Shown: positions 1 to 64,000 of the stretch, piece by piece
How positions within the stretch are numbered: the stretch's first letter is position 1
Layout: each line of letters opens with the position of its first letter
NCBI RefSeq assembly: GCF_000374145.1
Contig: NZ_KB893654.1
Coordinates: 584,995 to 648,994 of the forward strand
Source of the DNA: Neomegalonema perideroedes DSM 15528
GTDB taxonomy: Bacteria > Pseudomonadota > Alphaproteobacteria > Rhodobacterales > Rhodobacteraceae
Reading direction: 5' to 3'
DNA length: 64,000 nt
The notes under the pieces: generated by a model
What the model saw: the letters and a program-made list of their open reading frames with translations, nothing else
Told to the model about the DNA's origin: nothing
Database searches by the model: none
Translations under genes and position numbers: made by a program

Positions 1-143
1 GGCGTCTCCTTTCGTGTGAGGGATCTCGGGTCGGAGCGCGCCGGGGCGGCTCCGGATGCGGATTGGGCCTCGAATCCGGCGCGAGGGCAAGGGCTTGAAG
101 CTCCTATCCCTTACACGATCCGGAGAGCGCCGCCGTGAAGGCT

Positions 144-509
144 CTAAAGCCCCGAAGCCAGCCAGATGTTCTTCAGCCGGGTCGGGCGGCCCTGCGCGTC
201 GAAGGCGACGAGGTCGAAGCGGGCCTCCGGCTCCCGCGCGAAGCCCTGCGCCGCGATCCAGAAGAGCGCCGCCGCCTCCATCCGCCGGGCTTGGCGGGGC
301 GTCAGAGCTTCGAGCGCGGCCTCGACGGTCCCGCGCGCCTTGACCTCGACGAAGACGATTCCGCCGCCCGGCTCTTCGAGGATCAGATCGATCTCGCCGT
401 GAGGAGTCCTGAAGCGCCGGGCCAGAATCCGCGCGCCCTCCGCCGCAGAGAGCCTCGCGGCGGCCTCCTCGGCGTCCACGCCTTTGCGATGGGAGGAGGC
501 CCCGCTCAT
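144..509 (-). CDS. yraN: YraN family (UPF0102) protein
   Basis: A 121-aa protein of the UPF0102 family, a small PD-(D/E)xK nuclease-like fold whose cellular role is not settled. Residues around GEIDLI and VFVEVKAR carry the Glu/Asp and E-x-K pattern of that fold. Its ATG overlaps the rsmI stop codon (ATGA), so the two are translationally coupled, and rsmI-yraN is a common alphaproteobacterial pair. The stop is TAG at 144-146. The 143 bases beyond it, up to the window edge, contain no gene I can support. Family assignment is firm; function is inferred only. Confidence 0.9.
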   Translation of the reverse strand: MSGASSHRKGVDAEEAAARLSAAEGARILARRFRTPHGEIDLILEEPGGGIVFVEVKARGTVEAALEALTPRQARRMEAAALFWIAAQGFAREPEARFDLVAFDAQGRPTRLKNIWLASGL

Positions 510-1459
510 CAGCCCCGCGTCTTCTTCAGCTCAAGGGCGCGGGAATAGACCTGCTTGCGCGGCAGCCCCAGAGCCTCCGCGAGGGCGGCGGCGGCGTCCT
601 TCACCGATTCCCCCGCCTCCAGAGCCGCGCGGATCGCCGAATCGAGATCGGCCTCCGTCACGGCGGGTCCGGAATCGGGCGGAGGAGCGTCCACGACGAC
701 GACGATCTCGCCTTTGGGCGGCCCGGCTTCGGCGTAATGAGCCGCGAGTTCGTTCAGAGGCGCGCGGCGGATCTCCTCATGCAGCTTGGTCAGCTCGCGG
801 GCCACGGCGGCGGGGCGCGGCCCGAGGACCGCCGCCATCTCCGCCAGAGATTCCGGCAGCCGATGCGGCGCCTCGTAGAAGATCAGCGCCCCCGGAACCG
901 CCGCCAGAGACTCCAGCAGCCGCCGACGATCGCCGGATTTGCTCGGCGGAAAGCCCGCGAAGAAGAAGCGCTCCGCCGTCAGCCCCGCCAGCGTGAATCC
1001 CAGAATCGCGGCGCTCGGGCCGGGCAGAGCCGAAACCGCCCCGCCGCCCGCCAGCACCGCCGCCGCCAGACGCGCCCCCGGATCCGAAATCCCCGGAGTC
1101 CCCGCGTCGCTGGCGAAGACCGCCCGCGCCCCCTCGGCCAGACGCGGCAGAAGCCCCGCCGCCGCCTCGGCCTCCTTATGGGAATCGCAGCGCCAGACCG
1201 GGCGGCCTGCGACGGGGATCCCATGGATCTCCATCAGCTTGCGCAGACGCCGCGTGTCCTCGGCGAGCAGCAGATCCGCCTCGCGCAAAGCCGCCAGAGT
1301 CCGCAGGGTGACGTCCCCCGCCGCCCCGAGCGGCGTCGCCACGAGCGTCAGGCCGGGACGCAGCTTCGCGCGGGCTCCAGCCAGCAGCAGCGCCGAATCC
1401 GGGTCTTGATCATGAGCCTGATCGGGGGCCTGATCGGGGGAGAGCGGAGCTTCGTCCAT
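509..1459 (-). CDS. rsmI: 16S rRNA (cytidine(1402)-2'-O)-methyltransferase
   Basis: RsmI uses S-adenosylmethionine to methylate the 2'-OH of C1402 in the decoding centre of 16S rRNA. The 316-aa protein shows the tetrapyrrole-methylase fold with the family signature SDAGTPGISDPG at residues 117-128 and the ATPLG loop near residue 41. The first ~33 residues are a low-complexity Asp/Gln/Pro extension before the core begins, so a later start is possible, though the ATG at 1459 is the only clear candidate. It is translated with yraN through an ATGA overlap and is divergent from the gene at 1546. Confidence 0.93.
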   Translation of the reverse strand: MDEAPLSPDQAPDQAHDQDPDSALLLAGARAKLRPGLTLVATPLGAAGDVTLRTLAALREADLLLAEDTRRLRKLMEIHGIPVAGRPVWRCDSHKEAEAAAGLLPRLAEGARAVFASDAGTPGISDPGARLAAAVLAGGGAVSALPGPSAAILGFTLAGLTAERFFFAGFPPSKSGDRRRLLESLAAVPGALIFYEAPHRLPESLAEMAAVLGPRPAAVARELTKLHEEIRRAPLNELAAHYAEAGPPKGEIVVVVDAPPPDSGPAVTEADLDSAIRAALEAGESVKDAAAALAEALGLPRKQVYSRALELKKTRG

Positions 1460-1545
1460 GTCGGTCCTACGTCTGAGGGGCTGTTGCGCGCTCCTCCGCG
1501 CCGACGCAGAATGCGCGAAGCACGGCTTGAGTTGAGGAGCGGCGC

Positions 1546-2001
1546 ATGGCCCTGATCGAATCTTCCGAAACGGCGCTTTATGAGGCTCTGGCCAAGATCA
1601 ACGCCGCCCGCCGAACCGGCGGACGCGCCCATGAGGAGGCGCTGATCTCGGCGCTCTTCGACACGGATCAGCGGCTCGCCGTCTACGTCACGCGCCACAC
1701 GGCGCGTTTCGACAACCATATTCTCGGGCGCTTCGCCGGACAATGGGGCGTGGCCACCTTGCGCGGGCGGCTGGCGCCGGCGACGCCTTGGGCGGCGCCT
1801 TTCGGCTTTCCGGCGGTGGTCTGGGATCCGGCGGGCGACGCCGTGACGGTCAGCGTGCTGCGGGCTCAGGGAATCACGGCGCAATGGAGCATGCTCGACG
1901 CCTTCGCCGAGATCGGCTTTCTGCGGACTCTCGCGCCCTGCGAATTGGCGAGCGGCGAGATCGTCGTCGCCAATGTTTACGAACCTCGCAAATTATCTTA
2001 A
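1546..2001 (+). CDS. Divergent gamma-glutamylcyclotransferase-like protein
   Basis: A 151-aa cytoplasmic protein with a good ribosome site (GAGGAG). I read it as a distant member of the GGCT/AIG2 fold: a hydrophobic strand LAVYV where the family has VYGTL, then an FDNHIL segment, RGRL, GFPAVV, and a C-terminal LDAF...NVYE pattern matching the LD-F-E...VY core. The glycine-rich substrate loop (YGTL) is replaced by YVTRHT, and the catalytic glutamate expected after LDAF is alanine. It is therefore probably not an active cyclotransferase. Assignment rests on pattern reading and needs a profile search. Confidence 0.55.
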   Translation: MALIESSETALYEALAKINAARRTGGRAHEEALISALFDTDQRLAVYVTRHTARFDNHILGRFAGQWGVATLRGRLAPATPWAAPFGFPAVVWDPAGDAVTVSVLRAQGITAQWSMLDAFAEIGFLRTLAPCELASGEIVVANVYEPRKLS

Positions 2002-2090
2002 GAGGATACCCTCAGGAATTCGGCGAACCTCCCTGCGGAGTTCGGCCCGAATTTTGAGGCGGAATTCTGGCGGCTTCGCGGCGAGGGCGC

Positions 2091-2119
2091 TTGACGCCCC
2101 GCTGTTCTTCGACCATTGT
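2091..2119 (+). promoter_or_regulatory. Candidate promoter of the alpha-2-macroglobulin gene
   Basis: TTGACG (2091-2096), a 17-bp spacer and CATTGT (2114-2119) form a plausible sigma-70-type promoter. It lies about 140 bp upstream of the macroglobulin start and downstream of the preceding gene's stop. No transcript evidence is available. Confidence 0.4.
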
Positions 2120-2263
2120 TCATTTAAATTCGGCGCGCCTAAATGCGCCGAAACGAGACGCTTTCTCCATAGATCGTCTGGCGCCCCGGAGGCGGCGGGC
2201 GTAAAGTTCAAACGCTTGTCGCGCGATTCGCGCCGCATCCCGGCCAACCTCAGGGAGAATCCC

Positions 2264-5200
2264 ATGAGACCCCCGCTCCGGTCATCTCTTCTCGGACTCG
2301 CTGGTCTGGGCGCGCTGTTCTGGAGCGCGGCTCCGGCGGCGGCCGACCCAAGTTTCGACTGCCTCAAGGCGGGGAACGCGATCGAGCGCCTGATCTGCGC
2401 CGATTCCGACCTCGCGCGCCGCGATTCGCAGATGGCGCGGATCTATCTCGGCGCGCTGGAGGTCGTGGACGAGGCTCAGGCGGTCAAGGAGCGCGCGACT
2501 CAGCGCGCATGGCTCGCCGAAAGGAACTCCGCCTGCGCCCTGACCGCCGCCGAGGAGGCGGTCCCCGCCCGCGCCGAAGCCGCCGGGCGCTGCCTGCGCA
2601 ATCTCTACGAAAAGCGCGTCCGCGATCTGCAGACCGCCTATCCCGAGCCGCTGGGGATCGACCGGGGGCCTTACGTCTCGGGCGGCGACGAGCGTCGCGA
2701 GGTCTGCCTGCGCTTCGACGCGCAGGTGCGCCCCGATCCGCTCCAGCCGCTGGAGAGCTTCTTCAAGGTGGAGCCTGAAATCCGCCTGACCGCCCGCGCC
2801 GATTGGCGCGAAGCCTGCCTCGCGGGATTCGAGCCGGGCAAGAAATACAAGATCTCCGTTCTGGAGGGCCTGCCGGGCGAGGGCGCGCCGCTGGCGCGCG
2901 GGGCGAGCTTCGATTTCGTCATGCCCGATCTGCCCTCCGCGCTGCGGTTCGCGACGGTGGGGCGCATGCTGCCCCGCTATGAATCGGGCGGCCTGCCGGT
3001 CGAGGGCGTGAACGTCCGCGAGGTTTCGGCCCGTCTGATGCGCGTGGACGACGCGGACGCTCTGGCGGCTCTGCGCTCCGAATGGGAGGGCGGCCCCGAC
3101 GTCTTCGCCTGGGGCGCCCCGGATTACTTCATCAGCCGCGTGGACGCGGTGGTCTGGCGCGGGACTCTGGCGCTCGAAGGCGAGCGCAATCAGACCCGCC
3201 GCGTGGCTCTGCCCATCGACCGGATGGTGGAGACCGAGGCTCTGAAGCCGGGCGTCTACGTCGCCATTCTGGAGGGCAAGCCTAAATTCTGGCCTCAGGA
3301 GAAGGTCGCCGCTCCGGCTCCGGCCGAAGGCGAGGATGGGGAGGCCGAGGAGGTTCAGGACGAATATGAGGAGCCTCCCGCCGAATCCGTCGGGCCGGTC
3401 TTCTATTGGTTCACCGTCTCGGACATCGGCCTGACCACTTGGCAGGGCGACGACGGCCTGACCGTCATGACCCGCTCGATCGAGGGCCAGCAGCCGCTGA
3501 GCGGAATCCGTCTGGCGCTGCACGGCGCGAAAGGCGCCTTGCTCGGCGAGGCGACCGCCGACGAGGCGGGCGTGGCGAAATTCCCCTCCGGCCTGCTGCG
3601 CGGCGAAGGCCCCCGCGCCCCCGCGCGGCTCTACGCCTATGGCGCGGACGGCGAATTCACCCAGCTCGACCTGACCCGCGCGCCGCTGGACCTCAGCGAC
3701 CGCGGCGTCGCGGGGCGCGTCGCGCCCGGCGCGCTCGACGCCTATCTGACCACCGAGCGCGGCGTCTATCGCCCCGGCGAGTCGGTCGAGATCCTCGCGC
3801 TGCTGCGCGACGACCACGCCGCCGCCGTGGACGACTTCCCGCTGACCATCGTCTATCGCCGTCCCGACGGCGTGGAGGCCCGCCGCGAGACTCTGACCCT
3901 CGCGGAGGCGGGCGGCGCGACCACGCGGCTCAATCTGCCGCCCAACGCCGCCATCGGCTATTGGAGCGCCGAAGCCTACGCCAGCGCCGAGGCCAAGACC
4001 GCCATCGGCTCGGTCTCCTTCATGGTCGAGGATTTCGCCCCGCCGCGCATCGAGGCGAAGCTGACCTCCGAGGAGAAGAGCGTCGGGCTGGACGCCGAGG
4101 CTCTGCTGAAGGTGCAGGCCGACTTCCTTTACGGCGCCCCTGCGGGCGGCCTGACGGGCGAGCTCGTGACCACCCTGCGCGCTCCGGCGACGCCCTTCGC
4201 GGATTTCGCCGATTACCGCTTCGGCCTCGCCGACGAGCAGCGCCCCCGCCCCGAGCAAAGCGAGGCGGAGAGCTTCGCCCTCGACGAGACGGGCGGCCTC
4301 GAACTCATGGCCTATGTGGCCGAGCCGGAAAACGGCGTCGGCGGCTATCCCATGGAGGCCGAATTCGCCGCGAGCGTCTTCGACGCGGGCGGCAAGCCGG
4401 TGACCGCGCGCTTCACGCTGCCGGTGCGCACGCATGACTCCTTCGTCGGCGCCAAGCCGAGCTTCGCGGGCTCCACCGCGCCGCTCGACGGGACGGTCGG
4501 CTTCGAGCTCGTGGCGGTGAGCCCGGAAGGCGAGGCGGTTCCCGCCGAAGCCTCTTGGCGGATCGTCCGCGAATATGTGGATTACATCTGGCATCAGCGC
4601 GGCGACCGCTGGCGCACCGAGATCATCCGCACCGACGGCCCCGTGCTGGCGGAAGGCTCCGCCACGCTCGGCGCCGAGCCGGCCGCGATCTCGGCCAAGC
4701 CGCAGGGCTGGGGCTCCTATCGCCTTGAGGTCCGCCTCGCGGATCAGGAGGCGCCTTCGCTCGCGCTGCGCTTCGACGCCGGTTGGGCTTCGAGCGATCC
4801 GGGCTCCGAGCCTGCGCCCGAGCGGGTTCAGGTCTCCATCGAGCCGGGCGCCTATAAGCCGGGCGCGACGGCGCGTCTGCGCGTGACCGCGCCTTTCGAC
4901 GGACAAGCCGCCGTGGCCCTCGCGGGCGACCGGATTTATAGCGTCTCCAATCATGAGGTCTCCGCCGAAGGAAGCTTCATCGACGTGACCATGCCCGAAG
5001 AGGCGACGGCGGGCGTCTACGCCCTCGTCAGCGCCTTCGGCGCGCCGGACGGCGTGATGCGGCAAGTCCCGACCCGCGCCGTGGGCGTGGTCTGGATTCC
5101 CGCCGATCCCGCCTCGCGCAGTCTGGAGGCGAAGGTTTCTCTGAACGAGGTGATCCAGCCGACCGAGCCCGCGACCGTCACGCTGGAGGTGGCCGATCCC

Positions 5201-7516
5201 GGCCCCGAAGCCGGGCCGCTCTACGGCGTGGTCTTCGCGGTGGACGACGGCGTGCTGCAATTGACCGGCTACGCGGCGCCCGATCCGGCGAATTACTACC
5301 TCGGGCAACGGCGCCTCGGACTTTCGATGCGCGACGGCTACGGCCAGCTCATCGACGCGGCCGGTCTGGAGATCGGCGAGATCCGCACCGGCGGCGACGG
5401 CGAAATGGCCGCGCTCGATTCGGCGCAGATGGGCGCTCTGCCCAAGAAGAACCGCCCCATCGCGGTCTGGGTCTCGGACATCCGGGAGCTGACTCCCGGC
5501 GTCAACGAGATCCCCTTCGACGCCCCCGACTTTGACGGACGCCTGCGCGTCATGGCGGTGGTCTGGACCAGCGAACAAATCTCTTCGGCGGCGGAATCCA
5601 CGGTGCTGGTGCGCCGTCCTCTGGCCGCCGACGCGATGATCCCGCGCTTCCTCGCCCCCGGCGACGAAGCCGAGGCCACCGTGGCGCTGCATAACCTCGA
5701 CGGCGCTCCCGGCGTCTACACCGCCACCCTGCTGGCCGAGGGCCCGCTGGAGATCCTCGGCGAAACCGTGGTCGAGGCCGAATTGGCTCAAGGCCAGCGC
5801 GCCGAGCGGGTCATCCGCGTCAAGGCCCGCGAGGACATGGGCGACGGCAAGCTGACGCTCAGCGTGGCGGGGCCTCAGGGCTTCGGCATGAGCCGCGAAA
5901 GCGCGCTCAGCGTGCGGCCCTCCTCGACCTATGAATCGCGCCGCATCGTCTCGACCCTGAAGCCGGGCGAGAGCCTGATCGCCGATCCTTCGCTGATCGA
6001 GGGCTATTTCCCGGCGACCGCCCGTCTCAGCATGGGGGTGAATCCGCTGCCCGACCTCGATCTGCCGGGCATCATCGACGGTCTGGCGCGCTATCCCTAC
6101 GGCTGCGCCGAGCAGACCGCCAGCACGCTGGCGCCGCTGATCGCCTCCGCCGATCTGCGCCCCTATTTCAAGATGGACCTGCCCCGCCTCGCCCGCGAGG
6201 CGGATGAAGGAATCGCCAAAGGCGTGGCGCGTCTGGCGGCGATGCAGAACTGGCGCGGCGATTTCGGCATGTGGTCCAGCGCCGGGTCGACCAATTCATG
6301 GCTCACCGCCTACATCATGGACACGCTGCTCGTCGCCCGGTCTCAGGGCCGCGAAGTGCCCGAGCAGGTGCTTGAGCAGGGCGTGCGCCGCCTCGCCGAT
6401 CTGGCCTCCTCCACGGGCGGCGCGGCGGATTCCGAAGTCAACGCCCGCGCCTACGCCTTCTATCTCCTCGCCCGCGAAGGAAGCGTGGACGCGGCGCAGC
6501 TGCGGCGCTTCCACGCCGTGCGCTTCGCGCATCTGACCTCGCCTCTGGCGAAGGCTCAGGTGGCGGCGGCTCTGGCCCGCGTCGGCGACGTGGAGCCCGC
6601 CAAAGACGCCTTCGCCCGCGCCAAGAGCGCCATCGTCTATCCGACGAAGGAGCGTCCCGAGGCCGGATACCGCTATGACGACTACGGCACGGCGCTGCGC
6701 GACGAAGCCGGACTTCTGGCGCTCATGGCGGAAAGCGGCGTCTTCGGCTGGCCGGACGTGGATCGTCAGGCCCGGGCGCTCTCCGCGCGCCTGAGCCAGG
6801 CGAAATATCTCTCGACCCAGGAGCAGGGCTGGATCCTGCGCGCGGGCCGCGAGATGGCCAAGGCGCCCTTCGCCACCATGACCGTCATGATCGACGACAA
6901 GCCCCCTGAGGCCGAAGTGGTCCCGGCGGGCGGGCCGATCACCTTCACCGCCGAGAATCGTCAGGCGGCGACGATCCTGCCCAAGCTGACCAACGCCGGA
7001 CCGAACGAGATCTTCAGCGCCATCTCCTACGGCGGCTTCCCGAAGGTTCCGGGCGCGGCGGAGGCCAGCGGCTTCGAGATCAAACGCTCGGTCTTCACCC
7101 GCTCGGGCGAGGCGGCGGATCTCGCGAATCTGCCTCAGAACGAGGTGGTGGTCGTGGTGCTGGAGGGCCGCAAGCTGAAGAACTTCGTCAGCCGCGCGCT
7201 GGTGGTGGACTTCCTGCCCGCGGGCCTTGAGCCTGAGAATCCCGCCGTGGGCGGCGCCGAAGCCGCCGATCTCGGCTGGCTGAAGGATCTGACCGCGGTG
7301 GAGACGGTGGAGCTGCGCGACGACCGCTTCCTCGCCTCCTTCGACCTCGGGCGCGGCGATTCCAAGCGCTTCCGCGTGGCCTATCTGGCCCGCGCGACGA
7401 CGCCCGGCGCCTACGCCTACGGCGGCGCCCTCGTCGAGGACATGTACGCCCCGCAGGATTTCGCCCGCACCGCTCCGGCGCAGGTGAACATCCGCGCCGC
7501 CCGCCCGGAAGAGTGA
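2264..7516 (+). CDS. Periplasmic alpha-2-macroglobulin with LprI-like N-terminus
   Basis: A 1750-aa bacterial alpha-2-macroglobulin (YfhM/ECAM type), which traps proteases in the periplasm by a bait region and a thioester. I chose the ATG at 2264 because it begins a signal peptide (hydrophobic core ending AAPAAA, residues ~1-27); the open frame extends upstream but that part is not signal-like. Residues ~28-125 resemble the LprI/DUF1311 domain (FDCLKA, ICADSDLARRD, WLAERNSC). An MG2 domain with GVYRPGES follows near 495, the bait/BRD domain near 855-1000, the A2M core near 1065-1120, and a thioester motif CAEQ near 1281. There is no lipobox cysteine, unlike the E. coli lipoprotein. pbpC starts 7 nt after the stop, the usual partner for wall repair. 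Confidence 0.92.
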   Translation: MRPPLRSSLLGLAGLGALFWSAAPAAADPSFDCLKAGNAIERLICADSDLARRDSQMARIYLGALEVVDEAQAVKERATQRAWLAERNSACALTAAEEAVPARAEAAGRCLRNLYEKRVRDLQTAYPEPLGIDRGPYVSGGDERREVCLRFDAQVRPDPLQPLESFFKVEPEIRLTARADWREACLAGFEPGKKYKISVLEGLPGEGAPLARGASFDFVMPDLPSALRFATVGRMLPRYESGGLPVEGVNVREVSARLMRVDDADALAALRSEWEGGPDVFAWGAPDYFISRVDAVVWRGTLALEGERNQTRRVALPIDRMVETEALKPGVYVAILEGKPKFWPQEKVAAPAPAEGEDGEAEEVQDEYEEPPAESVGPVFYWFTVSDIGLTTWQGDDGLTVMTRSIEGQQPLSGIRLALHGAKGALLGEATADEAGVAKFPSGLLRGEGPRAPARLYAYGADGEFTQLDLTRAPLDLSDRGVAGRVAPGALDAYLTTERGVYRPGESVEILALLRDDHAAAVDDFPLTIVYRRPDGVEARRETLTLAEAGGATTRLNLPPNAAIGYWSAEAYASAEAKTAIGSVSFMVEDFAPPRIEAKLTSEEKSVGLDAEALLKVQADFLYGAPAGGLTGELVTTLRAPATPFADFADYRFGLADEQRPRPEQSEAESFALDETGGLELMAYVAEPENGVGGYPMEAEFAASVFDAGGKPVTARFTLPVRTHDSFVGAKPSFAGSTAPLDGTVGFELVAVSPEGEAVPAEASWRIVREYVDYIWHQRGDRWRTEIIRTDGPVLAEGSATLGAEPAAISAKPQGWGSYRLEVRLADQEAPSLALRFDAGWASSDPGSEPAPERVQVSIEPGAYKPGATARLRVTAPFDGQAAVALAGDRIYSVSNHEVSAEGSFIDVTMPEEATAGVYALVSAFGAPDGVMRQVPTRAVGVVWIPADPASRSLEAKVSLNEVIQPTEPATVTLEVADPGPEAGPLYGVVFAVDDGVLQLTGYAAPDPANYYLGQRRLGLSMRDGYGQLIDAAGLEIGEIRTGGDGEMAALDSAQMGALPKKNRPIAVWVSDIRELTPGVNEIPFDAPDFDGRLRVMAVVWTSEQISSAAESTVLVRRPLAADAMIPRFLAPGDEAEATVALHNLDGAPGVYTATLLAEGPLEILGETVVEAELAQGQRAERVIRVKAREDMGDGKLTLSVAGPQGFGMSRESALSVRPSSTYESRRIVSTLKPGESLIADPSLIEGYFPATARLSMGVNPLPDLDLPGIIDGLARYPYGCAEQTASTLAPLIASADLRPYFKMDLPRLAREADEGIAKGVARLAAMQNWRGDFGMWSSAGSTNSWLTAYIMDTLLVARSQGREVPEQVLEQGVRRLADLASSTGGAADSEVNARAYAFYLLAREGSVDAAQLRRFHAVRFAHLTSPLAKAQVAAALARVGDVEPAKDAFARAKSAIVYPTKERPEAGYRYDDYGTALRDEAGLLALMAESGVFGWPDVDRQARALSARLSQAKYLSTQEQGWILRAGREMAKAPFATMTVMIDDKPPEAEVVPAGGPITFTAENRQAATILPKLTNAGPNEIFSAISYGGFPKVPGAAEASGFEIKRSVFTRSGEAADLANLPQNEVVVVVLEGRKLKNFVSRALVVDFLPAGLEPENPAVGGAEAADLGWLKDLTAVETVELRDDRFLASFDLGRGDSKRFRVAYLARATTPGAYAYGGALVEDMYAPQDFARTAPAQVNIRAARPEE

Positions 7517-7522
7517 TCTTCC

Positions 7523-9736
7523 GTGGCCGACGCCGCCGAACCGACGACCCCGCGCCGCCCTTCCCGGAGGGCGGCGCGGTTTATTCTGACGGCTCTGGCT
7601 TCGCTGATCTGCGCGGCGGGGCTGGGGGCGGGGCTCTGGGGCCTCTGGCTCTGGAGCGCCGCGACGCCCGCGCCTATGGCCCGTCTGGAGACGGGATCGG
7701 TCGAGATCCTCGACCGCGAGGGCGGCAGGCTCGGGGCCTTCCTCAGCGAGGACGACAAATGGCGCTTCGGCGCCAAGCTCGACGAGGTGGATCCGCTCTT
7801 CATCGAGATCCTCAAAGCCTATGAGGACAAGCGCTTCGACGAACATGGCGGCGTGGATCCGCTCGCCTTGGGCCGCGCCCTGCGCCAGATGCTGACCAGC
7901 GGACAGGTGGTCTCGGGCGCCTCGACGCTCTCGATGCAGGCGGCGCGTCTGCTGGATCCGGCGCCGCGCTCCTTCGCGAACAAGCTGATCGAGATGAAGC
8001 GCGCCCGTCTGCTGGAGCGTCAGCGCGGCAAAGCCGGCGTGCTGGAGATTTATCTCGGCCTCGCGCCCTATGGCGGCAATCTGGAGGGGATCAAGGCGGC
8101 CTCATGGGCCTATCTCGGGAAATCCCCCGCGACCCTCACGCCCGCCGAAGCCGCCCTTTTGGCGGCCATTCCGAAAAATCCGAACGCCTATCGCCCGGAT
8201 CGCCATCCGGCGGCGGCGCGCCGGGCGCGGAATCTGGTGATCGACCGCGCCGAGGCGGCCGGAGCGCTCACCGCCGCCGAAGCCGCCGAGGCCCGCGCCG
8301 CCGAAGTTCCGCGTCAGCGCCGCGACGCCGGTCTGGAGGCGCCTCACGCCGCGCGGCGGGCTCTGGCCGAACTCGCCCCCGAGGCGCGTCGGCGGGGCGG
8401 CGCCTTCTCCACCGCCATAGATCCCCGGCTTCAGGCGACGGCGCAGGATCTGGCGCGCCGGGCGGCCTTCCGCAGCGATCCCTCGGCTTCGGCGGCGGTT
8501 CTGCTGATCCATCGCCCCAGCGCCGAGATCCGCGCCTATGTGGGGGCGGCGGTCCCGGATTCTCTGCGCCGGGCGGGCGCGGTGGACATGCTGCGGGCTT
8601 TGCGCTCGCCGGGCTCGGCGCTTAAGCCCTTCGTCTATGGGCTGGCCTTCGACCGGGCCTTGCTGCTGCCGGAGACCATCCTCGACGACCGCGAGACCGA
8701 TTTCGCAGGCTACGCCCCCCGCAATTTCGACCGGGGATATTCCGGCCAGATGAGCGCCGCCGAGACTCTGCGCCGCTCGCTCAACGTGCCTGCGGTGCGG
8801 ATTCTGGATCGGCTCGGGCCTGCGGCCTTCGACGGCGCCTTGCGCACGGCGGGGGCGCCTCTGACCTATCCCCTCGGCGACGGCCCGAGTCTGGCTTTGG
8901 CTCTGGGCGGGGCGGGGATCAGCCCTTACGACCTCGGACGGCTTTACATGGGCTTCGCCGGAGAGGGCGGCGTCCCGGCGCGGCTGAATCTGCTGGCGGG
9001 CGCGACCACGCCGGAGGTCAGGACTCTGCTGACGCCGCTCGCGGCCCAGCGCCTGCGCGACATCCTCGCCACGGCGCCCCGTCCCCGGACGGCTCAGGCC
9101 GCGCGCGGCGCGACGACTCCGGCCTCCTTCAAAACCGGCACCTCCTACGGCTATCGCGATTCCTGGGCGGCGGGAGTCTCGGGGGATTACGTGATCGTCG
9201 TTTGGGTCGGGCGTCCCGACGGCGCGCCTTGTCCGGGCTGCACCGGCTATAGCGTGGCGGCGCCGACTCTGTTGGACTTAGCGCAGGCTCTGCCGCCGCC
9301 GGATCCGACTCTGGCGGTTGCGCATCTGGCCGATCCGGCCATGGCCGTCGGGGCGAAGCTCGCGCCGCATCTGCGCCGCTGGTCCTCGCGCCCGACTCAG
9401 AGCCTGCTTCAGCCGCTGAAGAAGCCGCCCGAGATCCTCTTCCCCCGCGATCAGACGACGCTTCTCCTCCCCGAGGGCAAGGCCGCGCCTTTGCGCAGCT
9501 CCGGCGGAGAAGGCGCCGTGCGCTGGCTGGTCAACGGGCGCCCTCTGCCGAGCCCGGCCGAGCGCGGCGCGCCGCTCTGGCTGCCCGACGGGCCGGGGAC
9601 TCATCGTCTGGAGGCGGTGGATTCGCGCGGACGCAGCTCCCGCGCCGAGGTGCTGGTGGTCCGGCCTGCGCCGCCGCGCCGGAGCGCCGCGGTTTCGGAG
9701 GCGCCGCCTCCAGAATCTCCGCCAGCCGCGCCCTGA
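7523..9736 (+). CDS. pbpC: Penicillin-binding protein 1C
   Basis: A 737-aa bifunctional peptidoglycan synthase: a short cytoplasmic tail, one membrane anchor (~20-48), a GT51 transglycosylase domain (EDKRF near 101, GASTLSMQ near 132) and a transpeptidase domain with the SALK active-site serine near 365, SLN, and KTGTS near 538. The C-terminal ~90 residues form a BiPBP_C-type domain. Translation starts at a GTG 6 nt after the macroglobulin stop, with purine-rich GGAAGAG upstream; no other start keeps the anchor intact. The A2M-pbpC pair is classical and suggests a joint protease-defence and wall-repair unit. The last 206 bp overlap the convergent vsr gene. Confidence 0.95.
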   Translation: MADAAEPTTPRRPSRRAARFILTALASLICAAGLGAGLWGLWLWSAATPAPMARLETGSVEILDREGGRLGAFLSEDDKWRFGAKLDEVDPLFIEILKAYEDKRFDEHGGVDPLALGRALRQMLTSGQVVSGASTLSMQAARLLDPAPRSFANKLIEMKRARLLERQRGKAGVLEIYLGLAPYGGNLEGIKAASWAYLGKSPATLTPAEAALLAAIPKNPNAYRPDRHPAAARRARNLVIDRAEAAGALTAAEAAEARAAEVPRQRRDAGLEAPHAARRALAELAPEARRRGGAFSTAIDPRLQATAQDLARRAAFRSDPSASAAVLLIHRPSAEIRAYVGAAVPDSLRRAGAVDMLRALRSPGSALKPFVYGLAFDRALLLPETILDDRETDFAGYAPRNFDRGYSGQMSAAETLRRSLNVPAVRILDRLGPAAFDGALRTAGAPLTYPLGDGPSLALALGGAGISPYDLGRLYMGFAGEGGVPARLNLLAGATTPEVRTLLTPLAAQRLRDILATAPRPRTAQAARGATTPASFKTGTSYGYRDSWAAGVSGDYVIVVWVGRPDGAPCPGCTGYSVAAPTLLDLAQALPPPDPTLAVAHLADPAMAVGAKLAPHLRRWSSRPTQSLLQPLKKPPEILFPRDQTTLLLPEGKAAPLRSSGGEGAVRWLVNGRPLPSPAERGAPLWLPDGPGTHRLEAVDSRGRSSRAEVLVVRPAPPRRSAAVSEAPPPESPPAAP

Positions 9737-10103
9737 GCGCCGCTTCGTCGCGCAGCCCGCATTCCCAGAAGACTTCGGCGCGCCAGCCTTCGGCGGCGCA
9801 GCGCGCGAGGACCGCCGCGTCGCGGGCCTTGTTGCGGGCGATCTTGGCCCGCCAATATTCGGCGTTGGTCTTGGGGGCCCGGGCGCCGCGCGGGCAGTCA
9901 TGGCCGTGCCAGAAGCAGCCATGGACGAACAAGGCCAGCCCTCTGCCCGGATAAGCGACGTCGGGTTTGCCGGGCGCCCCGGCCCAATGCAGCCGATAGC
10001 CCGGCGCGCCGGTCTCGCGCAGGATTCGCCGGAGCTTCATCTCCGGCTTGGTGTCGGCGCCGCGCACGCGCCGCATGATCTCCGAACGCTCCATGCGGGC
10101 CAT
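9531..10103 (-). CDS. vsr: Very-short-patch repair endonuclease (Vsr)
   Basis: Vsr nicks DNA 5' of T:G mismatches made by deamination of 5-methylcytosine. The 190-aa product shows the family motifs RSEIMRRVRGADTKPE near the N-terminus, KPDVAYP, FVHGCFWHGHDC (zinc site and active site) and FWECGLR. ATG at 10103 is chosen because the fold begins there, although the frame is open further upstream. The family usually ends near 140-155 residues; the last ~55 residues here are Ala/Arg/Pro-rich and lie wholly antisense to pbpC. No C5-cytosine methyltransferase is visible in the window, so it is an orphan. Confidence 0.88.
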   Translation of the reverse strand: MARMERSEIMRRVRGADTKPEMKLRRILRETGAPGYRLHWAGAPGKPDVAYPGRGLALFVHGCFWHGHDCPRGARAPKTNAEYWRAKIARNKARDAAVLARCAAEGWRAEVFWECGLRDEAALRARLAEILEAAPPKPRRSGAAAQAGPPAPRRGSCVRANPPPPDDESPARRAARAARRARPGSAEGAR

Positions 10104-10120
10104 CCTTTCGCGCGGGCTCC

Positions 10121-10147
10121 GAAAGTCAAGGCGCGGTTTTGACTTTC
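10121..10147. promoter_or_regulatory. Inverted repeat in the vsr/HAD divergent region
   Basis: GAAAGTCAA (10121-10129) and TTGACTTTC (10139-10147) form a perfect 9-bp inverted repeat with a 9-bp centre. Each arm carries TTGACT reading outward. On the plus strand TTGACT (10139-10144) is followed by 17 bp and TAGACC (10162-10167), a plausible promoter for the HAD gene. It may be an operator or simply paired -35 boxes. Confidence 0.45.
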
Positions 10148-10196
10148 CCCCGTCGCCCCGATAGACCGGAGAATAAGCCGAAGCGGGAGGGACTCC

Positions 10197-10814
10197 ATGG
10201 CGCGCATCGTCGTCTTCGACGTCGGAAACGTTTTGATCTCTTGGGATCCTCACGCGCCTTACCGCGCGCATTTCCCCGACGAGGCCGCCATCGCGGCCTT
10301 CCTTGAGGAGATCGGCTTCTACGCCTGGAATCTGGAGAACGACCGGGGCCGTCCCTGGGATCAGGCCGTGGCCGAACTCAGCGCCGAATTTCCCCATCGC
10401 GCCGAGCTGATCGCCCTCGCGCATCGGGAATGGGCCTCGACCGTCACCGGCCCCATCGCGGGCACGGTGGAGATTCTGCGGCGGCTCAAGGCGGCGGGCG
10501 TTCCGGTCTATGCGATCACCAATTTCTCCCCGGAGAAATGGCGCGAGAGCGTCGCGCGCTTCGACTTCCTGCGCGAGGGCTTCCTCGACGTGGTGGTCTC
10601 CGGCGACGAGAAGCTGGTCAAGCCCGATCTCCGGATCTACGAGACCCTGCTCAAGCGCAATGGGCTGAAGGCCGAGGATTGCGTCTTCATCGACGACAGC
10701 CTTCCCAACGTCGAGGGCGCGCGGGCGGCGGGGATGAAGGCCATCCATTTTCAAAATCCCGAGGCCCTCGCGCGCGAGCTTCAGGCGCTCGGCTTCGCCG
10801 CGGCGGCGGCCTGA
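10197..10814 (+). CDS. HAD-superfamily hydrolase
   Basis: A 205-aa haloacid-dehalogenase-fold phosphatase, closest by pattern to the YihX/2-haloacid-dehalogenase-like subgroup. Motif I is VFDVGNV (nucleophile Asp at residue 8), motif II is ITNFS, the motif III lysine lies in KLVKPD, and motif IV is FIDDS. The all-helical cap occupies roughly residues 15-85. A strong GGGAGG ribosome site precedes the ATG. The substrate cannot be told from the sequence. It is divergent from vsr and followed by the HDAC-like gene after 79 bp. Confidence 0.88.
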
Positions 10815-10893
10815 GCTCCGCAGGCCGCCGCAGAGATTCGCAGGACGACCACCGAAAAGACGCCGACAAGAGCGTCCGTCAGGGAGACGAACC

Positions 10894-11832
10894 ATGCTTC
10901 TCATCACGCATTCCGACTGCCTCGACCATGATCCGGGACCGGGCCACCCCGAATCCCGCGCCCGGCTGCAGACGATCCTCGGCTTGTTCAACCGCTCGGC
11001 CTTCGCGGGTCTGGAGCGCGTCGAGGCGCCTTTGGCGACCGACGAGCATCTGCGCCTCGCCCATCCGCAGAGCGTCATCGACCGCCTGACCGCCGAAGAG
11101 CCCGCCGAGGGCTGGAGCCGGATCGAAGCCGACACGGTGTTGTCGCCGGGTTCGGTGCGGGCGGGGCGGCGGGCGGCGGGCGCCGCCGTGGAGGGCGTCG
11201 AGGCGCTGCTGCGCGGCGAGGCGAAATTCGCCTTCTGCGCCACGCGTCCGCCGGGGCATCACGCCGAGCGCGAGACGCCCATGGGCTTTTGCTTGTTCTC
11301 GAATGCGGCCATCGCGGCGCTCCACGCCTTGAATCTGGGTCTGAAGCGCGTGGCGGTGGTGGATTTCGACGTGCATCACGGCAACGGCACTCAGGACGTG
11401 CTCAAGGACGAGCCCCGGGCGCTTTACGTCTCGATCCATGAATCGCCGCTTTATCCGCATACCGGCGCCGCGAGCGAAACGGGCGTGGGCAATATCGTCA
11501 ACGTGCCGATGCCGGGAGAATCCGACGGGGCGGCCTGGCGCGCGGCCTATGAAAGCCGCATCGCTCCGGCTCTGGAGAGCTTCGCGCCCGAATTGGTGAT
11601 CGTCTCGGCGGGCTTCGACGCCCATCGCCGCGATCCCCTCGCCAGCACGCGGCTCTCCGCCGAGGATTTCGTCTGGATGACGGATCGGCTCTGCGCGGCG
11701 GCGCGGCGCAGCGCGCAAGGACGGCTGCTGTCGATCCTCGAAGGCGGTTATGATCTTCAGGCCCTCGCCGAGGCGGCGGGCGCCCATGTGCAGAGATTGA
11801 TGGAGCAGGAGCTTTGGCCCTGCGAGGCCTGA
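10894..11832 (+). CDS. Histone deacetylase family amidohydrolase
   Basis: A 312-aa zinc-dependent deacetylase of the HDAC/AcuC/acetylpolyamine amidohydrolase superfamily. Active-site motifs are clear: RPPGHHAE near residue 118 (paired histidines), [10 protein letters not shown] near 156 (zinc Asp and His), and [10 protein letters not shown] in the C-terminal third. Bacterial members deacetylate small molecules such as acetylpolyamines or act on proteins; which applies here is unknown. It precedes xseB by 24 bp, an order often seen in alphaproteobacteria (HDAC-xseB-ispA-dxs), so cotranscription is likely. Confidence 0.92.
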
Positions 11833-11856
11833 GCCGGTCACAAAGGAGACGCGCGG

Positions 11857-12114
11857 ATGAGCGTCGCGGATGCGGATCTGGAGAAATTGGGCTTCGAGAA
11901 GGCCATGGCCGAGCTTGAAGACATCGTGCGGCGGCTGGAGCGCGGCGACGCGGATCTCGAATCCGCCATCGCGCTTTACGAGCGCGGCGCCTCTCTGCGC
12001 CGTCATTGCGAGGCCAAGCTCAAAGCCGCCGAGGCCCGCGTCGAGAAGATCATGCTGGAGGCGGGGGCGCCCGCCGGGCTCGCGCCGCTCGATCCGCAGG
12101 GCGGAGGATCGTGA
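11857..12114 (+). CDS. xseB: Exodeoxyribonuclease VII small subunit
   Basis: An 85-aa small subunit of exonuclease VII, which degrades single-stranded DNA with XseA. The family core LGFEKAMAELEDIVRRLE and LESAIALYERG is fully recognisable as two helices. AAGGAGACGCG precedes the ATG. The stop TGA overlaps the GTG start of ispA (GTGA), indicating translational coupling. xseA is not in the window, which is normal. Confidence 0.95.
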   Translation: MSVADADLEKLGFEKAMAELEDIVRRLERGDADLESAIALYERGASLRRHCEAKLKAAEARVEKIMLEAGAPAGLAPLDPQGGGS

Positions 12115-13037
12115 GCCCCGCCGCTCTGTCGCCCGAGGCTCTGGAGGCGCGTCTGGCGGAGGCCGCCGCCGCCGTCGAGGAGACGCTCGACGCGCTTTTG
12201 CCTCAGGGCGAGGGGCCGGAATCCCGGCTCTGGGAGGCCATGCGCTACGGGGCGCTCGGGGGCGGCAAGCGCCTGCGGGCCTTCCTCGTGCTGGAATCGG
12301 CGGCGCTCTTCGGAGTCTGCGGAACGCGGTCGCGGCGGGTCGCGGCGGCGGCGGAATGCCTGCACGCCTATAGCCTGATCCACGACGACCTCCCGGCCAT
12401 GGACGACGACGATCTGCGCCGGGGCCGTCCCACCACGCATCGGGCCTTCGACGAGGCGACGGCCATTCTCGCGGGCGACGCGCTGCAAAGCCGCGCCTTC
12501 GAGATCCTCGCCGAGGAGGCCACCCATGAGAATCCCTTCACGCGCTGCGAATTGGTGCGCAGCCTCGCGGCGGCGGCGGGGGCGAGGGGCATGGCGGGCG
12601 GCCAGATGATCGACATGCAGGCCGAGGCCCGCGCGGCCTCAGGCGAGCCTCTGCGCGATCTGGGCGCCGTGGCCCATCTGCAAAGGCTGAAGACGGGGGC
12701 TCTGATCGGCTTCTCCTGCGCGGCGGGGGCGATCCTTGGGGGCGCCGACGCGACGCGGCGTCAGGCTCTGGAGGCCTATGCGCAGGATTTCGGCCTCGCC
12801 TTCCAGATCCGCGACGACCTGCTCGACCATGAAGGCGACGAGGCCGAAGCGGGCAAGCGCCTGCATAAGGACGAAGAGGCGGGCAAGGCCACCTTCGTGG
12901 ATCTGCTCGGTCTGGAGGGGGCGCGCGAGCGGGCCTCCATGCTGGCGGCTCAGGCGGCGGCGCGTCTGGAGTGCTTCGGCCCTGCGGCGGAGGCGCTGAA
13001 GGCTGCGGCGCGTTTCGCGGCCCTGCGACGACGTTGA
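12111..13037 (+). CDS. ispA: Polyprenyl (geranyl/farnesyl) diphosphate synthase
   Basis: A 308-aa prenyltransferase that condenses isopentenyl diphosphate with allylic diphosphates to make farnesyl diphosphate for quinones and undecaprenol. The first aspartate-rich motif is DDLPAMDDDD (residues ~92-101) with GGKRLR upstream; the second is DDLLDHEGDE. The GTG at 12111, overlapping the xseB stop and preceded by GGCGGAGG, is chosen over an open upstream extension that lies inside xseB. It is followed by dxs, placing two isoprenoid steps together. Confidence 0.93.
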   Translation: MSPAALSPEALEARLAEAAAAVEETLDALLPQGEGPESRLWEAMRYGALGGGKRLRAFLVLESAALFGVCGTRSRRVAAAAECLHAYSLIHDDLPAMDDDDLRRGRPTTHRAFDEATAILAGDALQSRAFEILAEEATHENPFTRCELVRSLAAAAGARGMAGGQMIDMQAEARAASGEPLRDLGAVAHLQRLKTGALIGFSCAAGAILGGADATRRQALEAYAQDFGLAFQIRDDLLDHEGDEAEAGKRLHKDEEAGKATFVDLLGLEGARERASMLAAQAAARLECFGPAAEALKAAARFAALRRR

Positions 13038-13075
13038 CCGCCCGAATCCCGGAGTCTGACCCTGTGGGGCGCTTG

Positions 13076-13124
13076 TCAGGGCGGGCTTCTGCGCTCATTT
13101 TGGGAAAGCCCCCCTCCGCCCTGA
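13076..13124 (+). other. Long stem-loop in the ispA-dxs leader
   Basis: TCAGGGCGG pairs with CCGCCCTGA and, inside it, GGGCTT pairs with AAGCCC, giving a nested hairpin about 20 nt upstream of the dxs start. It lacks a T-tract, so it is not a standard terminator; an RNA-level control element or processing site is possible. Confidence 0.4.
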
Positions 13125-13148
13125 TCGCCCGATGAGAGGAAAAGCTCG

Positions 13149-15086
13149 ATGAGCCTGCCCCAACGCCCCGAGACTCCGCTCCTCGACCGGGCCGCCACGC
13201 CCGACGCGCTCAAGAGCCTGTCCGACGCCCAATTGCGCCAATTGGCGGACGAACTCCGCGCCGAGACCATTTCTGCGGTCTCGGCCACGGGCGGACATCT
13301 GGGGGCGGGGCTCGGGGTGGTGGAGCTGACCGTGGCGCTGCACGCGGTCTTCGACGCCCCGCGCGACAAGATCATCTGGGACGTCGGGCATCAGGCCTAT
13401 CCGCATAAGATCCTCACCGGGCGGCGCGACCGCATCCGCAGCCTGCGTCAGGCCGGGGGGCTTTCGGGCTTCACCAAACGCGCCGAAAGCGATTACGACC
13501 CTTTCGGCGCGGCCCATTCCTCGACCTCGATTTCGGCGGGCCTCGGCTTCGCGGCGGCGCGCGATCTGCGCGGCGAGCCGGGCCATGTGATCGCCGTCAT
13601 CGGCGACGGCGCCATGTCGGCGGGCATGGCCTATGAGGCGATGAACAACGCCGCCGAACTCGGTTCGCGGCTGATCGTGATCCTCAACGACAACAACATG
13701 TCCATCGCGCCGCCGGTGGGGGGGATGTCGGCCTATCTGGCGCGGCTCTGGTCGGGCGGGGCCTATAAGTCGGTGCGGGGGATGATCAAGCAGATCGCCA
13801 GCCGCCTGCCCAAAGGCGTGCGCGCCCGCGCCAAACGCTTCGAGGAATACGCCAAGGGCATGGCCGTGGGCGGCACGCTCTTCGAGGAGCTGGGCTTTTG
13901 CTACATCGGCCCGGTGGACGGGCATAATCTGGATCATCTGCTGCCGGTCCTGCGCAATCTGCGCGATCAGGGCGAAGGTCCGGTGCTGCTCCACGCCGTG
14001 ACTCAGAAAGGCAAGGGCTATGCTCCCGCCGAGGCCTCGGCGGATAAATATCACGGGGTGGCGCGCTTCAACGTCGTCACCGGCGAGCAGGATAAGGCGA
14101 AATCCAACGCCCCGAGCTACACCAGCGTCTTCGCGCAGGGCCTCATCCGCGAGGCCGAGGCGGATCCGCGCGTGGTGGCGATCACGGCGGCCATGCCTTC
14201 GGGCACGGGCCTCGATCTTTTCCAGCAGGCTTTTCCGAAGCGGACCTATGACGTGGGCATCGCCGAACAGCACGCCGTGACCTTCGCGGCGGGTCTGGCG
14301 GCGGCGGGGATGAAGCCCTTCTGCGCGATCTACTCGACCTTCCTTCAGCGCGGCTACGACCAGATCGTGCATGACGTGGCGATTCAGAGCCTTCCGGTGC
14401 GCTTCGCCATCGACCGCGCGGGTCTGGTGGGCGCCGACGGCCCGACCCATGCGGGCAGCTTCGACCTCGCTTATCTGAGCAATCTTCCGGGCTTCGTGGT
14501 CATGGCGCCCTCCGACGAGGCGGAGCTGATGCATATGATCCGCACGGCGGCGGAGATCGACGACCGCCCTTCGGCCTTCCGCTATCCGCGCGGCGAGGGC
14601 GTGGGCGTGGAGCTTCCGGCCCGCGGCGAGCTTCTGCGCATCGGCGAGGGCAGGGTGGTCCGCGAGGGTTCGCGTCTGGCGATCCTCTCGCTGGGGACGC
14701 GGCTTGCGGATTCGCTCAAGGCGGCGGAGCTTCTGGAGGAGCGGGGGATCTCGGTCACAGTGGCCGACGCGCGCTTCGCCAAACCTCTGGACGAAGCCTT
14801 GTTGACTCAGCTCGCGCGGCATCATGAGGCCCTTCTGATCGTGGAGGAGGGCGCGGTGGGCGGCTTCGGCTCGCATGTCCTGCAACATCTGAGCGGGGCG
14901 GGGCTTCTCGACGGCTCTCTGGCCGTGCGGAGCCTCGTTCTGCCGGATCTCTTCCTCGACCATGACAAGCCGGAGAAGATGCTCGCGGCGGCGGGTCTGG
15001 ACGCGCAGGGGATTCAGGAAGCGGCTCTGGCGCTGCTCGGGCGGCTTGAGGCGCGCGGCGGGCTTTTGCGGGCCAAGGGGGCGTAA
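13149..15086 (+). CDS. dxs: 1-deoxy-D-xylulose-5-phosphate synthase
   Basis: Dxs condenses pyruvate and glyceraldehyde 3-phosphate, using thiamine diphosphate, in the first step of the MEP isoprenoid pathway. The 645-aa protein has the usual length. The ThDP-binding GDGAMSAG motif (152-159) and NDNNMSI are present, as are the [10 protein letters not shown] loop near 78-87 and [11 protein letters not shown] in the pyrimidine domain. A GAGAGGAAAAG ribosome site precedes the ATG. It lies downstream of ispA, separated by 111 bp with a hairpin. Confidence 0.97.
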
Positions 15087-15181
15087 GATCAGGGGAATTT
15101 CGCCCTGAGCCCGCTCCTGCGTCTGGATTTTCCTCAACTTATGATGTATGGCTGTCCGCCTTTCGCGAGAGGAGGCGGGCC

Positions 15182-15709
15182 ATGGGATTCTTGCTGGCGG
15201 TTCTGGGCGCGATGGGCGCCGTGGGCTTCTGGATGTGGCGCGCCCGCGACGCGGCCGCGGGCGCCAAGGCGGCGGCGGACCTCGCGGGCGACGCGGCTTC
15301 GGCTTTGCGGCGCTTCGGCTTCCGGCGCAAGGCGGGGGTGAATCCGCTCGACGTCGAGGAGGATCCGCGCCTCGCGGCCATGGCGGCGATGGCCAGCATG
15401 GCGCGCATGGACGGCGAGCGCAGCGCGGCTCAGACGGCGGTTCTGACCGCCGCCGCCAAAGACCTCTTTCAGGTTCCGCAGGACGAGGCCCGCGACATGG
15501 CGGCTTACGGCTTCTGGCTTTCGGCCAACGCCGAGCCTGAAGAGGCCCTGCGCCGTCTGGACCGCAATCTGGCGCGCAGCCTCGGCCCGAAGGAATGGGC
15601 GGAGCTGATTTCGGCGATGCGGGCGGCGGGTTCGGCCGAAGGGCCTCTGAGCGAGCGCCAGACCGAGGCTCTGACGCGGATCGAGCGGGCGCATTCGGCG
15701 CCGACCTGA
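15182..15709 (+). CDS. Membrane-anchored TerB-like domain protein
   Basis: A 175-aa protein with one N-terminal membrane segment (~2-19) and an all-helical domain (~60-170) resembling TerB/DjlA-N: DPRLAAMAAMASMARMDGE, then helices separated by LSERQ near the end, consistent with TerB metal-binding helices. TerB-like modules often sense metal or stress at the membrane, but nothing here specifies the role. A strong AGAGGAGG site precedes the ATG. It is followed by the secA promoter region, so it probably ends its own transcript. Confidence 0.65.
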   Translation: MGFLLAVLGAMGAVGFWMWRARDAAAGAKAAADLAGDAASALRRFGFRRKAGVNPLDVEEDPRLAAMAAMASMARMDGERSAAQTAVLTAAAKDLFQVPQDEARDMAAYGFWLSANAEPEEALRRLDRNLARSLGPKEWAELISAMRAAGSAEGPLSERQTEALTRIERAHSAPT

Positions 15710-15768
15710 AGCCCCCGGCCCTCGCCCTGAGGCGCTCCCCCTCGCCGGATGCGCCGCCCGAGGTCGCG

Positions 15769-15797
15769 TTGACATCCCCGCATCCCGCGCTTATCTG
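15769..15797 (+). promoter_or_regulatory. Strong secA promoter
   Basis: A consensus TTGACA (15769-15774), an exact 17-bp spacer and TATCTG (15792-15797) make one of the best sigma-70-type promoters in the window. Transcription would begin near 15804, giving a leader of about 190 nt before secA. Confidence 0.7.
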
Positions 15798-15991
15798 TCT
15801 CCCGCCGCCGCGCGCCGGTCTCCCGGTCGGCGCGAGGCTTCGGCCTGTCGGAAGACGGGCTTCACATCCCCGAGGACGCTGGGCTCCGGAGCATCCGCCC
15901 CGACGCCTGCCCGACGCCTGAAGGGCCCGCGGCGCAGTCGCCCGCCACTCGGTTTTCGGGGGCGCCTCCGCGCGCAGAAAGGCGAAAGATC

Positions 15992-18964
15992 ATGCTAGGG
16001 TTCGGCGCGATATCCCGCGCGTTTTTCGGCAGCCGCAACGCGAGGAAAGTCAAGCGTTTGCAGGGAACGGTCCAGAAGATCAACGCGCTGGAGCCGCAAT
16101 ACGCCGCCCTTTCGGACGACGCGCTCCGCGCCTTGACCCCCGCCTTCCGCGAGCGGATCGCCAAGGGCGAGACCCTCGACCAGCTTCTGCCCGAGGCCTT
16201 CGCCGCCGTGCGCGAGGCCTCCAAGCGCGTTCTGGGCCTGCGGCCTTTCGACGTGCAGCTCATCGGCGGCGCGATCCTGCATCAGGGCAAGATCCCCGAG
16301 ATGCGCACCGGCGAGGGCAAGACCCTCGTGGCCACCCTGCCGGTCTATCTGAACGCCCTTGAAGGCAAGGGCGTGCATGTGGTGACGGTCAACGACTACC
16401 TCGCCCGCCGCGACTCCGAATGGATGGGCCAGCTTTACCGCTTCATGGGCCTGACGACCGGCGTGATCCTCCACGGCATGGACGACGACCAGCGCCGCGT
16501 CGCCTACGCCGCGGACGTCACCTACGCCACCAACAACGAGCTCGGCTTCGATTATCTGCGCGACAATATGAAATACAGCGTGGCGGAGATGGTCCAGCGC
16601 GGCCATCGCTACGCCATCGTCGACGAAGTGGACTCGATCCTCATCGACGAGGCCCGCACGCCGCTGATCATCTCCGGCCCGGCCGAGGATTCCAGCGGCC
16701 TCTATCTGGCCGTGGACGCCCTGATTCCGCAGCTCGGCGATGAGGCTTATAAGATCGACGAGAAGGCCCGCAGCGTCGTCCTCACCGAAGAGGGCAACGA
16801 GGCTCTGGAGCAGGCGTCCAAGGCCGCCGGGCTGATGAAGGGCGCGACGCTCTACGATCCCGAGAACATTTCTCTGGTCCATCACCTGAATCAGGCTTTG
16901 CGGGCGCATAAGCTCTTCACCCGCGACAAGGAATACATCGTCCGCGACGACAAGGTGATCATCATCGATGAATTCACCGGCCGCATGATGGACGGACGCC
17001 GCTATTCCGAGGGCCTGCATCAGGCCATCGAGGCCAAAGAGCGCGTGACCATCCAGCCGGAGAACCACACGCTCGCCTCGATCACCTTCCAGAATTACTT
17101 CCGCCTCTACCATAAGCTCGGCGGCATGACCGGCACGGCCATGACCGAAGCCGGCGAATTCCTCGAAATCTACGGCCTCGACGTCGTGGAGGTGCCGACC
17201 AACCGCCCCGTCCGCCGCAAGGACGACGACGACGAGGTTTACCGCACCGATCTCGAAAAATACGAGGCCATCGTCGAGGAGATCGAGAAGGCCCGCGCCC
17301 TCGGCCAGCCGACGCTGGTCGGCACGACCTCCATCGAGAAATCCGAGGTGCTGGCCGAGATCCTCCGGGGCAAGGGCTACCGGGTCAAGGACTACACCGA
17401 TCCCGACGCCTTCAAGGCCCTCTACGACGGCGACCGCTCTTCGCCGGACGACAAGGTCTTCGCCATCCTCAACGCGCGCTTCCACGAGCAGGAGGCGCAG
17501 ATCGTGGCTCAGGCGGGCGTGCCGGGGGCGGTGACCATCGCCACCAACATGGCGGGCCGCGGCACCGACATCCAGCTTGGCGGCAACGCCGAGATGCGCA
17601 TCCAGCATGAACTGGCGGGCGTGCCCGAAGGCGCCGAGCGCACGCGCCGCGAGGCCGAGATCAAAGCCGAGGTGGAGCGCCTCAAGAAGCTGGCTCTGGA
17701 CGCGGGCGGGCTCTTCGTGCTCGGCACCGAGCGCCATGAAAGCCGCCGCATCGACAATCAGCTGCGCGGCCGTTCGGGCCGTCAGGGCGATCCGGGGCGC
17801 TCGAAGTTCTTCCTCTCGCTTCAGGACGACCTGATGCGCATCTTCGGCTCCGACCGCATGGAGAACATGCTGACGAAGCTGGGGCTTCAGGACGGCGAGG
17901 CCATCACCCATCCTTGGGTGAACAAGGCCATCGAACGGGCTCAGGGCAAGGTCGAGGCGCGCAACTTCGACATCCGCAAGAATCTGCTGAAGTTCGACGA
18001 CGTGATGAACGACCAGCGCAAGGCGATCTTCGCCCAGCGCCGCGAGATCATGGACGCCGACGACCTCTCCGAGACCGCGCAGGACATGCGCGAGGCCCTC
18101 GTGGAGGATCTGGTGACCGCGCATATCCCTGCGGGCGGCTACGCCGATCAATGGGACGTCAAGGGCCTCGCCGCCGAGCTGAAGGACTATTTCGGCGCCG
18201 ATTTCCCGGTGGAGGCCTGGGCCGCCGAGGAGGGCGTGGCCGACGAGGAGATCCGCGAGCGTCTGCTCAAGGCCGTGGACGAGCTGGCGGCCGAGAAGAC
18301 CGCCCGCATCAGCCCCGAGATCATGCGCGCTCAGGAGAAGAACGTCATCCTCTCGGCCATCGACGAGGAATGGCGCGAGCATCTCGTGCGTCTGGATTAT
18401 CTGCGTCAGGTGATCGGCCTGCGCGGCTACGCCCAGAAAGACCCGCTCAACGAATATAAATCCGAGGCTTTCGGACTCTTCGACGGCCTGCTGACCCGCC
18501 TGCGCGGGGCCTCCACCAAGCGCCTCATGCGCATGGACGAGATCCTCGAACGCCAGAAGCGCAGCTATGTGATGCTGTTCTTCCAGAGCGAAGAGGGGCA
18601 GCGCCGCATTCAGGAGCAGATCGCCGCCCACGGACTGAACGAGTCGGGCGAGGTGGAGGTCGAGATTCCGACCCCCTACGGCCCGACCATGGTGCGTCTG
18701 CGGGCCGGAGAGCCGGGCGCGGGCGCCCGCGGCGCTGCGCCGCAGCGTCTGGGCGGATCGGGCTATGGCGGGGCGGGCCTCGGCATGAGCGCGGCGGCCT
18801 CCCGGGTGACCGCGGCGGCCGCGGATCTGCGGGCGGAGGGGGCCGACGGAGACGTCGCCCTCGCGCCCATCGACCCCGAGCGCCTGAAGAACGTCGGGCG
18901 CAACGACGCTTGCCCCTGCGGCTCCGGTCTGCGATTCAAACATTGTCACGGCAAGCTGACTTGA
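15992..18964 (+). CDS. secA: Preprotein translocase ATPase SecA
   Basis: SecA is the ATPase motor that drives unfolded proteins through SecYEG. The 990-aa protein is complete: Walker A MRTGEGKT (104-111), [15 protein letters not shown] (~206-223), the helicase motif [25 protein letters not shown], the helical scaffold, and a C-terminal zinc SEC-C motif (CPCGSG...CH at ~965-980) that contacts SecB and lipid. Between residues ~905 and 960 is a variable Ala/Gly-rich linker. The gene stands alone behind a strong promoter. Confidence 0.99.
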
Positions 18965-19064
18965 TTTTCCGCCCCGCCCCTGTGTAAGCAGCGCGAGGCT
19001 GGAAAGCTTGCGCCTGAGGCTGTCGCCTGAGGCTTGCGCCTCTGGGGGCGGACAGGAGATCGAG

Positions 19065-19532
19065 TTGGACGAAGCCGACCGGATCGGGGGCGGATTCCAT
19101 GCGGGGAGGCATCGCCTTCCCCTGCGGGTCTATTACGAGGACACCGACGCGGGAGGCGTGGTCTACCACGCCTCCTATCTGCGTTTCTTCGAGCGAGGCC
19201 GCTCGGAGGCGCTGCGTCTGCTCGGGGTGGACCAGATGGAGCTGCTGCGCGACGAGGGCCTGCTCTTCGTGGTGCGCCGCATCGAAATCGATTATCTCAC
19301 TCCCGGAAGGCTCGACGATCTTCTGCATGTGGAGACCGCGGTCCTGCGCGTCGGAGGCGCCAGCCTCGAGATGCTGCAGGAGGCGCGCCGGGGCGAATCG
19401 ACCTTGGCGCGGGCGCGGGTGATCTGCGTGGGGGTGGACCGGAGCGGCCGGGCTTCGCGTCTTCCCCTCTCCTTACGGAGCAAGATCTTCGCGGGCTTTC
19501 CTGCGCTGACGGATGAGCCGGATCCGTCTTAA
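19065..19532 (+). CDS. ybgC: Tol-Pal system-associated acyl-CoA thioesterase YbgC
   Basis: A 155-aa hotdog-fold thioesterase linked to the Tol-Pal system and phospholipid metabolism. The motif YYEDTDAGGVVYHASYL carries the catalytic Asp and FFERGR follows. I prefer a TTG start at 19065 because AGGAGA lies just upstream; the frame is open to another TTG at 19008, so the N-terminus is uncertain by 19 residues. It is the first gene of the tol cluster; tolQ begins 97 bp later. Confidence 0.88.
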   Translation: MDEADRIGGGFHAGRHRLPLRVYYEDTDAGGVVYHASYLRFFERGRSEALRLLGVDQMELLRDEGLLFVVRRIEIDYLTPGRLDDLLHVETAVLRVGGASLEMLQEARRGESTLARARVICVGVDRSGRASRLPLSLRSKIFAGFPALTDEPDPS

Positions 19533-19628
19533 TCGTATTTTAGCCAAAATCGCCGCACAGAAATCGTAGCGGCGCCTCCTTCCCGCACGGCGCGCCGACG
19601 CCGGCGATCACAGAAAAGGACGAATGTG

Positions 19629-20312
19629 ATGTCGGAGCCTCATCTCGATTTCTCAGTGATGGCGCTGTTCTGGCAGGCGCACTGGGTGGTCAAGGTCGTC
19701 GTCATCCTGCTTCTGCTGGCTTCTTTCTGGTCTTGGGCGATCATCATTCAGAAGCTCTTGGGCCTCCGTTCGGTGCGCGTGCAGTCGGCGAATTTCGAAA
19801 AGATCGTGTGGTCCGGCCAATCTCTGGACGACATCTACGACAAGGTCGGCAAGGCGCCCGCCAATCCCATGGAGCGCATCTTCTCCACCGGGATGAACGA
19901 ATGGCGCCGCAGCTTCGAGGGCGGGACGCTGGTGCCCGGCTCGCGCGACCGCCTGTCCCTCTCGATGGACGTCGCCATCGACCGCGAGGTCGAGCGGCAG
20001 GAGAAGGGGCTGACCTTCCTCGCCACGGTGGGCTCGATCTCGCCTTTCGTGGGCCTCTTCGGCACGGTCTGGGGCATCAAGAACAGCTTCGAATCCATCG
20101 CGGTCTCTCAGAACACCAATCTCTCCGTGGTGGCGCCCGGCATCGCCGAGGCCCTCGGCGCGACGGCTCTGGGCCTCTTCGCGGCCATTCCGGCCACGGT
20201 GGGCTTCAACTATTTCTCGGGGCAGATCGGCAAGTTCAGCCGCCGCATCGAGCAGTTCGCCGACCGCTTCACCGGTCTTCTCTCCACTGAATTCGACCGC
20301 CGGGGAGTCTGA
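19629..20312 (+). CDS. tolQ: Tol-Pal system proton channel subunit TolQ
   Basis: A 227-aa inner-membrane protein with three transmembrane helices (~18-42, ~137-160, ~170-195). With TolR it uses the proton gradient to energise TolA and keep the outer membrane tethered during division. SISPFVGLFGTVWGI is the family hallmark for the second helix. The ATG at 19629 is chosen over an adjacent in-frame GTG at 19626; AAAGGA lies upstream. tolR begins 2 nt after the stop. Confidence 0.96.
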   Translation: MSEPHLDFSVMALFWQAHWVVKVVVILLLLASFWSWAIIIQKLLGLRSVRVQSANFEKIVWSGQSLDDIYDKVGKAPANPMERIFSTGMNEWRRSFEGGTLVPGSRDRLSLSMDVAIDREVERQEKGLTFLATVGSISPFVGLFGTVWGIKNSFESIAVSQNTNLSVVAPGIAEALGATALGLFAAIPATVGFNYFSGQIGKFSRRIEQFADRFTGLLSTEFDRRGV

Positions 20313-20314
20313 GC

Positions 20315-20839
20315 ATGGGCGCTTCCCTGAAAGCCGCCCCCTCGGGGGGCGGAGGCCGGAGGCGGCGCGGCGGAGGCCGCGGCGCGCCCATGTCCGAGAT
20401 CAACGTCACGCCCTTCGTGGACGTGATGCTCGTGCTGCTGATCGTGTTCATGGTGGCGGCGCCTCTGCTGACGGTGGGCGTGCCGGTGCAATTGCCGAAG
20501 ACCGCCGCCGCGCCGATGGAATCGGCGCGTCAGGATCCGATCACCATCAACGTGGACGCCTCCGGCGCCGTCTTCCTGCAAGGCGAGCCGGTGAGCCGCG
20601 AGGATCTGCCGACCCAGCTGATGGCGGTGGTCGAGGAGCGCGGCGATCAGGAGCGCATCTTCCTGCGCGCCGATCAGGGCGTTCCCTACGGAGACGTCAT
20701 GACGGTCATGGGCGAGCTGAACGCCCGCGGCCTTCGCAACATCGGGCTTGTGACCGATCCGGGCTCGGCGACCGCCGCCGCGCCGCGCCCTGCGGGCGGA
20801 TCGGCCGCGGCCCCGGCCGCAGCGGAGGCCACGCCATGA
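20315..20839 (+). CDS. tolR: Tol-Pal system protein TolR
   Basis: A 174-aa ExbD/TolR protein: a basic Gly/Arg-rich cytoplasmic tail, MSEINVTPFVDVMLVLLIVFMV with the channel-lining Asp in a single membrane helix (~28-52), and a periplasmic domain. The last ~22 residues are Ala/Pro-rich. It forms the TolQR stator with the preceding gene and is immediately followed by tolA. Confidence 0.95.
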   Translation: MGASLKAAPSGGGGRRRRGGGRGAPMSEINVTPFVDVMLVLLIVFMVAAPLLTVGVPVQLPKTAAAPMESARQDPITINVDASGAVFLQGEPVSREDLPTQLMAVVEERGDQERIFLRADQGVPYGDVMTVMGELNARGLRNIGLVTDPGSATAAAPRPAGGSAAAPAAAEATP

Positions 20840-20878
20840 CGGCCGGGTCTTCGCGCGGTCTGGAGAGGAGCGCCTGAG

Positions 20879-22891
20879 ATGCGCGCAGGCGCCTTCGCGT
20901 CGGGAGTGTTGCACAGCGTGCTGATTCTGGCGGCCATCGCCCCGAATCGGCCGCGTCCTCTGGATCGTCCGGCCTCCGGCCCGCCTCTGGCGGTGGAGGT
21001 GGTGAGCCTTGAGGAATATAACGCTCTCATGGCGCGAAGCAGCGCCGCCCGCGCCGTCTCCGACTCCAGCCAGACGACGGAGACGCATGTGGCGATGAAC
21101 ATGCTTCCGCCGCCCGCTTCTCCGCCGCCCGAGGCGAACGCCGCGACGCAGGGGGATTCCCCCCCTCCGCCGCCGCCGCCCTCCACGGCGCCCGAGCCCG
21201 TTCAGGCCGAGGCGCCTCCTCCGCCCCCGCCGCCTCCCCAGCCGCCGCCTTCTCCGGCCTATGCGCCGCCGGTGCGCGTCAGCTCGACGCCGCCCGCCGC
21301 CCCCGAACTGGACGACGGCGCCCTGCAGGACGAGCAGGTCGAGCGCGCCGATCTGGTGCCCGCCGCGCCCTCGGTGAGCGTGACCCAGCCCGCCGAGCTC
21401 ACGCCGCCGCGCCCCGACATGGCCGCGCCGGACGTGGATCTCGCCATGGAGCCGCCGCCTCCCGCGCCTCCCTCCGCCTCATCTCCCTCCGCTCCGCCTC
21501 CGCCGCCTCAGGTCGCGGCCTCCGAGGCGCCGCGCGTCTCTCCGGCGCCGCGTCCGCGGCCCGAGACTCCGCCTCCGCCGCCCGCCTCCCCCGTGACGGC
21601 CCAGCCTCAGACCCCCAACGCCCCGCCCGACGAGGCGGAGGTCGCCGTGGCTCAGGATCAGGGACCGCTCACCAGCCCCACCCCGCGCGAGAAGCCGCAG
21701 CAGTCGCCCGCCCAGATCGCCGAGGCCCAGCGCCGCGTTCAGGAGATGGTCGAGGCCGCCCGCGTCGCCGACGAGGCCCGCATCGCCGAAGCCGCCCGCC
21801 GCCAGCAGGCCGAGCAGGACCGCATCGCCGCGGAGATCGCCCGTCTCGAAGGCGAGCGCGCCGCCGCCGAGGGGCGCCGCCTCGAAGACGAGCGCCGCGC
21901 CCGCGTCCGCGCCGCCCAGCTCGAAGAGGACCGCCGCCGCGCCGAGGCCGAAGCCCGCGCCCGCGCTCAGGCCGAGCAGGACCAGCGCGCCCGCGACGCC
22001 TCCGCCGCCGCCGAGCTTCAGCGTCGTCAGCAGGAGCAGGCCCGCATCGCGGCCGAAATCGCCGAGCGCGAGCTTCAGGCCCGTCAGGCGGATCTGATGC
22101 GTCAGGAGCAGGAGCGCCGCCTCCGCGAGGAGCAGCTGCGCCTTGAGCAGATGGCCCGCGAACAGGATTATCAGCGCCAGCAGGCGCAGCTTCAGCAGCA
22201 AATGCAGGACGACGCCCGCCGCCGTCAGCAGGAAGAGGCCCAGCGCCAGTATCAGGAGCAGGAGCGCCGCCGTCAGGAGCTGGAGGCCCAGCGCCAGAAT
22301 CAGCTGCGCCTCGACCAGATGGACCGCGAGCGCATGGCCCGCGAGCAGCAGCACGCCGATCTGACCCGCCGCTTCGAAACCGCCATCGGCACGCCCGTGA
22401 CCTCTCAGCCCATGGCGCCCATGGGCGACCGGGGCGTGGGCGCGATCTACGGCGGCGGCGGTTCGGCGGGAGCGGCGGATCCTCTGGCGGGGATCTTCGC
22501 GGCGGCCGATAATCTGGCGGCCAGCGGCGGCGGCGGCGCGGTGCGCTCGCCGGGCTACGGCGGCGCCTCGATGGAGATGACCAGCGCCGAGCGTCAGCAG
22601 ATGCTCAACGCGCTGAAAGGCTGCTGGATCGTGGATCCCGCCGCCATCGGCTTCGGCTCGATCTCCGTGACCCTCGCGGCGAGCCTGCAGCCGAATGGGT
22701 ATGTGGACCGGGGATCGGTGCGCGTGGTATCTCCAATGCCGACGCCGCCCGAATATCGGGTCGCGGTCGAGAGCGCGCGTCAGGCGCTGCTGGACACCCG
22801 TTGTCAGCCTCTGCCCGTGCCGCCGCAGAAATACGACGCCTGGAGACAGGTGCAGATCACCTTCAATCCTCAGAATATGGGTTTGCAATGA
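20879..22891 (+). CDS. tolA: TolA-like energy-transducing protein
   Basis: A 670-aa TolA, longer than the E. coli protein (421 aa). It has an N-terminal membrane segment (~4-20), a very Pro-rich stretch (~78-245) with poly-Pro runs, a long charged coiled-coil rich in Arg, Glu, Gln and Ala (~275-500), a Gly-rich linker, and a compact C-terminal domain (~565-670) with CWIVDPAA. TolA spans the periplasm to connect TolQR with TolB/Pal. Its stop overlaps the tolB ATG. The poly-Pro segment would be a rigid spacer; that is inference. Confidence 0.9.
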   Translation: MRAGAFASGVLHSVLILAAIAPNRPRPLDRPASGPPLAVEVVSLEEYNALMARSSAARAVSDSSQTTETHVAMNMLPPPASPPPEANAATQGDSPPPPPPPSTAPEPVQAEAPPPPPPPPQPPPSPAYAPPVRVSSTPPAAPELDDGALQDEQVERADLVPAAPSVSVTQPAELTPPRPDMAAPDVDLAMEPPPPAPPSASSPSAPPPPPQVAASEAPRVSPAPRPRPETPPPPPASPVTAQPQTPNAPPDEAEVAVAQDQGPLTSPTPREKPQQSPAQIAEAQRRVQEMVEAARVADEARIAEAARRQQAEQDRIAAEIARLEGERAAAEGRRLEDERRARVRAAQLEEDRRRAEAEARARAQAEQDQRARDASAAAELQRRQQEQARIAAEIAERELQARQADLMRQEQERRLREEQLRLEQMAREQDYQRQQAQLQQQMQDDARRRQQEEAQRQYQEQERRRQELEAQRQNQLRLDQMDRERMAREQQHADLTRRFETAIGTPVTSQPMAPMGDRGVGAIYGGGGSAGAADPLAGIFAAADNLAASGGGGAVRSPGYGGASMEMTSAERQQMLNALKGCWIVDPAAIGFGSISVTLAASLQPNGYVDRGSVRVVSPMPTPPEYRVAVESARQALLDTRCQPLPVPPQKYDAWRQVQITFNPQNMGLQ

Positions 22892-24213
22892 TGGCGCGCT
22901 CGCTTTTCTCCGCCCTCGGCTGCGCCGCCGCGCTGATCGCGGCGCCGCTTTCGGTCGCTTCTCCGGCCTTCGCGCAGGCGCGCGGGCCGCTGATGCTGAC
23001 GCTGGAGGAGGGCGTGGTGCGGCCTCTGCCGATCCTGATCGCGCCCTTCGACGGCCCGCGCGGCGCCGAGATCGCGCAGATCGTGGCGCAGGATCTGGGC
23101 GGATCGGGCGTGTTCCAGCCGGTGAATCCGAACGTCGGGCGCACGGCGGCGCCCAATTTCAACGCGCCGCCGCTCTTCGAGCAGATCCGCGCCTCCACCG
23201 ACGCCCGCGCCTTGGTGACCGGCGAGGCGATCAACGAGGGCGACGGGCGTCTGGCGATCCGCTTCCGGCTCTGGGACGTGCTGTCTCAGGAGCAGCTGGC
23301 GGGCTTTCAATATCGCGCCGACCCCAACGCCACCCGCCGCATGGCGCATCGCGTGGCCGATTCCATCTATGAGCGTCTGACCGGCGAGCCCGGTTACTTC
23401 GAGACCCGCATCGCCTTCGTCGAGGAATCGGGCCGGGCGCCCCGGGTCTCCAAGCGCCTCGCGGTGATGGATTACGACGGCGCGAACGTCGAATATCTGA
23501 CCTCCGGCTCGGAGCTGGTCCTCACGCCCCGCTACGCCCCGAGCGAGCAGGCCATGACCTACATCTCCTATCGCGAGGGCGCGCCCCGGGTCTATCTGCT
23601 CAACGTCCAGACGCGCCGTCAGGAGGTCTTGGGCAGCTTCAAGGGCATGAGCTTCGCGCCGCGCTTCTCGCCGGACGGCTCCAAGGTGGTGATGAGCATC
23701 TCGCAGAACGGCGAGACCAAGATCCACGACATGGAGGTGGGGTCGCGCCGGACGCGTCAGCTGACCAGCGGACGCGGGCTCGACACCGCCCCGAGCTATT
23801 CGCCGGACGGGCGTCAGATCGTCTTCGAATCCGACCGTGAGGGCGGTCAGCAGATTTACGTGATGGACGCCAACGGCGGCGGCGCGCGCCGAATCTCGAA
23901 CGGCCCGGCGCGCCATGCGACTCCGGTCTGGTCTCCGCGCGGCGACTACATCGCCTTCACGCGCATGGAGGGCGGCCGCTTCAGCATCGGGGTGATGCGC
24001 CCCGACGGCTCGGGCGCGCGGACTCTGACCAGCTCCTTCCTTGAGGAGAGCCCGACTTGGGCCCCGAACGGCCGCCGTCTGATGTTCACGCGTCAGGAAG
24101 GGCCGGGCTCCCCGCCGCAGCTGTGGCAGGTGGACATCCGCGGCGGGCAGGCCTCGCGGGTGCCGACTCCCGGCGCGGCCTCCGACCCGGCTTGGGGCCC
24201 CCCGATGCGTTGA
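22888..24213 (+). CDS. tolB: Tol-Pal system beta-propeller protein TolB
   Basis: A 441-aa periplasmic protein with a signal peptide (cleavage near ASPAFAQA, ~residue 29), an alpha/beta N-terminal domain, and a C-terminal six-bladed propeller with repeated FSPDG-type blades (RFSPDGSKV, YSPDGRQIVF, WAPNGRRLMF). TolB links TolA with Pal. Start codons at 22888 and 22891 are both possible; the first overlaps the tolA stop as ATGA. A terminator follows and no pal is seen. Confidence 0.96.
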   Translation: MMARSLFSALGCAAALIAAPLSVASPAFAQARGPLMLTLEEGVVRPLPILIAPFDGPRGAEIAQIVAQDLGGSGVFQPVNPNVGRTAAPNFNAPPLFEQIRASTDARALVTGEAINEGDGRLAIRFRLWDVLSQEQLAGFQYRADPNATRRMAHRVADSIYERLTGEPGYFETRIAFVEESGRAPRVSKRLAVMDYDGANVEYLTSGSELVLTPRYAPSEQAMTYISYREGAPRVYLLNVQTRRQEVLGSFKGMSFAPRFSPDGSKVVMSISQNGETKIHDMEVGSRRTRQLTSGRGLDTAPSYSPDGRQIVFESDREGGQQIYVMDANGGGARRISNGPARHATPVWSPRGDYIAFTRMEGGRFSIGVMRPDGSGARTLTSSFLEESPTWAPNGRRLMFTRQEGPGSPPQLWQVDIRGGQASRVPTPGAASDPAWGPPMR

Positions 24214-24259
24214 GCTTGGGGCGCTGAAGCTCCAAAAGCTCATAAGGCTTCCTGAAAAG

Positions 24260-24299
24260 GCCCCTGCTCCGAAAGATCGGCGCGGGGGCTTTCGTTTTG
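24260..24299 (+). terminator. Terminator after tolB
   Basis: A 12-bp GC-rich stem with one wobble and one mismatch (left arm from 24260, right arm to 24289) is followed by TTTCGTTTT. It ends the ybgC-tolQRAB transcript before argC, leaving no place for pal in this operon. Confidence 0.8.
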
Positions 24300-24350
24300 C
24301 GGGGAATCGTCCTACATCGCCCCCGCCATTCTTGACGAAGGAGCATCGAG

Positions 24351-25382
24351 ATGTCGGAGCGGTTCAGGGTCGCGATTTTGGGCGCCAGCGGCTATACGGG
24401 GGCGGAGCTGGTCCGTCTTCTGGCGCTGCATCCGCGCATGCGCGTGACGGCGCTCTCGGCCGACCGAAAGGCGGGCCAGACCCTCGCCGAGGCTTTTCCG
24501 CATCTGGCGCATCTCGATCTCCCGGTCATGACGAAGATCGAGGACATCGACTTCAGCGCCGTGGACATGGTCTTTTGCTGTCTCCCCCACGCCACCACTC
24601 AGGAGGTGCTGAAGGGCCTGCCGCCTCAGGTGAAGATCGTGGATCTCTCCGCCGATTTCCGGCTTGAGGATCCCGCCGCCTATGAGGAATGGTATGGGCA
24701 TCCGCATCAGGCGCTTGAGCTTCAGAAGGAGGCCGTTTACGGCCTGCCGGAGTTCTATCGCGAGAAGATCAGGACCGCCCGTCTGACCGCCAACACCGGC
24801 TGTTACGTGGCGACCGCGCTGATTCCGCTGGTGCCGATCCTCAAGGCGGGCGCCGCCTCGCCCGACGACGTGATCATCGACGCGAAATCCGGCGTTTCGG
24901 GCGCGGGCCGGGCTCTGCGCGAGGGCTCGCTCTTCACGGAGGTCTCCGAGGGCTTCGCCGCCTATGGCGTGGGCAAGCATCGCCATATGGCCGAGATCGA
25001 TCAGGAGCTGAGCAAAGCCGTCGGCCGCAAGGTCGTCGCCAGCTTCACGCCGCATCTTCTGCCGCAGAACCGGGGCATCCTCGCGACGATCTATCTCAAG
25101 GGCGAGGCGGCGGCGGTCCATGCGGCTCTGAAAGCCGCTTACAAGGATGAATTCTTCATCCATGTCCTGCCCATGGGCCAGATCCCCCAGACGCGCCATG
25201 TGCGCGGCTCGAATTTCGTGAAGATCGGCGTCGCGCCCGACCGCCTGCCGGGCCGCTGCATCGTGATCTCGGTGCTGGACAACCTCGTGAAGGGCTCTTC
25301 GGGCCAAGCGCTCCAGAACGCGAATCTCATGCTCGGCCTGCCCGAGTCCATGGGTCTGGAGCAGGCGCCGCTCTTTCCCTGA
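24351..25382 (+). CDS. argC: N-acetyl-gamma-glutamyl-phosphate reductase
   Basis: ArgC reduces N-acetylglutamyl phosphate with NADPH in arginine synthesis. The 343-aa protein is of the long type: [14 protein letters not shown] at the nucleotide site, catalytic Cys in [14 protein letters not shown] (~151), and GVSGAGR with the HRHMAEI histidine region. AAGGAG lies upstream of the ATG. It is a single-gene unit between two terminators. Confidence 0.97.
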
Positions 25383-25408
25383 ACATCCGGCCTCTTTGCA
25401 GGCTGCGC

Positions 25409-25448
25409 AGCCCCGCCGAAGCTTGATTTCGGCGGGGCTTTCGTTTTT
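25409..25448 (+). terminator. Terminator after argC
   Basis: A perfect 12-bp stem (25409-25420 with 25428-25439), a 7-nt loop and the T-rich tail TTTCGTTTTT form a textbook intrinsic terminator. Confidence 0.92.
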
Positions 25449-25485
25449 CCGGCCTGATGAGGATGAAAATTTCGTATGGACCCCG

Positions 25486-25514
25486 TTGCGCGAAGCATCC
25501 TTTCTTTCTAGGGT
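25486..25514 (+). promoter_or_regulatory. Candidate maeB promoter
   Basis: TTGCGC (25486-25491), a 17-bp spacer and TAGGGT (25509-25514) lie about 85 bp upstream of maeB. Immediately downstream, at 25531-25550, the 10-mer TTCGCAGAAA occurs twice in tandem, one helical turn apart, and could be a regulator site. Confidence 0.35.
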
Positions 25515-25600
25515 GCCGCCTCCGGCGCGCTTCGCAGAAATTCGCAGAAAACTGAAAAGCCTCCAGCGCGCCGGACCGGGGCTTTCGGGGGATTTGGGAT

Positions 25601-27859
25601 ATGGTGAAGCGCACGCGCGTCAGCGACGAAGAGGCTCTGGCCTTTCACAGCATGGGCCGCCCCGGCAAGCTGGAGATCACGGTCACCAAGCCGATGGGCA
25701 CTCAGCGCGACCTCGCGCTCGCCTATAGCCCCGGCGTGGCGGCTCCGGTGCGGGCCATCGCCGAGAACCCCGACGCCGCTTACGACTACACCGCCAAGGG
25801 CAATCTGGTGGCGGTGATCTCCAACGGCACGGCGATCTTGGGTCTGGGCGATCTGGGGGCTTTGGCCTCCAAGCCGGTGATGGAGGGCAAATGCGCGCTC
25901 TTCAAGCGCTTCGCCGACGTGGACGCCATCGACCTCGAAGTCGACGCCCATGATCCCGAGGAGCTGATCCGGGCCATCCGCGTCTTGGGGCCCTCCTTCG
26001 GCGGGATCAATCTGGAGGACATCAAGGCCCCGGAATGCTTCATCATCGAGCAGCGTCTGCGCGAAGACATGGACATTCCCGTCTTTCATGACGACCAGCA
26101 TGGCACGGCGATCATCTGCGCGGCGGGTCTGATCAACGCCCTGCACATCGCCCGCAAGAAGATCGACGAGGTGCGGATCGTCCTCAACGGCGCGGGCGCG
26201 GCGGGTCTGGCCTGCATCGAGCTGATCAAGGCCATGGGGGCCAAGCCCGAAAACTGCATCATCTGCGACACCAAGGGCGTGGTCTACCGGGGCCGCCTCG
26301 AAGGCATGAACCAGTGGAAGTCCGCCCACGCCGTCGAGACCTCCGCCCGCTCGCTGACCGACGCTCTGGAGGGCGCGGACGTCTTCCTCGGGGTTTCGGC
26401 CAAGGGCGCCCTGAGCGGCGCGATGCTCAAGGCCATGGCGCGCAATCCGATCATCTTCGCCATGGCCAACCCCGATCCGGAGATCACCCCGGAGGAGGCC
26501 CATGAGGTGCGTCCCGACGCCATCGTGGCCACGGGGCGCTCGGATTATCCCAATCAGGTCAACAACGTCCTCGGCTTTCCCTATATCTTCCGGGGCGCTC
26601 TGGACGTGCGGGCGCGCAGCATCAACGACGAGATGAAGATCGCCGCCGCCAACGCCCTCGCCGAACTCGCCCGCGAGGACGTGCCCGACGAGGTGGCCGC
26701 CGCCTATGGCCGCCGTCTGCAATATGGCCCGGACTACATCATTCCCGCGCCTTTCGATCCCCGTCTGATCAGCCGCATTCCTCTGGCGGTGGCGGTGGCG
26801 GCCATGGAGTCGGGGGTGGCGCGGCGGCCCATCATCGACATCGAAGCCTATGAGAAGAGCCTCAAGGCGCGGCTCGACCCCACCACCTCCATGCTTCAGG
26901 CGCTTTATGAGCGCGTGCTGGTGAATCCCAAGCGCATGGTCTTCGCCGAGGGCGAGGAGGAGCGCGTGATGCGCGCCGCCATCGCCTATGCGCGCGGCGG
27001 CTATGGCGAGGCGATCCTCATCGGCCGCGAGGAGCGCGTGCGCGAGACCCTGACGAAAGTCGGCCTCGAAGGCGCCGAGGAGGAGATCACCATCCTCAAC
27101 GCGGCGCTCTCCGACAAAGTGCCCGAATACACCGAATATCTGTATAAGCGCCTGCAGCGCAAAGGCTTCCTGCATCGCGATTGCCAGCGCATGATCCAGC
27201 AGGACCGCAATATCTTCAGCGCGGCCATGGTGGCGCTCGGCGACGCCGACGGCATGGTCACGGGCCTCACCCGCAAGACCGCCGTGGCTCTCGACGCCAT
27301 TCAGCGAGCCATCGACGGCTATCACGGCAAGCCTCCGGTGGGGGTCTCGATTCTGCTGGCGCGCGGACGCACGGTCCTCATCGCCGACACCGTGACCCAT
27401 GACGCCCCGAGCGCCGAGGATCTGGCGAACATCTCGGAATCGGCGGCCTGGCTGGCGCGGCGTCTGGGGCTTGAGCCCCGGGTGGCGCTTCTGGCGCAAT
27501 CCACCTTCGGCTATCCCGACGGCGAGCCTTCGCGGCGGATGCGCGAGGCGGCGGAGATCCTCGCCGCCCGCGAGGTGGATTTCGAGGCGGACGGCGACAT
27601 GGCCGTGGACGTGGCTCTCAACATGACCGGCATGGCGGCCTATCCCTTCAGCCGCCTGACGGGTCCGGCGAACGTGCTGATCGCCCCCGATCGCCATGGC
27701 GCGAGCATCGCGGCGAAGATGCTCCGCGAGATCGGCGGCTGCACGATGATCGGGCCGATTCTGGTGGGTCTGGAGCATTCGGCGCAGATCGCCTCCATGA
27801 CGGCGACCGTCTCGGAGATCCTCAACATGGCGATTTTGGCGGCCTCCCCTCTGGACTAG
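25601..27859 (+). CDS. maeB: NADP-dependent malic enzyme with phosphotransacetylase-like domain
   Basis: A 752-aa MaeB-type malic enzyme that decarboxylates malate to pyruvate. Residues ~1-420 are the malic enzyme (SPGVAAPV, HDDQHGTAI, NGAGAAGLACIELI nucleotide fold), and ~430-752 resemble phosphate acetyltransferase (PKRMVFAEGEEERV, GNM-like NMTGMAAYPFSR) and probably act as an allosteric, non-catalytic module as in E. coli MaeB. It is monocistronic, with a short hairpin terminator 30 bp after the stop. Confidence 0.96.
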   Translation: MVKRTRVSDEEALAFHSMGRPGKLEITVTKPMGTQRDLALAYSPGVAAPVRAIAENPDAAYDYTAKGNLVAVISNGTAILGLGDLGALASKPVMEGKCALFKRFADVDAIDLEVDAHDPEELIRAIRVLGPSFGGINLEDIKAPECFIIEQRLREDMDIPVFHDDQHGTAIICAAGLINALHIARKKIDEVRIVLNGAGAAGLACIELIKAMGAKPENCIICDTKGVVYRGRLEGMNQWKSAHAVETSARSLTDALEGADVFLGVSAKGALSGAMLKAMARNPIIFAMANPDPEITPEEAHEVRPDAIVATGRSDYPNQVNNVLGFPYIFRGALDVRARSINDEMKIAAANALAELAREDVPDEVAAAYGRRLQYGPDYIIPAPFDPRLISRIPLAVAVAAMESGVARRPIIDIEAYEKSLKARLDPTTSMLQALYERVLVNPKRMVFAEGEEERVMRAAIAYARGGYGEAILIGREERVRETLTKVGLEGAEEEITILNAALSDKVPEYTEYLYKRLQRKGFLHRDCQRMIQQDRNIFSAAMVALGDADGMVTGLTRKTAVALDAIQRAIDGYHGKPPVGVSILLARGRTVLIADTVTHDAPSAEDLANISESAAWLARRLGLEPRVALLAQSTFGYPDGEPSRRMREAAEILAAREVDFEADGDMAVDVALNMTGMAAYPFSRLTGPANVLIAPDRHGASIAAKMLREIGGCTMIGPILVGLEHSAQIASMTATVSEILNMAILAASPLD

Positions 27860-27889
27860 TTTCGTTCGCCTCGCTAAGGAAAGACATGG

Positions 27890-27912
27890 AAGGGGCCGGA
27901 AGGCCCCTTCTT
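27890..27912 (+). terminator. Terminator after maeB
   Basis: AAGGGGCC and GGCCCCTT (27890-27897, 27902-27909) pair perfectly over a GGAA tetraloop, followed by CTTC. The T-tract is short, so efficiency is uncertain. Confidence 0.6.
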
Positions 27913-27973
27913 CGGATTATGGAGGAGTCTCTCGGCTCCTCCTCTGAGATTCAGATCGTCGAAGGAGGCCGCC

Positions 27974-28228
27974 ATGGCGGAGTTGATCGACCAGACGTCC
28001 AGCGTCGCCGCCGGGGAGCTGACCCAGCTCGTCGAGCGCATCGAGCGTCTGGAGGAGGATAAGAAAGCCGTCTCCGACGACATTAAGGACGTCTACGCCG
28101 AGGCCAAAGGCCGGGGCTTCGACACCAAGGCCATTCGGACCATCGTGCGTCTGCGGGCCAAGAAGCCCGACGAGCGCGCCGAAGAAGAGGCGATCCTCGA
28201 TCTGTATAAATCCGCTCTGGGCATGTGA
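27974..28228 (+). CDS. gapR: GapR-family DNA-binding protein (DUF2312)
   Basis: An 84-aa nearly full-length match to GapR, an alphaproteobacterial nucleoid protein that recognises overtwisted DNA ahead of replication and transcription forks. The family pattern is clear: [18 protein letters not shown], then [19 protein letters not shown]. It forms coiled-coil dimers. A 7-bp hairpin (27921-27942) lies in its leader. It is followed 25 bp later by a zinc-ribbon membrane protein gene, possibly cotranscribed. Confidence 0.93.
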
Positions 28229-28253
28229 TCCGGGCGGCGGCCGAGGCCGCGCC

Positions 28254-28616
28254 ATGACCGGAGGCGGCTCCGCGCGATGCCCCTTTTGCGGCCGGGGGGC
28301 GCCTTCCGAAGCGGTCTCCTGCCAGAGCTGCGGCGCGGAGCGTCTGCCGGGCTTCGGCGAGCGCTGGTTTCTGCCGCTGACGATCTTCTGCGCGCTGGTT
28401 CTCTTCTTCGCGCAGGTCTTCGCCTTTCTGGCTTTGGCGGAGGCGCTTCAGCCGGAAGCCTCCTTCGCCCGCGCCTCCCGCATCGCGACGGCGGCGGCCA
28501 TGCTCGGCTCCGCGCTGCTGACGCGCTTCGGCGGGCGCAGATGGACGGCTTTTCTGCTCGCGCCCCGGAGGCGGGACGTCTGGCGCCTCAGGAGCGAGAT
28601 CCGCCGCGGCCTCTGA
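28254..28616 (+). CDS. Zinc-ribbon membrane protein, unknown function
   Basis: A 120-aa protein with an N-terminal zinc ribbon (CPFCG and CQSCGAE, residues ~9-28), two hydrophobic segments (~38-62 and ~73-92) and a basic C-terminal tail (RRRDVW, RSEIRRGL). I do not recognise a family. The zinc ribbon would face the cytoplasm if the tail does too. It has normal codon use and an upstream ribosome site, so it is probably real. Confidence 0.6.
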   Translation: MTGGGSARCPFCGRGAPSEAVSCQSCGAERLPGFGERWFLPLTIFCALVLFFAQVFAFLALAEALQPEASFARASRIATAAAMLGSALLTRFGGRRWTAFLLAPRRRDVWRLRSEIRRGL

Positions 28617-28650
28617 CGCCGCCCCTCTGCGGGGGCGGCGCGCTTTCAGA

Positions 28651-29484
28651 TCAGGCGGCGTCCCATTCGGGCGCGAGTCCCGGCGGGCTGACGATCCGGC
28701 CCTCCGGCCGCGCCAGAGCGTGGATGCGGTCCATCTCCTCCTTGGTCAGGGCGAAGTCGAAAAGGGCGAAATTCTCCGCCAGCCGCTCGGCTTTGGCGGT
28801 TTTGCTGAGGGCGATGGCCTGCGGCTGCTGGAGAATCCAGCGCAGGGCGATCTGAGCGGCGGTCTTGCCGTATTTCGCGCCGATCTCCCGCAATTCCGGA
28901 TCTTGAGGGACGGCGCCGTCGGCCATGACGTAATAGGCGGTGATCGAGCCTCCGCCCGCCCGCGCCTGATCCAGAACCGCCTTTTGCGAGAGATAGGGGT
29001 GATATTCGATCTGGTTGGTCACCAGAGGCGCCGCCGAAAGCGCGTCGGCTTTGCGCATGAGCTCGCTCGAATAATTCGAGACGCCGACGTCTTTAGCCAG
29101 CCCCGCCGCCCGAACCTCGTTGAGGAAGCCGATCTGATCGGCCAGCGGCACGTCCGAGAAGCGCGGCCAATGGAGCAGCAATAAATCCACATGATCCGTC
29201 TTGAGCTTCTTCAGGCTCTCCTCGACCGAGAGCCGGAAGCGGCCCTTCGGGAAATTATCGATCCAGACTTTCGTCGTCAGGAAGATCTCGCCGCGCGCGA
29301 GCCCCGAGGCGGCGAGGACTTCGCCCACTTCGGCTTCGTTCTGATAGATCTGCGCGGTGTCGACATGGCGGAAACCCGTCTTGAGCGCCTGAGGCAGGAT
29401 CTCCAGCACCTCGGCGCCGGGCATGCGGAAGGTGCCGAAGCCGAGCGCGGGAATCCGGGCGCCGCGAGTGAGGACGTCGTCCAT
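28651..29484 (-). CDS. Aldo/keto reductase
   Basis: A 277-aa NADPH-dependent oxidoreductase of the AKR5/2,5-diketogluconate reductase type. The catalytic tetrad is visible: VDTAQIYQNE (Asp and Tyr), TTKVW (Lys) and LLLHWP (His). GVSNYSSE and the NADP-binding end segment are present. ATG at 29484 follows AGGGAGAAG and starts MDDVLTRG; the longer open frame upstream is not part of the fold. It is divergent from the VOC gene. Confidence 0.9.
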   Translation of the reverse strand: MDDVLTRGARIPALGFGTFRMPGAEVLEILPQALKTGFRHVDTAQIYQNEAEVGEVLAASGLARGEIFLTTKVWIDNFPKGRFRLSVEESLKKLKTDHVDLLLLHWPRFSDVPLADQIGFLNEVRAAGLAKDVGVSNYSSELMRKADALSAAPLVTNQIEYHPYLSQKAVLDQARAGGGSITAYYVMADGAVPQDPELREIGAKYGKTAAQIALRWILQQPQAIALSKTAKAERLAENFALFDFALTKEEMDRIHALARPEGRIVSPPGLAPEWDAA

Positions 29485-29666
29485 GGGGCTTCTCCCTGAA
29501 AGATTTTTGGGGGGCGGCGGGATGAACCCGCTCCTCTGTTCAATCCACGCCTTTGGGATGGGGCGCAAGTCCTAAGACTCCCGCCGCCTTTGGAATTGGC
29601 TCCTGCGGAGGAACGATCCGTTCGGCGCGGAGGGCTTATTCCCCGGCCCCTCAGGCCCGATATGGC

Positions 29667-29691
29667 TTTCAACAGCGTTGAAAACGTTTTC
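29667..29691. promoter_or_regulatory. Overlapping palindromes upstream of the VOC/FMN-reductase genes
   Basis: TTTCAAC-AGC-GTTGAAA (29667-29683) is a perfect inverted repeat and shares bases with GAAAACGTTTTC (29680-29691), a perfect 12-bp palindrome. Both lie within 45 bp of the VOC start, where a repressor would block transcription. They are the most likely operator for this pair of genes. Confidence 0.5.
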
Positions 29692-29709
29692 GTGACAAGG
29701 GAGCCCCCG

Positions 29710-30666
29710 ATGAGCCTGCAATTGACCGGCGTCCATCATCTGACCGCCATCACCGCGAACGCCCGCGCCAATAAGAAATTCTATACGGAGAGCCTCGGGC
29801 TGCGGCTGGTGAAGAAGACCGTGAATCAGGACGACACCAGCGCCTATCACCTCTTCTACGCCGATGGTCTGGCGAGCCCCGGCACGGATCTGACCTTCTT
29901 CGACTGGCCCGCGCCGCCCGAGCGCCGGGGGACTCGCTCCATCAGCCGGACGGGCCTGCGCGTCGCCGACGAGGCGGCTTTGAGCTGGTGGACGACCCGT
30001 TTCGCGGACCTCGGCGTGAAGGCCGAGCGCGCGCGCCTGATCGACGGCCGCCAGTCCCTCGACTTCGAGGATCCCGAGGGCCAGCGCTTCCGCCTGACCG
30101 TGGACGGCGCCCGCGTCCCCGCTCATGCTTGGGCGAAGAGCCCGGTTCCGGCGGAGCATCAGATTCGCGGGCTTGGGGCGATCACGATCAGCGTGCCGGA
30201 TCTGGAGAACACTGAACTGGTCCTCACCCGCGCGATGAACATGACGAAGCTGCGCGAATACGACTCGCCGGACGGCGCGGGCCGCGTCCATGTCTATGGC
30301 ATGGGGGAAGCGGCTGGTCCCGAGCAGGAATTGCATGTGGCGGTTCAGCCGGGCCTTCCCGTGGCGCGTCAGGGAGCGGGGGGCGTGCATCACGTGGCCT
30401 TCCGCACGCCCGACGCCGAGGGCATGGAGGCTTGGGCGGCGCGTCTGCGGGAATTGCGCATTCCTTCGAGCGGCGAGGTGGAGCGCTATTATTTCCGCTC
30501 GCTCTATTTCCGCGAGCCGGGCGGCAATCTCTTCGAGATCGCCACCGACGGCCCCGGCTTCGCGGTGGACGAGCCTCTGGAGAGCCTCGGCGAGAACCTG
30601 TCTTTGCCGCCTTTCCTTGAGAACCGCCGCGCGGCCATCGAGGCGCGGCTTAAACCCATCGACTGA
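29710..30666 (+). CDS. Ring-cleaving dioxygenase-like VOC protein
   Basis: A 318-aa protein of two vicinal-oxygen-chelate modules, similar in layout to LinE/PcpA and Bacillus MhqO hydroquinone dioxygenases. Metal-ligand candidates are GVHHLTAIT at the N-terminus, GGVHHVAFRT near 220 and the FEIATD glutamate near 277. I start at ATG 29710, after AAGGGAG. An FMN reductase follows, a combination matching quinone-detoxification operons; the substrate is inferred from context only. Confidence 0.82.
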   Translation: MSLQLTGVHHLTAITANARANKKFYTESLGLRLVKKTVNQDDTSAYHLFYADGLASPGTDLTFFDWPAPPERRGTRSISRTGLRVADEAALSWWTTRFADLGVKAERARLIDGRQSLDFEDPEGQRFRLTVDGARVPAHAWAKSPVPAEHQIRGLGAITISVPDLENTELVLTRAMNMTKLREYDSPDGAGRVHVYGMGEAAGPEQELHVAVQPGLPVARQGAGGVHHVAFRTPDAEGMEAWAARLRELRIPSSGEVERYYFRSLYFREPGGNLFEIATDGPGFAVDEPLESLGENLSLPPFLENRRAAIEARLKPID

Positions 30667-30690
30667 CCTCCCCGAATCGGGGAGAATCCT

Positions 30691-30724
30691 GCGCCGTCTC
30701 CGGCCTTCGGAGGCGGCGCCTTTT
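30691..30724 (+). terminator. Terminator after the VOC gene
   Basis: A 12-bp stem with one G-T pair (30691-30702 with 30708-30719) is followed by TTTT. It should separate, at least partly, the VOC gene from the FMN reductase. Confidence 0.7.
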
Positions 30725-30749
30725 CGGTCCTGAAACGCGAGGAGAAGCC

Positions 30750-31310
30750 ATGGTGAGGATTTTAGGCGTGGCGGGCAGCCTGAGGAAAGGCTCCTATAAC
30801 GCGGCTTTATTGCGGGCGGCGGTCGAGGCGGCGCCGGAGGGCGTGGAGCTGGTCCTCGGGACCATCCGGGGGATTCCGCTCTTCGACGCCGACGAGGAGG
30901 CTTTGGGGCTCCCGCCCGCCGTGAAGGCTCTGCGCGAGGGAATCCGCGCCGCCGACGGCCTGCTGATCGTCTCGCCGGAATACAACGCCTCGATTCCCGG
31001 CGTGATGAAGAACGCCGCCGATTGGGTCTCGCGCGTCTATCCGGAGGATCCTTCGCCCTTCGCGGGCAAGCCCGTGGCGGTGATGGGCGCCTCCATGGGG
31101 AATTTCGGCACGCTTCAGGCGCAAGACGCCTGGCGGCCGGTGTTCAAGCGCGTCGAGGCGCAGATGTGGTTCGGCGGACAGGTGGTGGTCCCGCGCGCGC
31201 AGACCCTCTTCGACGCCGAAGGGGCTCTGACCGACGAAGCGACGGCCAAGCGTCTGACGCAGTTTCTGGCGGGCTTCGCGGGCTTCGTCGGGAAGATGAA
31301 GGGGGCCTGA
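30750..31310 (+). CDS. NADPH-dependent FMN reductase
   Basis: A 186-aa flavodoxin-fold reductase of the ChrR/YieF/azoreductase family, reducing quinones, chromate or azo compounds by two-electron transfer. The FMN phosphate loop GSLRKGSYNAALLRA (8-22) and SPEYNASIPGVMKNAADWVSR (~75-93) are conserved. GAGGAG precedes the ATG. It sits behind the VOC gene and ends in a terminator. Confidence 0.9.
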   Translation: MVRILGVAGSLRKGSYNAALLRAAVEAAPEGVELVLGTIRGIPLFDADEEALGLPPAVKALREGIRAADGLLIVSPEYNASIPGVMKNAADWVSRVYPEDPSPFAGKPVAVMGASMGNFGTLQAQDAWRPVFKRVEAQMWFGGQVVVPRAQTLFDAEGALTDEATAKRLTQFLAGFAGFVGKMKGA

Positions 31311-31340
31311 GGCGGGCCGCGAAGCTCGCTTGGAAAGGCT

Positions 31341-31377
31341 GAAGGCCCCCCTCCGCGCGCTGCGGAAGGGGGCCTTC
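31341..31377 (+). terminator. Hairpin terminator after the FMN reductase
   Basis: A 16-bp stem with one mismatch (31341-31356 with 31362-31377) lies 30 bp beyond the stop. The tail AATTCTC is only weakly T-rich. Confidence 0.65.
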
Positions 31378-31419
31378 AATTCTCGACTTTGGGGGTGCCT
31401 TCTTTATGCCTCTTCAGGG

Positions 31420-31449
31420 TTGAGATATGGTTAATCTGCGCGTTAGGAT
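31420..31449 (+). promoter_or_regulatory. Candidate promoter of the thioredoxin-fold gene
   Basis: TTGAGA (31420-31425), an 18-bp spacer and TAGGAT (31444-31449) lie 134 bp upstream of the chosen start. The reading frame is open through this region, but its translation is Arg-rich and unlike a protein N-terminus. Confidence 0.35.
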
Positions 31450-31582
31450 TTCGTCGCGCCGGGCTCTCAGGAGGCGCCGCCGTCCGAGGCGCGTCGGGAT
31501 GGATTGCGGCTTCGCCGCGCAACCGCCTTATTCAGAGCGTATCCGCAAGAAAATCGAGAGCCTGCAAGGCGCTGACGGAGGG

Positions 31583-32008
31583 ATGATGCGAAAATTCGGA
31601 AAACGGCTCGGCGCTTTGGCGCTCGGCGCGGCTCTGGCCGCGGGGGCGCTTTTGGGCGCGGGAAAGGCCGAGGCGGCCGAACTGCTCATGTTCGAGGATC
31701 CGGGCTGCATCTATTGCGAGAAATGGCGCCGCGAGATCGGGCCGATCTATCCGCGCACCCGCGAGGGCCAGATCGCGCCGATTCGCTTTTTGCCGAAAAG
31801 CGGGCCGCGTCCGCCGGGGCTGAACGTGGGGCCGATCATCTATTCCCCGACCTTCGTTCTGGTCGAGCGGGGACAGGAGATCGGGCGGATCGTCGGCTAT
31901 CCGGGGCCGCAATTCTTCTGGGGCATGCTGGCGCGGAATCTGGAGCGCCTGCCGCCTTCCTCCTTTCAGCTTCAGTCGATGGGCTATCCGCCGCCCGTCT
32001 ATCGCTGA
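31583..32008 (+). CDS. Secreted thioredoxin-fold protein (SoxS-like)
   Basis: A 141-aa periplasmic protein: signal peptide (~1-30, ending AEAAEL) and a short thioredoxin-like domain with the redox motif CIYC in EDPGCIYCEKW. It resembles the SoxS/SoxW-type thioredoxins linked to sulfur oxidation, but no sox genes are in the window, so a general periplasmic disulfide role is equally possible. Two adjacent ATGs (31583, 31586) follow CGGAGG. Confidence 0.7.
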   Translation: MMRKFGKRLGALALGAALAAGALLGAGKAEAAELLMFEDPGCIYCEKWRREIGPIYPRTREGQIAPIRFLPKSGPRPPGLNVGPIIYSPTFVLVERGQEIGRIVGYPGPQFFWGMLARNLERLPPSSFQLQSMGYPPPVYR

Positions 32009-32032
32009 ACCGGGTCTGAGGCCGAAACGGAA

Positions 32033-32057
32033 AACGCCCCGCCGAAAGCGGGGCGTT
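32033..32057. terminator. Bidirectional terminator between the thioredoxin gene and mscL
   Basis: AACGCCCCGC and GCGGGGCGTT (10 bp, loop CGAAA). An A-run on the left gives a T-run for mscL on the minus strand, and TTCGC follows on the plus strand. It serves the two convergent genes. Confidence 0.8.
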
Positions 32058-32080
32058 CGCATGAGCGGCGGCTGAAAGCC

Positions 32081-32503
32081 TCAGCGGCGGGCGAGCTGGT
32101 CGCGGATCTCGCGCAGCAGCACCACGTCCTCGGGCGGAGCGGCGGGGGCGGCCGGAGCGGCGGCCTCCTGACGCTTCAGCTTGTTCACGCCCTTGATGAT
32201 CAGGAAGAGCACCCAGGCGACGATCAGGAAGGAGATCACCGCATTGATGAACAGGCCGATGTTCAGCGTGGCGGCGCCGGCGTCCTGAGCGGCCTTGAGG
32301 CTCGGATATTCCGTGCCGCTGAGGTTGATGAAGATGTTCGAGAAGTCGATTCCGCCGGTCGCCAGACCGATGATCGGATTGATGATGTCGGTGACGAAGC
32401 TGTTCACGATCGAGGTGAAGGCCGCGCCGATCACGATGCCGACGCCCATGTCGATCACATTGCCCTTGACGGCGAATTCTCTGAACTCGCTGAGGATTCC
32501 CAT
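32081..32503 (-). CDS. mscL: Large-conductance mechanosensitive channel
   Basis: A 140-aa MscL, which opens under high membrane tension to release solutes after osmotic downshock. TM1 reads [23 protein letters not shown]2 is [19 protein letters not shown]. The C-terminal helix is followed by an Ala/Pro linker and a short charged bundle (EIRDQLARR). Length is typical. Confidence 0.98.
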
Positions 32504-32906
32504 TCTGAACTCCCTAGATGGTCGAAGCCGGGGGGCTTCGCGTTCGACGCCCTTCGTCAGAGCGACGCATCTTAAAAGCCCCTCTGAGGCGCTTCAACGC
32601 CGAAGGGCGTCACATCGGAGCGATTTGGGACAGGTTTCCGCTTGTTTTCTCCTGATTTCCCGTCGGAATCGACCTGAAAGGCGCATTTTGAGCCGCATTC
32701 TCTCCTTTTGGGGGAGACGTCCGGGGGAGGAGGAGTTTCAGCCTCCCGCGCGCCCTGCGGCTGCGGCGCTCAGGCGAAGGGAGCTCAGTTTATGTTTGGC
32801 CGCATTTTCGCGACGCGAAGCCCTTCCGGCTTCGCTGGAAAATGCTCTAAAACCCCCCATCCGCATCGCTCCGCTTCCACAGCCAGCCTCCGGGGGGAAT
32901 TCCGAC
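32504..32906. other. 403-bp gene-free region between mscL and gpt
   Basis: No gene is supported here, although an open frame runs through it into gpt; its translation is Arg/Ser-rich and lacks features. At 32802-32845 lies a strong two-part hairpin: GCATTTTC pairs with GAAAATGC, and inside it GCGAAGC pairs with GCTTCGC. It sits 60 bp upstream of gpt and could be a leader structure or a terminator-like element. Confidence 0.5.
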
Positions 32907-33398
32907 ATGTCCGCGCCCTATGATCCGCAAAAAGCCTTCATGGTCTCTTGGGACCAGATCCACCGCGATTCCCGCGCCTTGTCCTGGCGGCTCGACGGGA
33001 CGGAATGGCGGGCCATCGTGGCCGTGACGCGCGGCGGATTGGTGCCCGCCTGCATCCTGGCGCGCGAGCTGAATCTGCGCGTGGTGGACACCATCGGGCT
33101 GAAGTCCTACAGCGACCAGAGCCAAGGCTCCGAGGTGCGTCTGCTCAAGGCGCCGGACGCCAAGCTCATGGGCGACGGCGAGGGGATCCTGATCGTCGAC
33201 GACCTCGTGGACACCGGCAAGACTCTGGAGGTGGCGCGGCGCATGTATCCCAAGGCGCATTTCGCCACCGTCTACGCCAAGCCCAAGGGCCGCCCCCTCG
33301 TGGACACCTACATCACCGAGGTCAGCCAGGACACCTGGATCTATTTCCCCTGGGACACCGTTCCGCAATACGTCAAGCCGCTGCGCGGGGCCGACTGA
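32907..33398 (+). CDS. gpt: Xanthine-guanine phosphoribosyltransferase
   Basis: A 163-aa purine salvage enzyme converting xanthine and guanine to nucleotides with PRPP. The PRPP-binding motif [13 protein letters not shown] (~95-107), VTRGGLVPA near 48 and the base-recognition WIYFPWD near 145 are as in E. coli Gpt. ATG at 32907 begins [10 protein letters not shown]. Its TGA forms the first bases of the palindromic element at 33396. Confidence 0.95.
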
Positions 33399-33445
33399 GC
33401 GCAATCCGAAAAGTTTGAAAGACTTTTCGGATCAATTGCGCGACC
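33396..33445 (+). repeat. Stop-codon-linked palindromic element, copy 1
   Basis: A 50-bp element that begins with the gpt stop TGA, then GCGCAATCCGAAAAG, a 10-nt loop, TTTTCGGAT and AATTGCGCGACC. The arms form a long stem with a small asymmetry. Copy 2 at 47674-47723 is identical outside the loop except for one base. It probably also works as a terminator for the convergent genes here. Confidence 0.8.
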
Positions 33446-33457
33446 CGATCCGAAATC

Positions 33458-33495
33458 AGAGCCTTTGAAGATCCGTCCGGATCGGAGAAGGCTCT
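33458..33495 (-). terminator. Nested hairpin at the 3' end of the PaaI thioesterase gene
   Basis: AGAGCCTT pairs with AAGGCTCT, enclosing GATCCG-TC-CGGATC. The structure overlaps the thioesterase stop codon (TAG at 33494-33496 on the minus strand) and abuts the palindromic element. Confidence 0.5.
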
Positions 33496-33943
33496 AAACC
33501 CGCCCCTCCACCCGGATGAGCGTCTGCTGGCCTATGGCGACCAACTCCCGGCGCTCCTGCGCATGGGCGAAGACCTCCAGCTGGCAGATGGTGAGGGTCC
33601 GCCCCGCCTTGACCACCCGGCCCACGGCCTCCAGAGATTCGCCATGGGCCGGGTTGATCAGATTGATCTTGAACTCGACCGTCAGCACCGAGGCGTTTTC
33701 CGGGAAGGTGGTGAAGGCGGCGTATCCGCCCGCGCTGTCGGCGACGGCCGAGGTTCCGCCCGCATGGAAATAGCCATGCTGCTGAGTCAGCTCGGGCCGG
33801 AAGGGCAGGGAGATCCGCGCCAGCCCGTAACGCGCCTCGATCAGCTCCGCCCCGAGGTGGCGCATCAGCCCCTGACGCCCGAAGCTGGCTTTGAGGTCGG
33901 CTTCGATCTCGGGCGCGACGGGGTCTCCGATCTGCGGCTTCAT
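33494..33943 (-). CDS. PaaI-family hotdog thioesterase
   Basis: A 149-aa acyl-CoA thioesterase of the PaaI/YbdB group. The active-site region [18 protein letters not shown] (catalytic Asp) and the [13 protein letters not shown] strand are conserved. GGAGCC lies before the ATG. Substrate is unknown; no phenylacetate genes are nearby, so it is likely a general housekeeping thioesterase. Confidence 0.88.
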
Positions 33944-34065
33944 GGCGGGCTCCTCTCTCTCAAACCGCCGTCAGCGTAGCGCCGGACCCGCGCCTTGCGA
34001 AGAAGCTTCGCGCCCCCTCAGACGCCCGCTTGACGGCGCTCGCGCGCCACAGCATAAGCGCGCGC

Positions 34066-35865
34066 ATGACAGAGCTTTCGCAGATCCGCAATTTCTCCAT
34101 CGTCGCGCATATCGACCATGGCAAGTCGACTCTCGCCGACCGGCTCATTCAGTTGACCGGCGCGGTCTCCGCGCGCGACATGTCGGAGCAGATGCTCGAC
34201 AACATGGACATCGAGCGCGAGCGGGGCATCACCATCAAAGCCCAGACCGTGCGGCTCGATTATAAGGCGAAAGACGGCAGGGATTACGTCCTCAACCTCA
34301 TCGACACGCCCGGCCACGTGGATTTCTCCTATGAGGTCTCGCGCTCGATGAAGGCGGTCGAGGGCTCGCTTCTGGTCGTGGACGCCAGTCAGGGCGTCGA
34401 GGCCCAGACCCTCGCCAACGTCTATCAGGCCATCGACGCCGGACATGAGATCGTCCCGGTGCTGAATAAGATCGACCTGCCCGCCGCCGAGCCCGATCGC
34501 GTCAAGGAGCAGATCGAGGACGTCATCGGCATCGACGCCTCTCAGGCCATCGGCATTTCGGCCAAGACGGGCCTGAACATCGATCAGGTGCTCGAAGCCA
34601 TCGTCGAGCGTCTGCCGCCGCCCAAAGGCGACCGCGAGGCGCCGCTGAAGGCTCTGCTGGTCGATTCGTGGTATGACGCCTATCTCGGCGTGGTGGTGCT
34701 CTTCCGCGTGATGGACGGCGTGATCCGCAAGGGCATGAAGATCAAGCTGATCTCGACCAACGCCAATTACCATGTCGAGCGTCTGGGCGTCTTCCGGCCC
34801 AAGATGGAGATGATGGAGGAGCTCGGCCCCGGCGAGATCGGCTTCTTCACCGCCGCGATCAAGCTGGTCCGCGACACCCGCGTCGGCGACACCATCACCG
34901 AGGAGCGCCGTCCGGCGGCCGCGCCCTTGTCGGGCTTCAAGCCTTCGTTGCCGGTGGTCTTCTGCGGCATGTTCCCCGTGGACGCCGCCGATTTCGAGCA
35001 TATGCGCGACGCCATCGAAAAGCTCTCGCTCAACGATTCCAGCTTCAGCCATGAAATGGAGACTTCGGCGGCTTTGGGCTTCGGCTTCCGCTGCGGCTTC
35101 CTCGGGCTGCTGCATCTGGAGATCATCCGCGAGCGGCTGGAGCGCGAATACGACCTCGATCTGATCACCACCGCGCCTTCGGTGGTCTATAAGCTCCATA
35201 TGCGCGACGGCGAGATCATCGAGATGCATAATCCGGCCGACATGCCGGACGTCATGAAGATCGAATTCATCGAAGAGCCGTGGATCAAGGCCACCATCAT
35301 GGTGCCGGACGAATATCTCGGCTCGGTGCTGAAGCTTTGTCAGGACCGGCGCGGCGTTCAGGTCAATCTGACCTATGCGGGCTCGCGGGCCATGGCGACC
35401 TATCGTCTGCCGCTCTCCGAGGTGGTGATCGATTTCTACGATAAGCTGAAATCGGCCACCAAGGGCTACGCCAGCTTCGATTACGGCATGGACGGCTATG
35501 AGGAGGGGGATCTCGTCAAAATGCAGATCCTCGTCAACGCCGAGCCCGTGGACGCCCTTTCGGTGATCGTCCACCGCTCTCAGGCCGAGCGCCGGGGCCG
35601 CGGCATGTGCGAGAAGCTCAAGGAGCTGATCCCGCCGCATATGTTCCAAGTGCCGGTTCAGGCGGCCATCGGCGGACGCATCATCGCCCGCGAGACGATT
35701 CGCGCCCTCCGCAAGGACGTTCTGGCGAAATGCTACGGCGGCGACATCACCCGCAAACGCAAATTGCTCGATAAGCAAAAGGAAGGCAAAAAGCGGATGC
35801 GCCAGTTCGGCAAGGTCGACATCCCGCAGGAAGCCTTCATCAACGCGCTCAAGATCGACGATTGA
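34066..35865 (+). CDS. lepA: Elongation factor 4
   Basis: LepA/EF4 is a translational GTPase that back-translocates or remodels stalled ribosomes. The 599-aa length is exact for the family. G1 AHIDHGKST (14-22), [14 protein letters not shown] and the C-terminal basic domain ([16 protein letters not shown]) are all present. ATG at 34066 ([10 protein letters not shown]) is the family start, although the frame opens 36 nt earlier. Confidence 0.98.
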
Positions 35866-35903
35866 GCGGATTCCGCGCGGTCGGGGGACGAGAGGGAGAT
35901 TCG

Positions 35904-35927
35904 GAAAAGCGCCTGCGGGCGCTTTTC
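35904..35927 (+). terminator. Terminator after lepA
   Basis: GAAAAGCGCC and GGCGCTTTTC pair perfectly over 10 bp with a TGCG loop; the T-run falls within the right arm. Confidence 0.8.
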
Positions 35928-36196
35928 TCGTCTCCGGCGTCTTTTCAGGCGAGCTATATTGCGTCGCACCCGATTCGGTTGCGTCGCGGCGCCTTGGCTC
36001 TGAGGCGGGCTTACGCAGAAAAACGTCTAAGCTTGTCGGAAAAAATCAAGCGGAATCGGCTGATTTTCCGTCTTGACAAGCCCTGTGGAGCGGCGAGGCT
36101 ACTATTCAACCGCGCGGATCGCCCCCATAATTCCACCATAATTCATGGAGGAAGGCCGCGCCCCTCGGGCGAGCCGCAGCAGGAAGGGAGGCCGAC
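35928..36196 (+). promoter_or_regulatory. Gene-free leader with inverted repeat upstream of the LprI-like gene
   Basis: Together with the lepA terminator this makes a 331-bp gap without a gene. It holds an imperfect inverted repeat at 36031-36081 (GCTTGTC pairs with GACAAGC; GGAAAA...TCA pairs with TGATTTTCC) and a consensus TTGACA at 36073-36078 within its right arm. No good -10 lies at 17 bp; TACTAT occurs at 21 bp. CATAATTC is repeated twice near 36126-36143. Confidence 0.4.
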
Positions 36197-36580
36197 ATGG
36201 GCGATGGATTTTTGCGCAAGCTGGCTATGGCCGTCTTGAGCCTCGGGGTTCTGGCGGCTCCGGGCGCGTCTCCCGCCTCGGCGGAGACTTGGGAGAGCCG
36301 TTGCCTCGGCGGAGACGCGAATCTCTGCGTCCAGACGGCGCTTTTGAACTCCGAGCGGGCTTTGGTCGCCGCCGTCTCCGAGCGCCGGAGCGAATTGCGC
36401 GCCCGTAAGGGCGTCGATTCCTTCGCGGCGGAGAAGGATCAGGTCCAATGGATGGCCCGCGCGCAGAACGATTGCGCCGGACGCGCCGAAGAGGCGACGG
36501 ATTTCGACCTCGCCTTCACGCAATGCCTCGCCGAGCTTTACGAGGCCCGTCTCGTCGAACTGCGGGCCTCGCTCGACTAA
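36197..36580 (+). CDS. Secreted LprI-like (DUF1311) protein
   Basis: A 127-aa exported protein with a signal peptide (~1-30, ending ASAET) and a helical domain having the cysteine pattern ESRCLGGDANLCVQ...NDCAG...QCLAELYEARL. This resembles the LprI family, in which one mycobacterial member inhibits lysozyme. The same type of domain begins the macroglobulin at 2264. GGAAGGGAGG precedes the ATG. Lysozyme inhibition here is inference. Confidence 0.65.
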   Translation: MGDGFLRKLAMAVLSLGVLAAPGASPASAETWESRCLGGDANLCVQTALLNSERALVAAVSERRSELRARKGVDSFAAEKDQVQWMARAQNDCAGRAEEATDFDLAFTQCLAELYEARLVELRASLD

Positions 36581-36752
36581 GCGCGGGCGATTCGACTGAA
36601 GAGGGTTCTAAGCTCTTCGGGGGCTTACGATTCCTTCAGCGCTTGGCCTTAGCCTCTCCTTGAGCAGCCGCCGAGGAGAAGCGCATGAGGCGCCCCCGTC
36701 CGATTTCGAATCCGCATGCGCCGCCTGCGCGCGAGGCCCGGGCCTTGGGCGC

Positions 36753-37871
36753 ATGAAGATTCTGTGGGTGTTTTCGAGCTTCGGCGTGGGCGGCGCGCAA
36801 AGGCGCTTCGCGGCTTTGGCGGGGGCGCTCGGGCCGGACATGCAGCATGTCGTCAGCGCCATGGACGACCGCTATGAGGCGGAGGCTCTTGTGCCGCCTT
36901 CGGCTTGGGTCCGGCTGCGGCCGATTCGGGCGCGCAAGGGACGTCTGATCTCGCGGGCCAATCTGGCCGAATTCTCCCGCATTTTGGCCGAGGAGCGGCC
37001 GGACGTCCTCGTCACGACCAATTGGGGCGCCGTCGAATGGGCCTTCGCCGCGCGCGAGGCTGCGGGGCATCTGCATTGCGAGGACGGATTCGGCCCGGAC
37101 GAGCGCGCGGATCGGCAGGCTTTGCGGCGGGTCTGGGGGCGGCGTCTGGCCTTTCGGCGGGTGGACGCGGTTCTCGTCCCCTCGCGCGAGCTGGAGCGCG
37201 TGGCCCGCGAGGTCTGGCTGGTGAAGCCTCATAAGCTGCGTTTCACGCCCAACGGCGTGGAGACGGCTCATTTCGCCAGAGCGGGCGCGGATCGCAGCCC
37301 GGCGGCGAATCGGCCTCTGGTGGTGGGTTCGGTGGGGGCTTTGCGGCCGGAGAAGCGTTTCGACCGGCTCTTGCGGGTGTTTTCGGCTCTGGCGGCGGAA
37401 CGCGACGACTTGCGGCTTTTGCTGGTCGGCGACGGCCCGGAGCGCGCGGCTCTGGAGGCTCTGGCGGCCAAGCTCGGAATCGCGCGGCTGGTGGAGTTCG
37501 CCGGAGCGCAAAGCGAGGTCGCGCCCTTCTACGCCCGTATGGACGCCTTCGCTCTGACCTCCGACACCGAACAAGCGCCTTTGGCTCTGATCGAGGCCAT
37601 GGCTTCGGGGCTTCCGGCGGCGGCGACCGAGGTCGGCGACGTTTCGGCGATGCTCTCGCCGGGGAACCGGCCCTATGTCGCCTCCGCCGACGACGAGACG
37701 GGTCTGGCGCGGCGTCTGGCGGCGCTGATGGGCGACGCCGAATTGCGCGAGCGCCTCGGCGGCGCCAACGCCGCCCGGGTGGCGGCGGAATATGATGTTT
37801 CGGCCATGGCGGGGCGCTGGCGGCGCATCTTCGAGGAGATCGCGCCGGGGCGTCGCCGGAAGCGGGCCTGA
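36753..37871 (+). CDS. Glycosyltransferase family 4 protein
   Basis: A 372-aa GT-B glycosyltransferase. The N-terminal domain starts KILWVFSSFGVGGAQRR; the C-terminal donor-binding domain has GSVGALRPEKRFDRLL, LLVGDGPER and the E-x7-E motif in PLALIEAMASGLP. Acceptor and sugar are unknown; no polysaccharide cluster surrounds it. ATG 36753 is chosen since the longer frame lacks fold features. Its 3' end converges with the gfa gene 1-2 bp away. Confidence 0.88.
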   Translation: MKILWVFSSFGVGGAQRRFAALAGALGPDMQHVVSAMDDRYEAEALVPPSAWVRLRPIRARKGRLISRANLAEFSRILAEERPDVLVTTNWGAVEWAFAAREAAGHLHCEDGFGPDERADRQALRRVWGRRLAFRRVDAVLVPSRELERVAREVWLVKPHKLRFTPNGVETAHFARAGADRSPAANRPLVVGSVGALRPEKRFDRLLRVFSALAAERDDLRLLLVGDGPERAALEALAAKLGIARLVEFAGAQSEVAPFYARMDAFALTSDTEQAPLALIEAMASGLPAAATEVGDVSAMLSPGNRPYVASADDETGLARRLAALMGDAELRERLGGANAARVAAEYDVSAMAGRWRRIFEEIAPGRRRKRA

Positions 37872-37872
37872 C

Positions 37873-38306
37873 TCAGGAAAAGCTCTCCGGCTCCCCGTCG
37901 AAATCCGGCAGATCCGGCGCGAGCCCCTCCATGCAGGCGCGAGCCCCTCCATGCAGGCGCGACGGGCGCCGACGTGAATATGGCCCTTGGGGCGGATGGC
38001 CTCGGGATCGTCCAGAGAGGCGGCGGTGAGGTCCATCTGATCCGGCCAGCGGGCGTGACGAAAAAACAGCTGCGTCCCGCAAGCGCCGCAAAAGAGCCGT
38101 CGCCCTTCGGCGGAGGAGGCGAAGACCTGCGGCGCGCCGCGCAGGATCTGAAGATCCGCCTCCGGCAGGCTCGCCCAGAGCAGAACCGGCGCCCCGCTCG
38201 ATTTCTGACAGATCCGGCAATGGCAAAAGGCGGCGTCTTCCGGCGCTGCCCGGATTCGATAGCGGATCGCGCCGCACAGACATCCGCCTTCAAGCTCCCC
38301 GCTCAT
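37873..38306 (-). pseudogene. GFA-family zinc protein frameshifted by a 20-bp duplication
   Basis: The N-terminal ~115 residues are a clean GFA-domain protein (CENP-V/GFA fold) with all zinc cysteines: GGCLCGAIRY, CHCRICQKSSG, CGACGTQLFF. A perfect 20-bp tandem duplication at 37916-37955 then shifts the frame, and translation runs on for hundreds of codons antisense to the glycosyltransferase. Removing one copy restores a 137-aa protein of normal length, ending PDFDGEPESFS at the TGA at 37873-37875. Its ATG overlaps the xthA stop. It may be a recent loss of function, a phase-variable site or an assembly error. Confidence 0.8.
37916..37962. repeat. 20-bp tandem duplication
   Basis: Two exact 20-bp copies (37916-37935, 37936-37955) plus 7 further matching bases. 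Because 20 is not a multiple of three, the duplication frameshifts the gfa gene. Confidence 0.95.
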
Positions 38307-39085
38307 AGCGCCAGATAGGCCCAGACGGGGACGTGATCCGAAGGCTTGACGCCGTCGCGCAGGTCGCGGTCGATTCCCGCGCCCCGCAGCTTATCGGCGG
38401 CCTGAGGGCTCAGCAGGATATGGTCGATGCGGATTCCGTCGTTTTTCTCCCAGGCGCGGCGCTGGAAATCCCAATAGGAATATTCCGGCTCGCGCGGATG
38501 GACCGCCCGCCAGGAATCGAGCCAGCCCTGATTCAGCACCCGCCGGAAGGCCGCCCGCGATTCGGGACGCCCCAGCGCGCTTTCGCGCCAATCCTCGGGA
38601 TGGGCGGCGTCGAGATCCTGCGGGATGACGTTGAAATCGCCGAGCAGGGCGGCGGGGCGCTCCTCGCGCAAGAGATCCGCCGCGCGGGCGCGCAAACGCT
38701 CCATCCACGCCAGCTTATAGTCGTATTTCGGCCCCGGCGAGGGATCGCCGTTCGGCAGATACAGCGCGCAGAAGCGCAATTCCCCGCGTTCGCCGGAGAT
38801 GGTGGCCTCGATCCAGCGGGCTTGCTCGTCTTCGGGATCGCCCGGCAGCCCCCGAACCACCTGCGTCACGGGCTTTTTCGAGAGGATCGCCACGCCGTTG
38901 AAGCTCTTTTGCCCGAAGGTCTCGACGTGATAGCCGAGAGCTTCGATCTCGGCGCGGGGGAATCCCTCGTCGAGGGTCTTGATCTCCTGCAGCGCGAGGG
39001 CGTCGGGAGCGGCGGCCTGAAGCCAGTCGGGCAGGGCGTGGATGCGCGCCTTGATCCCATTGACGTTCCATGTGGCGATCTTCAT
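38303..39085 (-). CDS. xthA: Exodeoxyribonuclease III
   Basis: A 260-aa AP endonuclease/3'-5' exonuclease of base-excision repair. MKIATWNVNGIKAR, LQEIKT (metal Glu ~36), LLGDFNVIP and the C-terminal SDHVPVWAYL (catalytic His) define the family. It shares an ATGA junction with the downstream GFA gene, so the two form an operon. Confidence 0.96.
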   Translation of the reverse strand: MKIATWNVNGIKARIHALPDWLQAAAPDALALQEIKTLDEGFPRAEIEALGYHVETFGQKSFNGVAILSKKPVTQVVRGLPGDPEDEQARWIEATISGERGELRFCALYLPNGDPSPGPKYDYKLAWMERLRARAADLLREERPAALLGDFNVIPQDLDAAHPEDWRESALGRPESRAAFRRVLNQGWLDSWRAVHPREPEYSYWDFQRRAWEKNDGIRIDHILLSPQAADKLRGAGIDRDLRDGVKPSDHVPVWAYLAL

Positions 39086-39265
39086 CGCAGGGATTATCTC
39101 CTCTGGCGGATTGCGGGCGCGAAGGCCCCCAAGATAGCAGAATCCGCGCGCGGAGAAACGGGTTGCCCCCCGAAAGAGCAGGCCCTAAGCAGGCTGCAAG
39201 ACCTCCATGGCCGCGGAAAGCGCTCTCAGAGGCCCGAGCAGAGACCATATGCAGGAGTCCGCCGC

Positions 39266-40564
39266 ATGACCCTTCGTCTTCCTTTGGCCGCCGCGCTTTG
39301 CGTCGCGGCTCTGGCCGCGCCCGCCGCCGCGCAGCAGCGTCCCGATCCCAACGTCGTGCAGAATTTGCTGAATCAATTCCCGCATCTGACCGGCGCGCCC
39401 CAGCCTGCGCCCGCTCCGGCGCCGGTCCCGACGCTGGATCAGGTCTTAGGCGCCGCCGCCGGACAAGCCTTTCCGCAGCAGCAGCCCGCCTCGCCTCTGG
39501 CGGGGACGGTGAGCCAGCTGCTCGGCCAGCAGCCGCAGGCTCCTCAGGGCGGCCTCGCGCCGCTTGAGCAGCTGCTCGGCCAGCAGCAGCCGCAGCTCGC
39601 GCCGCCCGCGCAGCTCTTCGGAGGCGCCTCCCTGACCGGTCAGCCCTTGGCGGATCAGGCTCTGGGCGCCTTCCTGGGCCAGACGACGGGCCTCGGCCAG
39701 ACGACGGGCCTCGGACAAGCGACGGGTCAGCCGCAGCAGCTTCTTCCGCCCGGCCAGCTCTTCGGCCAGCCGCAGCAGCCCGCCTCGCCGCTGGCGGGAG
39801 CGGTGGGCCAGCTTCTCGGCCAGCAGCCCCAGCCCCAGCCTCAGGCGCTCTGGCCCGCGCCCCAGGCCCAGCAGCCGCTCTTTCCGGCGCCGCAACAGGC
39901 CGCGCCCCAGCAGCCTGCGCCTCAGCCGGCTTATTTGAGCCCCGCCGTCCCCGCTCCGATCCCCGTCATGGAGCCCGCCCGCGAATATTTCGGCTTCCCC
40001 CGCTACGCCCGCGTGAGCGGCGTCGCGGCGGGCGACACGCTGAAGGTCCGCGCCGAGCCCCGGGCTCAGGCGCGGCAGCTCGGCGAATTGCGCCCCGAGT
40101 CCAACACCGTCGAGGTGCTGGAGACCAACGCCGATGAAAGCTGGAGCCGCATTCTCTGGCAGGGCGGCGACGCTTGGGTCTCCTCGCGCTATCTCTCGCC
40201 GGTCGAGCCCGCCCGCATCCGCGGCTCGCGCGCGCCCATCGGGCTGCAATGCTCCGGGACCGAGCCTTTTTGGGGTCTGAAGATCGAAGACGAGCGCACG
40301 CTCTCCTTCTCCTCGCCGGAGAATCCGGCCGGAACGCGGCTGGCGCTCTCCTCGGTCTCGCCTTCTCCGAACGGCGACGCGACCCTGTTCAGCGCTCTTC
40401 CGGCGGGCGCCGAGCGCTTCACGGCGATCATCGCCCCGGCGCATTGCTCCGACGGCATGAGCGAAGCGACTTATGGCTGGCGCGTGGACCTCATCCGCGC
40501 GCTGGAAGGCCCCGGCGCTCCGCCGCCGAGCCTCTTCGGCGGCTGCTGCCGTCTGCCTTCCTGA
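39266..40564 (+). CDS. Secreted Gln/Pro-rich protein with SH3 and COG3650-like domains
   Basis: A 432-aa exported protein: signal peptide (~1-22, ALAAPAAAQQ), then a ~210-residue low-complexity region rich in Gln, Pro, Ala, Leu and Gly with recurring LLGQQ, QLFGQ and PASPLAG phrases, an SH3-type domain (~250-310; VSGVAAGDTLKVRAEP...GDAWVSSRYL), and a C-terminal domain beginning CSGTEPFWGLKI (~325-432), typical of COG3650-like proteins. I chose ATG 39266 for the signal peptide. The role is unknown; SH3 modules usually bind cell wall. An exact 18-bp tandem repeat lies at 39677-39712. Confidence 0.7.
   Translation: MTLRLPLAAALCVAALAAPAAAQQRPDPNVVQNLLNQFPHLTGAPQPAPAPAPVPTLDQVLGAAAGQAFPQQQPASPLAGTVSQLLGQQPQAPQGGLAPLEQLLGQQQPQLAPPAQLFGGASLTGQPLADQALGAFLGQTTGLGQTTGLGQATGQPQQLLPPGQLFGQPQQPASPLAGAVGQLLGQQPQPQPQALWPAPQAQQPLFPAPQQAAPQQPAPQPAYLSPAVPAPIPVMEPAREYFGFPRYARVSGVAAGDTLKVRAEPRAQARQLGELRPESNTVEVLETNADESWSRILWQGGDAWVSSRYLSPVEPARIRGSRAPIGLQCSGTEPFWGLKIEDERTLSFSSPENPAGTRLALSSVSPSPNGDATLFSALPAGAERFTAIIAPAHCSDGMSEATYGWRVDLIRALEGPGAPPPSLFGGCCRLPS
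39677..39730 (+). repeat. 18-bp in-frame tandem repeat
   Basis: Two exact 18-bp copies (39677-39694, 39695-39712) and a degenerate third encode GQTTGL-type hexapeptides in the low-complexity region. Confidence 0.85.
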
Positions 40565-40570
40565 GACGCG

Positions 40571-40600
40571 AAACCCCGGAGCCTGCGGCTCCGGGGCTTC
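40571..40600. terminator. Bidirectional terminator between the SH3 gene and DUF4169
   Basis: CCCCGGAGCC and GGCTCCGGGG (40574-40583, 40587-40596) pair perfectly with a TGC loop; flanking GAAA and CTTC supply T-rich tails on the minus and weakly on the plus strand. It closes both convergent transcripts. Confidence 0.8.
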
Positions 40601-40607
40601 TGAAGCT

Positions 40608-40808
40608 TCAGGCGCCGTCCGAATCTTCGGGCGGCGCTTCGCGTTTATGGGCCTCATGGTCGCGCAGAGCCTTGGCGGCGCGGGCTTCTTCAAGCGCGGC
40701 CTCCGCCTTGCCGCGCCCATGGAGGGCCGCATTGGAATCGGCGGTTCGTTTGGCCTCTTTGCGCGCCCGATCTTTTCGGGCGCGCCGCAGATTGACGATC
40801 TCCGCCAT
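40608..40808 (-). CDS. DUF4169 family protein
   Basis: A 66-aa highly charged protein with the DUF4169 opening MAEIVNLRRARK, followed by helical Ala/Glu/Arg-rich sequence. The family is small, alphaproteobacterial and often next to fumC, as here, where it starts 4 bp after the fumC stop. Function is unknown. Confidence 0.85.
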   Translation of the reverse strand: MAEIVNLRRARKDRARKEAKRTADSNAALHGRGKAEAALEEARAAKALRDHEAHKREAPPEDSDGA

Positions 40809-40812
40809 GATG

Positions 40813-42207
40813 TCAGTCGCCCGGCGAGATCATCAGCTCAGGACGCACCACGCGGTCGAAGGTCTCGCCGTCCACGAGGCCCATGCGGATGGCTTCGTCG
40901 CGCAGATTGGTGCCGTTCTTATGGGCCGTCTTGGCGAGCTTGGCGCAATTATCATAGCCGATCACCGGCGCGAGCGCCGTCACCAGCATGAGGCTCTCGC
41001 GCATGAGCTGCTCGATGCGGCCGCGATTGGCTTGGGTGCCGACGACGCAATGATCGGTGAAGCTGCGGGCGGCGTCGCCCATCAGAGTCATCGACTGGAG
41101 CAGCGCGTAGATCATGCCGGGATTATAGACGTTCAGCTCGAAATGGCCTTGGCTGCCCGCCATGGCGATGGCCGTGTTGTTGCCGATCACCTGACAGCAG
41201 GCCATGGTCAGAGCCTCGCATTGGGTCGGGTTGACCTTGCCGGGCATGATCGAGCTTCCCGGCTCGTTCTCGGGGAGCAGCAGCTCGCCGAGGCCCGAGC
41301 GCGGGCCGGAGCCGAGCAGCCTGAAGTCGTTGGCGATCTTGAACAGCGAGGCCGCGACCACCGTCACCGCGCCCGACATCTCGACGATGGCGTCATGGGC
41401 CGCCAGAGCCTCGAATTTATTGGGCGCCGTGATGAAAGGATAGCCGGTCAGAGCGGCGATGCGCTCGGCCACGGCTTCGGCGAATCCCGGCTTGGCGTTG
41501 AGCCCCGTGCCGACGGCGGTGCCGCCCTGAGCCAGAGGATAAAGGTTCTTGAGCGCCGTCTCGATGCGGCCGATTCCCTGCTTCACCTGCCAGGCGTAGC
41601 CGCCGAACTCCTGCCCGAGCGTCAGGGGGGTGGCGTCCTGGGTGTGGGTGCGGCCGATCTTGATGATGTCGGCGAATTCGGCGGATTTGGCCTCCAGCGC
41701 CGCGAGCAGCTTGCGCAAGCCGGGCAGCAGCACGTCATGGGCGGTGGTCACGGCGGCGATGTGCATGGCCGTCGGATAGGTGTCGTTGGAGCTTTGCGAG
41801 CGGTTCACATGATCGTTCGGATGGACCGGCTTCTTGGAGCCCATCACGCCGCCGAGCATCTCGATGGCGCGGTTCGAGATCACTTCATTGGCGTTCATAT
41901 TGGTCTGGGTGCCGGATCCGGTCTGCCAGACGGCCAAGGGGAAATGCGCGTCGAGCTTGCCGTCGATGACTTCCTGAGCGGCCTGCTGGATGATCTTCGA
42001 GAGATCCGGCTCCAGATTTCCGAGGGCTTCATTGGCCTGAGCGGCGGCCTTTTTGATCACCCCGAGGGCGCGCACCACGGCGATGGGCTGCTTCTCCCAA
42101 CCGATCTCGAAATTTTGCAGGCTGCGTTGAGTCTGCGCGCCCCAATAGACGCCGGCGTCGACGTCGATAGGGCCGAAGGTGTCGGTTTCGGTGCGCGTGG
42201 CGGCCAT
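40813..42207 (-). CDS. fumC: Fumarate hydratase class II
   Basis: FumC hydrates fumarate to malate in the TCA cycle without an iron-sulfur cluster. The 464-aa protein shows the family signature [11 protein letters not shown] (~317-327), [13 protein letters not shown] and the HPNDHVN loop. ATG 42207 (MAATRTETD) follows an AGGGAG site; the frame is open further upstream but without family sequence. It forms an operon with DUF4169 and is divergent from gltX. A TATACA box on the minus strand at 42276-42281 is a possible -10. Confidence 0.97.
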
Positions 42208-42415
42208 GGATCGGAGACTCCCTGAGCGAAGGCCGAGGGCCCCCCAGATCAGGAGAACCTCAGCCGGATAGGGGCTGTATAAAGCGGCTTCCGACAAGTG
42301 GGAAACGATTTCAGCCGGAATTCTTGCAAGATCTTGCGTGCGGGAATCCTCTTGGCGAAAGCCTCTCCGGGGGCCTATCTCTGGCGGCCTTGCGGCCCTG
42401 AAAGGAATCCTCGCC

Positions 42416-43744
42416 ATGTCTCAGCCCGTTTTGCGTTTCGCGCCTTCTCCGACGGGGCGTCTGCATGTGGGCAATCTGCGCGTGGCGCTGATGAACTGGC
42501 TTTACGCCCGCAAGGCGGGCGGCGAATTCATCCTCCGCATCGACGACACCGACAAGGAGCGCTCGCGCGAGGAGCATGTGGAGGCCGTCCGCCGGGATCT
42601 CGAATGGCTGGGCCTCGATTGGGACCGCTATGAGCGCCAGTCCCTGCGCCTCGACCGCTACGCCGAAGCCGCCGAAAAGCTGCGCGCGGAGGGCAAGCTC
42701 TACGAAGCCTTCGAGACTCCCGCCGAGCTGGACCTCAAGCGCAAGAGCCTGCTCGCCCGGAGCCTGCCGCCCGTCTACGACCGCGCCGCGCTGAAGCTGA
42801 CGGAGGAGGCGAAAGCGGCCCTCCGCGCCGAGGGCCGCGCGCCGCATGAGCGCTTCCTGCTGAATCGTCAGCGCACCGGCTGGGCGGATCTCTCGCGCGG
42901 CGCCGTGGAGATCGACACGGGGTCGTTGTCGGACCCGGTGCTGCTCAAGGAGGACGGCGCGCCGCTTTACACCTTCGCCTCGGTGGTGGACGACGCCGAG
43001 ATGGGCGTGACCCACGTCATCCGCGGCGAGGATCATGTGACCAACACCGCGCCGCAGATCCAGATCGCCGAGGCTCTGGGCTATGCGCCGCCCGCCTTCG
43101 CCCATATGGCCATGATGGTGGGCGCGGGCGGTCTGAAGCTCTCCAAGCGGACGGGCTCGCTCTCCATCGAGGAGATGCGCGAGGCCGGGCTTGAGCCTCA
43201 GGCGGTGCTGTCGCTGCTGGCGCGGCTGGGTTCGGCGGATCCGGTCGAGCCGCGCCTGAGCCTCGCGGAGATGGCCGAAGGCTTCGACCTCGGTCGTTTC
43301 GGCCGCGCCCCCGCCCATTTCGACCCGGCGGAGCTGGATATTCTGAACGCGAAGATCCTCCACGCCACGCCCTTTGAGGCGGCGGAGCCTCGTTTGCGGG
43401 CGCTCGGCCTGACGGAGCCGCGGCTCTGGCATGCGCTGCGGCCTAATCTTCAGAGGCTTGAGGAGGTCGCGCCTTGGCTGGAGATTCTGGCGGGGCGTCG
43501 CCCGGAGCCGGAGGAGATGACCGGGGAAGACCGCGCCTTCGCGCGCGAGGCTTTCGCCGCCTTGCCGCCGCTGCCTTGGGATTCCGGGACTTGGAAGGCT
43601 TGGACCGAAGCCGTGAAGGCTCAGACGGGCCGCAAGGGCAAAGCCCTTTTCATGCCTTTGCGTCTGGCTCTGACGGGCCGCGCCCATGGGCCGGACATGT
43701 CGGAGCTTCTGCCCTTCTTCACGGCGGCGCCCCCTGCGCTCTGA
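42416..43744 (+). CDS. gltX: Glutamate--tRNA ligase
   Basis: A 442-aa class I aminoacyl-tRNA synthetase that charges tRNA-Glu and, in alphaproteobacteria lacking GlnRS, may also mischarge tRNA-Gln for GatCAB. The HIGH-like motif [11 protein letters not shown] (10-20) and the KMSKS-like KLSKR (~242) are intact. ATG 42416 begins [11 protein letters not shown]. Many alphaproteobacteria carry two GltX; which this is cannot be decided. A 12-bp palindrome (GCAAGATCTTGC, 42326-42337) lies upstream. Confidence 0.95.
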
Positions 43745-43753
43745 GGCGCCGCT

Positions 43754-44593
43754 TCAGCCGGCGGCGGGGGCGGTTCTGGCGGTCTGAGGGTCGAGCAGCG
43801 GCTCGGTCAGCTTGATCATCAGGCGCAAGGCGGCTTCGCGGGCCTCGGGATCGTCCGGGGCCTCGAATTCGGCCAGCTCCAGCCCCTCGACGCGATTGGC
43901 GGGGATGGCCTCCAGAATCGCCTTGAGCCGATCCGGCGCGAGGCCCTGATTCACCTTATAGGGCGCGGGGATATGCCCCGGCTCCAGCACGTCCCAGTCG
44001 ATGTGCACCCAGAGCGGCCCGCCGCCCGCCCATTGCGCCACGGCTTCGGGCGTGGCGCTGCGCGGCGGCAGGACGGTCACGCCCGCCTGAGTCAGAAGCT
44101 CGGCTTCGGCGGGGTCCAGATCGCGCGCCCCGACGATCAGCAGATTGCGGGGGCTGATGCCGCCGCCGCTTTCGGTCTTCCAGAGGCCGCAGGCGCCCGC
44201 CAGCACCATGCCGCCGAGATAGCCGCTGCGGGTGATTTCGGGCGTGTTGAAGTCGCCATGAGCGTCGAACCAGAGGATCTTCGCCGCCGGACGCTTGCGC
44301 GCCACCACCGGCAGGCTGGCCAGACTCGCCACGCAGCTATTGGCGATCATCAGCGGCTTGCGCCCTGATTCGAGGCTCAGCGAGACGGCGTTCTGCAAAG
44401 CGGTCAGCGTCTCGCGCGACTGGCCGAGCGCATGGCTCCAGCCGTCGGCGCTGTTCGGGTAGGGCGTGCCGAGCTTGCGCGTCCGCAAACCATAGCGGCG
44501 CGCGAAGCGCTCGCCGGCGAGGCGGGCGCCGAGCAAGGCGTGGGGGCTCCGGTCGGCGAGACGGCCCTGCGAGACGATCAGATCGTAATCCAT
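43754..44593 (-). CDS. Arginase-family protein with altered metal site
   Basis: A 279-aa ureohydrolase-fold protein. WFDAHGDFNTPE (D-x-H-x-D manganese ligands, ~128-139) and HIDWDVLEPG (D-x-D) are kept, but the usual GGDHS loop carrying the first His ligand reads ANSCV, and the last DP of the third motif is EP. It may bind one metal or act on a different substrate. It converges with gltX, leaving only 9 bp between them. Confidence 0.82.
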   Translation of the reverse strand: MDYDLIVSQGRLADRSPHALLGARLAGERFARRYGLRTRKLGTPYPNSADGWSHALGQSRETLTALQNAVSLSLESGRKPLMIANSCVASLASLPVVARKRPAAKILWFDAHGDFNTPEITRSGYLGGMVLAGACGLWKTESGGGISPRNLLIVGARDLDPAEAELLTQAGVTVLPPRSATPEAVAQWAGGGPLWVHIDWDVLEPGHIPAPYKVNQGLAPDRLKAILEAIPANRVEGLELAEFEAPDDPEAREAALRLMIKLTEPLLDPQTARTAPAAG

Positions 44594-44679
44594 AAGATCA
44601 GGCTAATCCGGCCCCGAGCCGAAGGCAAGCGCGCCGCGCTGCGAAATGATCCGGTTTCGGGGCGGATTCCTCAAGGATT

Positions 44680-45042
44680 TCAGGCGGCTTTCTCCAGCTC
44701 CGCGACCTCTTCGTCGGTGAAGACGCGGCTGCGGGTCAGGAAGCGCACGCCCTCGGGCGATTCGAGCGAGAATCCCGAGCCGCGGCCCGGCACCACGTCG
44801 ATGAGAAGCTGCGTATGCTTCCAGTATTCGAACTGCGATTCGCTCATGAAGAACTCGCAGCCGCCGATTTCGCCGAGCTTCACGTCGCTGCCGCCGATGC
44901 GGAATTCGCCCTTCGGATAGCACATCGGCGCCGAGCCGTCGCAGCAGCCGCCCGATTGATGAAACATCAGATCGCCGTGAATCGCGCGCAATTTGTCGAT
45001 CAGCGCGAGCGCGGCCTCTGCGGCCAGAACCCGTTCGACCAT
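44680..45042 (-). CDS. DUF779 family protein
   Basis: A 120-aa DUF779 protein with the conserved FHQSGGCCDGSAPMC cysteine cluster, GGCEFFMSESQFEYWKHT and the GRGSGFSLE segment. The family is found almost always beside ExaC/AldB-type aldehyde dehydrogenases, as here, and is thought to support them, possibly through metal or redox chemistry. ATG 45042 follows GGGAGGGAAG. Confidence 0.9.
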   Translation of the reverse strand: MVERVLAAEAALALIDKLRAIHGDLMFHQSGGCCDGSAPMCYPKGEFRIGGSDVKLGEIGGCEFFMSESQFEYWKHTQLLIDVVPGRGSGFSLESPEGVRFLTRSRVFTDEEVAELEKAA

Positions 45043-45111
45043 GGGGCTTCCCTCCCGGAATGAATTGCTCTTCTCCCGCATATGGGGCGGGAGCCGTCTT
45101 CTTCAAAGACC

Positions 45112-45172
45112 GAAACCCGGCCGGGGCGCGCCCGACCGGGTTTCAAGCTTGGCGCGGACTCGCGTCCGCGCC
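45112..45172 (-). terminator. Two hairpins between the aldehyde dehydrogenase gene and DUF779
   Basis: GGCGCGGAC/GTCCGCGCC with a TCGC loop (45151-45172) comes first after the dehydrogenase, then GAAACCCGG/CCGGGTTTC (45112-45144) followed on the minus strand by GGTCTTTG. They probably reduce read-through into DUF779 or stabilise the upstream mRNA. Confidence 0.5.
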
Positions 45173-45190
45173 GGATCTGAAAAGGCCGGA

Positions 45191-46711
<1,521 letters not shown>

Positions 46712-46774
46712 TGAATTCCTCCCTTGGCCGCTTGGCGAGCGAAGCGTCGAGGCTCCGGTCCGCGGCCGGATCTA

Positions 46775-46802
46775 CGGCATGCAGGAAAACTAGGGCATGC
46801 CG
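46775..46802. promoter_or_regulatory. Perfect inverted repeat upstream of the aldehyde dehydrogenase gene
   Basis: CGGCATGC (46775-46782) and GCATGCCG (46795-46802) flank a 12-bp spacer, 64-91 bp upstream of the start. The geometry suits a dimeric regulator. TAATAT on the minus strand lies just beyond it (near 46815-46820) and could be a -10 box. Confidence 0.5.
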
Positions 46803-46861
46803 AATGCGGATGGATATTAGACTTTGGTTCCACGACGCGCACGGCAAGACTGCGTGAGGGA

Positions 46862-47440
46862 TCAGCCTCCGGCCTGCCAGACCCGGATCGAATCGAGCGG
46901 ATAGAGCAGCATCACCACGTTCAGCGTGAGATTGTCGCGGATGACATAAAGCGCCAGAAGCTCGAAGAAGACCGCCAAGGCGACCGTGATCCGGACCGGC
47001 AGCCGCGCCGCCAGGACGAATCCCAGAATCATGAAGAGGATGTCCGAGACCGAATTCAGGATGCTGTCGCCCGTATAGCCGAGCGCCATGGTCGCGGTGC
47101 GGTAGCGGTCGATGACCATGGGGGTGTTTTCGAGGATCTCCCAAGCGGCTTCGATCAAGGTCGCCGCGACGAGGCGGCTCCCCATGGACCAGCGCCGCGC
47201 GATCAGCCAAAGCCCGCCGTAGAACAGGAAGCCGTGGATCACATGGGAGAGCGTGTACCAATCGGCGATGTGCTGGGAGTTGTCCGGCCCGTCGGCCTCG
47301 TTCACCCAGAGCTTGACCGTCCCGCATTCGCAAATCGGGATGCGCCCCATGGCGTAAAGAACGGCGGCCGCCGCGACGAGAATCGCCAGAACCAGCAGGA
47401 GCGCCCGCGTCGAGACGCGGCGGGAGGGCGAGAGGGTCAT
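46862..47440 (-). CDS. DUF2585 (UPF0314) membrane protein
   Basis: A 192-aa integral membrane protein with about five hydrophobic segments and the family motifs WVNEADGPDNSQHIADWYTLSH and EAAWEILENTP, plus GYTGDSILNS. The family is alphaproteobacterial with unknown function; conserved His and Glu in or near membrane segments hint at a metal site. It follows the cyd operon terminator, so it is a separate unit. Confidence 0.88.
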   Translation of the reverse strand: MTLSPSRRVSTRALLLVLAILVAAAAVLYAMGRIPICECGTVKLWVNEADGPDNSQHIADWYTLSHVIHGFLFYGGLWLIARRWSMGSRLVAATLIEAAWEILENTPMVIDRYRTATMALGYTGDSILNSVSDILFMILGFVLAARLPVRITVALAVFFELLALYVIRDNLTLNVVMLLYPLDSIRVWQAGG

Positions 47441-47442
47441 CC

Positions 47443-47482
47443 AAAAGACTCCGGGCCGAGGCGGGAGAGCCTCGGCCCGGAG
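47443..47482 (-). terminator. Terminator of the cyd operon
   Basis: A perfect 14-bp stem (47449-47462 with 47469-47482), 6-nt loop, and TCTTTT on the minus strand, 22 bp after the cydX stop. It is the strongest terminator in the window. Confidence 0.92.
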
Positions 47483-47504
47483 ATAGCATGTCCGCGAAGC
47501 CGCG

Positions 47505-47654
47505 TCAGGCGTCGGGAGGCGTTTCAGGGGCCGGAGCCGGAACGGGCGTCAAACGCCCCTCCGCTTCGTCCTCCATCAGCTCGAACCACATGGCGTTGAG
47601 CACCGCGAAGGCCGCCGCCAGAGGAAGGCCGAGCATCCAAGCGAAATACCACAT
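47505..47654 (-). CDS. cydX: Cytochrome bd oxidase small subunit CydX
   Basis: A 49-aa single-pass protein starting MWYFAWMLGLPLAAA, which matches the CydX/YbgT signature (MWYFAWILG). CydX stabilises the CydAB haem site. The membrane helix spans ~3-22; the acidic FELMEDEAEG follows as in the family, then a Pro/Ala-rich tail (TPVPAPAPETPPDA) not usual in short CydX. It starts 67 bp after cydB, across the palindromic element, with AGGAGAACC before the ATG. Confidence 0.9.
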   Translation of the reverse strand: MWYFAWMLGLPLAAAFAVLNAMWFELMEDEAEGRLTPVPAPAPETPPDA

Positions 47655-47673
47655 GAAAGGTTCTCCTTTTTCT

Positions 47674-47723
47674 GGTCGCGCAATTCATCCGAAAACCGGT
47701 TCCCGCTTTTCGGATTGCGCTCA
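47674..47723 (-). repeat. Stop-codon-linked palindromic element, copy 2
   Basis: Read on the minus strand it begins with the cydB stop TGA, then GCGCAATCCGAAAAG, a 10-nt loop (CGGGAACCGG), TTTTCGGAT and AATTGCGCGACC. Outside the loop it differs from copy 1 (33396-33445) at one base, and both sit in the same orientation relative to the upstream gene. Here it lies between cydB and cydX, where a hairpin could lower downstream expression. Confidence 0.8.
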
Positions 47724-48878
47724 GTAAGCGTGGGTGTCGCCCTTGGCGATGGCCGCCACGTCCACCTTGCCGCGCAGGATCCGATAGACCCAAGCCGTGT
47801 AGAGCAGGATCAGCGGCATGAAGATCAGCGTCGAGCCCAGCATCACGAAGAGCGTGAAATGGCTGGAGGAGGCGTCCCAGACCGTCAGGCCCGAGCGCGG
47901 ATCCAGCGCCGAGGGCAGCAGGAAGGGGAAGATCGAGACGCCGACCGTCGCGACGATTCCCGTGATCCCGAGTCCGCTGGCCAGCAGCGCCCGACGCGGC
48001 AGATTCCGCCGCAGCGCCCAGGCCGCTCCCAGCATGCCGAGAATCCCGAGGACCGGCGCGAGAATCGCCGGGGGGAAGGCGGCGTAATTGCTCAGCCAGC
48101 CGCCTTGGACCAGCTCGACGCTCTTGCGCAGCGGATTGGAGGCCGCCGCCGGATCGACGACGCTGACGATCTGATGGCCGTTGAGGAAGGCCACCCAGAC
48201 GCCGCCGACCACGAAGAGCGCCGCCGCCGCCAGAGCCGCCTTGGAGCCGATGGAGCGCGCGCGCTCCGCCACGGGGCCCTCGAGCTTGAAGGCCAGCCAG
48301 CCCGCGCCATGGGCCAGCAGCATCGCCAGAGAGACCAGACCGCAAAGCAGTCCGAAAGGATGGAGCAGCCGGAAGAAGCTGGTCCATTTGAAGGTCACGC
48401 CCAGCGAGGCGGGGTCATAGGAGAAAAGCGAGCCCATCAGCGCCGAACTGGTCGCCGCGCCGAAGAGGATCGCCGCCAGACCGCCCGACAGGCAGAGGAC
48501 GACGTCCCAGCGCGCGCGCCATTTCGGCTCCTCGCGCTTGGAGCGGAATTTGAAGGCCACCGGCCGCAGGATGAAGGTCACCAGCAGCAGGAACATCGCC
48601 AGATAAAAGCCCGAGAAGGCGGCGGCGTAGATCAGCGGCCAGGCGGCGAAGATCGCGCCGCCGCCGAGGATCAGCCAGACCTGATTGCCTTCCCAGACCG
48701 GACCGATGGAGTTGATCACCGAACGGCGTTCGAGGTCGGTCTTCGCCACGAAGGGCAAGAGCGCCTGAGCGCCGAGGTCGAAGCCGTCCATCACCGCGAA
48801 GCCGACCAGCAGCACGCCGAGCAGCAGCCACCAGATCACGCGCAGGACGTCGTAGGAGATGAGTTCATGAAGGACCAT
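47721..48878 (-). CDS. cydB: Cytochrome bd ubiquinol oxidase subunit II
   Basis: A 385-aa, eight- to nine-helix membrane subunit of cytochrome bd, the high-affinity quinol oxidase. DGFDLGAQALLPFVAKTDLERR and GPVWEGNQVWLILGGGAIFAAWP are family hallmarks. It starts 6 bp after cydA. The length matches the E. coli subunit (379 aa). Confidence 0.97.
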   Translation of the reverse strand: MVLHELISYDVLRVIWWLLLGVLLVGFAVMDGFDLGAQALLPFVAKTDLERRSVINSIGPVWEGNQVWLILGGGAIFAAWPLIYAAAFSGFYLAMFLLLVTFILRPVAFKFRSKREEPKWRARWDVVLCLSGGLAAILFGAATSSALMGSLFSYDPASLGVTFKWTSFFRLLHPFGLLCGLVSLAMLLAHGAGWLAFKLEGPVAERARSIGSKAALAAAALFVVGGVWVAFLNGHQIVSVVDPAAASNPLRKSVELVQGGWLSNYAAFPPAILAPVLGILGMLGAAWALRRNLPRRALLASGLGITGIVATVGVSIFPFLLPSALDPRSGLTVWDASSSHFTLFVMLGSTLIFMPLILLYTAWVYRILRGKVDVAAIAKGDTHAY

Positions 48879-48884
48879 GTCGGC

Positions 48885-50495
48885 TCACTCCGCAGGGGTG
48901 AAAGCGGGAGCGGCGCCCGGAGCGGCGTCGCGGAGAGGTTCGGGGCCATGCCCGGGTCCGCCGTCGAGCGGATGCTGCGGGCCTTTGCGGATGGCCTTGA
49001 GCATCAGCTTGATCTCGACGAGGAAGAGCACGGTGTAGATCAGCGTGAAGCCGAGCAGGGTGGTCAGCACCGTGGCCGCGCCCAGATTGGAGACCGCCAC
49101 CGCCGTCGGCAGCACGCCCTCGATGATCCAGGGCTGACGCCCCACCTCGGCGACGATCCAACCCATCTCCACCGCGATCCAGGGCAGAGGAATCGCCAGA
49201 ACCGCGAGCTGAAGCGGCCAGCGCCGTTTCTCCAGCCGGCGCCGCGCCGAGAGCCAGAAGAACCCGCCCGTCAGCAGGATCAGGAACAGCCCGATCCCCA
49301 CCATGATGCGGAAGGCCCAAAAGAGCGTCGGCACATGGGGCACGGTGTCCCAGGCGGCTTTCGTGATCTGCTCGGGGGTCGCCTGAGTCGGATCGTCCAC
49401 ATAGCGCTTGAGCAGCAGGCCGTAGCCCAGCCAAGGGCCGTTCTCCTCGAAGGCTTCGCGGGCGGCGGGCGGAATCGCCGCGCTGGAGCCCGCCGCGCGG
49501 ATCTCCTGAAGCGCGCCATAGGCGAGGGCGCCCTTGCGGATATGGCCCTCCGCGTTCTGGACCAGATCCGCGATGCCGGGGATCTCGGTGGTCAGCGAAC
49601 GCGTGCCGATGAGGCCCATCACATAGGGGATGTGGATCGCGTAATGGGTCTCCCGGGCTTCGGGATCGGGGAAGCCGACCAGCGTGAAGGCCGCGGGCGC
49701 CGGTTCGGTCTCCCACATGGCTTCGATGGCCGCGAGCTTCATCTTCTGATGCTCGCCCGAGAGATAGCCGCTTTCATCGCCCAGAACGACCACGGAGAGC
49801 GCCGAGCAAAGGCCGAAGCTCGCCGCGATGGTCATGGAGCGCTTGGCGAGGGCGGGCGAGCGCCCCTTGAGCAGATACCAGGCCGAGACGCCCAGCACGA
49901 AGACCGAAGCCGTGACGTAGCCCGCCGAAACCGTATGGACGAATTTCGCCTGAGCCACGGGATTCATGAGGACGGCGAAGAAATCGACCATCTCCATGCG
50001 CATGGTCTCGGGGTTGAACTCCGAGCCGACGGGGAACTGCATCCAGCCGTTGGCGATCAGAATCCAGAGCGCCGAGAAATTCGTGCCGATGGCCATCAGC
50101 CAGGTCACGGCGAGATGCCCCACCCGCGAAAGCTTGTCCCATCCGAAGAAGAACAGCCCGACGAAGGTGGCTTCGAGGAAGAAGGCCATGAGCCCTTCAA
50201 GCGCCAGAGGCGCGCCGAAGATGTCGCCGACGTAATGGCTGTAATAGCTCCAGTTCATGCCGAACTGGAACTCCATCACGATTCCGGTGGCCACGCCCAT
50301 GGCGAAGTTGATGCCGAAGAGCGTGCCCCAAAAGACCACCATGCGTCGCCAGACGTCGCGGCCGGTCATCACATAGACGGTCTCCATGACCGCCAGCAGG
50401 ATCGACAAGCCGAGAGTCAAAGGCACGAAAAGAAAATGATACAACGCCGTCGCGGCGAATTGCAGGCGCGAGAGCGCCACTACGTCCAGCTCCAT
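48885..50495 (-). CDS. cydA: Cytochrome bd ubiquinol oxidase subunit I
   Basis: A 536-aa haem-bearing subunit. The haem b595/d axial His lies in ALYHFLFVPL (His20), the GRQPW segment is present as VGRQPWII (~430), and the quinol loop between is of the longer, E. coli-like type. ATG 50495 (MELDVVALSR) is chosen over an upstream Gly/Ser-rich extension. The C-terminus ends in a Pro/Ala-rich tail. A GGAGGCGGC site precedes it; the 90-bp gap from cydC may contain an internal promoter. Confidence 0.97.
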   Translation of the reverse strand: MELDVVALSRLQFAATALYHFLFVPLTLGLSILLAVMETVYVMTGRDVWRRMVVFWGTLFGINFAMGVATGIVMEFQFGMNWSYYSHYVGDIFGAPLALEGLMAFFLEATFVGLFFFGWDKLSRVGHLAVTWLMAIGTNFSALWILIANGWMQFPVGSEFNPETMRMEMVDFFAVLMNPVAQAKFVHTVSAGYVTASVFVLGVSAWYLLKGRSPALAKRSMTIAASFGLCSALSVVVLGDESGYLSGEHQKMKLAAIEAMWETEPAPAAFTLVGFPDPEARETHYAIHIPYVMGLIGTRSLTTEIPGIADLVQNAEGHIRKGALAYGALQEIRAAGSSAAIPPAAREAFEENGPWLGYGLLLKRYVDDPTQATPEQITKAAWDTVPHVPTLFWAFRIMVGIGLFLILLTGGFFWLSARRRLEKRRWPLQLAVLAIPLPWIAVEMGWIVAEVGRQPWIIEGVLPTAVAVSNLGAATVLTTLLGFTLIYTVLFLVEIKLMLKAIRKGPQHPLDGGPGHGPEPLRDAAPGAAPAFTPAE

Positions 50496-50585
50496 TGAGC
50501 CGCCTCCTGTCCCTGAGGAGCCTCTTTCGGAGCCTCGCCCGACCAAGGTCGCGCGACGCTCCGGGTCTTAAGTTCGGCGGACGCT

Positions 50586-52283
50586 TCAGTCGCCGCGCAG
50601 CCCCGAGAGCGCCGCCGCGAAAGCGGCCTCGCCCCGACGCAGATCCGCGACCGGCGCGCCCGCCGACATCACGATGAGCCGGTCCGCCATTTCGGCCTCC
50701 CGGCGCAGATGCGTGGCGACGACCAGCGCGCGCCCCGCCAGACGCGCCGAAAGGCGCGTCAGAATCTCCCGGCCCATGGGGCCGTCCAAAGCCTCGGTGG
50801 GCTCGTCGAGCAGCCAGAGCGGGGCCTCGCGCAGCAGCAGCCGCGCCAGAGCCAGACGCCGCGCCTGTCCGCCCGAAAGCCCGAGCCCGCCTTCGCCAAG
50901 GCGCGTCTCCAGCCCATCGGGCAGAGCCGCCAGAAGCTCGCCGAGCCCCGCCGCCTCCAGAGCCGCGCGCATCTCCGCCTCGGAGGCTTCAGGCGCTCCG
51001 AGCCGCAGAGCCTCGCGGAGGGTCTCTTGAAAGAGATCCGCCCTTTGGGTCAGCCGCGCCGCCGCAAGCCGCTCGACTTCGCCTGTCTCCGGCGCAAGCT
51101 CGCCCGCCATCAGCGACAAGAGCGTGGATTTCCCCGCGCCGCTCGCCCCGATCAGCGCCACGCGCTCGCCTTGGCGAATGGTCAGATCCAGAGGCTTGAG
51201 CGTCGGGCGCGTCGCCCCCGGCGGCCGCGCCGAAGCGCCCGTCAGCCGCAGGGCGATTCCCTCGGGCGGAGCCTTGGCGTGAGCCTCCGGCGCGGGCTCG
51301 GCCAGACGCGGCCCGATGCGCCGCGCGGCGCCCGCCATGCGGCCCAGCTCCGCCGCGCCGCGCCTCAGGAGTCCGAAGGGCTCCACGGCGCCGATCGCCG
51401 CCAAGAGAGCCAAAGCCGCCCCCGGCGCGCCGATGGTCCCGCGCTCGGCGAGGGCCGCCGTCGCGAGCAGCAGGCCCGCGAGCATGAGCGCCGTCAGCAG
51501 CCCCAGCCCGAGGCCCATGCGGCGCTCAATGCGGTTGAGCTCGCCGTCCGCCGCCGAGAGCCGATCCTGCGCCGCGAGGATCGAGTCCTCCTGAGCCTCC
51601 AGCCGCCCGGCCATGAGCAGATCGGCGCGGCCTTTGGAGAGATCCGCGATGCGCGCCCGCAAAGCCCCCTGAGCCGCCGCCTTGCGCCGCCCCCAAGGCT
51701 CGGCGGCGCGGGCGCTGCGGAGCGTCAGAGCGAATCCGACTCCCGCGAGAAGCCCAGCCGCCGCCAGTCCGAGCCGCCAGTCGAGGAAGGCCAGCATGAC
51801 CCCCAGCAGGACCGCCGCCGCCAGAGCCGCCACGCCGGGCGCGATCACCCGGGCGTGCAGCCCCTCCAGAGCCTCGACGTCGGCGCCGATCTGAAACAAG
51901 GCGCCCGAAGGCCGCTTCATCAGCGCTCCCGCCGCCGCAGGGGCGGCGTGGCTGCGGAAGACTCGCCCCCGCAGATCCGCGAGGACGCCGAGAGTCGCGT
52001 CATGCAAGGTGAGCCGCTCGCCATAGCGCGAGGCCGCCCGCAGGAAGGTCAGCAGCCTTATGCCGCCTCCGGGCGCGAAGACGTCGAAGGCCCAAGCCGT
52101 CGCGAGGCTCAATCCGGCGATGGCCGTCGCGGCGACGAACCAGCCCGACAACGCCAGAAGCCCCAGCCCGAAGAGCGCCGTCAGAGCGGCCAGCAGAGCG
52201 CCGATCCGCAGCGTGCCTCCGGCCTGCTCGCGAAAGAGCCTCAGCACGGGGCGCAGAGAAGCGAGCGAAGCGGGGCGGCTCAT
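50586..52283 (-). CDS. cydC: Thiol reductant ABC exporter subunit CydC
   Basis: A 565-aa half-transporter: six membrane helices (~25-320) and an ATPase with Walker A GASGAGKSTLL (~385), LSGGQARRLALARL and Walker B LWLLDEP. CydDC exports glutathione and cysteine (or haem-related reductant) needed to assemble cytochrome bd. Its ATG overlaps the cydD stop (ATGA), giving coupled synthesis of the heterodimer. Confidence 0.95.
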   Translation of the reverse strand: MSRPASLASLRPVLRLFREQAGGTLRIGALLAALTALFGLGLLALSGWFVAATAIAGLSLATAWAFDVFAPGGGIRLLTFLRAASRYGERLTLHDATLGVLADLRGRVFRSHAAPAAAGALMKRPSGALFQIGADVEALEGLHARVIAPGVAALAAAVLLGVMLAFLDWRLGLAAAGLLAGVGFALTLRSARAAEPWGRRKAAAQGALRARIADLSKGRADLLMAGRLEAQEDSILAAQDRLSAADGELNRIERRMGLGLGLLTALMLAGLLLATAALAERGTIGAPGAALALLAAIGAVEPFGLLRRGAAELGRMAGAARRIGPRLAEPAPEAHAKAPPEGIALRLTGASARPPGATRPTLKPLDLTIRQGERVALIGASGAGKSTLLSLMAGELAPETGEVERLAAARLTQRADLFQETLREALRLGAPEASEAEMRAALEAAGLGELLAALPDGLETRLGEGGLGLSGGQARRLALARLLLREAPLWLLDEPTEALDGPMGREILTRLSARLAGRALVVATHLRREAEMADRLIVMSAGAPVADLRRGEAAFAAALSGLRGD

Positions 52284-53917
52284 GCGGCGGCCTCCTTATC
52301 GGCGGCGGGAGGCTCCAGCCGGATCACGCGGTCCATGCGCCGCGCCACGGCGGGATCATGGGTGGCGATGAGCAGCGTCCGCCCCTCGGCGAGCTTGAGC
52401 AGACCTTCGAGGATCTCGGCGGCGGTCTCGGAATCGAGATGCGCGGTCGGTTCGTCGGCGAGGATCAGCCGCGCCTCGGGCCGCGCCTTCAGCCGCGCCA
52501 GAGCCAGACGATGGGCCTCGCCGCCGGAGAGCCCTAACCCGCCTTCGCCGAGCGGCGCCGCCCCATGCAGAGCCGCCGCGCGCTCCAGACGGGCGAAGCT
52601 CAGGGCCTCGCGCAGAGCCTCCGGATTCAGCTCCCGCCCGAGCGCGACATTGGCCGCGAGGCTCCCGGCGAAAATATGGGGCGTCTGGCCGAACCAGGCG
52701 ATTTGCGGACGCAGGCCCTTGGGCGCGCCGGGAAACTCCAGAACCCCCGCCTGAGGCTCGGCCAGACCGCCGATCAGCGCCAGCAGCGTCGATTTCCCCG
52801 AGCCGCTCGGCCCCATCAGCGCGATTCGCTCGCCCGGCGCGGCCTCCAGCCCATAGCCCGCGAAGGCCGGCGCGAAATCCAGAGCCTCGATCCGCAAGCC
52901 CGGCGCCCGCAGCAAAGCGGGCGCGAAGGGAATCGGCGAGATCCGCGGGCCGGAATCGTCAAGGCGCGAAAGGGCCTTGCGGGCGGCTTCCCCGGCGGCG
53001 CGGTCATGCCAGACCGCCGAGATCTCGCGCAGAGGCTCGAAGAAGGCCGGGGCGAGCATCAGCACGAAAAGCCCCTCCGCGAGGGTCAGCTTCTCGCCCC
53101 AGACGCCCCATGAGAATTCGCCGAGCAGATGGAATCCGACATAGACCGCCGCCAGAGCCACCCCCAGCGCCGAAAAGAACTCCAGCACCGCCGAGGAAAG
53201 AAAGGCGATCCGCAGAACCGCCATGGCGCGGGTCTTGAGGTCTTGGGCTTCGGCCCGCACGCGGGAAGTCACGCTCTCGACGGCGCCGAGGTCGCGGATG
53301 GTCGCCAAGCCCCGCAGACGATCCAGCAGATAGCCGTTCATCTCGCCCAAGCGCGCCATATGGGCCTCGCTGACCGCCTGAGCCCGCCAGCCGACCAAAG
53401 CCATGAAGACCGGAATCAGCGGCGCCGCCATGGCCAGAGCCAAAGCCGCCGCCCATGAGAACCAGAGCACGCAGGCGAAGATCGCCAGAGGCAGGATCAT
53501 GGATTTGAACCGCGCGGGCCGCCAGCGCGAGAGATAGGGAATCAGCGCCTCGGCTTGCTCGGCGAGCAGGCTCGCGGCCAGCCCGGAGGAGGCCTGCGTT
53601 TTATCTAAGGGCGAGCGCCGCCCCAGAGCCGCGACCGCCTTTTCACGCAGATCCCGCGCCTCGGCCCGCGCGGCGCCATGGGCCATCCCCGCCCCGAGAT
53701 CCTCCAGCAGCGCCTTGAGCGCTCCGAAGAGCAGGGCCGCTCCCGCCGGAGCCCAAACCGCCGCAACGCCTTCGCCCGCCGCGATCCGCCCGATTCCCCA
53801 AGCCAAAGCTCCCGCCTGAGGAATCCAGAGCAGGGCCGCGAGACTCAGCAGCAGCGAGGCGCGGGTCAGCGGATCGCGGAGATCGAAGCGGGAACCGGGG
53901 GAGCGGCGGGCGCGCAT
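52280..53917 (-). CDS. cydD: Thiol reductant ABC exporter subunit CydD
   Basis: A 545-aa ABC half-transporter with membrane domain (~20-310, including EFFSALGVALAAVYVGF) and ATPase domain with GPSGSGKSTLL (~360), LSGGEAHRLALARL and LILADEPTAHLD. The ATG at 53917 lies 1 bp after the regulator's stop and is chosen because the upstream open frame is antisense-free but unrelated Arg/Ser-rich sequence inside the regulator gene. First structural gene of the cyd operon. Confidence 0.95.
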   Translation of the reverse strand: MRARRSPGSRFDLRDPLTRASLLLSLAALLWIPQAGALAWGIGRIAAGEGVAAVWAPAGAALLFGALKALLEDLGAGMAHGAARAEARDLREKAVAALGRRSPLDKTQASSGLAASLLAEQAEALIPYLSRWRPARFKSMILPLAIFACVLWFSWAAALALAMAAPLIPVFMALVGWRAQAVSEAHMARLGEMNGYLLDRLRGLATIRDLGAVESVTSRVRAEAQDLKTRAMAVLRIAFLSSAVLEFFSALGVALAAVYVGFHLLGEFSWGVWGEKLTLAEGLFVLMLAPAFFEPLREISAVWHDRAAGEAARKALSRLDDSGPRISPIPFAPALLRAPGLRIEALDFAPAFAGYGLEAAPGERIALMGPSGSGKSTLLALIGGLAEPQAGVLEFPGAPKGLRPQIAWFGQTPHIFAGSLAANVALGRELNPEALREALSFARLERAAALHGAAPLGEGGLGLSGGEAHRLALARLKARPEARLILADEPTAHLDSETAAEILEGLLKLAEGRTLLIATHDPAVARRMDRVIRLEPPAADKEAAA

Positions 53918-53918
53918 C

Positions 53919-54530
53919 TCAGCCTCCGCCTTCTTCGGTTTTGGCTTCAGCCTTGGAGACGTCTTGCAGCGGCTCCTTGCGCGGGCGTCCGAAGCGCGTG
54001 ATGCGGTCCTTGACCTCCAGAAAGCGCGTGACCTTGGCCCCGAGCGACAAAAGCGCCACGAGCCTCTCCGTCTCCAGCTTTTTGACGTCGTCATACCAGC
54101 TGGTGAGGCTTTCGATCATGTCGTGCATCTCGGCGAGCCGCGCCTGAGCATGGCGGTCGGCGTCGTCGCGGGGGGTCTGGAGCAGCAATTCGCGCAGCAC
54201 CGAGAGCGTCGGATCGATCTCGCGCTTTTTGCGCTCCTCCGCGAGGACGCGCAGAATCAGCCAGACGTCGTCCGGGGTGGTGTAGTAATCGCGCCGGTCG
54301 TCGGGGATATGCCGCAGCAGCACGAGATTCCACGCCTGAAGCTCGCGCAGGCTCATCGAGACGTTGGAGCGCGAGATCCCGAGGCCCTCGGCGATCTCCT
54401 CGGCGCAAAGCGGCTCCGGCGAGACGTAAAGCAGGGCGTAGATCTGCCCCACCGTGCGGTTGACGCCCCAGCGGCCGCCCATTTCGCCGAAATGCAGCAC
54501 GAAGGATTGCACGAGAGGAGGCAGATTCAT
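53919..54530 (-). CDS. GbsR/MarR-family transcriptional regulator of the cyd operon
   Basis: A 203-aa GbsR-type regulator with a winged helix-turn-helix (~15-75: EPLCAEEIAEGLGISRSNVSMSLREL, then DDRRDYYTT as the wing) and a long coiled-coil C-terminus (~95-190). It lies directly before cydD and shares its transcript, implying control of cytochrome bd. ATG at 54530 (MNLPPLVQSF) is the family-like start; another in-frame ATG at 54560 sits against the palindromes and would lack a ribosome site. The C-terminus is charged (EAKTEEGGG). Confidence 0.88.
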   Translation of the reverse strand: MNLPPLVQSFVLHFGEMGGRWGVNRTVGQIYALLYVSPEPLCAEEIAEGLGISRSNVSMSLRELQAWNLVLLRHIPDDRRDYYTTPDDVWLILRVLAEERKKREIDPTLSVLRELLLQTPRDDADRHAQARLAEMHDMIESLTSWYDDVKKLETERLVALLSLGAKVTRFLEVKDRITRFGRPRKEPLQDVSKAEAKTEEGGG

Positions 54531-54560
54531 GGGAGTCGGCTCGCCTGAAAAACGTCTCAT

Positions 54561-54585
54561 CTGAAATTTCAGAAGTTTCTGAAAT
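54561..54585. promoter_or_regulatory. Nested palindromic operator upstream of the cyd regulator
   Basis: CTGAAATTTCAG (54561-54572) is a perfect 12-bp palindrome, and ATTTCAGAA-GT-TTCTGAAAT (54566-54585) is a perfect 20-bp one sharing its right half. Together they give three CTGAAA/TTTCAG half-sites. The position, 31-55 bp upstream of the regulator start, suits autoregulation of the whole cyd operon. Confidence 0.65.
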
Positions 54586-54658
54586 CACGATAGAGAACGA
54601 GGCGCGCAGGGCCAAGGCGGCGTTGCGCCGCAGCAAACGAAAGCTCAGGAGCGGATCT

Positions 54659-55462
54659 TCAGCCTCTGGCGGCGGCGCGGGATTCGGGCTTGGCGCCGTT
54701 CTGAGGCTCGCCCCGGGCTTCGCTGGGAGAGGCGGGCCGGGACTGGGGCCGGGATTGGGGCTGAGATTCCGGCCGGGATTCGGGCGGAAGGTCGGGGAAA
54801 TGCGGGCTCTTGCGCAATTGGTCCCAAGCCCAGAGGACTTCGCGCAATTTGGCCTCTTCGCCGCGGTCGCCGCCGTTGAGGTCGGGATGCAGCGATTTGA
54901 CCAGCTCCTTATAGCGGGCCCGGATCTCCGGCCGCGAGACCTCGGGCCGCAGATTCAGCACGCGCAAGGCGCGGATCTCCGTCGAGGGCAGGGCGTTGCG
55001 CCGCGTCGCGGCCTTGGCGCCCGCGCCCGGCGATTTCGTCGCCTTTTTGCCGAGCGCCTCCAGCGGATCGCGGAAGCCCATGCGCCGCCAAGCCTCGCCG
55101 TCGGCGTGGCCGTAATGATTGGCGTAGCGCTTGGGATCTTCGGTGGTGCGCCATGTGGGGCGGTCCCAGAAGGCGGCGGCGCGCTGAGCGGCCTCGATCT
55201 CCTCGGGCGAGCGGCCTTTATAATAATCCCATGAGGCGTTGTAGCGCCGGACATGTTCGAGGCAGAACCAATGGAAATCCTCGGCCTGCGGCGCGATGGG
55301 CGCCCGATAGCGGCCTTTCTCGGCGCAGCCCGGCCAGGCGCAGCGCTGCGCCAGGGCGGCGGAGATTCCGCCGTCCAGCAGGCGCCGACGATTGGAGGCC
55401 GCTTCCCGGCGCCTCTTGTCTGCGGCGACGCTGATGTCGAAATCGAACGGCGACCGGCGCAC
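54659..55462 (-). CDS. DnaJ-domain protein with N-terminal Cys/His region
   Basis: A 267-aa cytoplasmic protein with an N-terminal region carrying CAWPGCAEKG and FHWFCLEHVRRYN (a possible zinc site, ~42-72), a YHYG-like centre, and a C-terminal J domain (~165-220) with LHPDLNGGDRG containing the HPD that activates DnaK. The end is a Pro/Ser/Gln/Arg-rich tail. It starts at GTG 55462 after GGAGGAGAGG. This J-domain architecture is common in alphaproteobacteria; the client is unknown. Confidence 0.85.
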   Translation of the reverse strand: MRRSPFDFDISVAADKRRREAASNRRRLLDGGISAALAQRCAWPGCAEKGRYRAPIAPQAEDFHWFCLEHVRRYNASWDYYKGRSPEEIEAAQRAAAFWDRPTWRTTEDPKRYANHYGHADGEAWRRMGFRDPLEALGKKATKSPGAGAKAATRRNALPSTEIRALRVLNLRPEVSRPEIRARYKELVKSLHPDLNGGDRGEEAKLREVLWAWDQLRKSPHFPDLPPESRPESQPQSRPQSRPASPSEARGEPQNGAKPESRAAARG

Positions 55463-55603
55463 TCGCCTCTCCTCCCTCCGCTTGACAAGAGTTTCCGCCC
55501 GCGCCCAAGTTCGGCGCGCCGCGGCTCCTGTTCTTCAAGAGCCACCATACATGATCCTCGGACGCCGTTTCGTAAAGCCCGAGGCGAAAAATAAGGAGCC
55601 GAC

Positions 55604-55873
55604 ATGACCCGCCTCGACCGCATCCGCGCCGCGCTTGAGGAGGCCCTCGCGCCGGAGAGCCTCGACGTGCAGGACGACAGCCACCGCCACATCGGCCACG
55701 CCGGATCTCGCCCGGGGGGCGAGACTCATTATCTGGCGCGGGTGGTTTCGGCGCGCTTCGCGGGTCTTTCGCGGGTGCAGCGTCAGCGGCTGGTGAACGC
55801 GGCCCTCGCGGCGGAGTTCGCCGAGGGGCTGCACGCCTTCTCCATGGAGCTGAAGGCCCCCGGAGAGGCGTAA
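55604..55873 (+). CDS. BolA family protein
   Basis: An 89-aa BolA-like protein, which with monothiol glutaredoxins handles iron-sulfur clusters. The conserved DDSHRHIGHAGSRPGGETHYLARVVS and the HAFSMELKAP end carry the expected histidines. A consensus TTGACA lies at 55482-55487, but no clear -10. The stop codon lies in the first copy of a 30-bp tandem duplication. Confidence 0.92.
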   Translation: MTRLDRIRAALEEALAPESLDVQDDSHRHIGHAGSRPGGETHYLARVVSARFAGLSRVQRQRLVNAALAAEFAEGLHAFSMELKAPGEA

Positions 55874-55930
55874 GCCTCGACCGAAAGACCCTTTGAGGCG
55901 TAAGCCTCGACCGAAAGACCCTTTGAGGCG
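55865..55930 (+). repeat. 30-bp tandem duplication over the bolA 3' end
   Basis: Two exact 30-bp copies (55865-55894, 55895-55924) plus six bases. The first includes the last codons and TAA of bolA; the second lies in the untranslated region, so the protein is unaffected. Confidence 0.95.
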
Positions 55931-55941
55931 CGAGGCGCGAA

Positions 55942-55968
55942 GCCGCCGCCCCGTTTTCGGGCGGCGGC
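55942..55968. terminator. Hairpin between bolA and bamE
   Basis: GCCGCCGCCC and GGGCGGCGGC pair perfectly with a 7-nt loop. The flanks are not T-rich on either strand, so it may be a weak shared terminator for the two convergent genes. Confidence 0.5.
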
Positions 55969-55981
55969 GAGGCTCCGGCCT

Positions 55982-56548
55982 TTAGAAGCCGCTGCGGCCC
56001 GGCGTGCGCAGCACGCCCGTGTTCGATCCGCCCGCCTCGAAGCGGCCGATGTTGCCGAAGAGCTGCTGGAGGAAGTTGAGGCGCTTGCCGCGCGTGGGCG
56101 TGGTGCGGGTCACGAGATCGACCACCACGCCGTCCTCGAGGCCGTAATGATTCACGCCCCGCACGGTTCCGGCGGCGTCGAATTCGACCACCACGGCCTG
56201 TTGCTGGAGCACGCGCTCGTTCCAGAAGACGGTGCGCTCGGTCTGGCGGAAGACGTAGACCCAGACGTTTTCGTCGAAGGCGCCGACGATGGGCGGACGG
56301 CCGAGCTTCTCGACCACCTGCGCCTGCGTGTCGGAGCCGACCACCACGCGCGACACCTGATCAGGGCGGGGCGCGTAGCCGTGGCTGCGGCGGACGGGCT
56401 CGCAGGCGGCCAGCCCCGCGATCAGGGCGCAGGCCAGAAGCGCGGCGCCCGCGCCGCGCCGGAATGAAGCTTGCGCGGCGCCCGCGCCGCGGCGGAAACG
56501 GGCTTGCGGGGCTCCGGCGGCGGGGCGGGAGGGAGCGGATGCGGTCAT
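55982..56548 (-). CDS. bamE: Outer membrane assembly lipoprotein BamE (SmpA/OmlA)
   Basis: A 188-aa lipoprotein of the BAM complex, which inserts beta-barrels. A lipobox IAGLAAC precedes the SmpA/OmlA core (VVVGSDTQAQVVEKLGRP, VWVYVFRQTER). I start at ATG 56548 behind GGAGACG; an upstream ATG at 56629 would add 27 unlikely residues. The signal region is unusually long and contains an 11-residue duplication (ARFRRGAGAAQ / ASFRRGAGAAL) from a 33-bp repeat. The C-terminus has a Gly/Ser-rich tail. Confidence 0.9.
   Translation of the reverse strand: MTASAPSRPAAGAPQARFRRGAGAAQASFRRGAGAALLACALIAGLAACEPVRRSHGYAPRPDQVSRVVVGSDTQAQVVEKLGRPPIVGAFDENVWVYVFRQTERTVFWNERVLQQQAVVVEFDAAGTVRGVNHYGLEDGVVVDLVTRTTPTRGKRLNFLQQLFGNIGRFEAGGSNTGVLRTPGRSGF
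56441..56506 (-). repeat. 33-bp imperfect tandem duplication in the bamE signal region
   Basis: Units 56441-56473 and 56474-56506 encode two near-identical 11-residue segments before the hydrophobic core of the lipoprotein signal. Confidence 0.8.
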
Positions 56549-56797
56549 CGAGGCGTCTCCATGGCCCGTCAGGGCGAAGGGCCGAATGCGCAGGGAGGAA
56601 GCGCGCCGGATCTCCGGGAGATCCTCCAAGGGGAGATCCTCGGGAGATCGTCCGGACGGCGTAAGCCCCCTGCGGGCTTCGTGCGAGTTGGCGGCCTGCA
56701 GTTTGGGTAGCGCGTCCTTGCTAAAGTTTCAAGCGCGGGCCATGTTCCGGCCCGATCCACCCTTTCGCCCGATCCACCTCTATTGGAGGAGAGCGCC

Positions 56798-57433
56798 ATG
56801 GCTCGCCGATCCGAACCTTCCTCCGCGGCCCCTCCCTCCGCCGCCCCCGAATTCAGCCGCCCGATCCGCGTGGCGGAGGCCGACCGCGCGCCGCGCCTGC
56901 TGAAAGGCGAGGCGACCGAGGCCGAGCGGGCGGCTCTGGCGCGGCGCTTCGACATCCTCGCTCTGGATTCGCTGAGCTATGAGGCCGAGCTGCGCCCTTG
57001 GCGCGACGGCGGATGGCGGGCGAAGGGCGTGGTGCGGGCTCAGGCGGCGCAGGCCTGCGTCGTCACGCTGGAGCCCGCGCCGGAGACCATCGAGGAATCC
57101 TTCGCGCGCGGCTGGCTGCCTGCGCGGGCTCTGCCCGAGTCGAAGGCCAAGCCCGATTCCGAGACCGAGGTCTATATGGACCCCGAGCTCGACGACCCGC
57201 CGGAGCTTCTCGGCGAGGAGATCGACCTCGGCGAGGTCGCCGCCGAGGTCTTCGGCCTCGCGCTGGACCCCTATCCGCGCGCGCCGGGCCTTCGGGAGGA
57301 GGGGCGGGAGGAGGAGGGCGCCGTCTTCACCGCCGCCCCGCCGGGCGCCGAGCCTCTGACCGAAGCCACGATCCATCCTTTCGCGCGGCTCAAGGCCCTG
57401 AAAGAGGGCGGCGAGGGGCCGGACAAGCCCTGA
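56798..57433 (+). CDS. YceD/DUF177 family protein
   Basis: A 211-aa protein of DUF177, which is linked with 23S rRNA accumulation and almost always precedes rpmF. The fold is recognisable in LARRFDILALDSLSYEAELRPW, VRAQAAQACVVTLEP (degenerate C-x-R-C) and DLGEVAAEVFGLALDPYPR. The centre is Glu/Pro-rich. ATG 56798 follows TTGGAGGAGAG. A 201-bp gap with a promoter separates it from rpmF. Confidence 0.88.
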   Translation: MARRSEPSSAAPPSAAPEFSRPIRVAEADRAPRLLKGEATEAERAALARRFDILALDSLSYEAELRPWRDGGWRAKGVVRAQAAQACVVTLEPAPETIEESFARGWLPARALPESKAKPDSETEVYMDPELDDPPELLGEEIDLGEVAAEVFGLALDPYPRAPGLREEGREEEGAVFTAAPPGAEPLTEATIHPFARLKALKEGGEGPDKP

Positions 57434-57485
57434 AGCCTCTCAGGGACGGAGAAGCTCCGGGATCGCCGAGGGGGCGAAAAAACCC

Positions 57486-57513
57486 TTGCGGACGGCGGTC
57501 TTTCCGCTATTGT
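57486..57513 (+). promoter_or_regulatory. Candidate rpmF-plsX promoter
   Basis: TTGCGG (57486-57491), a 16-bp spacer and TATTGT (57508-57513) about 120 bp upstream of rpmF. It gives the ribosomal-protein/lipid genes a start separate from DUF177. Confidence 0.5.
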
Positions 57514-57634
57514 CCCGCCCGAACGCCCGTCTCCTCCGCGAGGCGGGCGAAATTCATCCTAACATGCGCTGACCGGCGCGGCGGGCCTGCTGAGGGCGCG
57601 CGCTTTCGGCGCTGATGCGCAAGAGGGTCCAGAA

Positions 57635-57844
57635 ATGGCCGTTCCGAGAAAGAAGACCTCCCCGGCGAAGCGCGGCATGCGTCGCGCGCACGACTTCCTG
57701 ACGGCCGCCTCCTACGCCGAATGCGCCAATTGCGGCGAGCCGCGCCGTCCGCATCATGTCTGCGCCTCCTGCGGCCATTACGGCGACCGCGAAGTCGTGG
57801 CGCCTAAGGCCGCCGTCGAAGAGATCGACGACGAAGCCGCGTAA
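57635..57844 (+). CDS. rpmF: 50S ribosomal protein L32
   Basis: A 69-aa L32 with the N-terminal [20 protein letters not shown] and a four-cysteine zinc ribbon ([15 protein letters not shown]), i.e. the zinc-binding C+ form. The acidic tail EEIDDEAA is longer than in E. coli (57 aa). It leads into plsX, as in most bacteria, tying ribosome and lipid synthesis. Confidence 0.97.
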
Positions 57845-58012
57845 GATTTCGGACCGCGCAAGATTTCAGGCCGCGTTCGGATCGGCCGCGTGAGGCTTGG
57901 GCCGCGCCGTGAAAAGCGCGGGCCGGGCAAGGGAGGCTCCGACGGCCCCAGCGCCGCGCTTGACGGACGTCGGGGCGGATTCGGGCCGAAACCATAGGGA
58001 GTCCTCTGCCTC

Positions 58013-59116
58013 ATGAGCGGCGTCGTCCTTTCGATAGACGCGATGGGCGGCGACCGCGCGCCCGCCAGCGTTCTGGGCGGGTTGGCGAAGGCGCTGCGCG
58101 AGCGGCCTGATCTGCGCTTCATCCTGCATGGCGACGAGGCCCGGCTGGCGCCGCTGCTCAAAAAGGGCGCGCCGCTCGCCGCGAGCGTCGAGCTGCGTCC
58201 GGCCCCCGACGTGGTGGCCATGGACGCCAAACCCTCCCAAGTCCTGCGCCGGGGCCGCTCCACCAGCATGTGGAAGGCCCTTGAGGCCGTCCGCGACGGA
58301 GAGGCCTCCGCCGCCGTTTCGGCGGGCAACACCGGCGCGCTCATGGCCATGGCCTTGTTCTGCCTGAGGGCCGCGCCGGGCGTGAAGCGTCCGGCGATCG
58401 GGGCGCTTTGGCCCTCGCGCAACGCCTCCGGCTATTCTCTGGCGCTCGACATGGGCGCCGACGTGCGCGCCGACGCCGAAGATCTCGTGCTTTACGCGCT
58501 GATGGGCGCCGAATACGCCCGCGTGCGCTTTCAGGCGCCGAGGCCGCGCGTGGGGCTGCTCAACGTCGGCGTGGAGGAGACCAAGGGCCTCCCCGAGATC
58601 AAAGAGGCGGGCGCCGAGCTGCGCCGCCTCTCCGAAGATCCCAGCCTCGCTTTCGAATACGTCGGCTTCGTCGAGGCCAACGACATCTTCTCCGGCGAGG
58701 TGGACGTGGTGGTCACCGACGGATTCACCGGCAATACGGCGCTGAAAAGCGCCGAGGGCGCGGCGAAATTCGTCGGCGAGTCGCTGAAATCCGCCTTCGC
58801 CCATACTTGGCTGAGCCGTCTCGGCGCTTTTTTCGCCTATCCTTCGCTGCGGCGCTTCAAAAAGCGCATCGACCCGCGTCAGGCCAACGGCGGCGTGTTC
58901 CTCGGGCTGAACGGTCTGGTGATCAAAAGCCACGGCGGCGCCGACGCCACCGCCTACGCCGCCGCGGTGGCTCTGGCGGCGGATCTGGCGCGCGAGGACG
59001 TGGGCTCGCGCATCGCGGCGGGCGTGCGCAAGGCTTCGTCGCCCCCGGCCGCCGTCGGCGCGCCGCCGGCCGGCCTCATCATCCCCCCGCGCCGAGAAGA
59101 AGGAGGCTCCTCATGA
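58013..59116 (+). CDS. plsX: Phosphate acyltransferase PlsX
   Basis: PlsX converts acyl-ACP to acyl phosphate for glycerolipid synthesis. The 367-aa protein starts [14 protein letters not shown] and holds [13 protein letters not shown] (~103-115), GVEETKG and [14 protein letters not shown] short Pro-rich tail follows. The stop overlaps the fabH ATG as ATGA. Confidence 0.96.
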
Positions 59117-60099
59117 CCGAGCGTCGCGTGGTCGCGCTGGGGAGCGGCTCTTATCTGCCTGAGAAAATCCTCACGAACGAGGAATTGTCCAAGATCGTCG
59201 ACACCACCGACGACTGGATCCGCGAGCGCACGGGCATCCGCAAGCGCCATATCGCCGCCGAGGGGGAATTCACCTCGCATCTGGCGATCAAGGCGGCGGA
59301 GCGGGCGCTTGAGGCCTCGGGCCTGACCGGCCCCGACATCGATCTGATCGTGCTGGCCACCACCACCCCGGACAACACCTTTCCCGCCACCGCCACGCGG
59401 GTGCAGGCCGCTCTGAAGACCAAGGGCTTCGCCTTCGACGTGCAGTCGGTCTGCTCGGGCTTCCTCTACGCCCTCTCCGTGGCGGACGCCTTCCTCGCGC
59501 GCGGACAGGCGAAGCGCGCCCTCGTGATCGGCGCCGAGACCTATTCCCGCATTCTGGACTGGACCGAGCGCGAGACCTGCGTGCTCTTCGGCGACGGCGC
59601 GGGCGCCGTGGTGCTGGAGGGCCGCGAGGCCGTCGGCGCGCCCACGGCCGCCTCGGGCGAGCCGGGAATCTTCGGCACGCTGCTGCGCTCGGACGGAAAT
59701 TTCTATGATATTCTCTACGTGGACGGCGGAGTCTCCAGCACCCAGACCACCGGCCATCTGCGCATGAAGGGCCGCGAGGTCTTCCGCCACGCCGTCGAGA
59801 AGCTGTCTTCGGTGGGCGAGGATCTGCTCGCGCGCCATGGCCTGAAGGGCGAGGACGTGGATTGGATCGTCCCGCATCAGGCGAATTCGCGCATCATCGA
59901 CAGCACCGCCCGCCGCATCGGCGCGAGCATGGATAAAGTGATTCTCACCGTGGCCGAGCATGGCAACACTTCGGCCGCCTCGGTGCCGCTCGCTCTTGAC
60001 TGGGGCGTGAGAAGCGGCAAGATCCGCAAAGGCGACCTCCTGTTGCTGGAGGCCATGGGGGGCGGGCTCTCCTGGGGCGCCGCCTTGCTGCGCTGGTGA
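59113..60099 (+). CDS. fabH: Beta-ketoacyl-ACP synthase III
   Basis: FabH initiates fatty-acid synthesis by condensing acetyl-CoA with malonyl-ACP. The 328-aa protein has the catalytic triad: Cys in [12 protein letters not shown] (~116), His in VPHQANSRI (~256) and Asn in EHGNTSAAS (~286). GAAGGAGG lies before the ATG, which overlaps the plsX stop. Confidence 0.97.
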
Positions 60100-60140
60100 G
60101 CGCTTAAGCAGGATTTTCATGATTCTCCAAGCCTTTGAGA

Positions 60141-60165
60141 TTGACTTTGCCCGGAGGGCGGTCAA
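60141..60165. promoter_or_regulatory. Inverted repeat upstream of ihfA
   Basis: TTGAC (60141-60145) and GTCAA (60161-60165) flank 15 bp containing GCCC...GGGC, 42-66 bp upstream of ihfA. TTGACT could be a -35 box, but no good -10 follows. Weak evidence. Confidence 0.3.
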
Positions 60166-60206
60166 ATCTACGCCCTCAGAGGGACTAAGGAGGGAGAACG
60201 GAAGCC

Positions 60207-60515
60207 ATGGCTTCGCGAACCGTGACGCGGGCCGACCTCAGCGAGGCGGTCTATCGGGAGTTGGGATTGTCCCGCGCGGAATCCGCGGATCTCGTCGAGG
60301 CGATCCTCGAGCAGATCGCCGAGGCGCTGGCGCGCGGCGAGAAAGTCAAGATCTCCTCCTTCGGAACCTTCGAAGTGCGCGAGAAGCGGGGCCGGGTCGG
60401 ACGCAATCCTAAGACCGGCGAAGAAGCGCCCATCGATCCGCGCCGGGTTCTCGCCTTCCGCCCCTCTCATGTGCTCAAGGACCGGATGAATGAAGGCCTC
60501 AACGGAGCGGCGTGA
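60207..60515 (+). CDS. ihfA: Integration host factor subunit alpha
   Basis: A 102-aa HU/IHF-family DNA-bending protein. [19 protein letters not shown] at the N-terminus, [21 protein letters not shown] in the beta arms and [16 protein letters not shown] at the end define IhfA. The tip Pro (NPKTGE) that intercalates DNA is present. AAGGAGGGAG precedes the ATG. It overlaps the MerR-type gene by 26 bp. Confidence 0.95.
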
Positions 60516-61158
60516 AGCCGGCGTCCGGCGGGTCGAAACGCCGGCCAAATCGGACCTCGCCTTCCGCACCATCGGCGAAGTCGCCGAGGAGTTGGGCGTG
60601 GCCGCGCATGTGCTGCGCTTCTGGGAGACGAAGTTTCCTCAGATCAAGCCGGTGAAGCGCGGCGGCGGACGACGCTATTATCGTCCCGACGACGTGGCCC
60701 TGCTGAAGGGCGTGCGGCGGATGCTCCATGTGGAGCGCTATTCCATCAAGGGCGCGCAAAAACTGCTGAACGAGCAGGGCGTCGCGGCGGTGGCGGCGCT
60801 CGGAGCCGAGCCCGAGGGACGCCGCGCCCGGGTGCGCATGGCGGAGCCTCATGCGGCCGAAGGCTTTGATCTGGAGCCGGGCTCCGAGGCCGGGGGAGCT
60901 GAAGCCGCCGACAACGCGGCGCTCTTCGAGGATGATTTCGATCTGGACTCCGCCTCCTTCGGCGGAGCGGTCCCGCAGGGGCCTGCGCCGGATCCGGCGC
61001 CTGCTTCGGCTTTTCGGCCCGATCCCTCCGCCACGCCGGAGGCGCGCGAATTGGCGCGGGTCTCGGCGGAGCTGCGCGCGCGGCTGGAGGCGGCTTTGAA
61101 AGCCGCCGAAGAAGCCCGCGAATTGCTCGCCCGCCTTGAGGCGCGCAAAGAGTTCTGA
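60490..61158 (+). CDS. MerR-family transcriptional regulator
   Basis: A 222-aa protein with a MerR helix-turn-helix (~26-95): [23 protein letters not shown], then [21 protein letters not shown] and [10 protein letters not shown]. The C-terminal half is Ala/Glu/Pro-rich with a final coiled coil and no metal-binding cysteines. The ihfA-merR overlap is conserved in alphaproteobacteria. Targets are unknown. Confidence 0.9.
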
Positions 61159-61317
61159 AGATCAAGCGTCCCATTCGCGCGCAGGAATCGCGGATGGGGG
61201 CGGTCTTTTCAGGGTCGTCCGTTGTTCGCTTTCTCATCAGAGGGCCGTCGATCTTGCGGATCGGCGGCTTTCAATGTTTTCGGGGCGCATCGGCCGCGCT
61301 GAGAAACGCCCTCATGC

Positions 61318-61452
61318 ATGCTTGGCGCGATTCTAAGCGTCATCTTGAGCGAGGGCTCCGGCTCTCTGGGAGCGGGCTTCCGCACCGCCGAGGCCTCTCT
61401 CAACTCCTTTGTGACGGCGGGAATCCTCGCGTTTGCGGGTTATAAGGCCTGA
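61318..61452 (+). CDS. Possible 44-aa membrane protein
   Basis: A short frame starting MLGAILSVIL, with a hydrophobic N-terminus, an Ser/Gly-rich middle and a second hydrophobic stretch FVTAGILAFAGYKA before the TGA. The codons use G/C third positions like real genes nearby, and GAGAAA lies 12 bp upstream as a weak ribosome site. No family is recognised. It could equally be chance. Confidence 0.35.
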   Translation: MLGAILSVILSEGSGSLGAGFRTAEASLNSFVTAGILAFAGYKA

Positions 61453-61521
61453 ACTGAGCGACCGCCTGAGCGCCTGCGGCGAAAAAACCCGAAATTCCTT
61501 TCAGAAAACGCATTTTCGCAT

Positions 61522-61550
61522 TTGCGCTCCTGCGAAGAGGCGGCTATAAC
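61522..61550 (+). promoter_or_regulatory. tRNA-Pro promoter
   Basis: TTGCGC (61522-61527), exactly 17 bp, and TATAAC (61545-61550), with the tRNA starting 12 bp later. A convincing stable-RNA promoter. Confidence 0.75.
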
Positions 61551-61561
61551 CCGCCCCGTGT

Positions 61562-61638
61562 CGGGCCGTGGCGCAGCCTGGTAGCGCGCTTGCATGGGGC
61601 GCAAGAGGTCGTGAGTTCGAATCTCGCCGGCCCGACCA
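61562..61638 (+). tRNA. tRNA-Pro (anticodon GGG)
   Basis: A 77-nt cloverleaf: acceptor CGGGCCG with CGGCCCG, D-loop CAGCCTGGTAGC typical of tRNA-Pro, anticodon stem CTTGC/GCAAG with the 7-nt loop ATGGGGC (anticodon GGG, reading CCC/CCU), TTCGAATC T-loop, discriminator A and an encoded CCA. Confidence 0.97.
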
Positions 61639-61649
61639 CCGACATACGA

Positions 61650-61691
61650 GACGCCGCCCGCCGAGACCTCGGCTGGCGGCGTCTGCGTTTT
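61650..61691 (+). terminator. Terminator after tRNA-Pro
   Basis: GACGCCGCC/GGCGGCGTC with an inner GCCGAG/CTCGGC stem, followed by TGCGTTTT. It ends the tRNA transcript 12 bp after CCA. Confidence 0.85.
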
Positions 61692-61781
61692 CAGGCCGCC
61701 CCTTCATATGACGAGCGGGTTTCCGGCGCAGGCCGGACGAAGGCTCCGCGCGGATTGCGGCGGCGAAGAAGGGAAACGGCG

Positions 61782-62870
61782 ATGAACGGCGACCGGACGG
61801 GGGTTCTGCCCTCACAAGATTTGCGGCGCCTGATCTCCGAGGGCGCGATCCGGGCGATTCTCCCCATCTCCGAGCCGCAGATTCAGCCCGCCAGCCTTGA
61901 TCTGCGCTTAGGGCGGCGCGCCTGGCGTCTGCGCGCGAGCTTCCTGCCGGGCGCCGGAGCCGCCGGAGCCGCGCAGGTCGCCGAGCGCCTGACCGATTTC
62001 GCCATGCATGAAATGGATCTCAGCGAGGGCGCGGTCTTCGAGCGCGGCTGCGTCTATCTCTGCGAATTGGCGGAATCTCTGGCTTTGCCGCCCGACGTCT
62101 CCGCCGCCGCCAACGCCAAGAGCACCAGCGGCAGGCTGGATCTCTTCGTGCGGCTCATCGCCGACGGCGCCGCCGAATTCGACAAAACGCCGGAAGGCTA
62201 CGCCGGGCCGCTCTTCGCCGAGATTTCGCCGCGCAGCTTCAGCGTTCTGGCGCGCTCGGGGGCGCGGCTGAATCAGATTCGGCTCAAGCGCGGCGAATCC
62301 CGGCTGACCGAGGCCGAGGCTCAGGCGCTCGACCCCGAAGGCCGCGGCGACGCGCGCCAAGGCCGGGCCTTCAGCGTGGATCTCCGCCCGGAAGGGGCGG
62401 GAGGCGTGGCGGGCTGGCGGGCGCGGCGCCATACGGGGCTGATCGACCTTGAGCGCGTGGGGGGCTACGTCGCCCGCGATTTCTGGGAGCCTCTGCCGGT
62501 CGAGCCTTCGGGGCGTCTGATTCTGGACCCCGGCGCCTTTTACATTCTGGCCTCGCGGGAGAATCTGCGCACGCCGCCCGATTGCGCCGCCGAGATGACG
62601 CCTTTCTCGGCGGGGGTGGGCGAGTTCCGCGTGCATTACGCGGGCTTCTTCGATCCCGGATTCGGCTGCGCCGAGGCGGGAGGCGAGGGCGCCCGGGCCG
62701 TTCTGGAGGTCCGTTGCCATGAGATCCCCTTCGTGCTGGAGCATGGGCAGGTCATGGGGCGTCTGGTCTATGAGCGGATGCTCGCCCGCCCGGACAAGCT
62801 CTACGGCGCCGGAGGCGTCGGCTCGCATTATCAGGGGCAGGGGCTGAAGCTGGCTAAGCAATTCGCCTGA
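61782..62870 (+). CDS. 2'-deoxycytidine 5'-triphosphate deaminase (long form)
   Basis: A 362-aa Dcd-superfamily protein, made of two trimeric-dUTPase-like halves. Motifs are IQPASLDLRLGRRAWRLR (~35-52), AAANAKSTSGRLDLFVRL (~106-123) and, in the C-terminal half, LEVRCHEIPFVLEHGQ. It should convert dCTP to dUTP for dTMP supply. The length agrees with the alphaproteobacterial long form. ATG 61782 follows GAAGGGAAACGG; the frame is open through the tRNA but that is not coding. Confidence 0.92.
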   Translation: MNGDRTGVLPSQDLRRLISEGAIRAILPISEPQIQPASLDLRLGRRAWRLRASFLPGAGAAGAAQVAERLTDFAMHEMDLSEGAVFERGCVYLCELAESLALPPDVSAAANAKSTSGRLDLFVRLIADGAAEFDKTPEGYAGPLFAEISPRSFSVLARSGARLNQIRLKRGESRLTEAEAQALDPEGRGDARQGRAFSVDLRPEGAGGVAGWRARRHTGLIDLERVGGYVARDFWEPLPVEPSGRLILDPGAFYILASRENLRTPPDCAAEMTPFSAGVGEFRVHYAGFFDPGFGCAEAGGEGARAVLEVRCHEIPFVLEHGQVMGRLVYERMLARPDKLYGAGGVGSHYQGQGLKLAKQFA

Positions 62871-62992
62871 GCCTGCGGCTTCGCGCCCTTCCTCCGCCTT
62901 CCCCGCGCCCTTGCGCCTGTCCGGGGTTTTCGGCAAGATGAAGCTTCGCGCCTCGCGCCTTTGAAGTCCTCCCCGGAAGGTCCGCCCCTCTC

Positions 62993-64000
62993 ATGACCGA
63001 CAGCGATCTCGAATCCGCAGCAGCCGCGCAGGAGGAAGGGGCTTGGCGTCAGGAGCGGATCAGTCTGAAGGATCTCTCGCGGCGGCTGAATCTCTCGCCC
63101 ACCACCGTGAGCCGGGCGCTCAACGGCTTCCCCGAGGTCAGCGCGGCGACGCGTCAGCGCGTCGCCGAGGCGGCGCGGCTCTACGGCTATCGTCCCGACC
63201 GCAACGCGCGGCGTTTGGCTCAGGGGCGGGTGGGGGCGGTGGGGCTGGTCTTCCCCGCCGAGGCCACGGCGCTGCATGATCCGCTCTACATCGAGTTTCT
63301 CGCGGGTCTGGGCGAGGCCGCCGCCGAGGCTCAGATGGAGATCACCCTCATCCCCGCCCAGCGCGCCGACGAGATCGGCGCCTATCGCCGCGCCGCCAGC
63401 GAGCGCAGCGTGGACGGCTTCGTGGTCTCCTCGCCTCTGACGCGCGATCTGCGGGCCAAGGAGCTGGCGGCTCAGGACATCCCCTTCGTGCTGCACGGCC
63501 GCACGCAGGGCGCCGGGCCGCACGCCTGGTGCGACATCGACAATCGCGACGCCTTCGCCCGCGCGGCGCGTCTGCTGACGGATCTCGGACACCGGCGTTT
63601 CGCGCTCGTCAACGGCAAGGCCGAGGCGCAATTCGCCGTGGAGCGCCGGATCGGGGCTTTGGGCGCGCTGGAGGCGCGGGGCCTGCGCATCGCGCCGCCC
63701 TTCGTCTTTCATGTGAACATGACCGAGGAAGAAGGCTATCGGGCGGGGCGGCTCTGTTTTCAGCGGGCGCCTTCCGAGCGGCCGACGGCTTTTCTGGTCT
63801 CCAGCGTGTTCTTGGCTCTGGGGCTGATGCGCGCCGCCCGCGAGGCCGGGCTGGAGGCGCCGCGGGATTTCTCGGTGATCGCCCATGACGACCGCACGCC
63901 CTATCTGCGCGGCGAATTCTTCGACCCGCCGCTGACCGCCACCAGCGCCTCCATCCGCGACGCGGGGCGCCGCGCCGTCGAGCTGCTCTGCGCTCGTCTG
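62993..64000 (+). CDS. LacI-family transcriptional regulator (runs off the window)
   Basis: At least 336 codons without a stop. Residues ~24-70 form the LacI helix-turn-helix (ISLKDLSRRLNLSPTTVSRALNG, then GYRPD and the hinge), followed by a periplasmic-binding-protein-like sensor domain (AVGLVFP, GFVVSS, LGHRRFALVNG, TAFLVSS, VIAHDD). Such regulators usually control sugar-uptake genes; those would lie beyond the window. The ATG follows CCCCGGAAGG at some distance. Confidence 0.9.
   Translation, partial: MTDSDLESAAAAQEEGAWRQERISLKDLSRRLNLSPTTVSRALNGFPEVSAATRQRVAEAARLYGYRPDRNARRLAQGRVGAVGLVFPAEATALHDPLYIEFLAGLGEAAAEAQMEITLIPAQRADEIGAYRRAASERSVDGFVVSSPLTRDLRAKELAAQDIPFVLHGRTQGAGPHAWCDIDNRDAFARAARLLTDLGHRRFALVNGKAEAQFAVERRIGALGALEARGLRIAPPFVFHVNMTEEEGYRAGRLCFQRAPSERPTAFLVSSVFLALGLMRAAREAGLEAPRDFSVIAHDDRTPYLRGEFFDPPLTATSASIRDAGRRAVELLCARL

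Follow-up and report, generated by a model that had tools for sequence, protein, structure and literature searches.

Two copies of a palindromic element in the window

The window, the whole 64,000 nt stretch of DNA that was analysed, contains two copies of a palindromic element, each starting on the stop codon of a gene. The gene gpt, for a xanthine phosphoribosyltransferase (32907..33398, plus strand; NCBIfam NF006613, 5e-70, and gene call), ends with the TGA at 33396-33398, and this TGA is followed by a hairpin and by GACC to make up 50 bp (33396..33445, plus strand). In the predicted fold, hairpin 1 spans 33399..33441 on the plus strand, pairs GCGCAATCCGAAAAG...CTTTTCGGATCAATTGCGC with a 4 nt bulge on the 3' side, and has a computed energy by itself of -22.7 kcal/mol (z -4.67). 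The 50 bp unit of the preliminary description is a real segment, but it is just the left half of a two-hairpin composite at 33396-33496. An unpaired 16 nt linker (33442..33457, plus strand) is predicted to lead into the second half, hairpin 2 (AGAGCCTTT...AAGGCTCT; 33458..33495, plus strand), and the composite folds computationally into two independent hairpins and the linker at -45 kcal/mol (z -6.1). Out of hairpin 2, on the minus strand, reads TAG|AGCC, in the same register as at the opposite end, and this TAG (33494..33496; ggct[CTA] when read on the plus strand at +96) is the stop codon of a convergent gene for a hotdog-fold thioesterase (33494..33943, minus strand; TIGR00369, 1e-17; PF03061). 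The gap between gpt and the thioesterase gene is thus the element entirely, from stop codon to stop codon.

The second copy (47674..47723, minus strand) consists of the cydB TGA, hairpin 1, and GACC. It lies between cydB, for cytochrome bd subunit II (47721..48878, minus strand; TIGR00203, 4e-111), and cydX, for the cytochrome bd small subunit (47505..47654, minus strand; TIGR02106, 8e-18; PF08173), which is directly 3' of the element and has its ribosome-binding site, AAAGGAG, intact beside it. In gene-to-downstream order the gpt copy reads TGAGCGCAATCCGAAAAG-TTTGAAAGAC-TTTTCGGATCAATTGCGCGACC and the cydB copy TGAGCGCAATCCGAAAAG-CGGGAACCGG-TTTTCGGATGAATTGCGCGACC. As had been described, both are 50 nt long and start with TGA, their arms are the same but for a C or a G at a single position of the 3' bulge, and their 10 nt loops are different. 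At the Rfam gathering score there was no match to an element family in the window or at nine element loci, where tRNAs alone were matched.

A repeat family and its association with stop codons

The resemblance between the two elements is not due to chance, because the exact hairpin-core pattern occurs at 18 places in the genome (3.41 Mb in 17 contigs; genus Neomegalonema), as against none for the reversed control pattern. A covariance model gave 57 matches, which are 52 distinct copies and 5 reverse-strand echoes, and the family size of about 52 used here is that of the model. A genome-wide search for the pattern had been proposed in the preliminary description, and its outcome is neither a set of copies merely scattered without relation to stop codons nor an absence of further copies. 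The family consensus is AGCGC[A/G]ATCCGAAAA-loop-TTTTCGGATNAATYGCGCGACCAnAAAA. Across the 20 copies taken into the alignment the stems are nearly invariant, with compensatory changes, while the loops are variable; the innermost base of the outer stem, A or G, covaries with its partner (11 A-U, 7 G-C, 1 G-U, and 1 unpaired). The earlier suggestion of selection on a structure, made from conserved arms around a free loop, is borne out by these pairing-preserving changes. Between the orthologous copies L018 (C10:124293) and L154 (C33:96636 in the congener described below) both arms have changed together, from CCGAAAAG..TTTTCGG to CCGGAAAG..TTTCCGG, which at the level of the sequence is direct evidence of either a pairing constraint or arm correction.

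Second hairpins similar to that of the gpt copy are found 3' of further copies, mostly diverged ones, and the short copies, the one between cydB and cydX included, have the first arm only. This would suggest an older composite and a recent amplification of hairpin 1 alone. There are 19 copies in the congener and 0–4 in each of 59 other relatives, and no match among 50,697 phage records. Arrays of the element are arranged head-to-tail with a period of 54–61 bp. Two contigs, C2 and C11, both start within a head-to-tail array with a 61 bp unit (C2:14-118, L061; C11:4-120, L053); the array probably broke the assembly at these points, and the two contigs may be neighbours.

The association with stop codons was assessed at 43 loci, after arrays had been collapsed and contig ends dropped. 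Gene ends were taken from a home-made codon-usage ORF caller trained on the window, in which some starts and nested genes are misplaced, and by these calls a co-oriented upstream stop codon is found no more than 1 nt from the AGCGC start at 15 of the 43 loci (12 TGA, 3 TAG), where random gene-sparing insertion in the window would give about 0.8% (binomial 7e-21). The abutting loci are 14 of 27 among well-conserved copies and 1 of 16 among diverged ones. No called stop codon abuts the element at the other 28 loci. The link to stop codons in one orientation was therefore correctly recognized in the preliminary description, and the fusion is common, but it is not fixed, nor is it confined to TGA, as TAG and TAA are also used. 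The gene context of the 43 loci is convergent at 14, co-directional with the element at another 14, opposed at 12, and divergent at 2, with 1 locus cut off. At 7 of the 28 loci without abutment a TAG or TGA is present in register although no gene is called as ending there, so the stop triplet comes with the element end or with its target, rather than with translation, and genes make use of it where they happen to lie there. The 5' junction cannot be placed exactly, since the target T-GA(G) and the element (A)GAGCGC share 2–4 nt. TAG accounts for 3 of the 48 stop codons in the window. The tetranucleotide CTAG is strongly avoided there, with 5 occurrences against about 189 expected from base composition.

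Orthologous sites in a congener and relatives in other alphaproteobacteria

The flanks of the copies were located and aligned in Neomegalonema sp. STC_130, of the congeners searched the closest, which does not have many of the copies and in which nearly all of the upstream proteins end alike. These empty orthologous sites are in agreement with the mobility that had been suggested for the palindrome. Between cydB and cydX the congener site is empty (ACTGAG|AAAGGAG), placing the element between the stop codon and the cydX ribosome-binding site. Judged by spacing, this copy is a gain, since in six outgroups with a cydB 56–60% identical the distance from the cydB stop codon to cydX is 11–30 nt, as against 66 nt here. 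The same two convergent genes that flank the gpt composite overlap by their stop codons in the congener (GATTAAAC). At three loci the stop codon differs: GCC TGA in the congener corresponds to GCC TAG|AGCGC here at 88219, GTC TAA to GTC TAG|AGCGC at 149503, and CCC TGA to CCC TAG|AGCGC at 1279999. The TGA is unchanged at five further loci (359325, 111185, 429336, 1027589, and 831724), while at 1409842 the end of the protein is changed, the congener frame being one codon longer. The copy at C1:1279999-1280055 (congener locus L162) is flanked by the repeat GGCCCTAG, which includes the stop codon; no other flank in the set looks convincingly like a duplication.

At 865325 the congener (L190) retains what appears to be the remnant of a collapsed hairpin (GGAAGCGAAGCGCGCGATCC). 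This suggests that the palindromes can also be lost, through internal deletion, and because such a remnant is kept, some of the other sites that are empty in the congener may be deletions.

The two-hairpin layout with TAG, TAA, or TGA ends is also present in Bradyrhizobium, Mesorhizobium, Rhizobium, Oceanicaulis, and Alkalicaulis, and a Bradyrhizobium composite has a fold identical in layout to that of the gpt composite. Agrobacterium vitis and Allorhizobium share a 27 nt stretch with the element at 100% identity, and an Asticcacaulis match is 88% identical over 98% of the element. An approximate, rhizobial-repeat-like query matched 355 plasmid records, nearly all of them rhizobial. Annotated CDSs end exactly on the first TRR of the element in Mesorhizobium WSM1497 and in two Bradyrhizobium plasmids. 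The rhizobial search gave seven further loci with a CDS end at the left end, one of them a TGA, and seven others without stop abutment at the left end, a frequency that is biased upward, as several of these loci were chosen since a gene was listed under the match. The scan of contigs for the element only is, unlike these gene-picked loci, an unbiased sample, and in it, at 8 of 12 loci outside Neomegalonema, a long open frame has its terminal TAG or TAA at the left end (seven at +0 and one at +1); 8 of 12 is the figure used, with two loci (L178 and L180) ambiguous. Stop codons on the opposite strand at the right end are seen at L167, L170, L181, L196, L197, L199/L201, L205, L209, and L215, of which L170 and L181 are apparently a single orthologous locus. 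The flanks in these other alphaproteobacteria are mostly CTAG, CTAA, or TTAG. A class-wide scan with the inner-hairpin pattern added one further genome only, and the comparison rests on the rhizobial and contig-scan loci. In the Rhizobium sp. N324 plasmid (L214, 372-1132) an annotated IS5-family transposase lies about 70 bp from a copy of the element, which may be a coincidence. The stop register is the same in the rhizobial, Rhodobacteraceae, and Oceanicaulis/Alkalicaulis elements, and the GTAG REPs offer a precedent (PMC3733652), so that the fusion to stop codons is not unusual, as it had at first been called.

Mobility, placement, and known repeats

The element is quite probably a small non-autonomous mobile palindrome of the RIME/CIR type, the ends of which either bear a YTRR stop triplet in fixed register or insert at one. 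It is made up of hairpin 1 and an A-rich linker, to which complete copies add hairpin 2. The register is [C/T]TAG|AGC..., [C/T]TAA|AGC..., or TGA|GC..., pointing outward from the left end and, where the copy is complete, from the right end too. Insertion at the T of a stop codon would leave or rebuild the stop and would not change the protein; with stop triplets at its ends or as its target, the element could enter gene ends and leave the proteins undamaged. The two convergent genes at the gpt copy end on the two termini of the element, and the cydB-cydX copy is one of the hairpin-1-only short forms, which would have been amplified recently in Neomegalonema. The family, its stop register, the empty sites, the unchanged protein ends, and the gain at cydBX are direct observations, from which movement and the cause of placement are inferred. 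Movement would be as DNA, by some enzyme, and no transposase linked to the family was found in a search that covered Y1_Tnp. Placement may be due to target preference together with selection against gene damage and promoter disruption, through which copies would remain at gene ends; as CTAG is almost absent from the window (5 against 189 expected), a CTAG-like target preference would alone steer insertions to gene ends. As a side effect, the stable hairpin touching the stop codon may slow termination or shield the 3' end of the mRNA, and a functional consequence of a hairpin 0–1 nt after the stop is, by analogy with the REPs of E. coli near stop codons, plausible. Against the mobile palindrome can be counted the 28 of 43 loci without abutment, the lack of a general target-site duplication and, in the search for Y1_Tnp, of a linked transposase, the remnant at 865325, and the changed protein end at 1409842.

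If the element were a classical MITE that a DDE transposase cross-mobilises with duplication of the target, stop codons would be hit owing to the rarity of CTAG and TAR anywhere but at gene ends. The IS5-like target rule is YTAR/CTAG, and the CTAG, CTAA, and TTAG flanks in other alphaproteobacteria, the near-inverted ends CTAGAGC/GCTCTAG of complete copies, the 8 bp direct repeat at the 1279999 copy, and the avoidance of CTAG in coding DNA all fit with it. This origin is nevertheless rather unlikely: direct repeats overall do not clearly exceed those of the shuffled control (the longest flank repeat averages 4.58, against 4.31 after shuffling, with 17 of 300 shuffles as high and the excess mainly in tandem copies), the ends behave as inverted rather than direct repeats (at L197, CTAA on the left and TTAG on the right), a right terminal repeat is lacking in the short forms, and CTGA predominates among the target stops of the congener. 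It is still harder to regard the element as an RNA functional in the host, with mobility secondary and the hairpin kept after stop codons to stall terminating ribosomes, block 3'-5' decay, or tune a downstream gene such as cydX. The strong predicted RNA hairpins, the compensatory A-U/G-C changes in the outer stem with the paired A/T to G/C change between the orthologous copies at 124293, the scarcity of divergent contexts (2, to 14 convergent and 26 tandem), and the stalling of ribosomes by E. coli REPs up to 15 nt from a stop codon (cited in PMC12306157) are all as expected of such an RNA. Most of the sites are, however, empty in the congener with the genes otherwise intact, the upstream genes have no obvious common function, TAG or TGA is in register also where no gene ends, and a DNA hairpin needed for mobility would equally give the pairing constraint.

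REPs dependent on a RAYT, of the GTAG or CGTC type, are similar in size, palindromic form, 3' location, tandem clusters, and, for the GTAG REPs, TAG-supplying termini (PMC3733652). It is very improbable that the element is one of these, and the candidate was rejected with both of its defining features absent: Y1_Tnp (PF01797) has no match in this genome or the congener, where five control genomes were positive, and no GTAG or CGTC tag is seen at the hairpin foot in the 20-copy alignment. The relatedness to REPs raised in the preliminary description is not upheld, as neither Neomegalonema genome has a Y1/RAYT transposase. Hairpins after stop codons are common in bacteria, but there is almost nothing to be said for an intrinsic terminator or a chance resemblance of two hairpins. 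Hairpin 1 is not followed by a T-run in either orientation, a separate G+C-rich hairpin comes after several of the copies, and the cydBX copy is inside an operon, while chance is excluded by the approximately 52 genomic copies. The terminator was rejected, the scan for terminators being negative at hairpin 1.

To return to the mobile palindrome of the RIME/CIR type, it is possible, as a more tentative proposal, that a palindrome spread through the alphaproteobacteria has evolved outward stop codons in fixed register at both ends, with which it would insert at stop codons, even at overlapping convergent ones, leaving the proteins unchanged; it would be a non-RAYT, YTRR-reading element, and its hairpin at the stop codon would be a ready-made control point for termination. 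A selfish repeat can in this way be nearly invisible to protein selection, and effects of strong hairpins directly at stop codons on termination and mRNA decay would be measurable there.

The closest known kinds are the rhizobial RIME and the CIR repeats of Caulobacter and Brucella. RIME, the Rhizobium-specific intergenic mosaic elements, were reportedly described by Osteras in 1995, and the likeness to them rests here on rhizobial plasmid repeats rather than on sequences from the RIME paper. These RIME-type repeats (CTAGAGCATGATCC...) have a like layout, of a left hairpin with a 4 nt 3' bulge, a linker, and a right hairpin, and share the inner core and the TAG|AGC stop register, a kinship in sequence as well as in structure. 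They differ in the outer stem, which is GCATGAT in the rhizobial repeats and GCGCAAT/GCGCGAT in Neomegalonema, where most copies, unlike the two-hairpin rhizobial repeats, have hairpin 1 only. The CIR (CerM-associated intergenic repeats, including Bru-RS) are intergenic, of about 110 bp, with two hairpin arms, a linker, and TA at the termini (PMC2229807). The element is alike in its two arms and linker, intergenic location, and TA termini when compared with the description of CIR. CIR are characterised by the GANTC methylation site, which is absent from both window copies; by eye it can be made out in rhizobial copies and in a few further composites. The two long inverted repeats with a linker (about 110 bp) that are typical of RIME and CIR are present in the gpt copy, and the element belongs to this structural class (PMC2573895, PMC2229807).

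Palindrome ends that supply stop codons are already published for the GTAG REPs, small palindromes near the 3' ends of genes, close to both genes when these are convergent, the termini of which often provide the TAG stop to flanking ORFs (PMC3733652). The element shares the 3'-end palindromes and stop-supplying termini but has no GTAG tag and no RAYT gene, forms a two-hairpin composite, and uses TGA and TAA also. The REPs and BIMEs of E. coli likewise have a stable hairpin by the stop codon, with ribosomes stalled when a REP is within 15 nt of it (cited in PMC12306157); the hairpin of the element is 0–1 nt after the stop and the sequences are unrelated. No report of the stop register in this non-REP class, present at both termini of complete copies and accompanied by empty sites, was found in the literature searched. 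For decades RIME and CIR have lacked both a mobility mechanism and a landing rule, and the exact stop register, at both ends in complete copies, together with the clean empty sites seen when the two closely related Neomegalonema genomes are compared, provides a concrete and testable rule of insertion for this class.

Follow-up and report, generated by a model that had tools for sequence, protein, structure and literature searches.

A conserved operator of the cytochrome bd regulator upstream of cydE-cydDCABX in Neomegalonema perideroedes, with a probable secondary third unit

Cytochrome bd-linked repressors and the Neomegalonema locus

Cytochrome bd is a back-up respiratory oxidase. The closest described counterpart of the locus considered here is that of Alishewanella sp. 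WH16-1, in which CydE, a GbsR-type repressor co-transcribed with the cytochrome bd genes, leaves a DNase footprint over the sequence TATTTCAGAAATTTCTGAAAGTTCA, represses a reporter and is released in vitro by sulfate (PMC6096048). CioR of Chromobacterium violaceum is likewise a repressor of the GbsR/MarR family, encoded at the head of a cytochrome bd operon; it directly represses its own cioRAB operon (PMC11837568), and its DNA binding in vitro is abolished by zinc and iron, not by cyanide or H2O2, with a metal-induced release that is not reversed by DTT and a suggested binding of metal by histidine. That operon differs from the present one in its oxidase with a short Q-loop and in the absence of cydDC, and the operator sequence of CioR was not found in the text consulted. 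An earlier survey of the GbsR family counts 34 proteins linked to cyd genes (PMC6207618). The Bacillus proteins GbsR, OpcR and OpuAR belong to the same branch of the MarR superfamily and are local repressors too, but their targets are osmoprotectant genes, and the osmolyte-type ligands to which they respond are held in an aromatic cage, a feature absent from CydE (PMC6207618). Among the papers searched, the motif string described below occurs only in PMC6096048, and nothing was found joining GbsR with cydDCAB, or MarR with cydDC in Rhizobium.

The window analysed here, 64,000 nucleotides of the Neomegalonema perideroedes DSM 15528 genome, carries a cytochrome bd module on its minus strand. The leading gene, cydE (53919-54530), encodes a GbsR/MarR winged-helix repressor of 203 aa whose conserved start reads MNLPPLVQSF, as assigned from Pfam, homologue alignment and fold. 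Behind it lie cydD (52280-54094; TIGR02857 above cut-off), given as the longest ORF, which overlaps the 3' end of cydE and whose true start is probably further in; cydC (50586-52283), whose best matches, PRK11160 and TIGR02868, both fall under their curated cut-offs; cydA (48885-50546, longest ORF), the sole cydA of the genome; cydB (47721-48878; PF02322); and, at the end of the operon, a cydX-like small membrane protein of 49 aa (47505-47654; PF08173). The cydE promoter is immediately preceded by a DnaJ-domain ORF in the same orientation (54659-55462, minus).

The regulator matches Pfam MarR_2 (1.6e-9), and an NCBIfam GbsR-like profile (CudC) below its cut-off. Sequence and fold comparisons agree on its closest structural neighbours, MJ223 (PDB 1ku9; E 4e-13 by sequence), Bcav_2135 (5jbr) and 4nb5, which differ from CydE in having no known cyd link, and none of which is a DNA complex. 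A structure model, reliable in its DNA-binding half, places the recognition helix at residues 54-66 and the wing at about 71-84. Homologues 49-53% identical to the protein, with the same motif, occur in other classes of the phylum.

The Alishewanella footprint comprises the same 18-bp core as the site upstream of this gene (17 of 18 positions identical to the window copy), and includes the beginning of its third unit as well. With a footprint of this site on record from Alishewanella, we regard the Neomegalonema copy as a well-conserved example of a known switch and not as a new kind. The two loci are nonetheless distinct: the Alishewanella operon consists of cydE-cydAB, lacks cydDC and contains a further site of dissimilar sequence (GGGATGCGCATATGCAAAT), whereas in Neomegalonema cydE leads cydDCABX and the operator carries one substitution at its centre and a perfect TTTCAG third unit.

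Geometry, position and conservation of the operator

The initial annotation had described two perfect nested palindromes, of 12 and 20 bp, sharing a half-site, and had held the symmetry of the longer one unlikely to be fortuitous. The shorter is indeed exact (CTGAAATTTCAG, 54561-54572), and even grows to a perfect 14-bp palindrome (TCTGAAATTTCAGA, 54560-54573), with TTTCAG as the half-site common to it and to the second inverted repeat at 54566-54585. The latter consists of perfect 9-bp arms about an asymmetric GT centre (ATTTCAGAA-GT-TTCTGAAAT), and is not a perfect 20-bp palindrome since the central GT is not self-complementary. The judgement on chance was sound: among inverted repeats in the 64-kb window of 68% GC whose arms reach 9 bp or more, it is the sole AT-rich one (at least 60% A+T), and 40 dinucleotide-Markov nulls contained a mean of 0.00 such repeats.

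Read on the gene (minus) strand, the arrangement is TTTCAGAAA-CTTCTGAAA-TTTCAG, that is, an 18-bp operator followed in a 9-bp register by a third unit. The primary operator (units 1 and 2, TTTCAGAAACTTCTGAAA, 54567-54584, minus) is identified from its conservation and from the published footprint (PMC6096048). It is identical at 17 of 18 positions to the orthologue consensus TTTCAGAAATTTCTGAAA, itself a perfect 18-mer palindrome; a single substitution at the centre, where gene-strand T10 is replaced by C, renders the dyad of the window copy imperfect. In L033, a close relative (Neomegalonema sp.), the central dyad of the core is also broken, at the opposite base (GT, against AC in the window, on the gene strand), while the arms and the perfect third unit are intact in both. 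The sequence TTTTTCAGG at 54545-54553 was considered as a fourth half-site but discounted, being missing from L033, the closest relative.

The site was placed by the initial annotation immediately before the regulator gene. It does lie upstream, but not at that distance: the longest regulator ORF starts at 54560, touching the palindrome, whereas homologues align from Met11, so that the real start is 54530 and the operator core therefore stands 36 bp upstream of the gene. On the gene strand, TTGGCC, 17 bp, TATCGT and GA precede TTTCAGAAACTTCTGAAATTTCAGATG. In the orthologues, columns just upstream of the core conserve TATAGT and TTG at promoter spacing, and from these conserved columns we predict a -10 element TATCGT (54587-54592, minus; consensus TATAGT), ending 2 bp before the operator, and a -35 element TTGGCC (54610-54615, minus; 17-bp spacer), of which TTG is conserved across loci. 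The operator would thus begin about 2 bp behind the -10 and cover the expected transcription start.

Orthologous loci bear out the proposal that the site is the operator of the adjacent regulator. In a set of 80 loci from one genome scan, the 18-bp core TTTCAGWAATTWCTGAAA is present upstream of the regulator in all 80, with no mismatch in 60, one in 18, two in one and four in one, and a cyd gene follows the regulator at every locus (cydD in 69, cydA in 11), as cydDCABX does in the window. Among the 66 sites left after dereplication, columns T1-T3, C4, T11 and G15-A18 never vary and most others of the core scarcely do, with A5 and T14 each in 65 of 66. Of 299 genomes sampled from the phylum, 15 contain the exact core and none a reversed-pattern control. 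The exact core is confined to genomes with the regulator: 15 of the 43 genomes with a CydE homologue carry it, as against none of the 256 without (Fisher 2e-14). All but one of these 15 sites abut cydE. A three-mismatch pattern search of the 3.4-Mb Neomegalonema genome yielded no second site within two mismatches, and the operator, like cydA, is thus single there.

The strongest evidence for function comes from two genomes in which the regulator gene and the cyd promoter are separated. In G202 only 8 bp separate the motif from cydD, whereas cydE is convergent and some 6.5 kb off; in G284, where the order is cydA-cydB-cydE, a copy with one mismatch stands about 70 bp ahead of cydA and none was found before cydE. 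Since these genomes carry the motif at cyd and not at cydE, it follows the cyd promoter. Motif placement in a further genome, G312, whose contig ends behind cydE, was left out.

The third unit and the sister clade

Three half-sites had been proposed initially. What survives is a degenerate but conserved third unit; a perfect one is special to this lineage, exact TTTCAG (54561-54566, minus, columns 19-24, forming with unit 2 the 14-bp palindrome) being found in 2 of 66 sites, those of the window and L033. Over the 66 sites, columns 19-24 match TTTCAG at a mean of 3.55 of 6 positions, the best of the flanking offsets (z=4.9, with sequence kinship left in), and 35 sites have at least 4 matches, compared with about 3% of background windows. 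The signal resides in G24 (53/66) and C22 (48/66), columns 20 and 23 being unconstrained.

Unit 3 might accordingly be a functional half-site, units 2 and 3 forming a second overlapping palindrome for another CydE dimer or an alternative register, with cooperative or graded repression. The enrichment just described speaks for such an arrangement, as do the Alishewanella footprint, which reaches into the third unit (GTTCA), and L033, which keeps a perfect TTTCAG though its core centre differs. The orienting A/T that is all but fixed in units 1 and 2 is, however, free in unit 3 (A30, T18, G9, C9), column 21 favours A (35/66) over T (29/66), the exact unit is rare, and two dimers offset by 9 bp would overlap. 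Part of the signal may also reflect a longer primary site, since the flanks show palindromic extension, columns -1 and 20 co-varying in 37 cases against 23.3 by shuffling (kinship of the sequences again not removed). On balance we consider a functional half-site rather unlikely, though not implausible, and two bound dimers possible; we conclude from these columns that unit 3 is probably a real but secondary contact.

A related site occurs with a sister GbsR/MarR clade, which is set apart by a 100/100-supported branch (17 rows on its side); at L011 and L014, the two loci inspected for neighbours, the gene adjoins a fatty acid desaturase. The loci of this clade (L009-L019, L151-L157) have upstream sites of the form TTTCTGTNATNACAGAAA, in which the half-site is that of CydE but for an exchange of the central A/T. 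Residue 59 of the recognition helix is Met in 99 of 102 CydE proteins and Thr or Asn in 13 of 14 others, the fourteenth, L097, being itself a CydE, as its identity and its linkage to cyd show, with a degenerate site that the scoring had placed in the other group. This pairing suggests that residue 59 and the central A/T may constitute a simple specificity code, which would explain the fixed A5 and T14 of CydE operators. In an extended form, which we offer as speculative and rather improbable, the operator would be composed of tandem 9-bp quasi-palindromic units TTTCWGAAA in two overlapping registers, with the central W as a specificity switch: Met59 of CydE would read the A-first order TTTCAG...CTGAAA, and Thr/Asn59 of the sister proteins the T-first order TTTCTG...CAGAAA. 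The third-unit register shift (CTGAAATTTCAG) has the sister-type order, and so could permit graded repression, or cross-talk in genomes that hold both CydE and a sister protein.

Probable repression of the cyd module and its wider meaning

The site is most readily understood as the operator of CydE, a GbsR-type MarR-family repressor governing cydE-cydDCABX, a reading to which we assign a probability of roughly 0.93. Its dissimilarity to the second Alishewanella site and the imperfect dyad of the window copy count against it. By analogy with relatives, in which CydE binding, footprint and repression were established, a CydE dimer would read the 18-bp inverted repeat TTTCAGAAA-NTTCTGAAA just behind the -10, over the predicted transcription start, and when bound would sterically block RNA polymerase and repress cydE-cydDCABX. 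TTTCAG, 9 bp further on, would lengthen the stretch of DNA in contact, probably by way of the wing or the flank, or else of a second, weaker binding register. Autoregulation of the cyd module, reported in relatives (PMC6096048, PMC11837568), is likely here too.

Derepression would come about through an effector that releases CydE from its operator. The redox control put forward at the outset is not favoured, at least by way of cysteine: the conserved reactive cysteine of thiol-redox MarR proteins (e.g. the OhrR type) is lacking, the single cysteine, Cys42, being C in 68 and N in 30 of 102 orthologues. Metal or another ligand would be a more plausible effector. Two histidines are conserved, His13 in 102/102 and His74 in 101/102 orthologues.

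Expression of cytochrome bd is often regulated by oxygen, which lends some appeal to a global regulator (FNR/FixK or ArcA-like), and not the adjacent GbsR protein, as the reader of the site, as do TTGATCnnGATCAA-like boxes near the -35 in some Acetobacteraceae homologues; but the motif is confined to genomes with a CydE homologue, the sister GbsR clade has a sister motif, the CydE footprint covers the motif, and no FNR/FixK box (up to 2 mismatches) was found near the site in the window, so that we judge this very improbable. The Acetobacteraceae in question are Roseomonas-type (L080, L087, L088, L099, L107), their FNR/FixK boxes lying in the -35 region some 30 bp upstream of the CydE core, and this placement suggests that oxygen-dependent activation may there be combined with CydE repression. 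A hairpin in RNA or DNA, acting as an attenuator, terminator or 5' UTR element, to which perfect 9-bp arms in a presumed 5' region might point, can be set aside as scarcely credible, given AT-rich arms with a 0-2 nt spacer too tight for a stable RNA loop, a left arm that would stay partly untranscribed with only 2 bp between the -10 and the site, and the protein footprint known for the same sequence.

The motif is thus genuine and was rightly read as an operator of the cyd regulator, once its geometry is corrected. What had been one published footprint becomes a conserved and predictive operator in several classes of Pseudomonadota, usable for finding CydE-controlled cytochrome bd promoters even where the regulator gene lies elsewhere. 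CydE and its sister clade, moreover, make a clean pair for learning how two specificities within the MarR family may be kept apart by a single base pair and a single residue of the helix.
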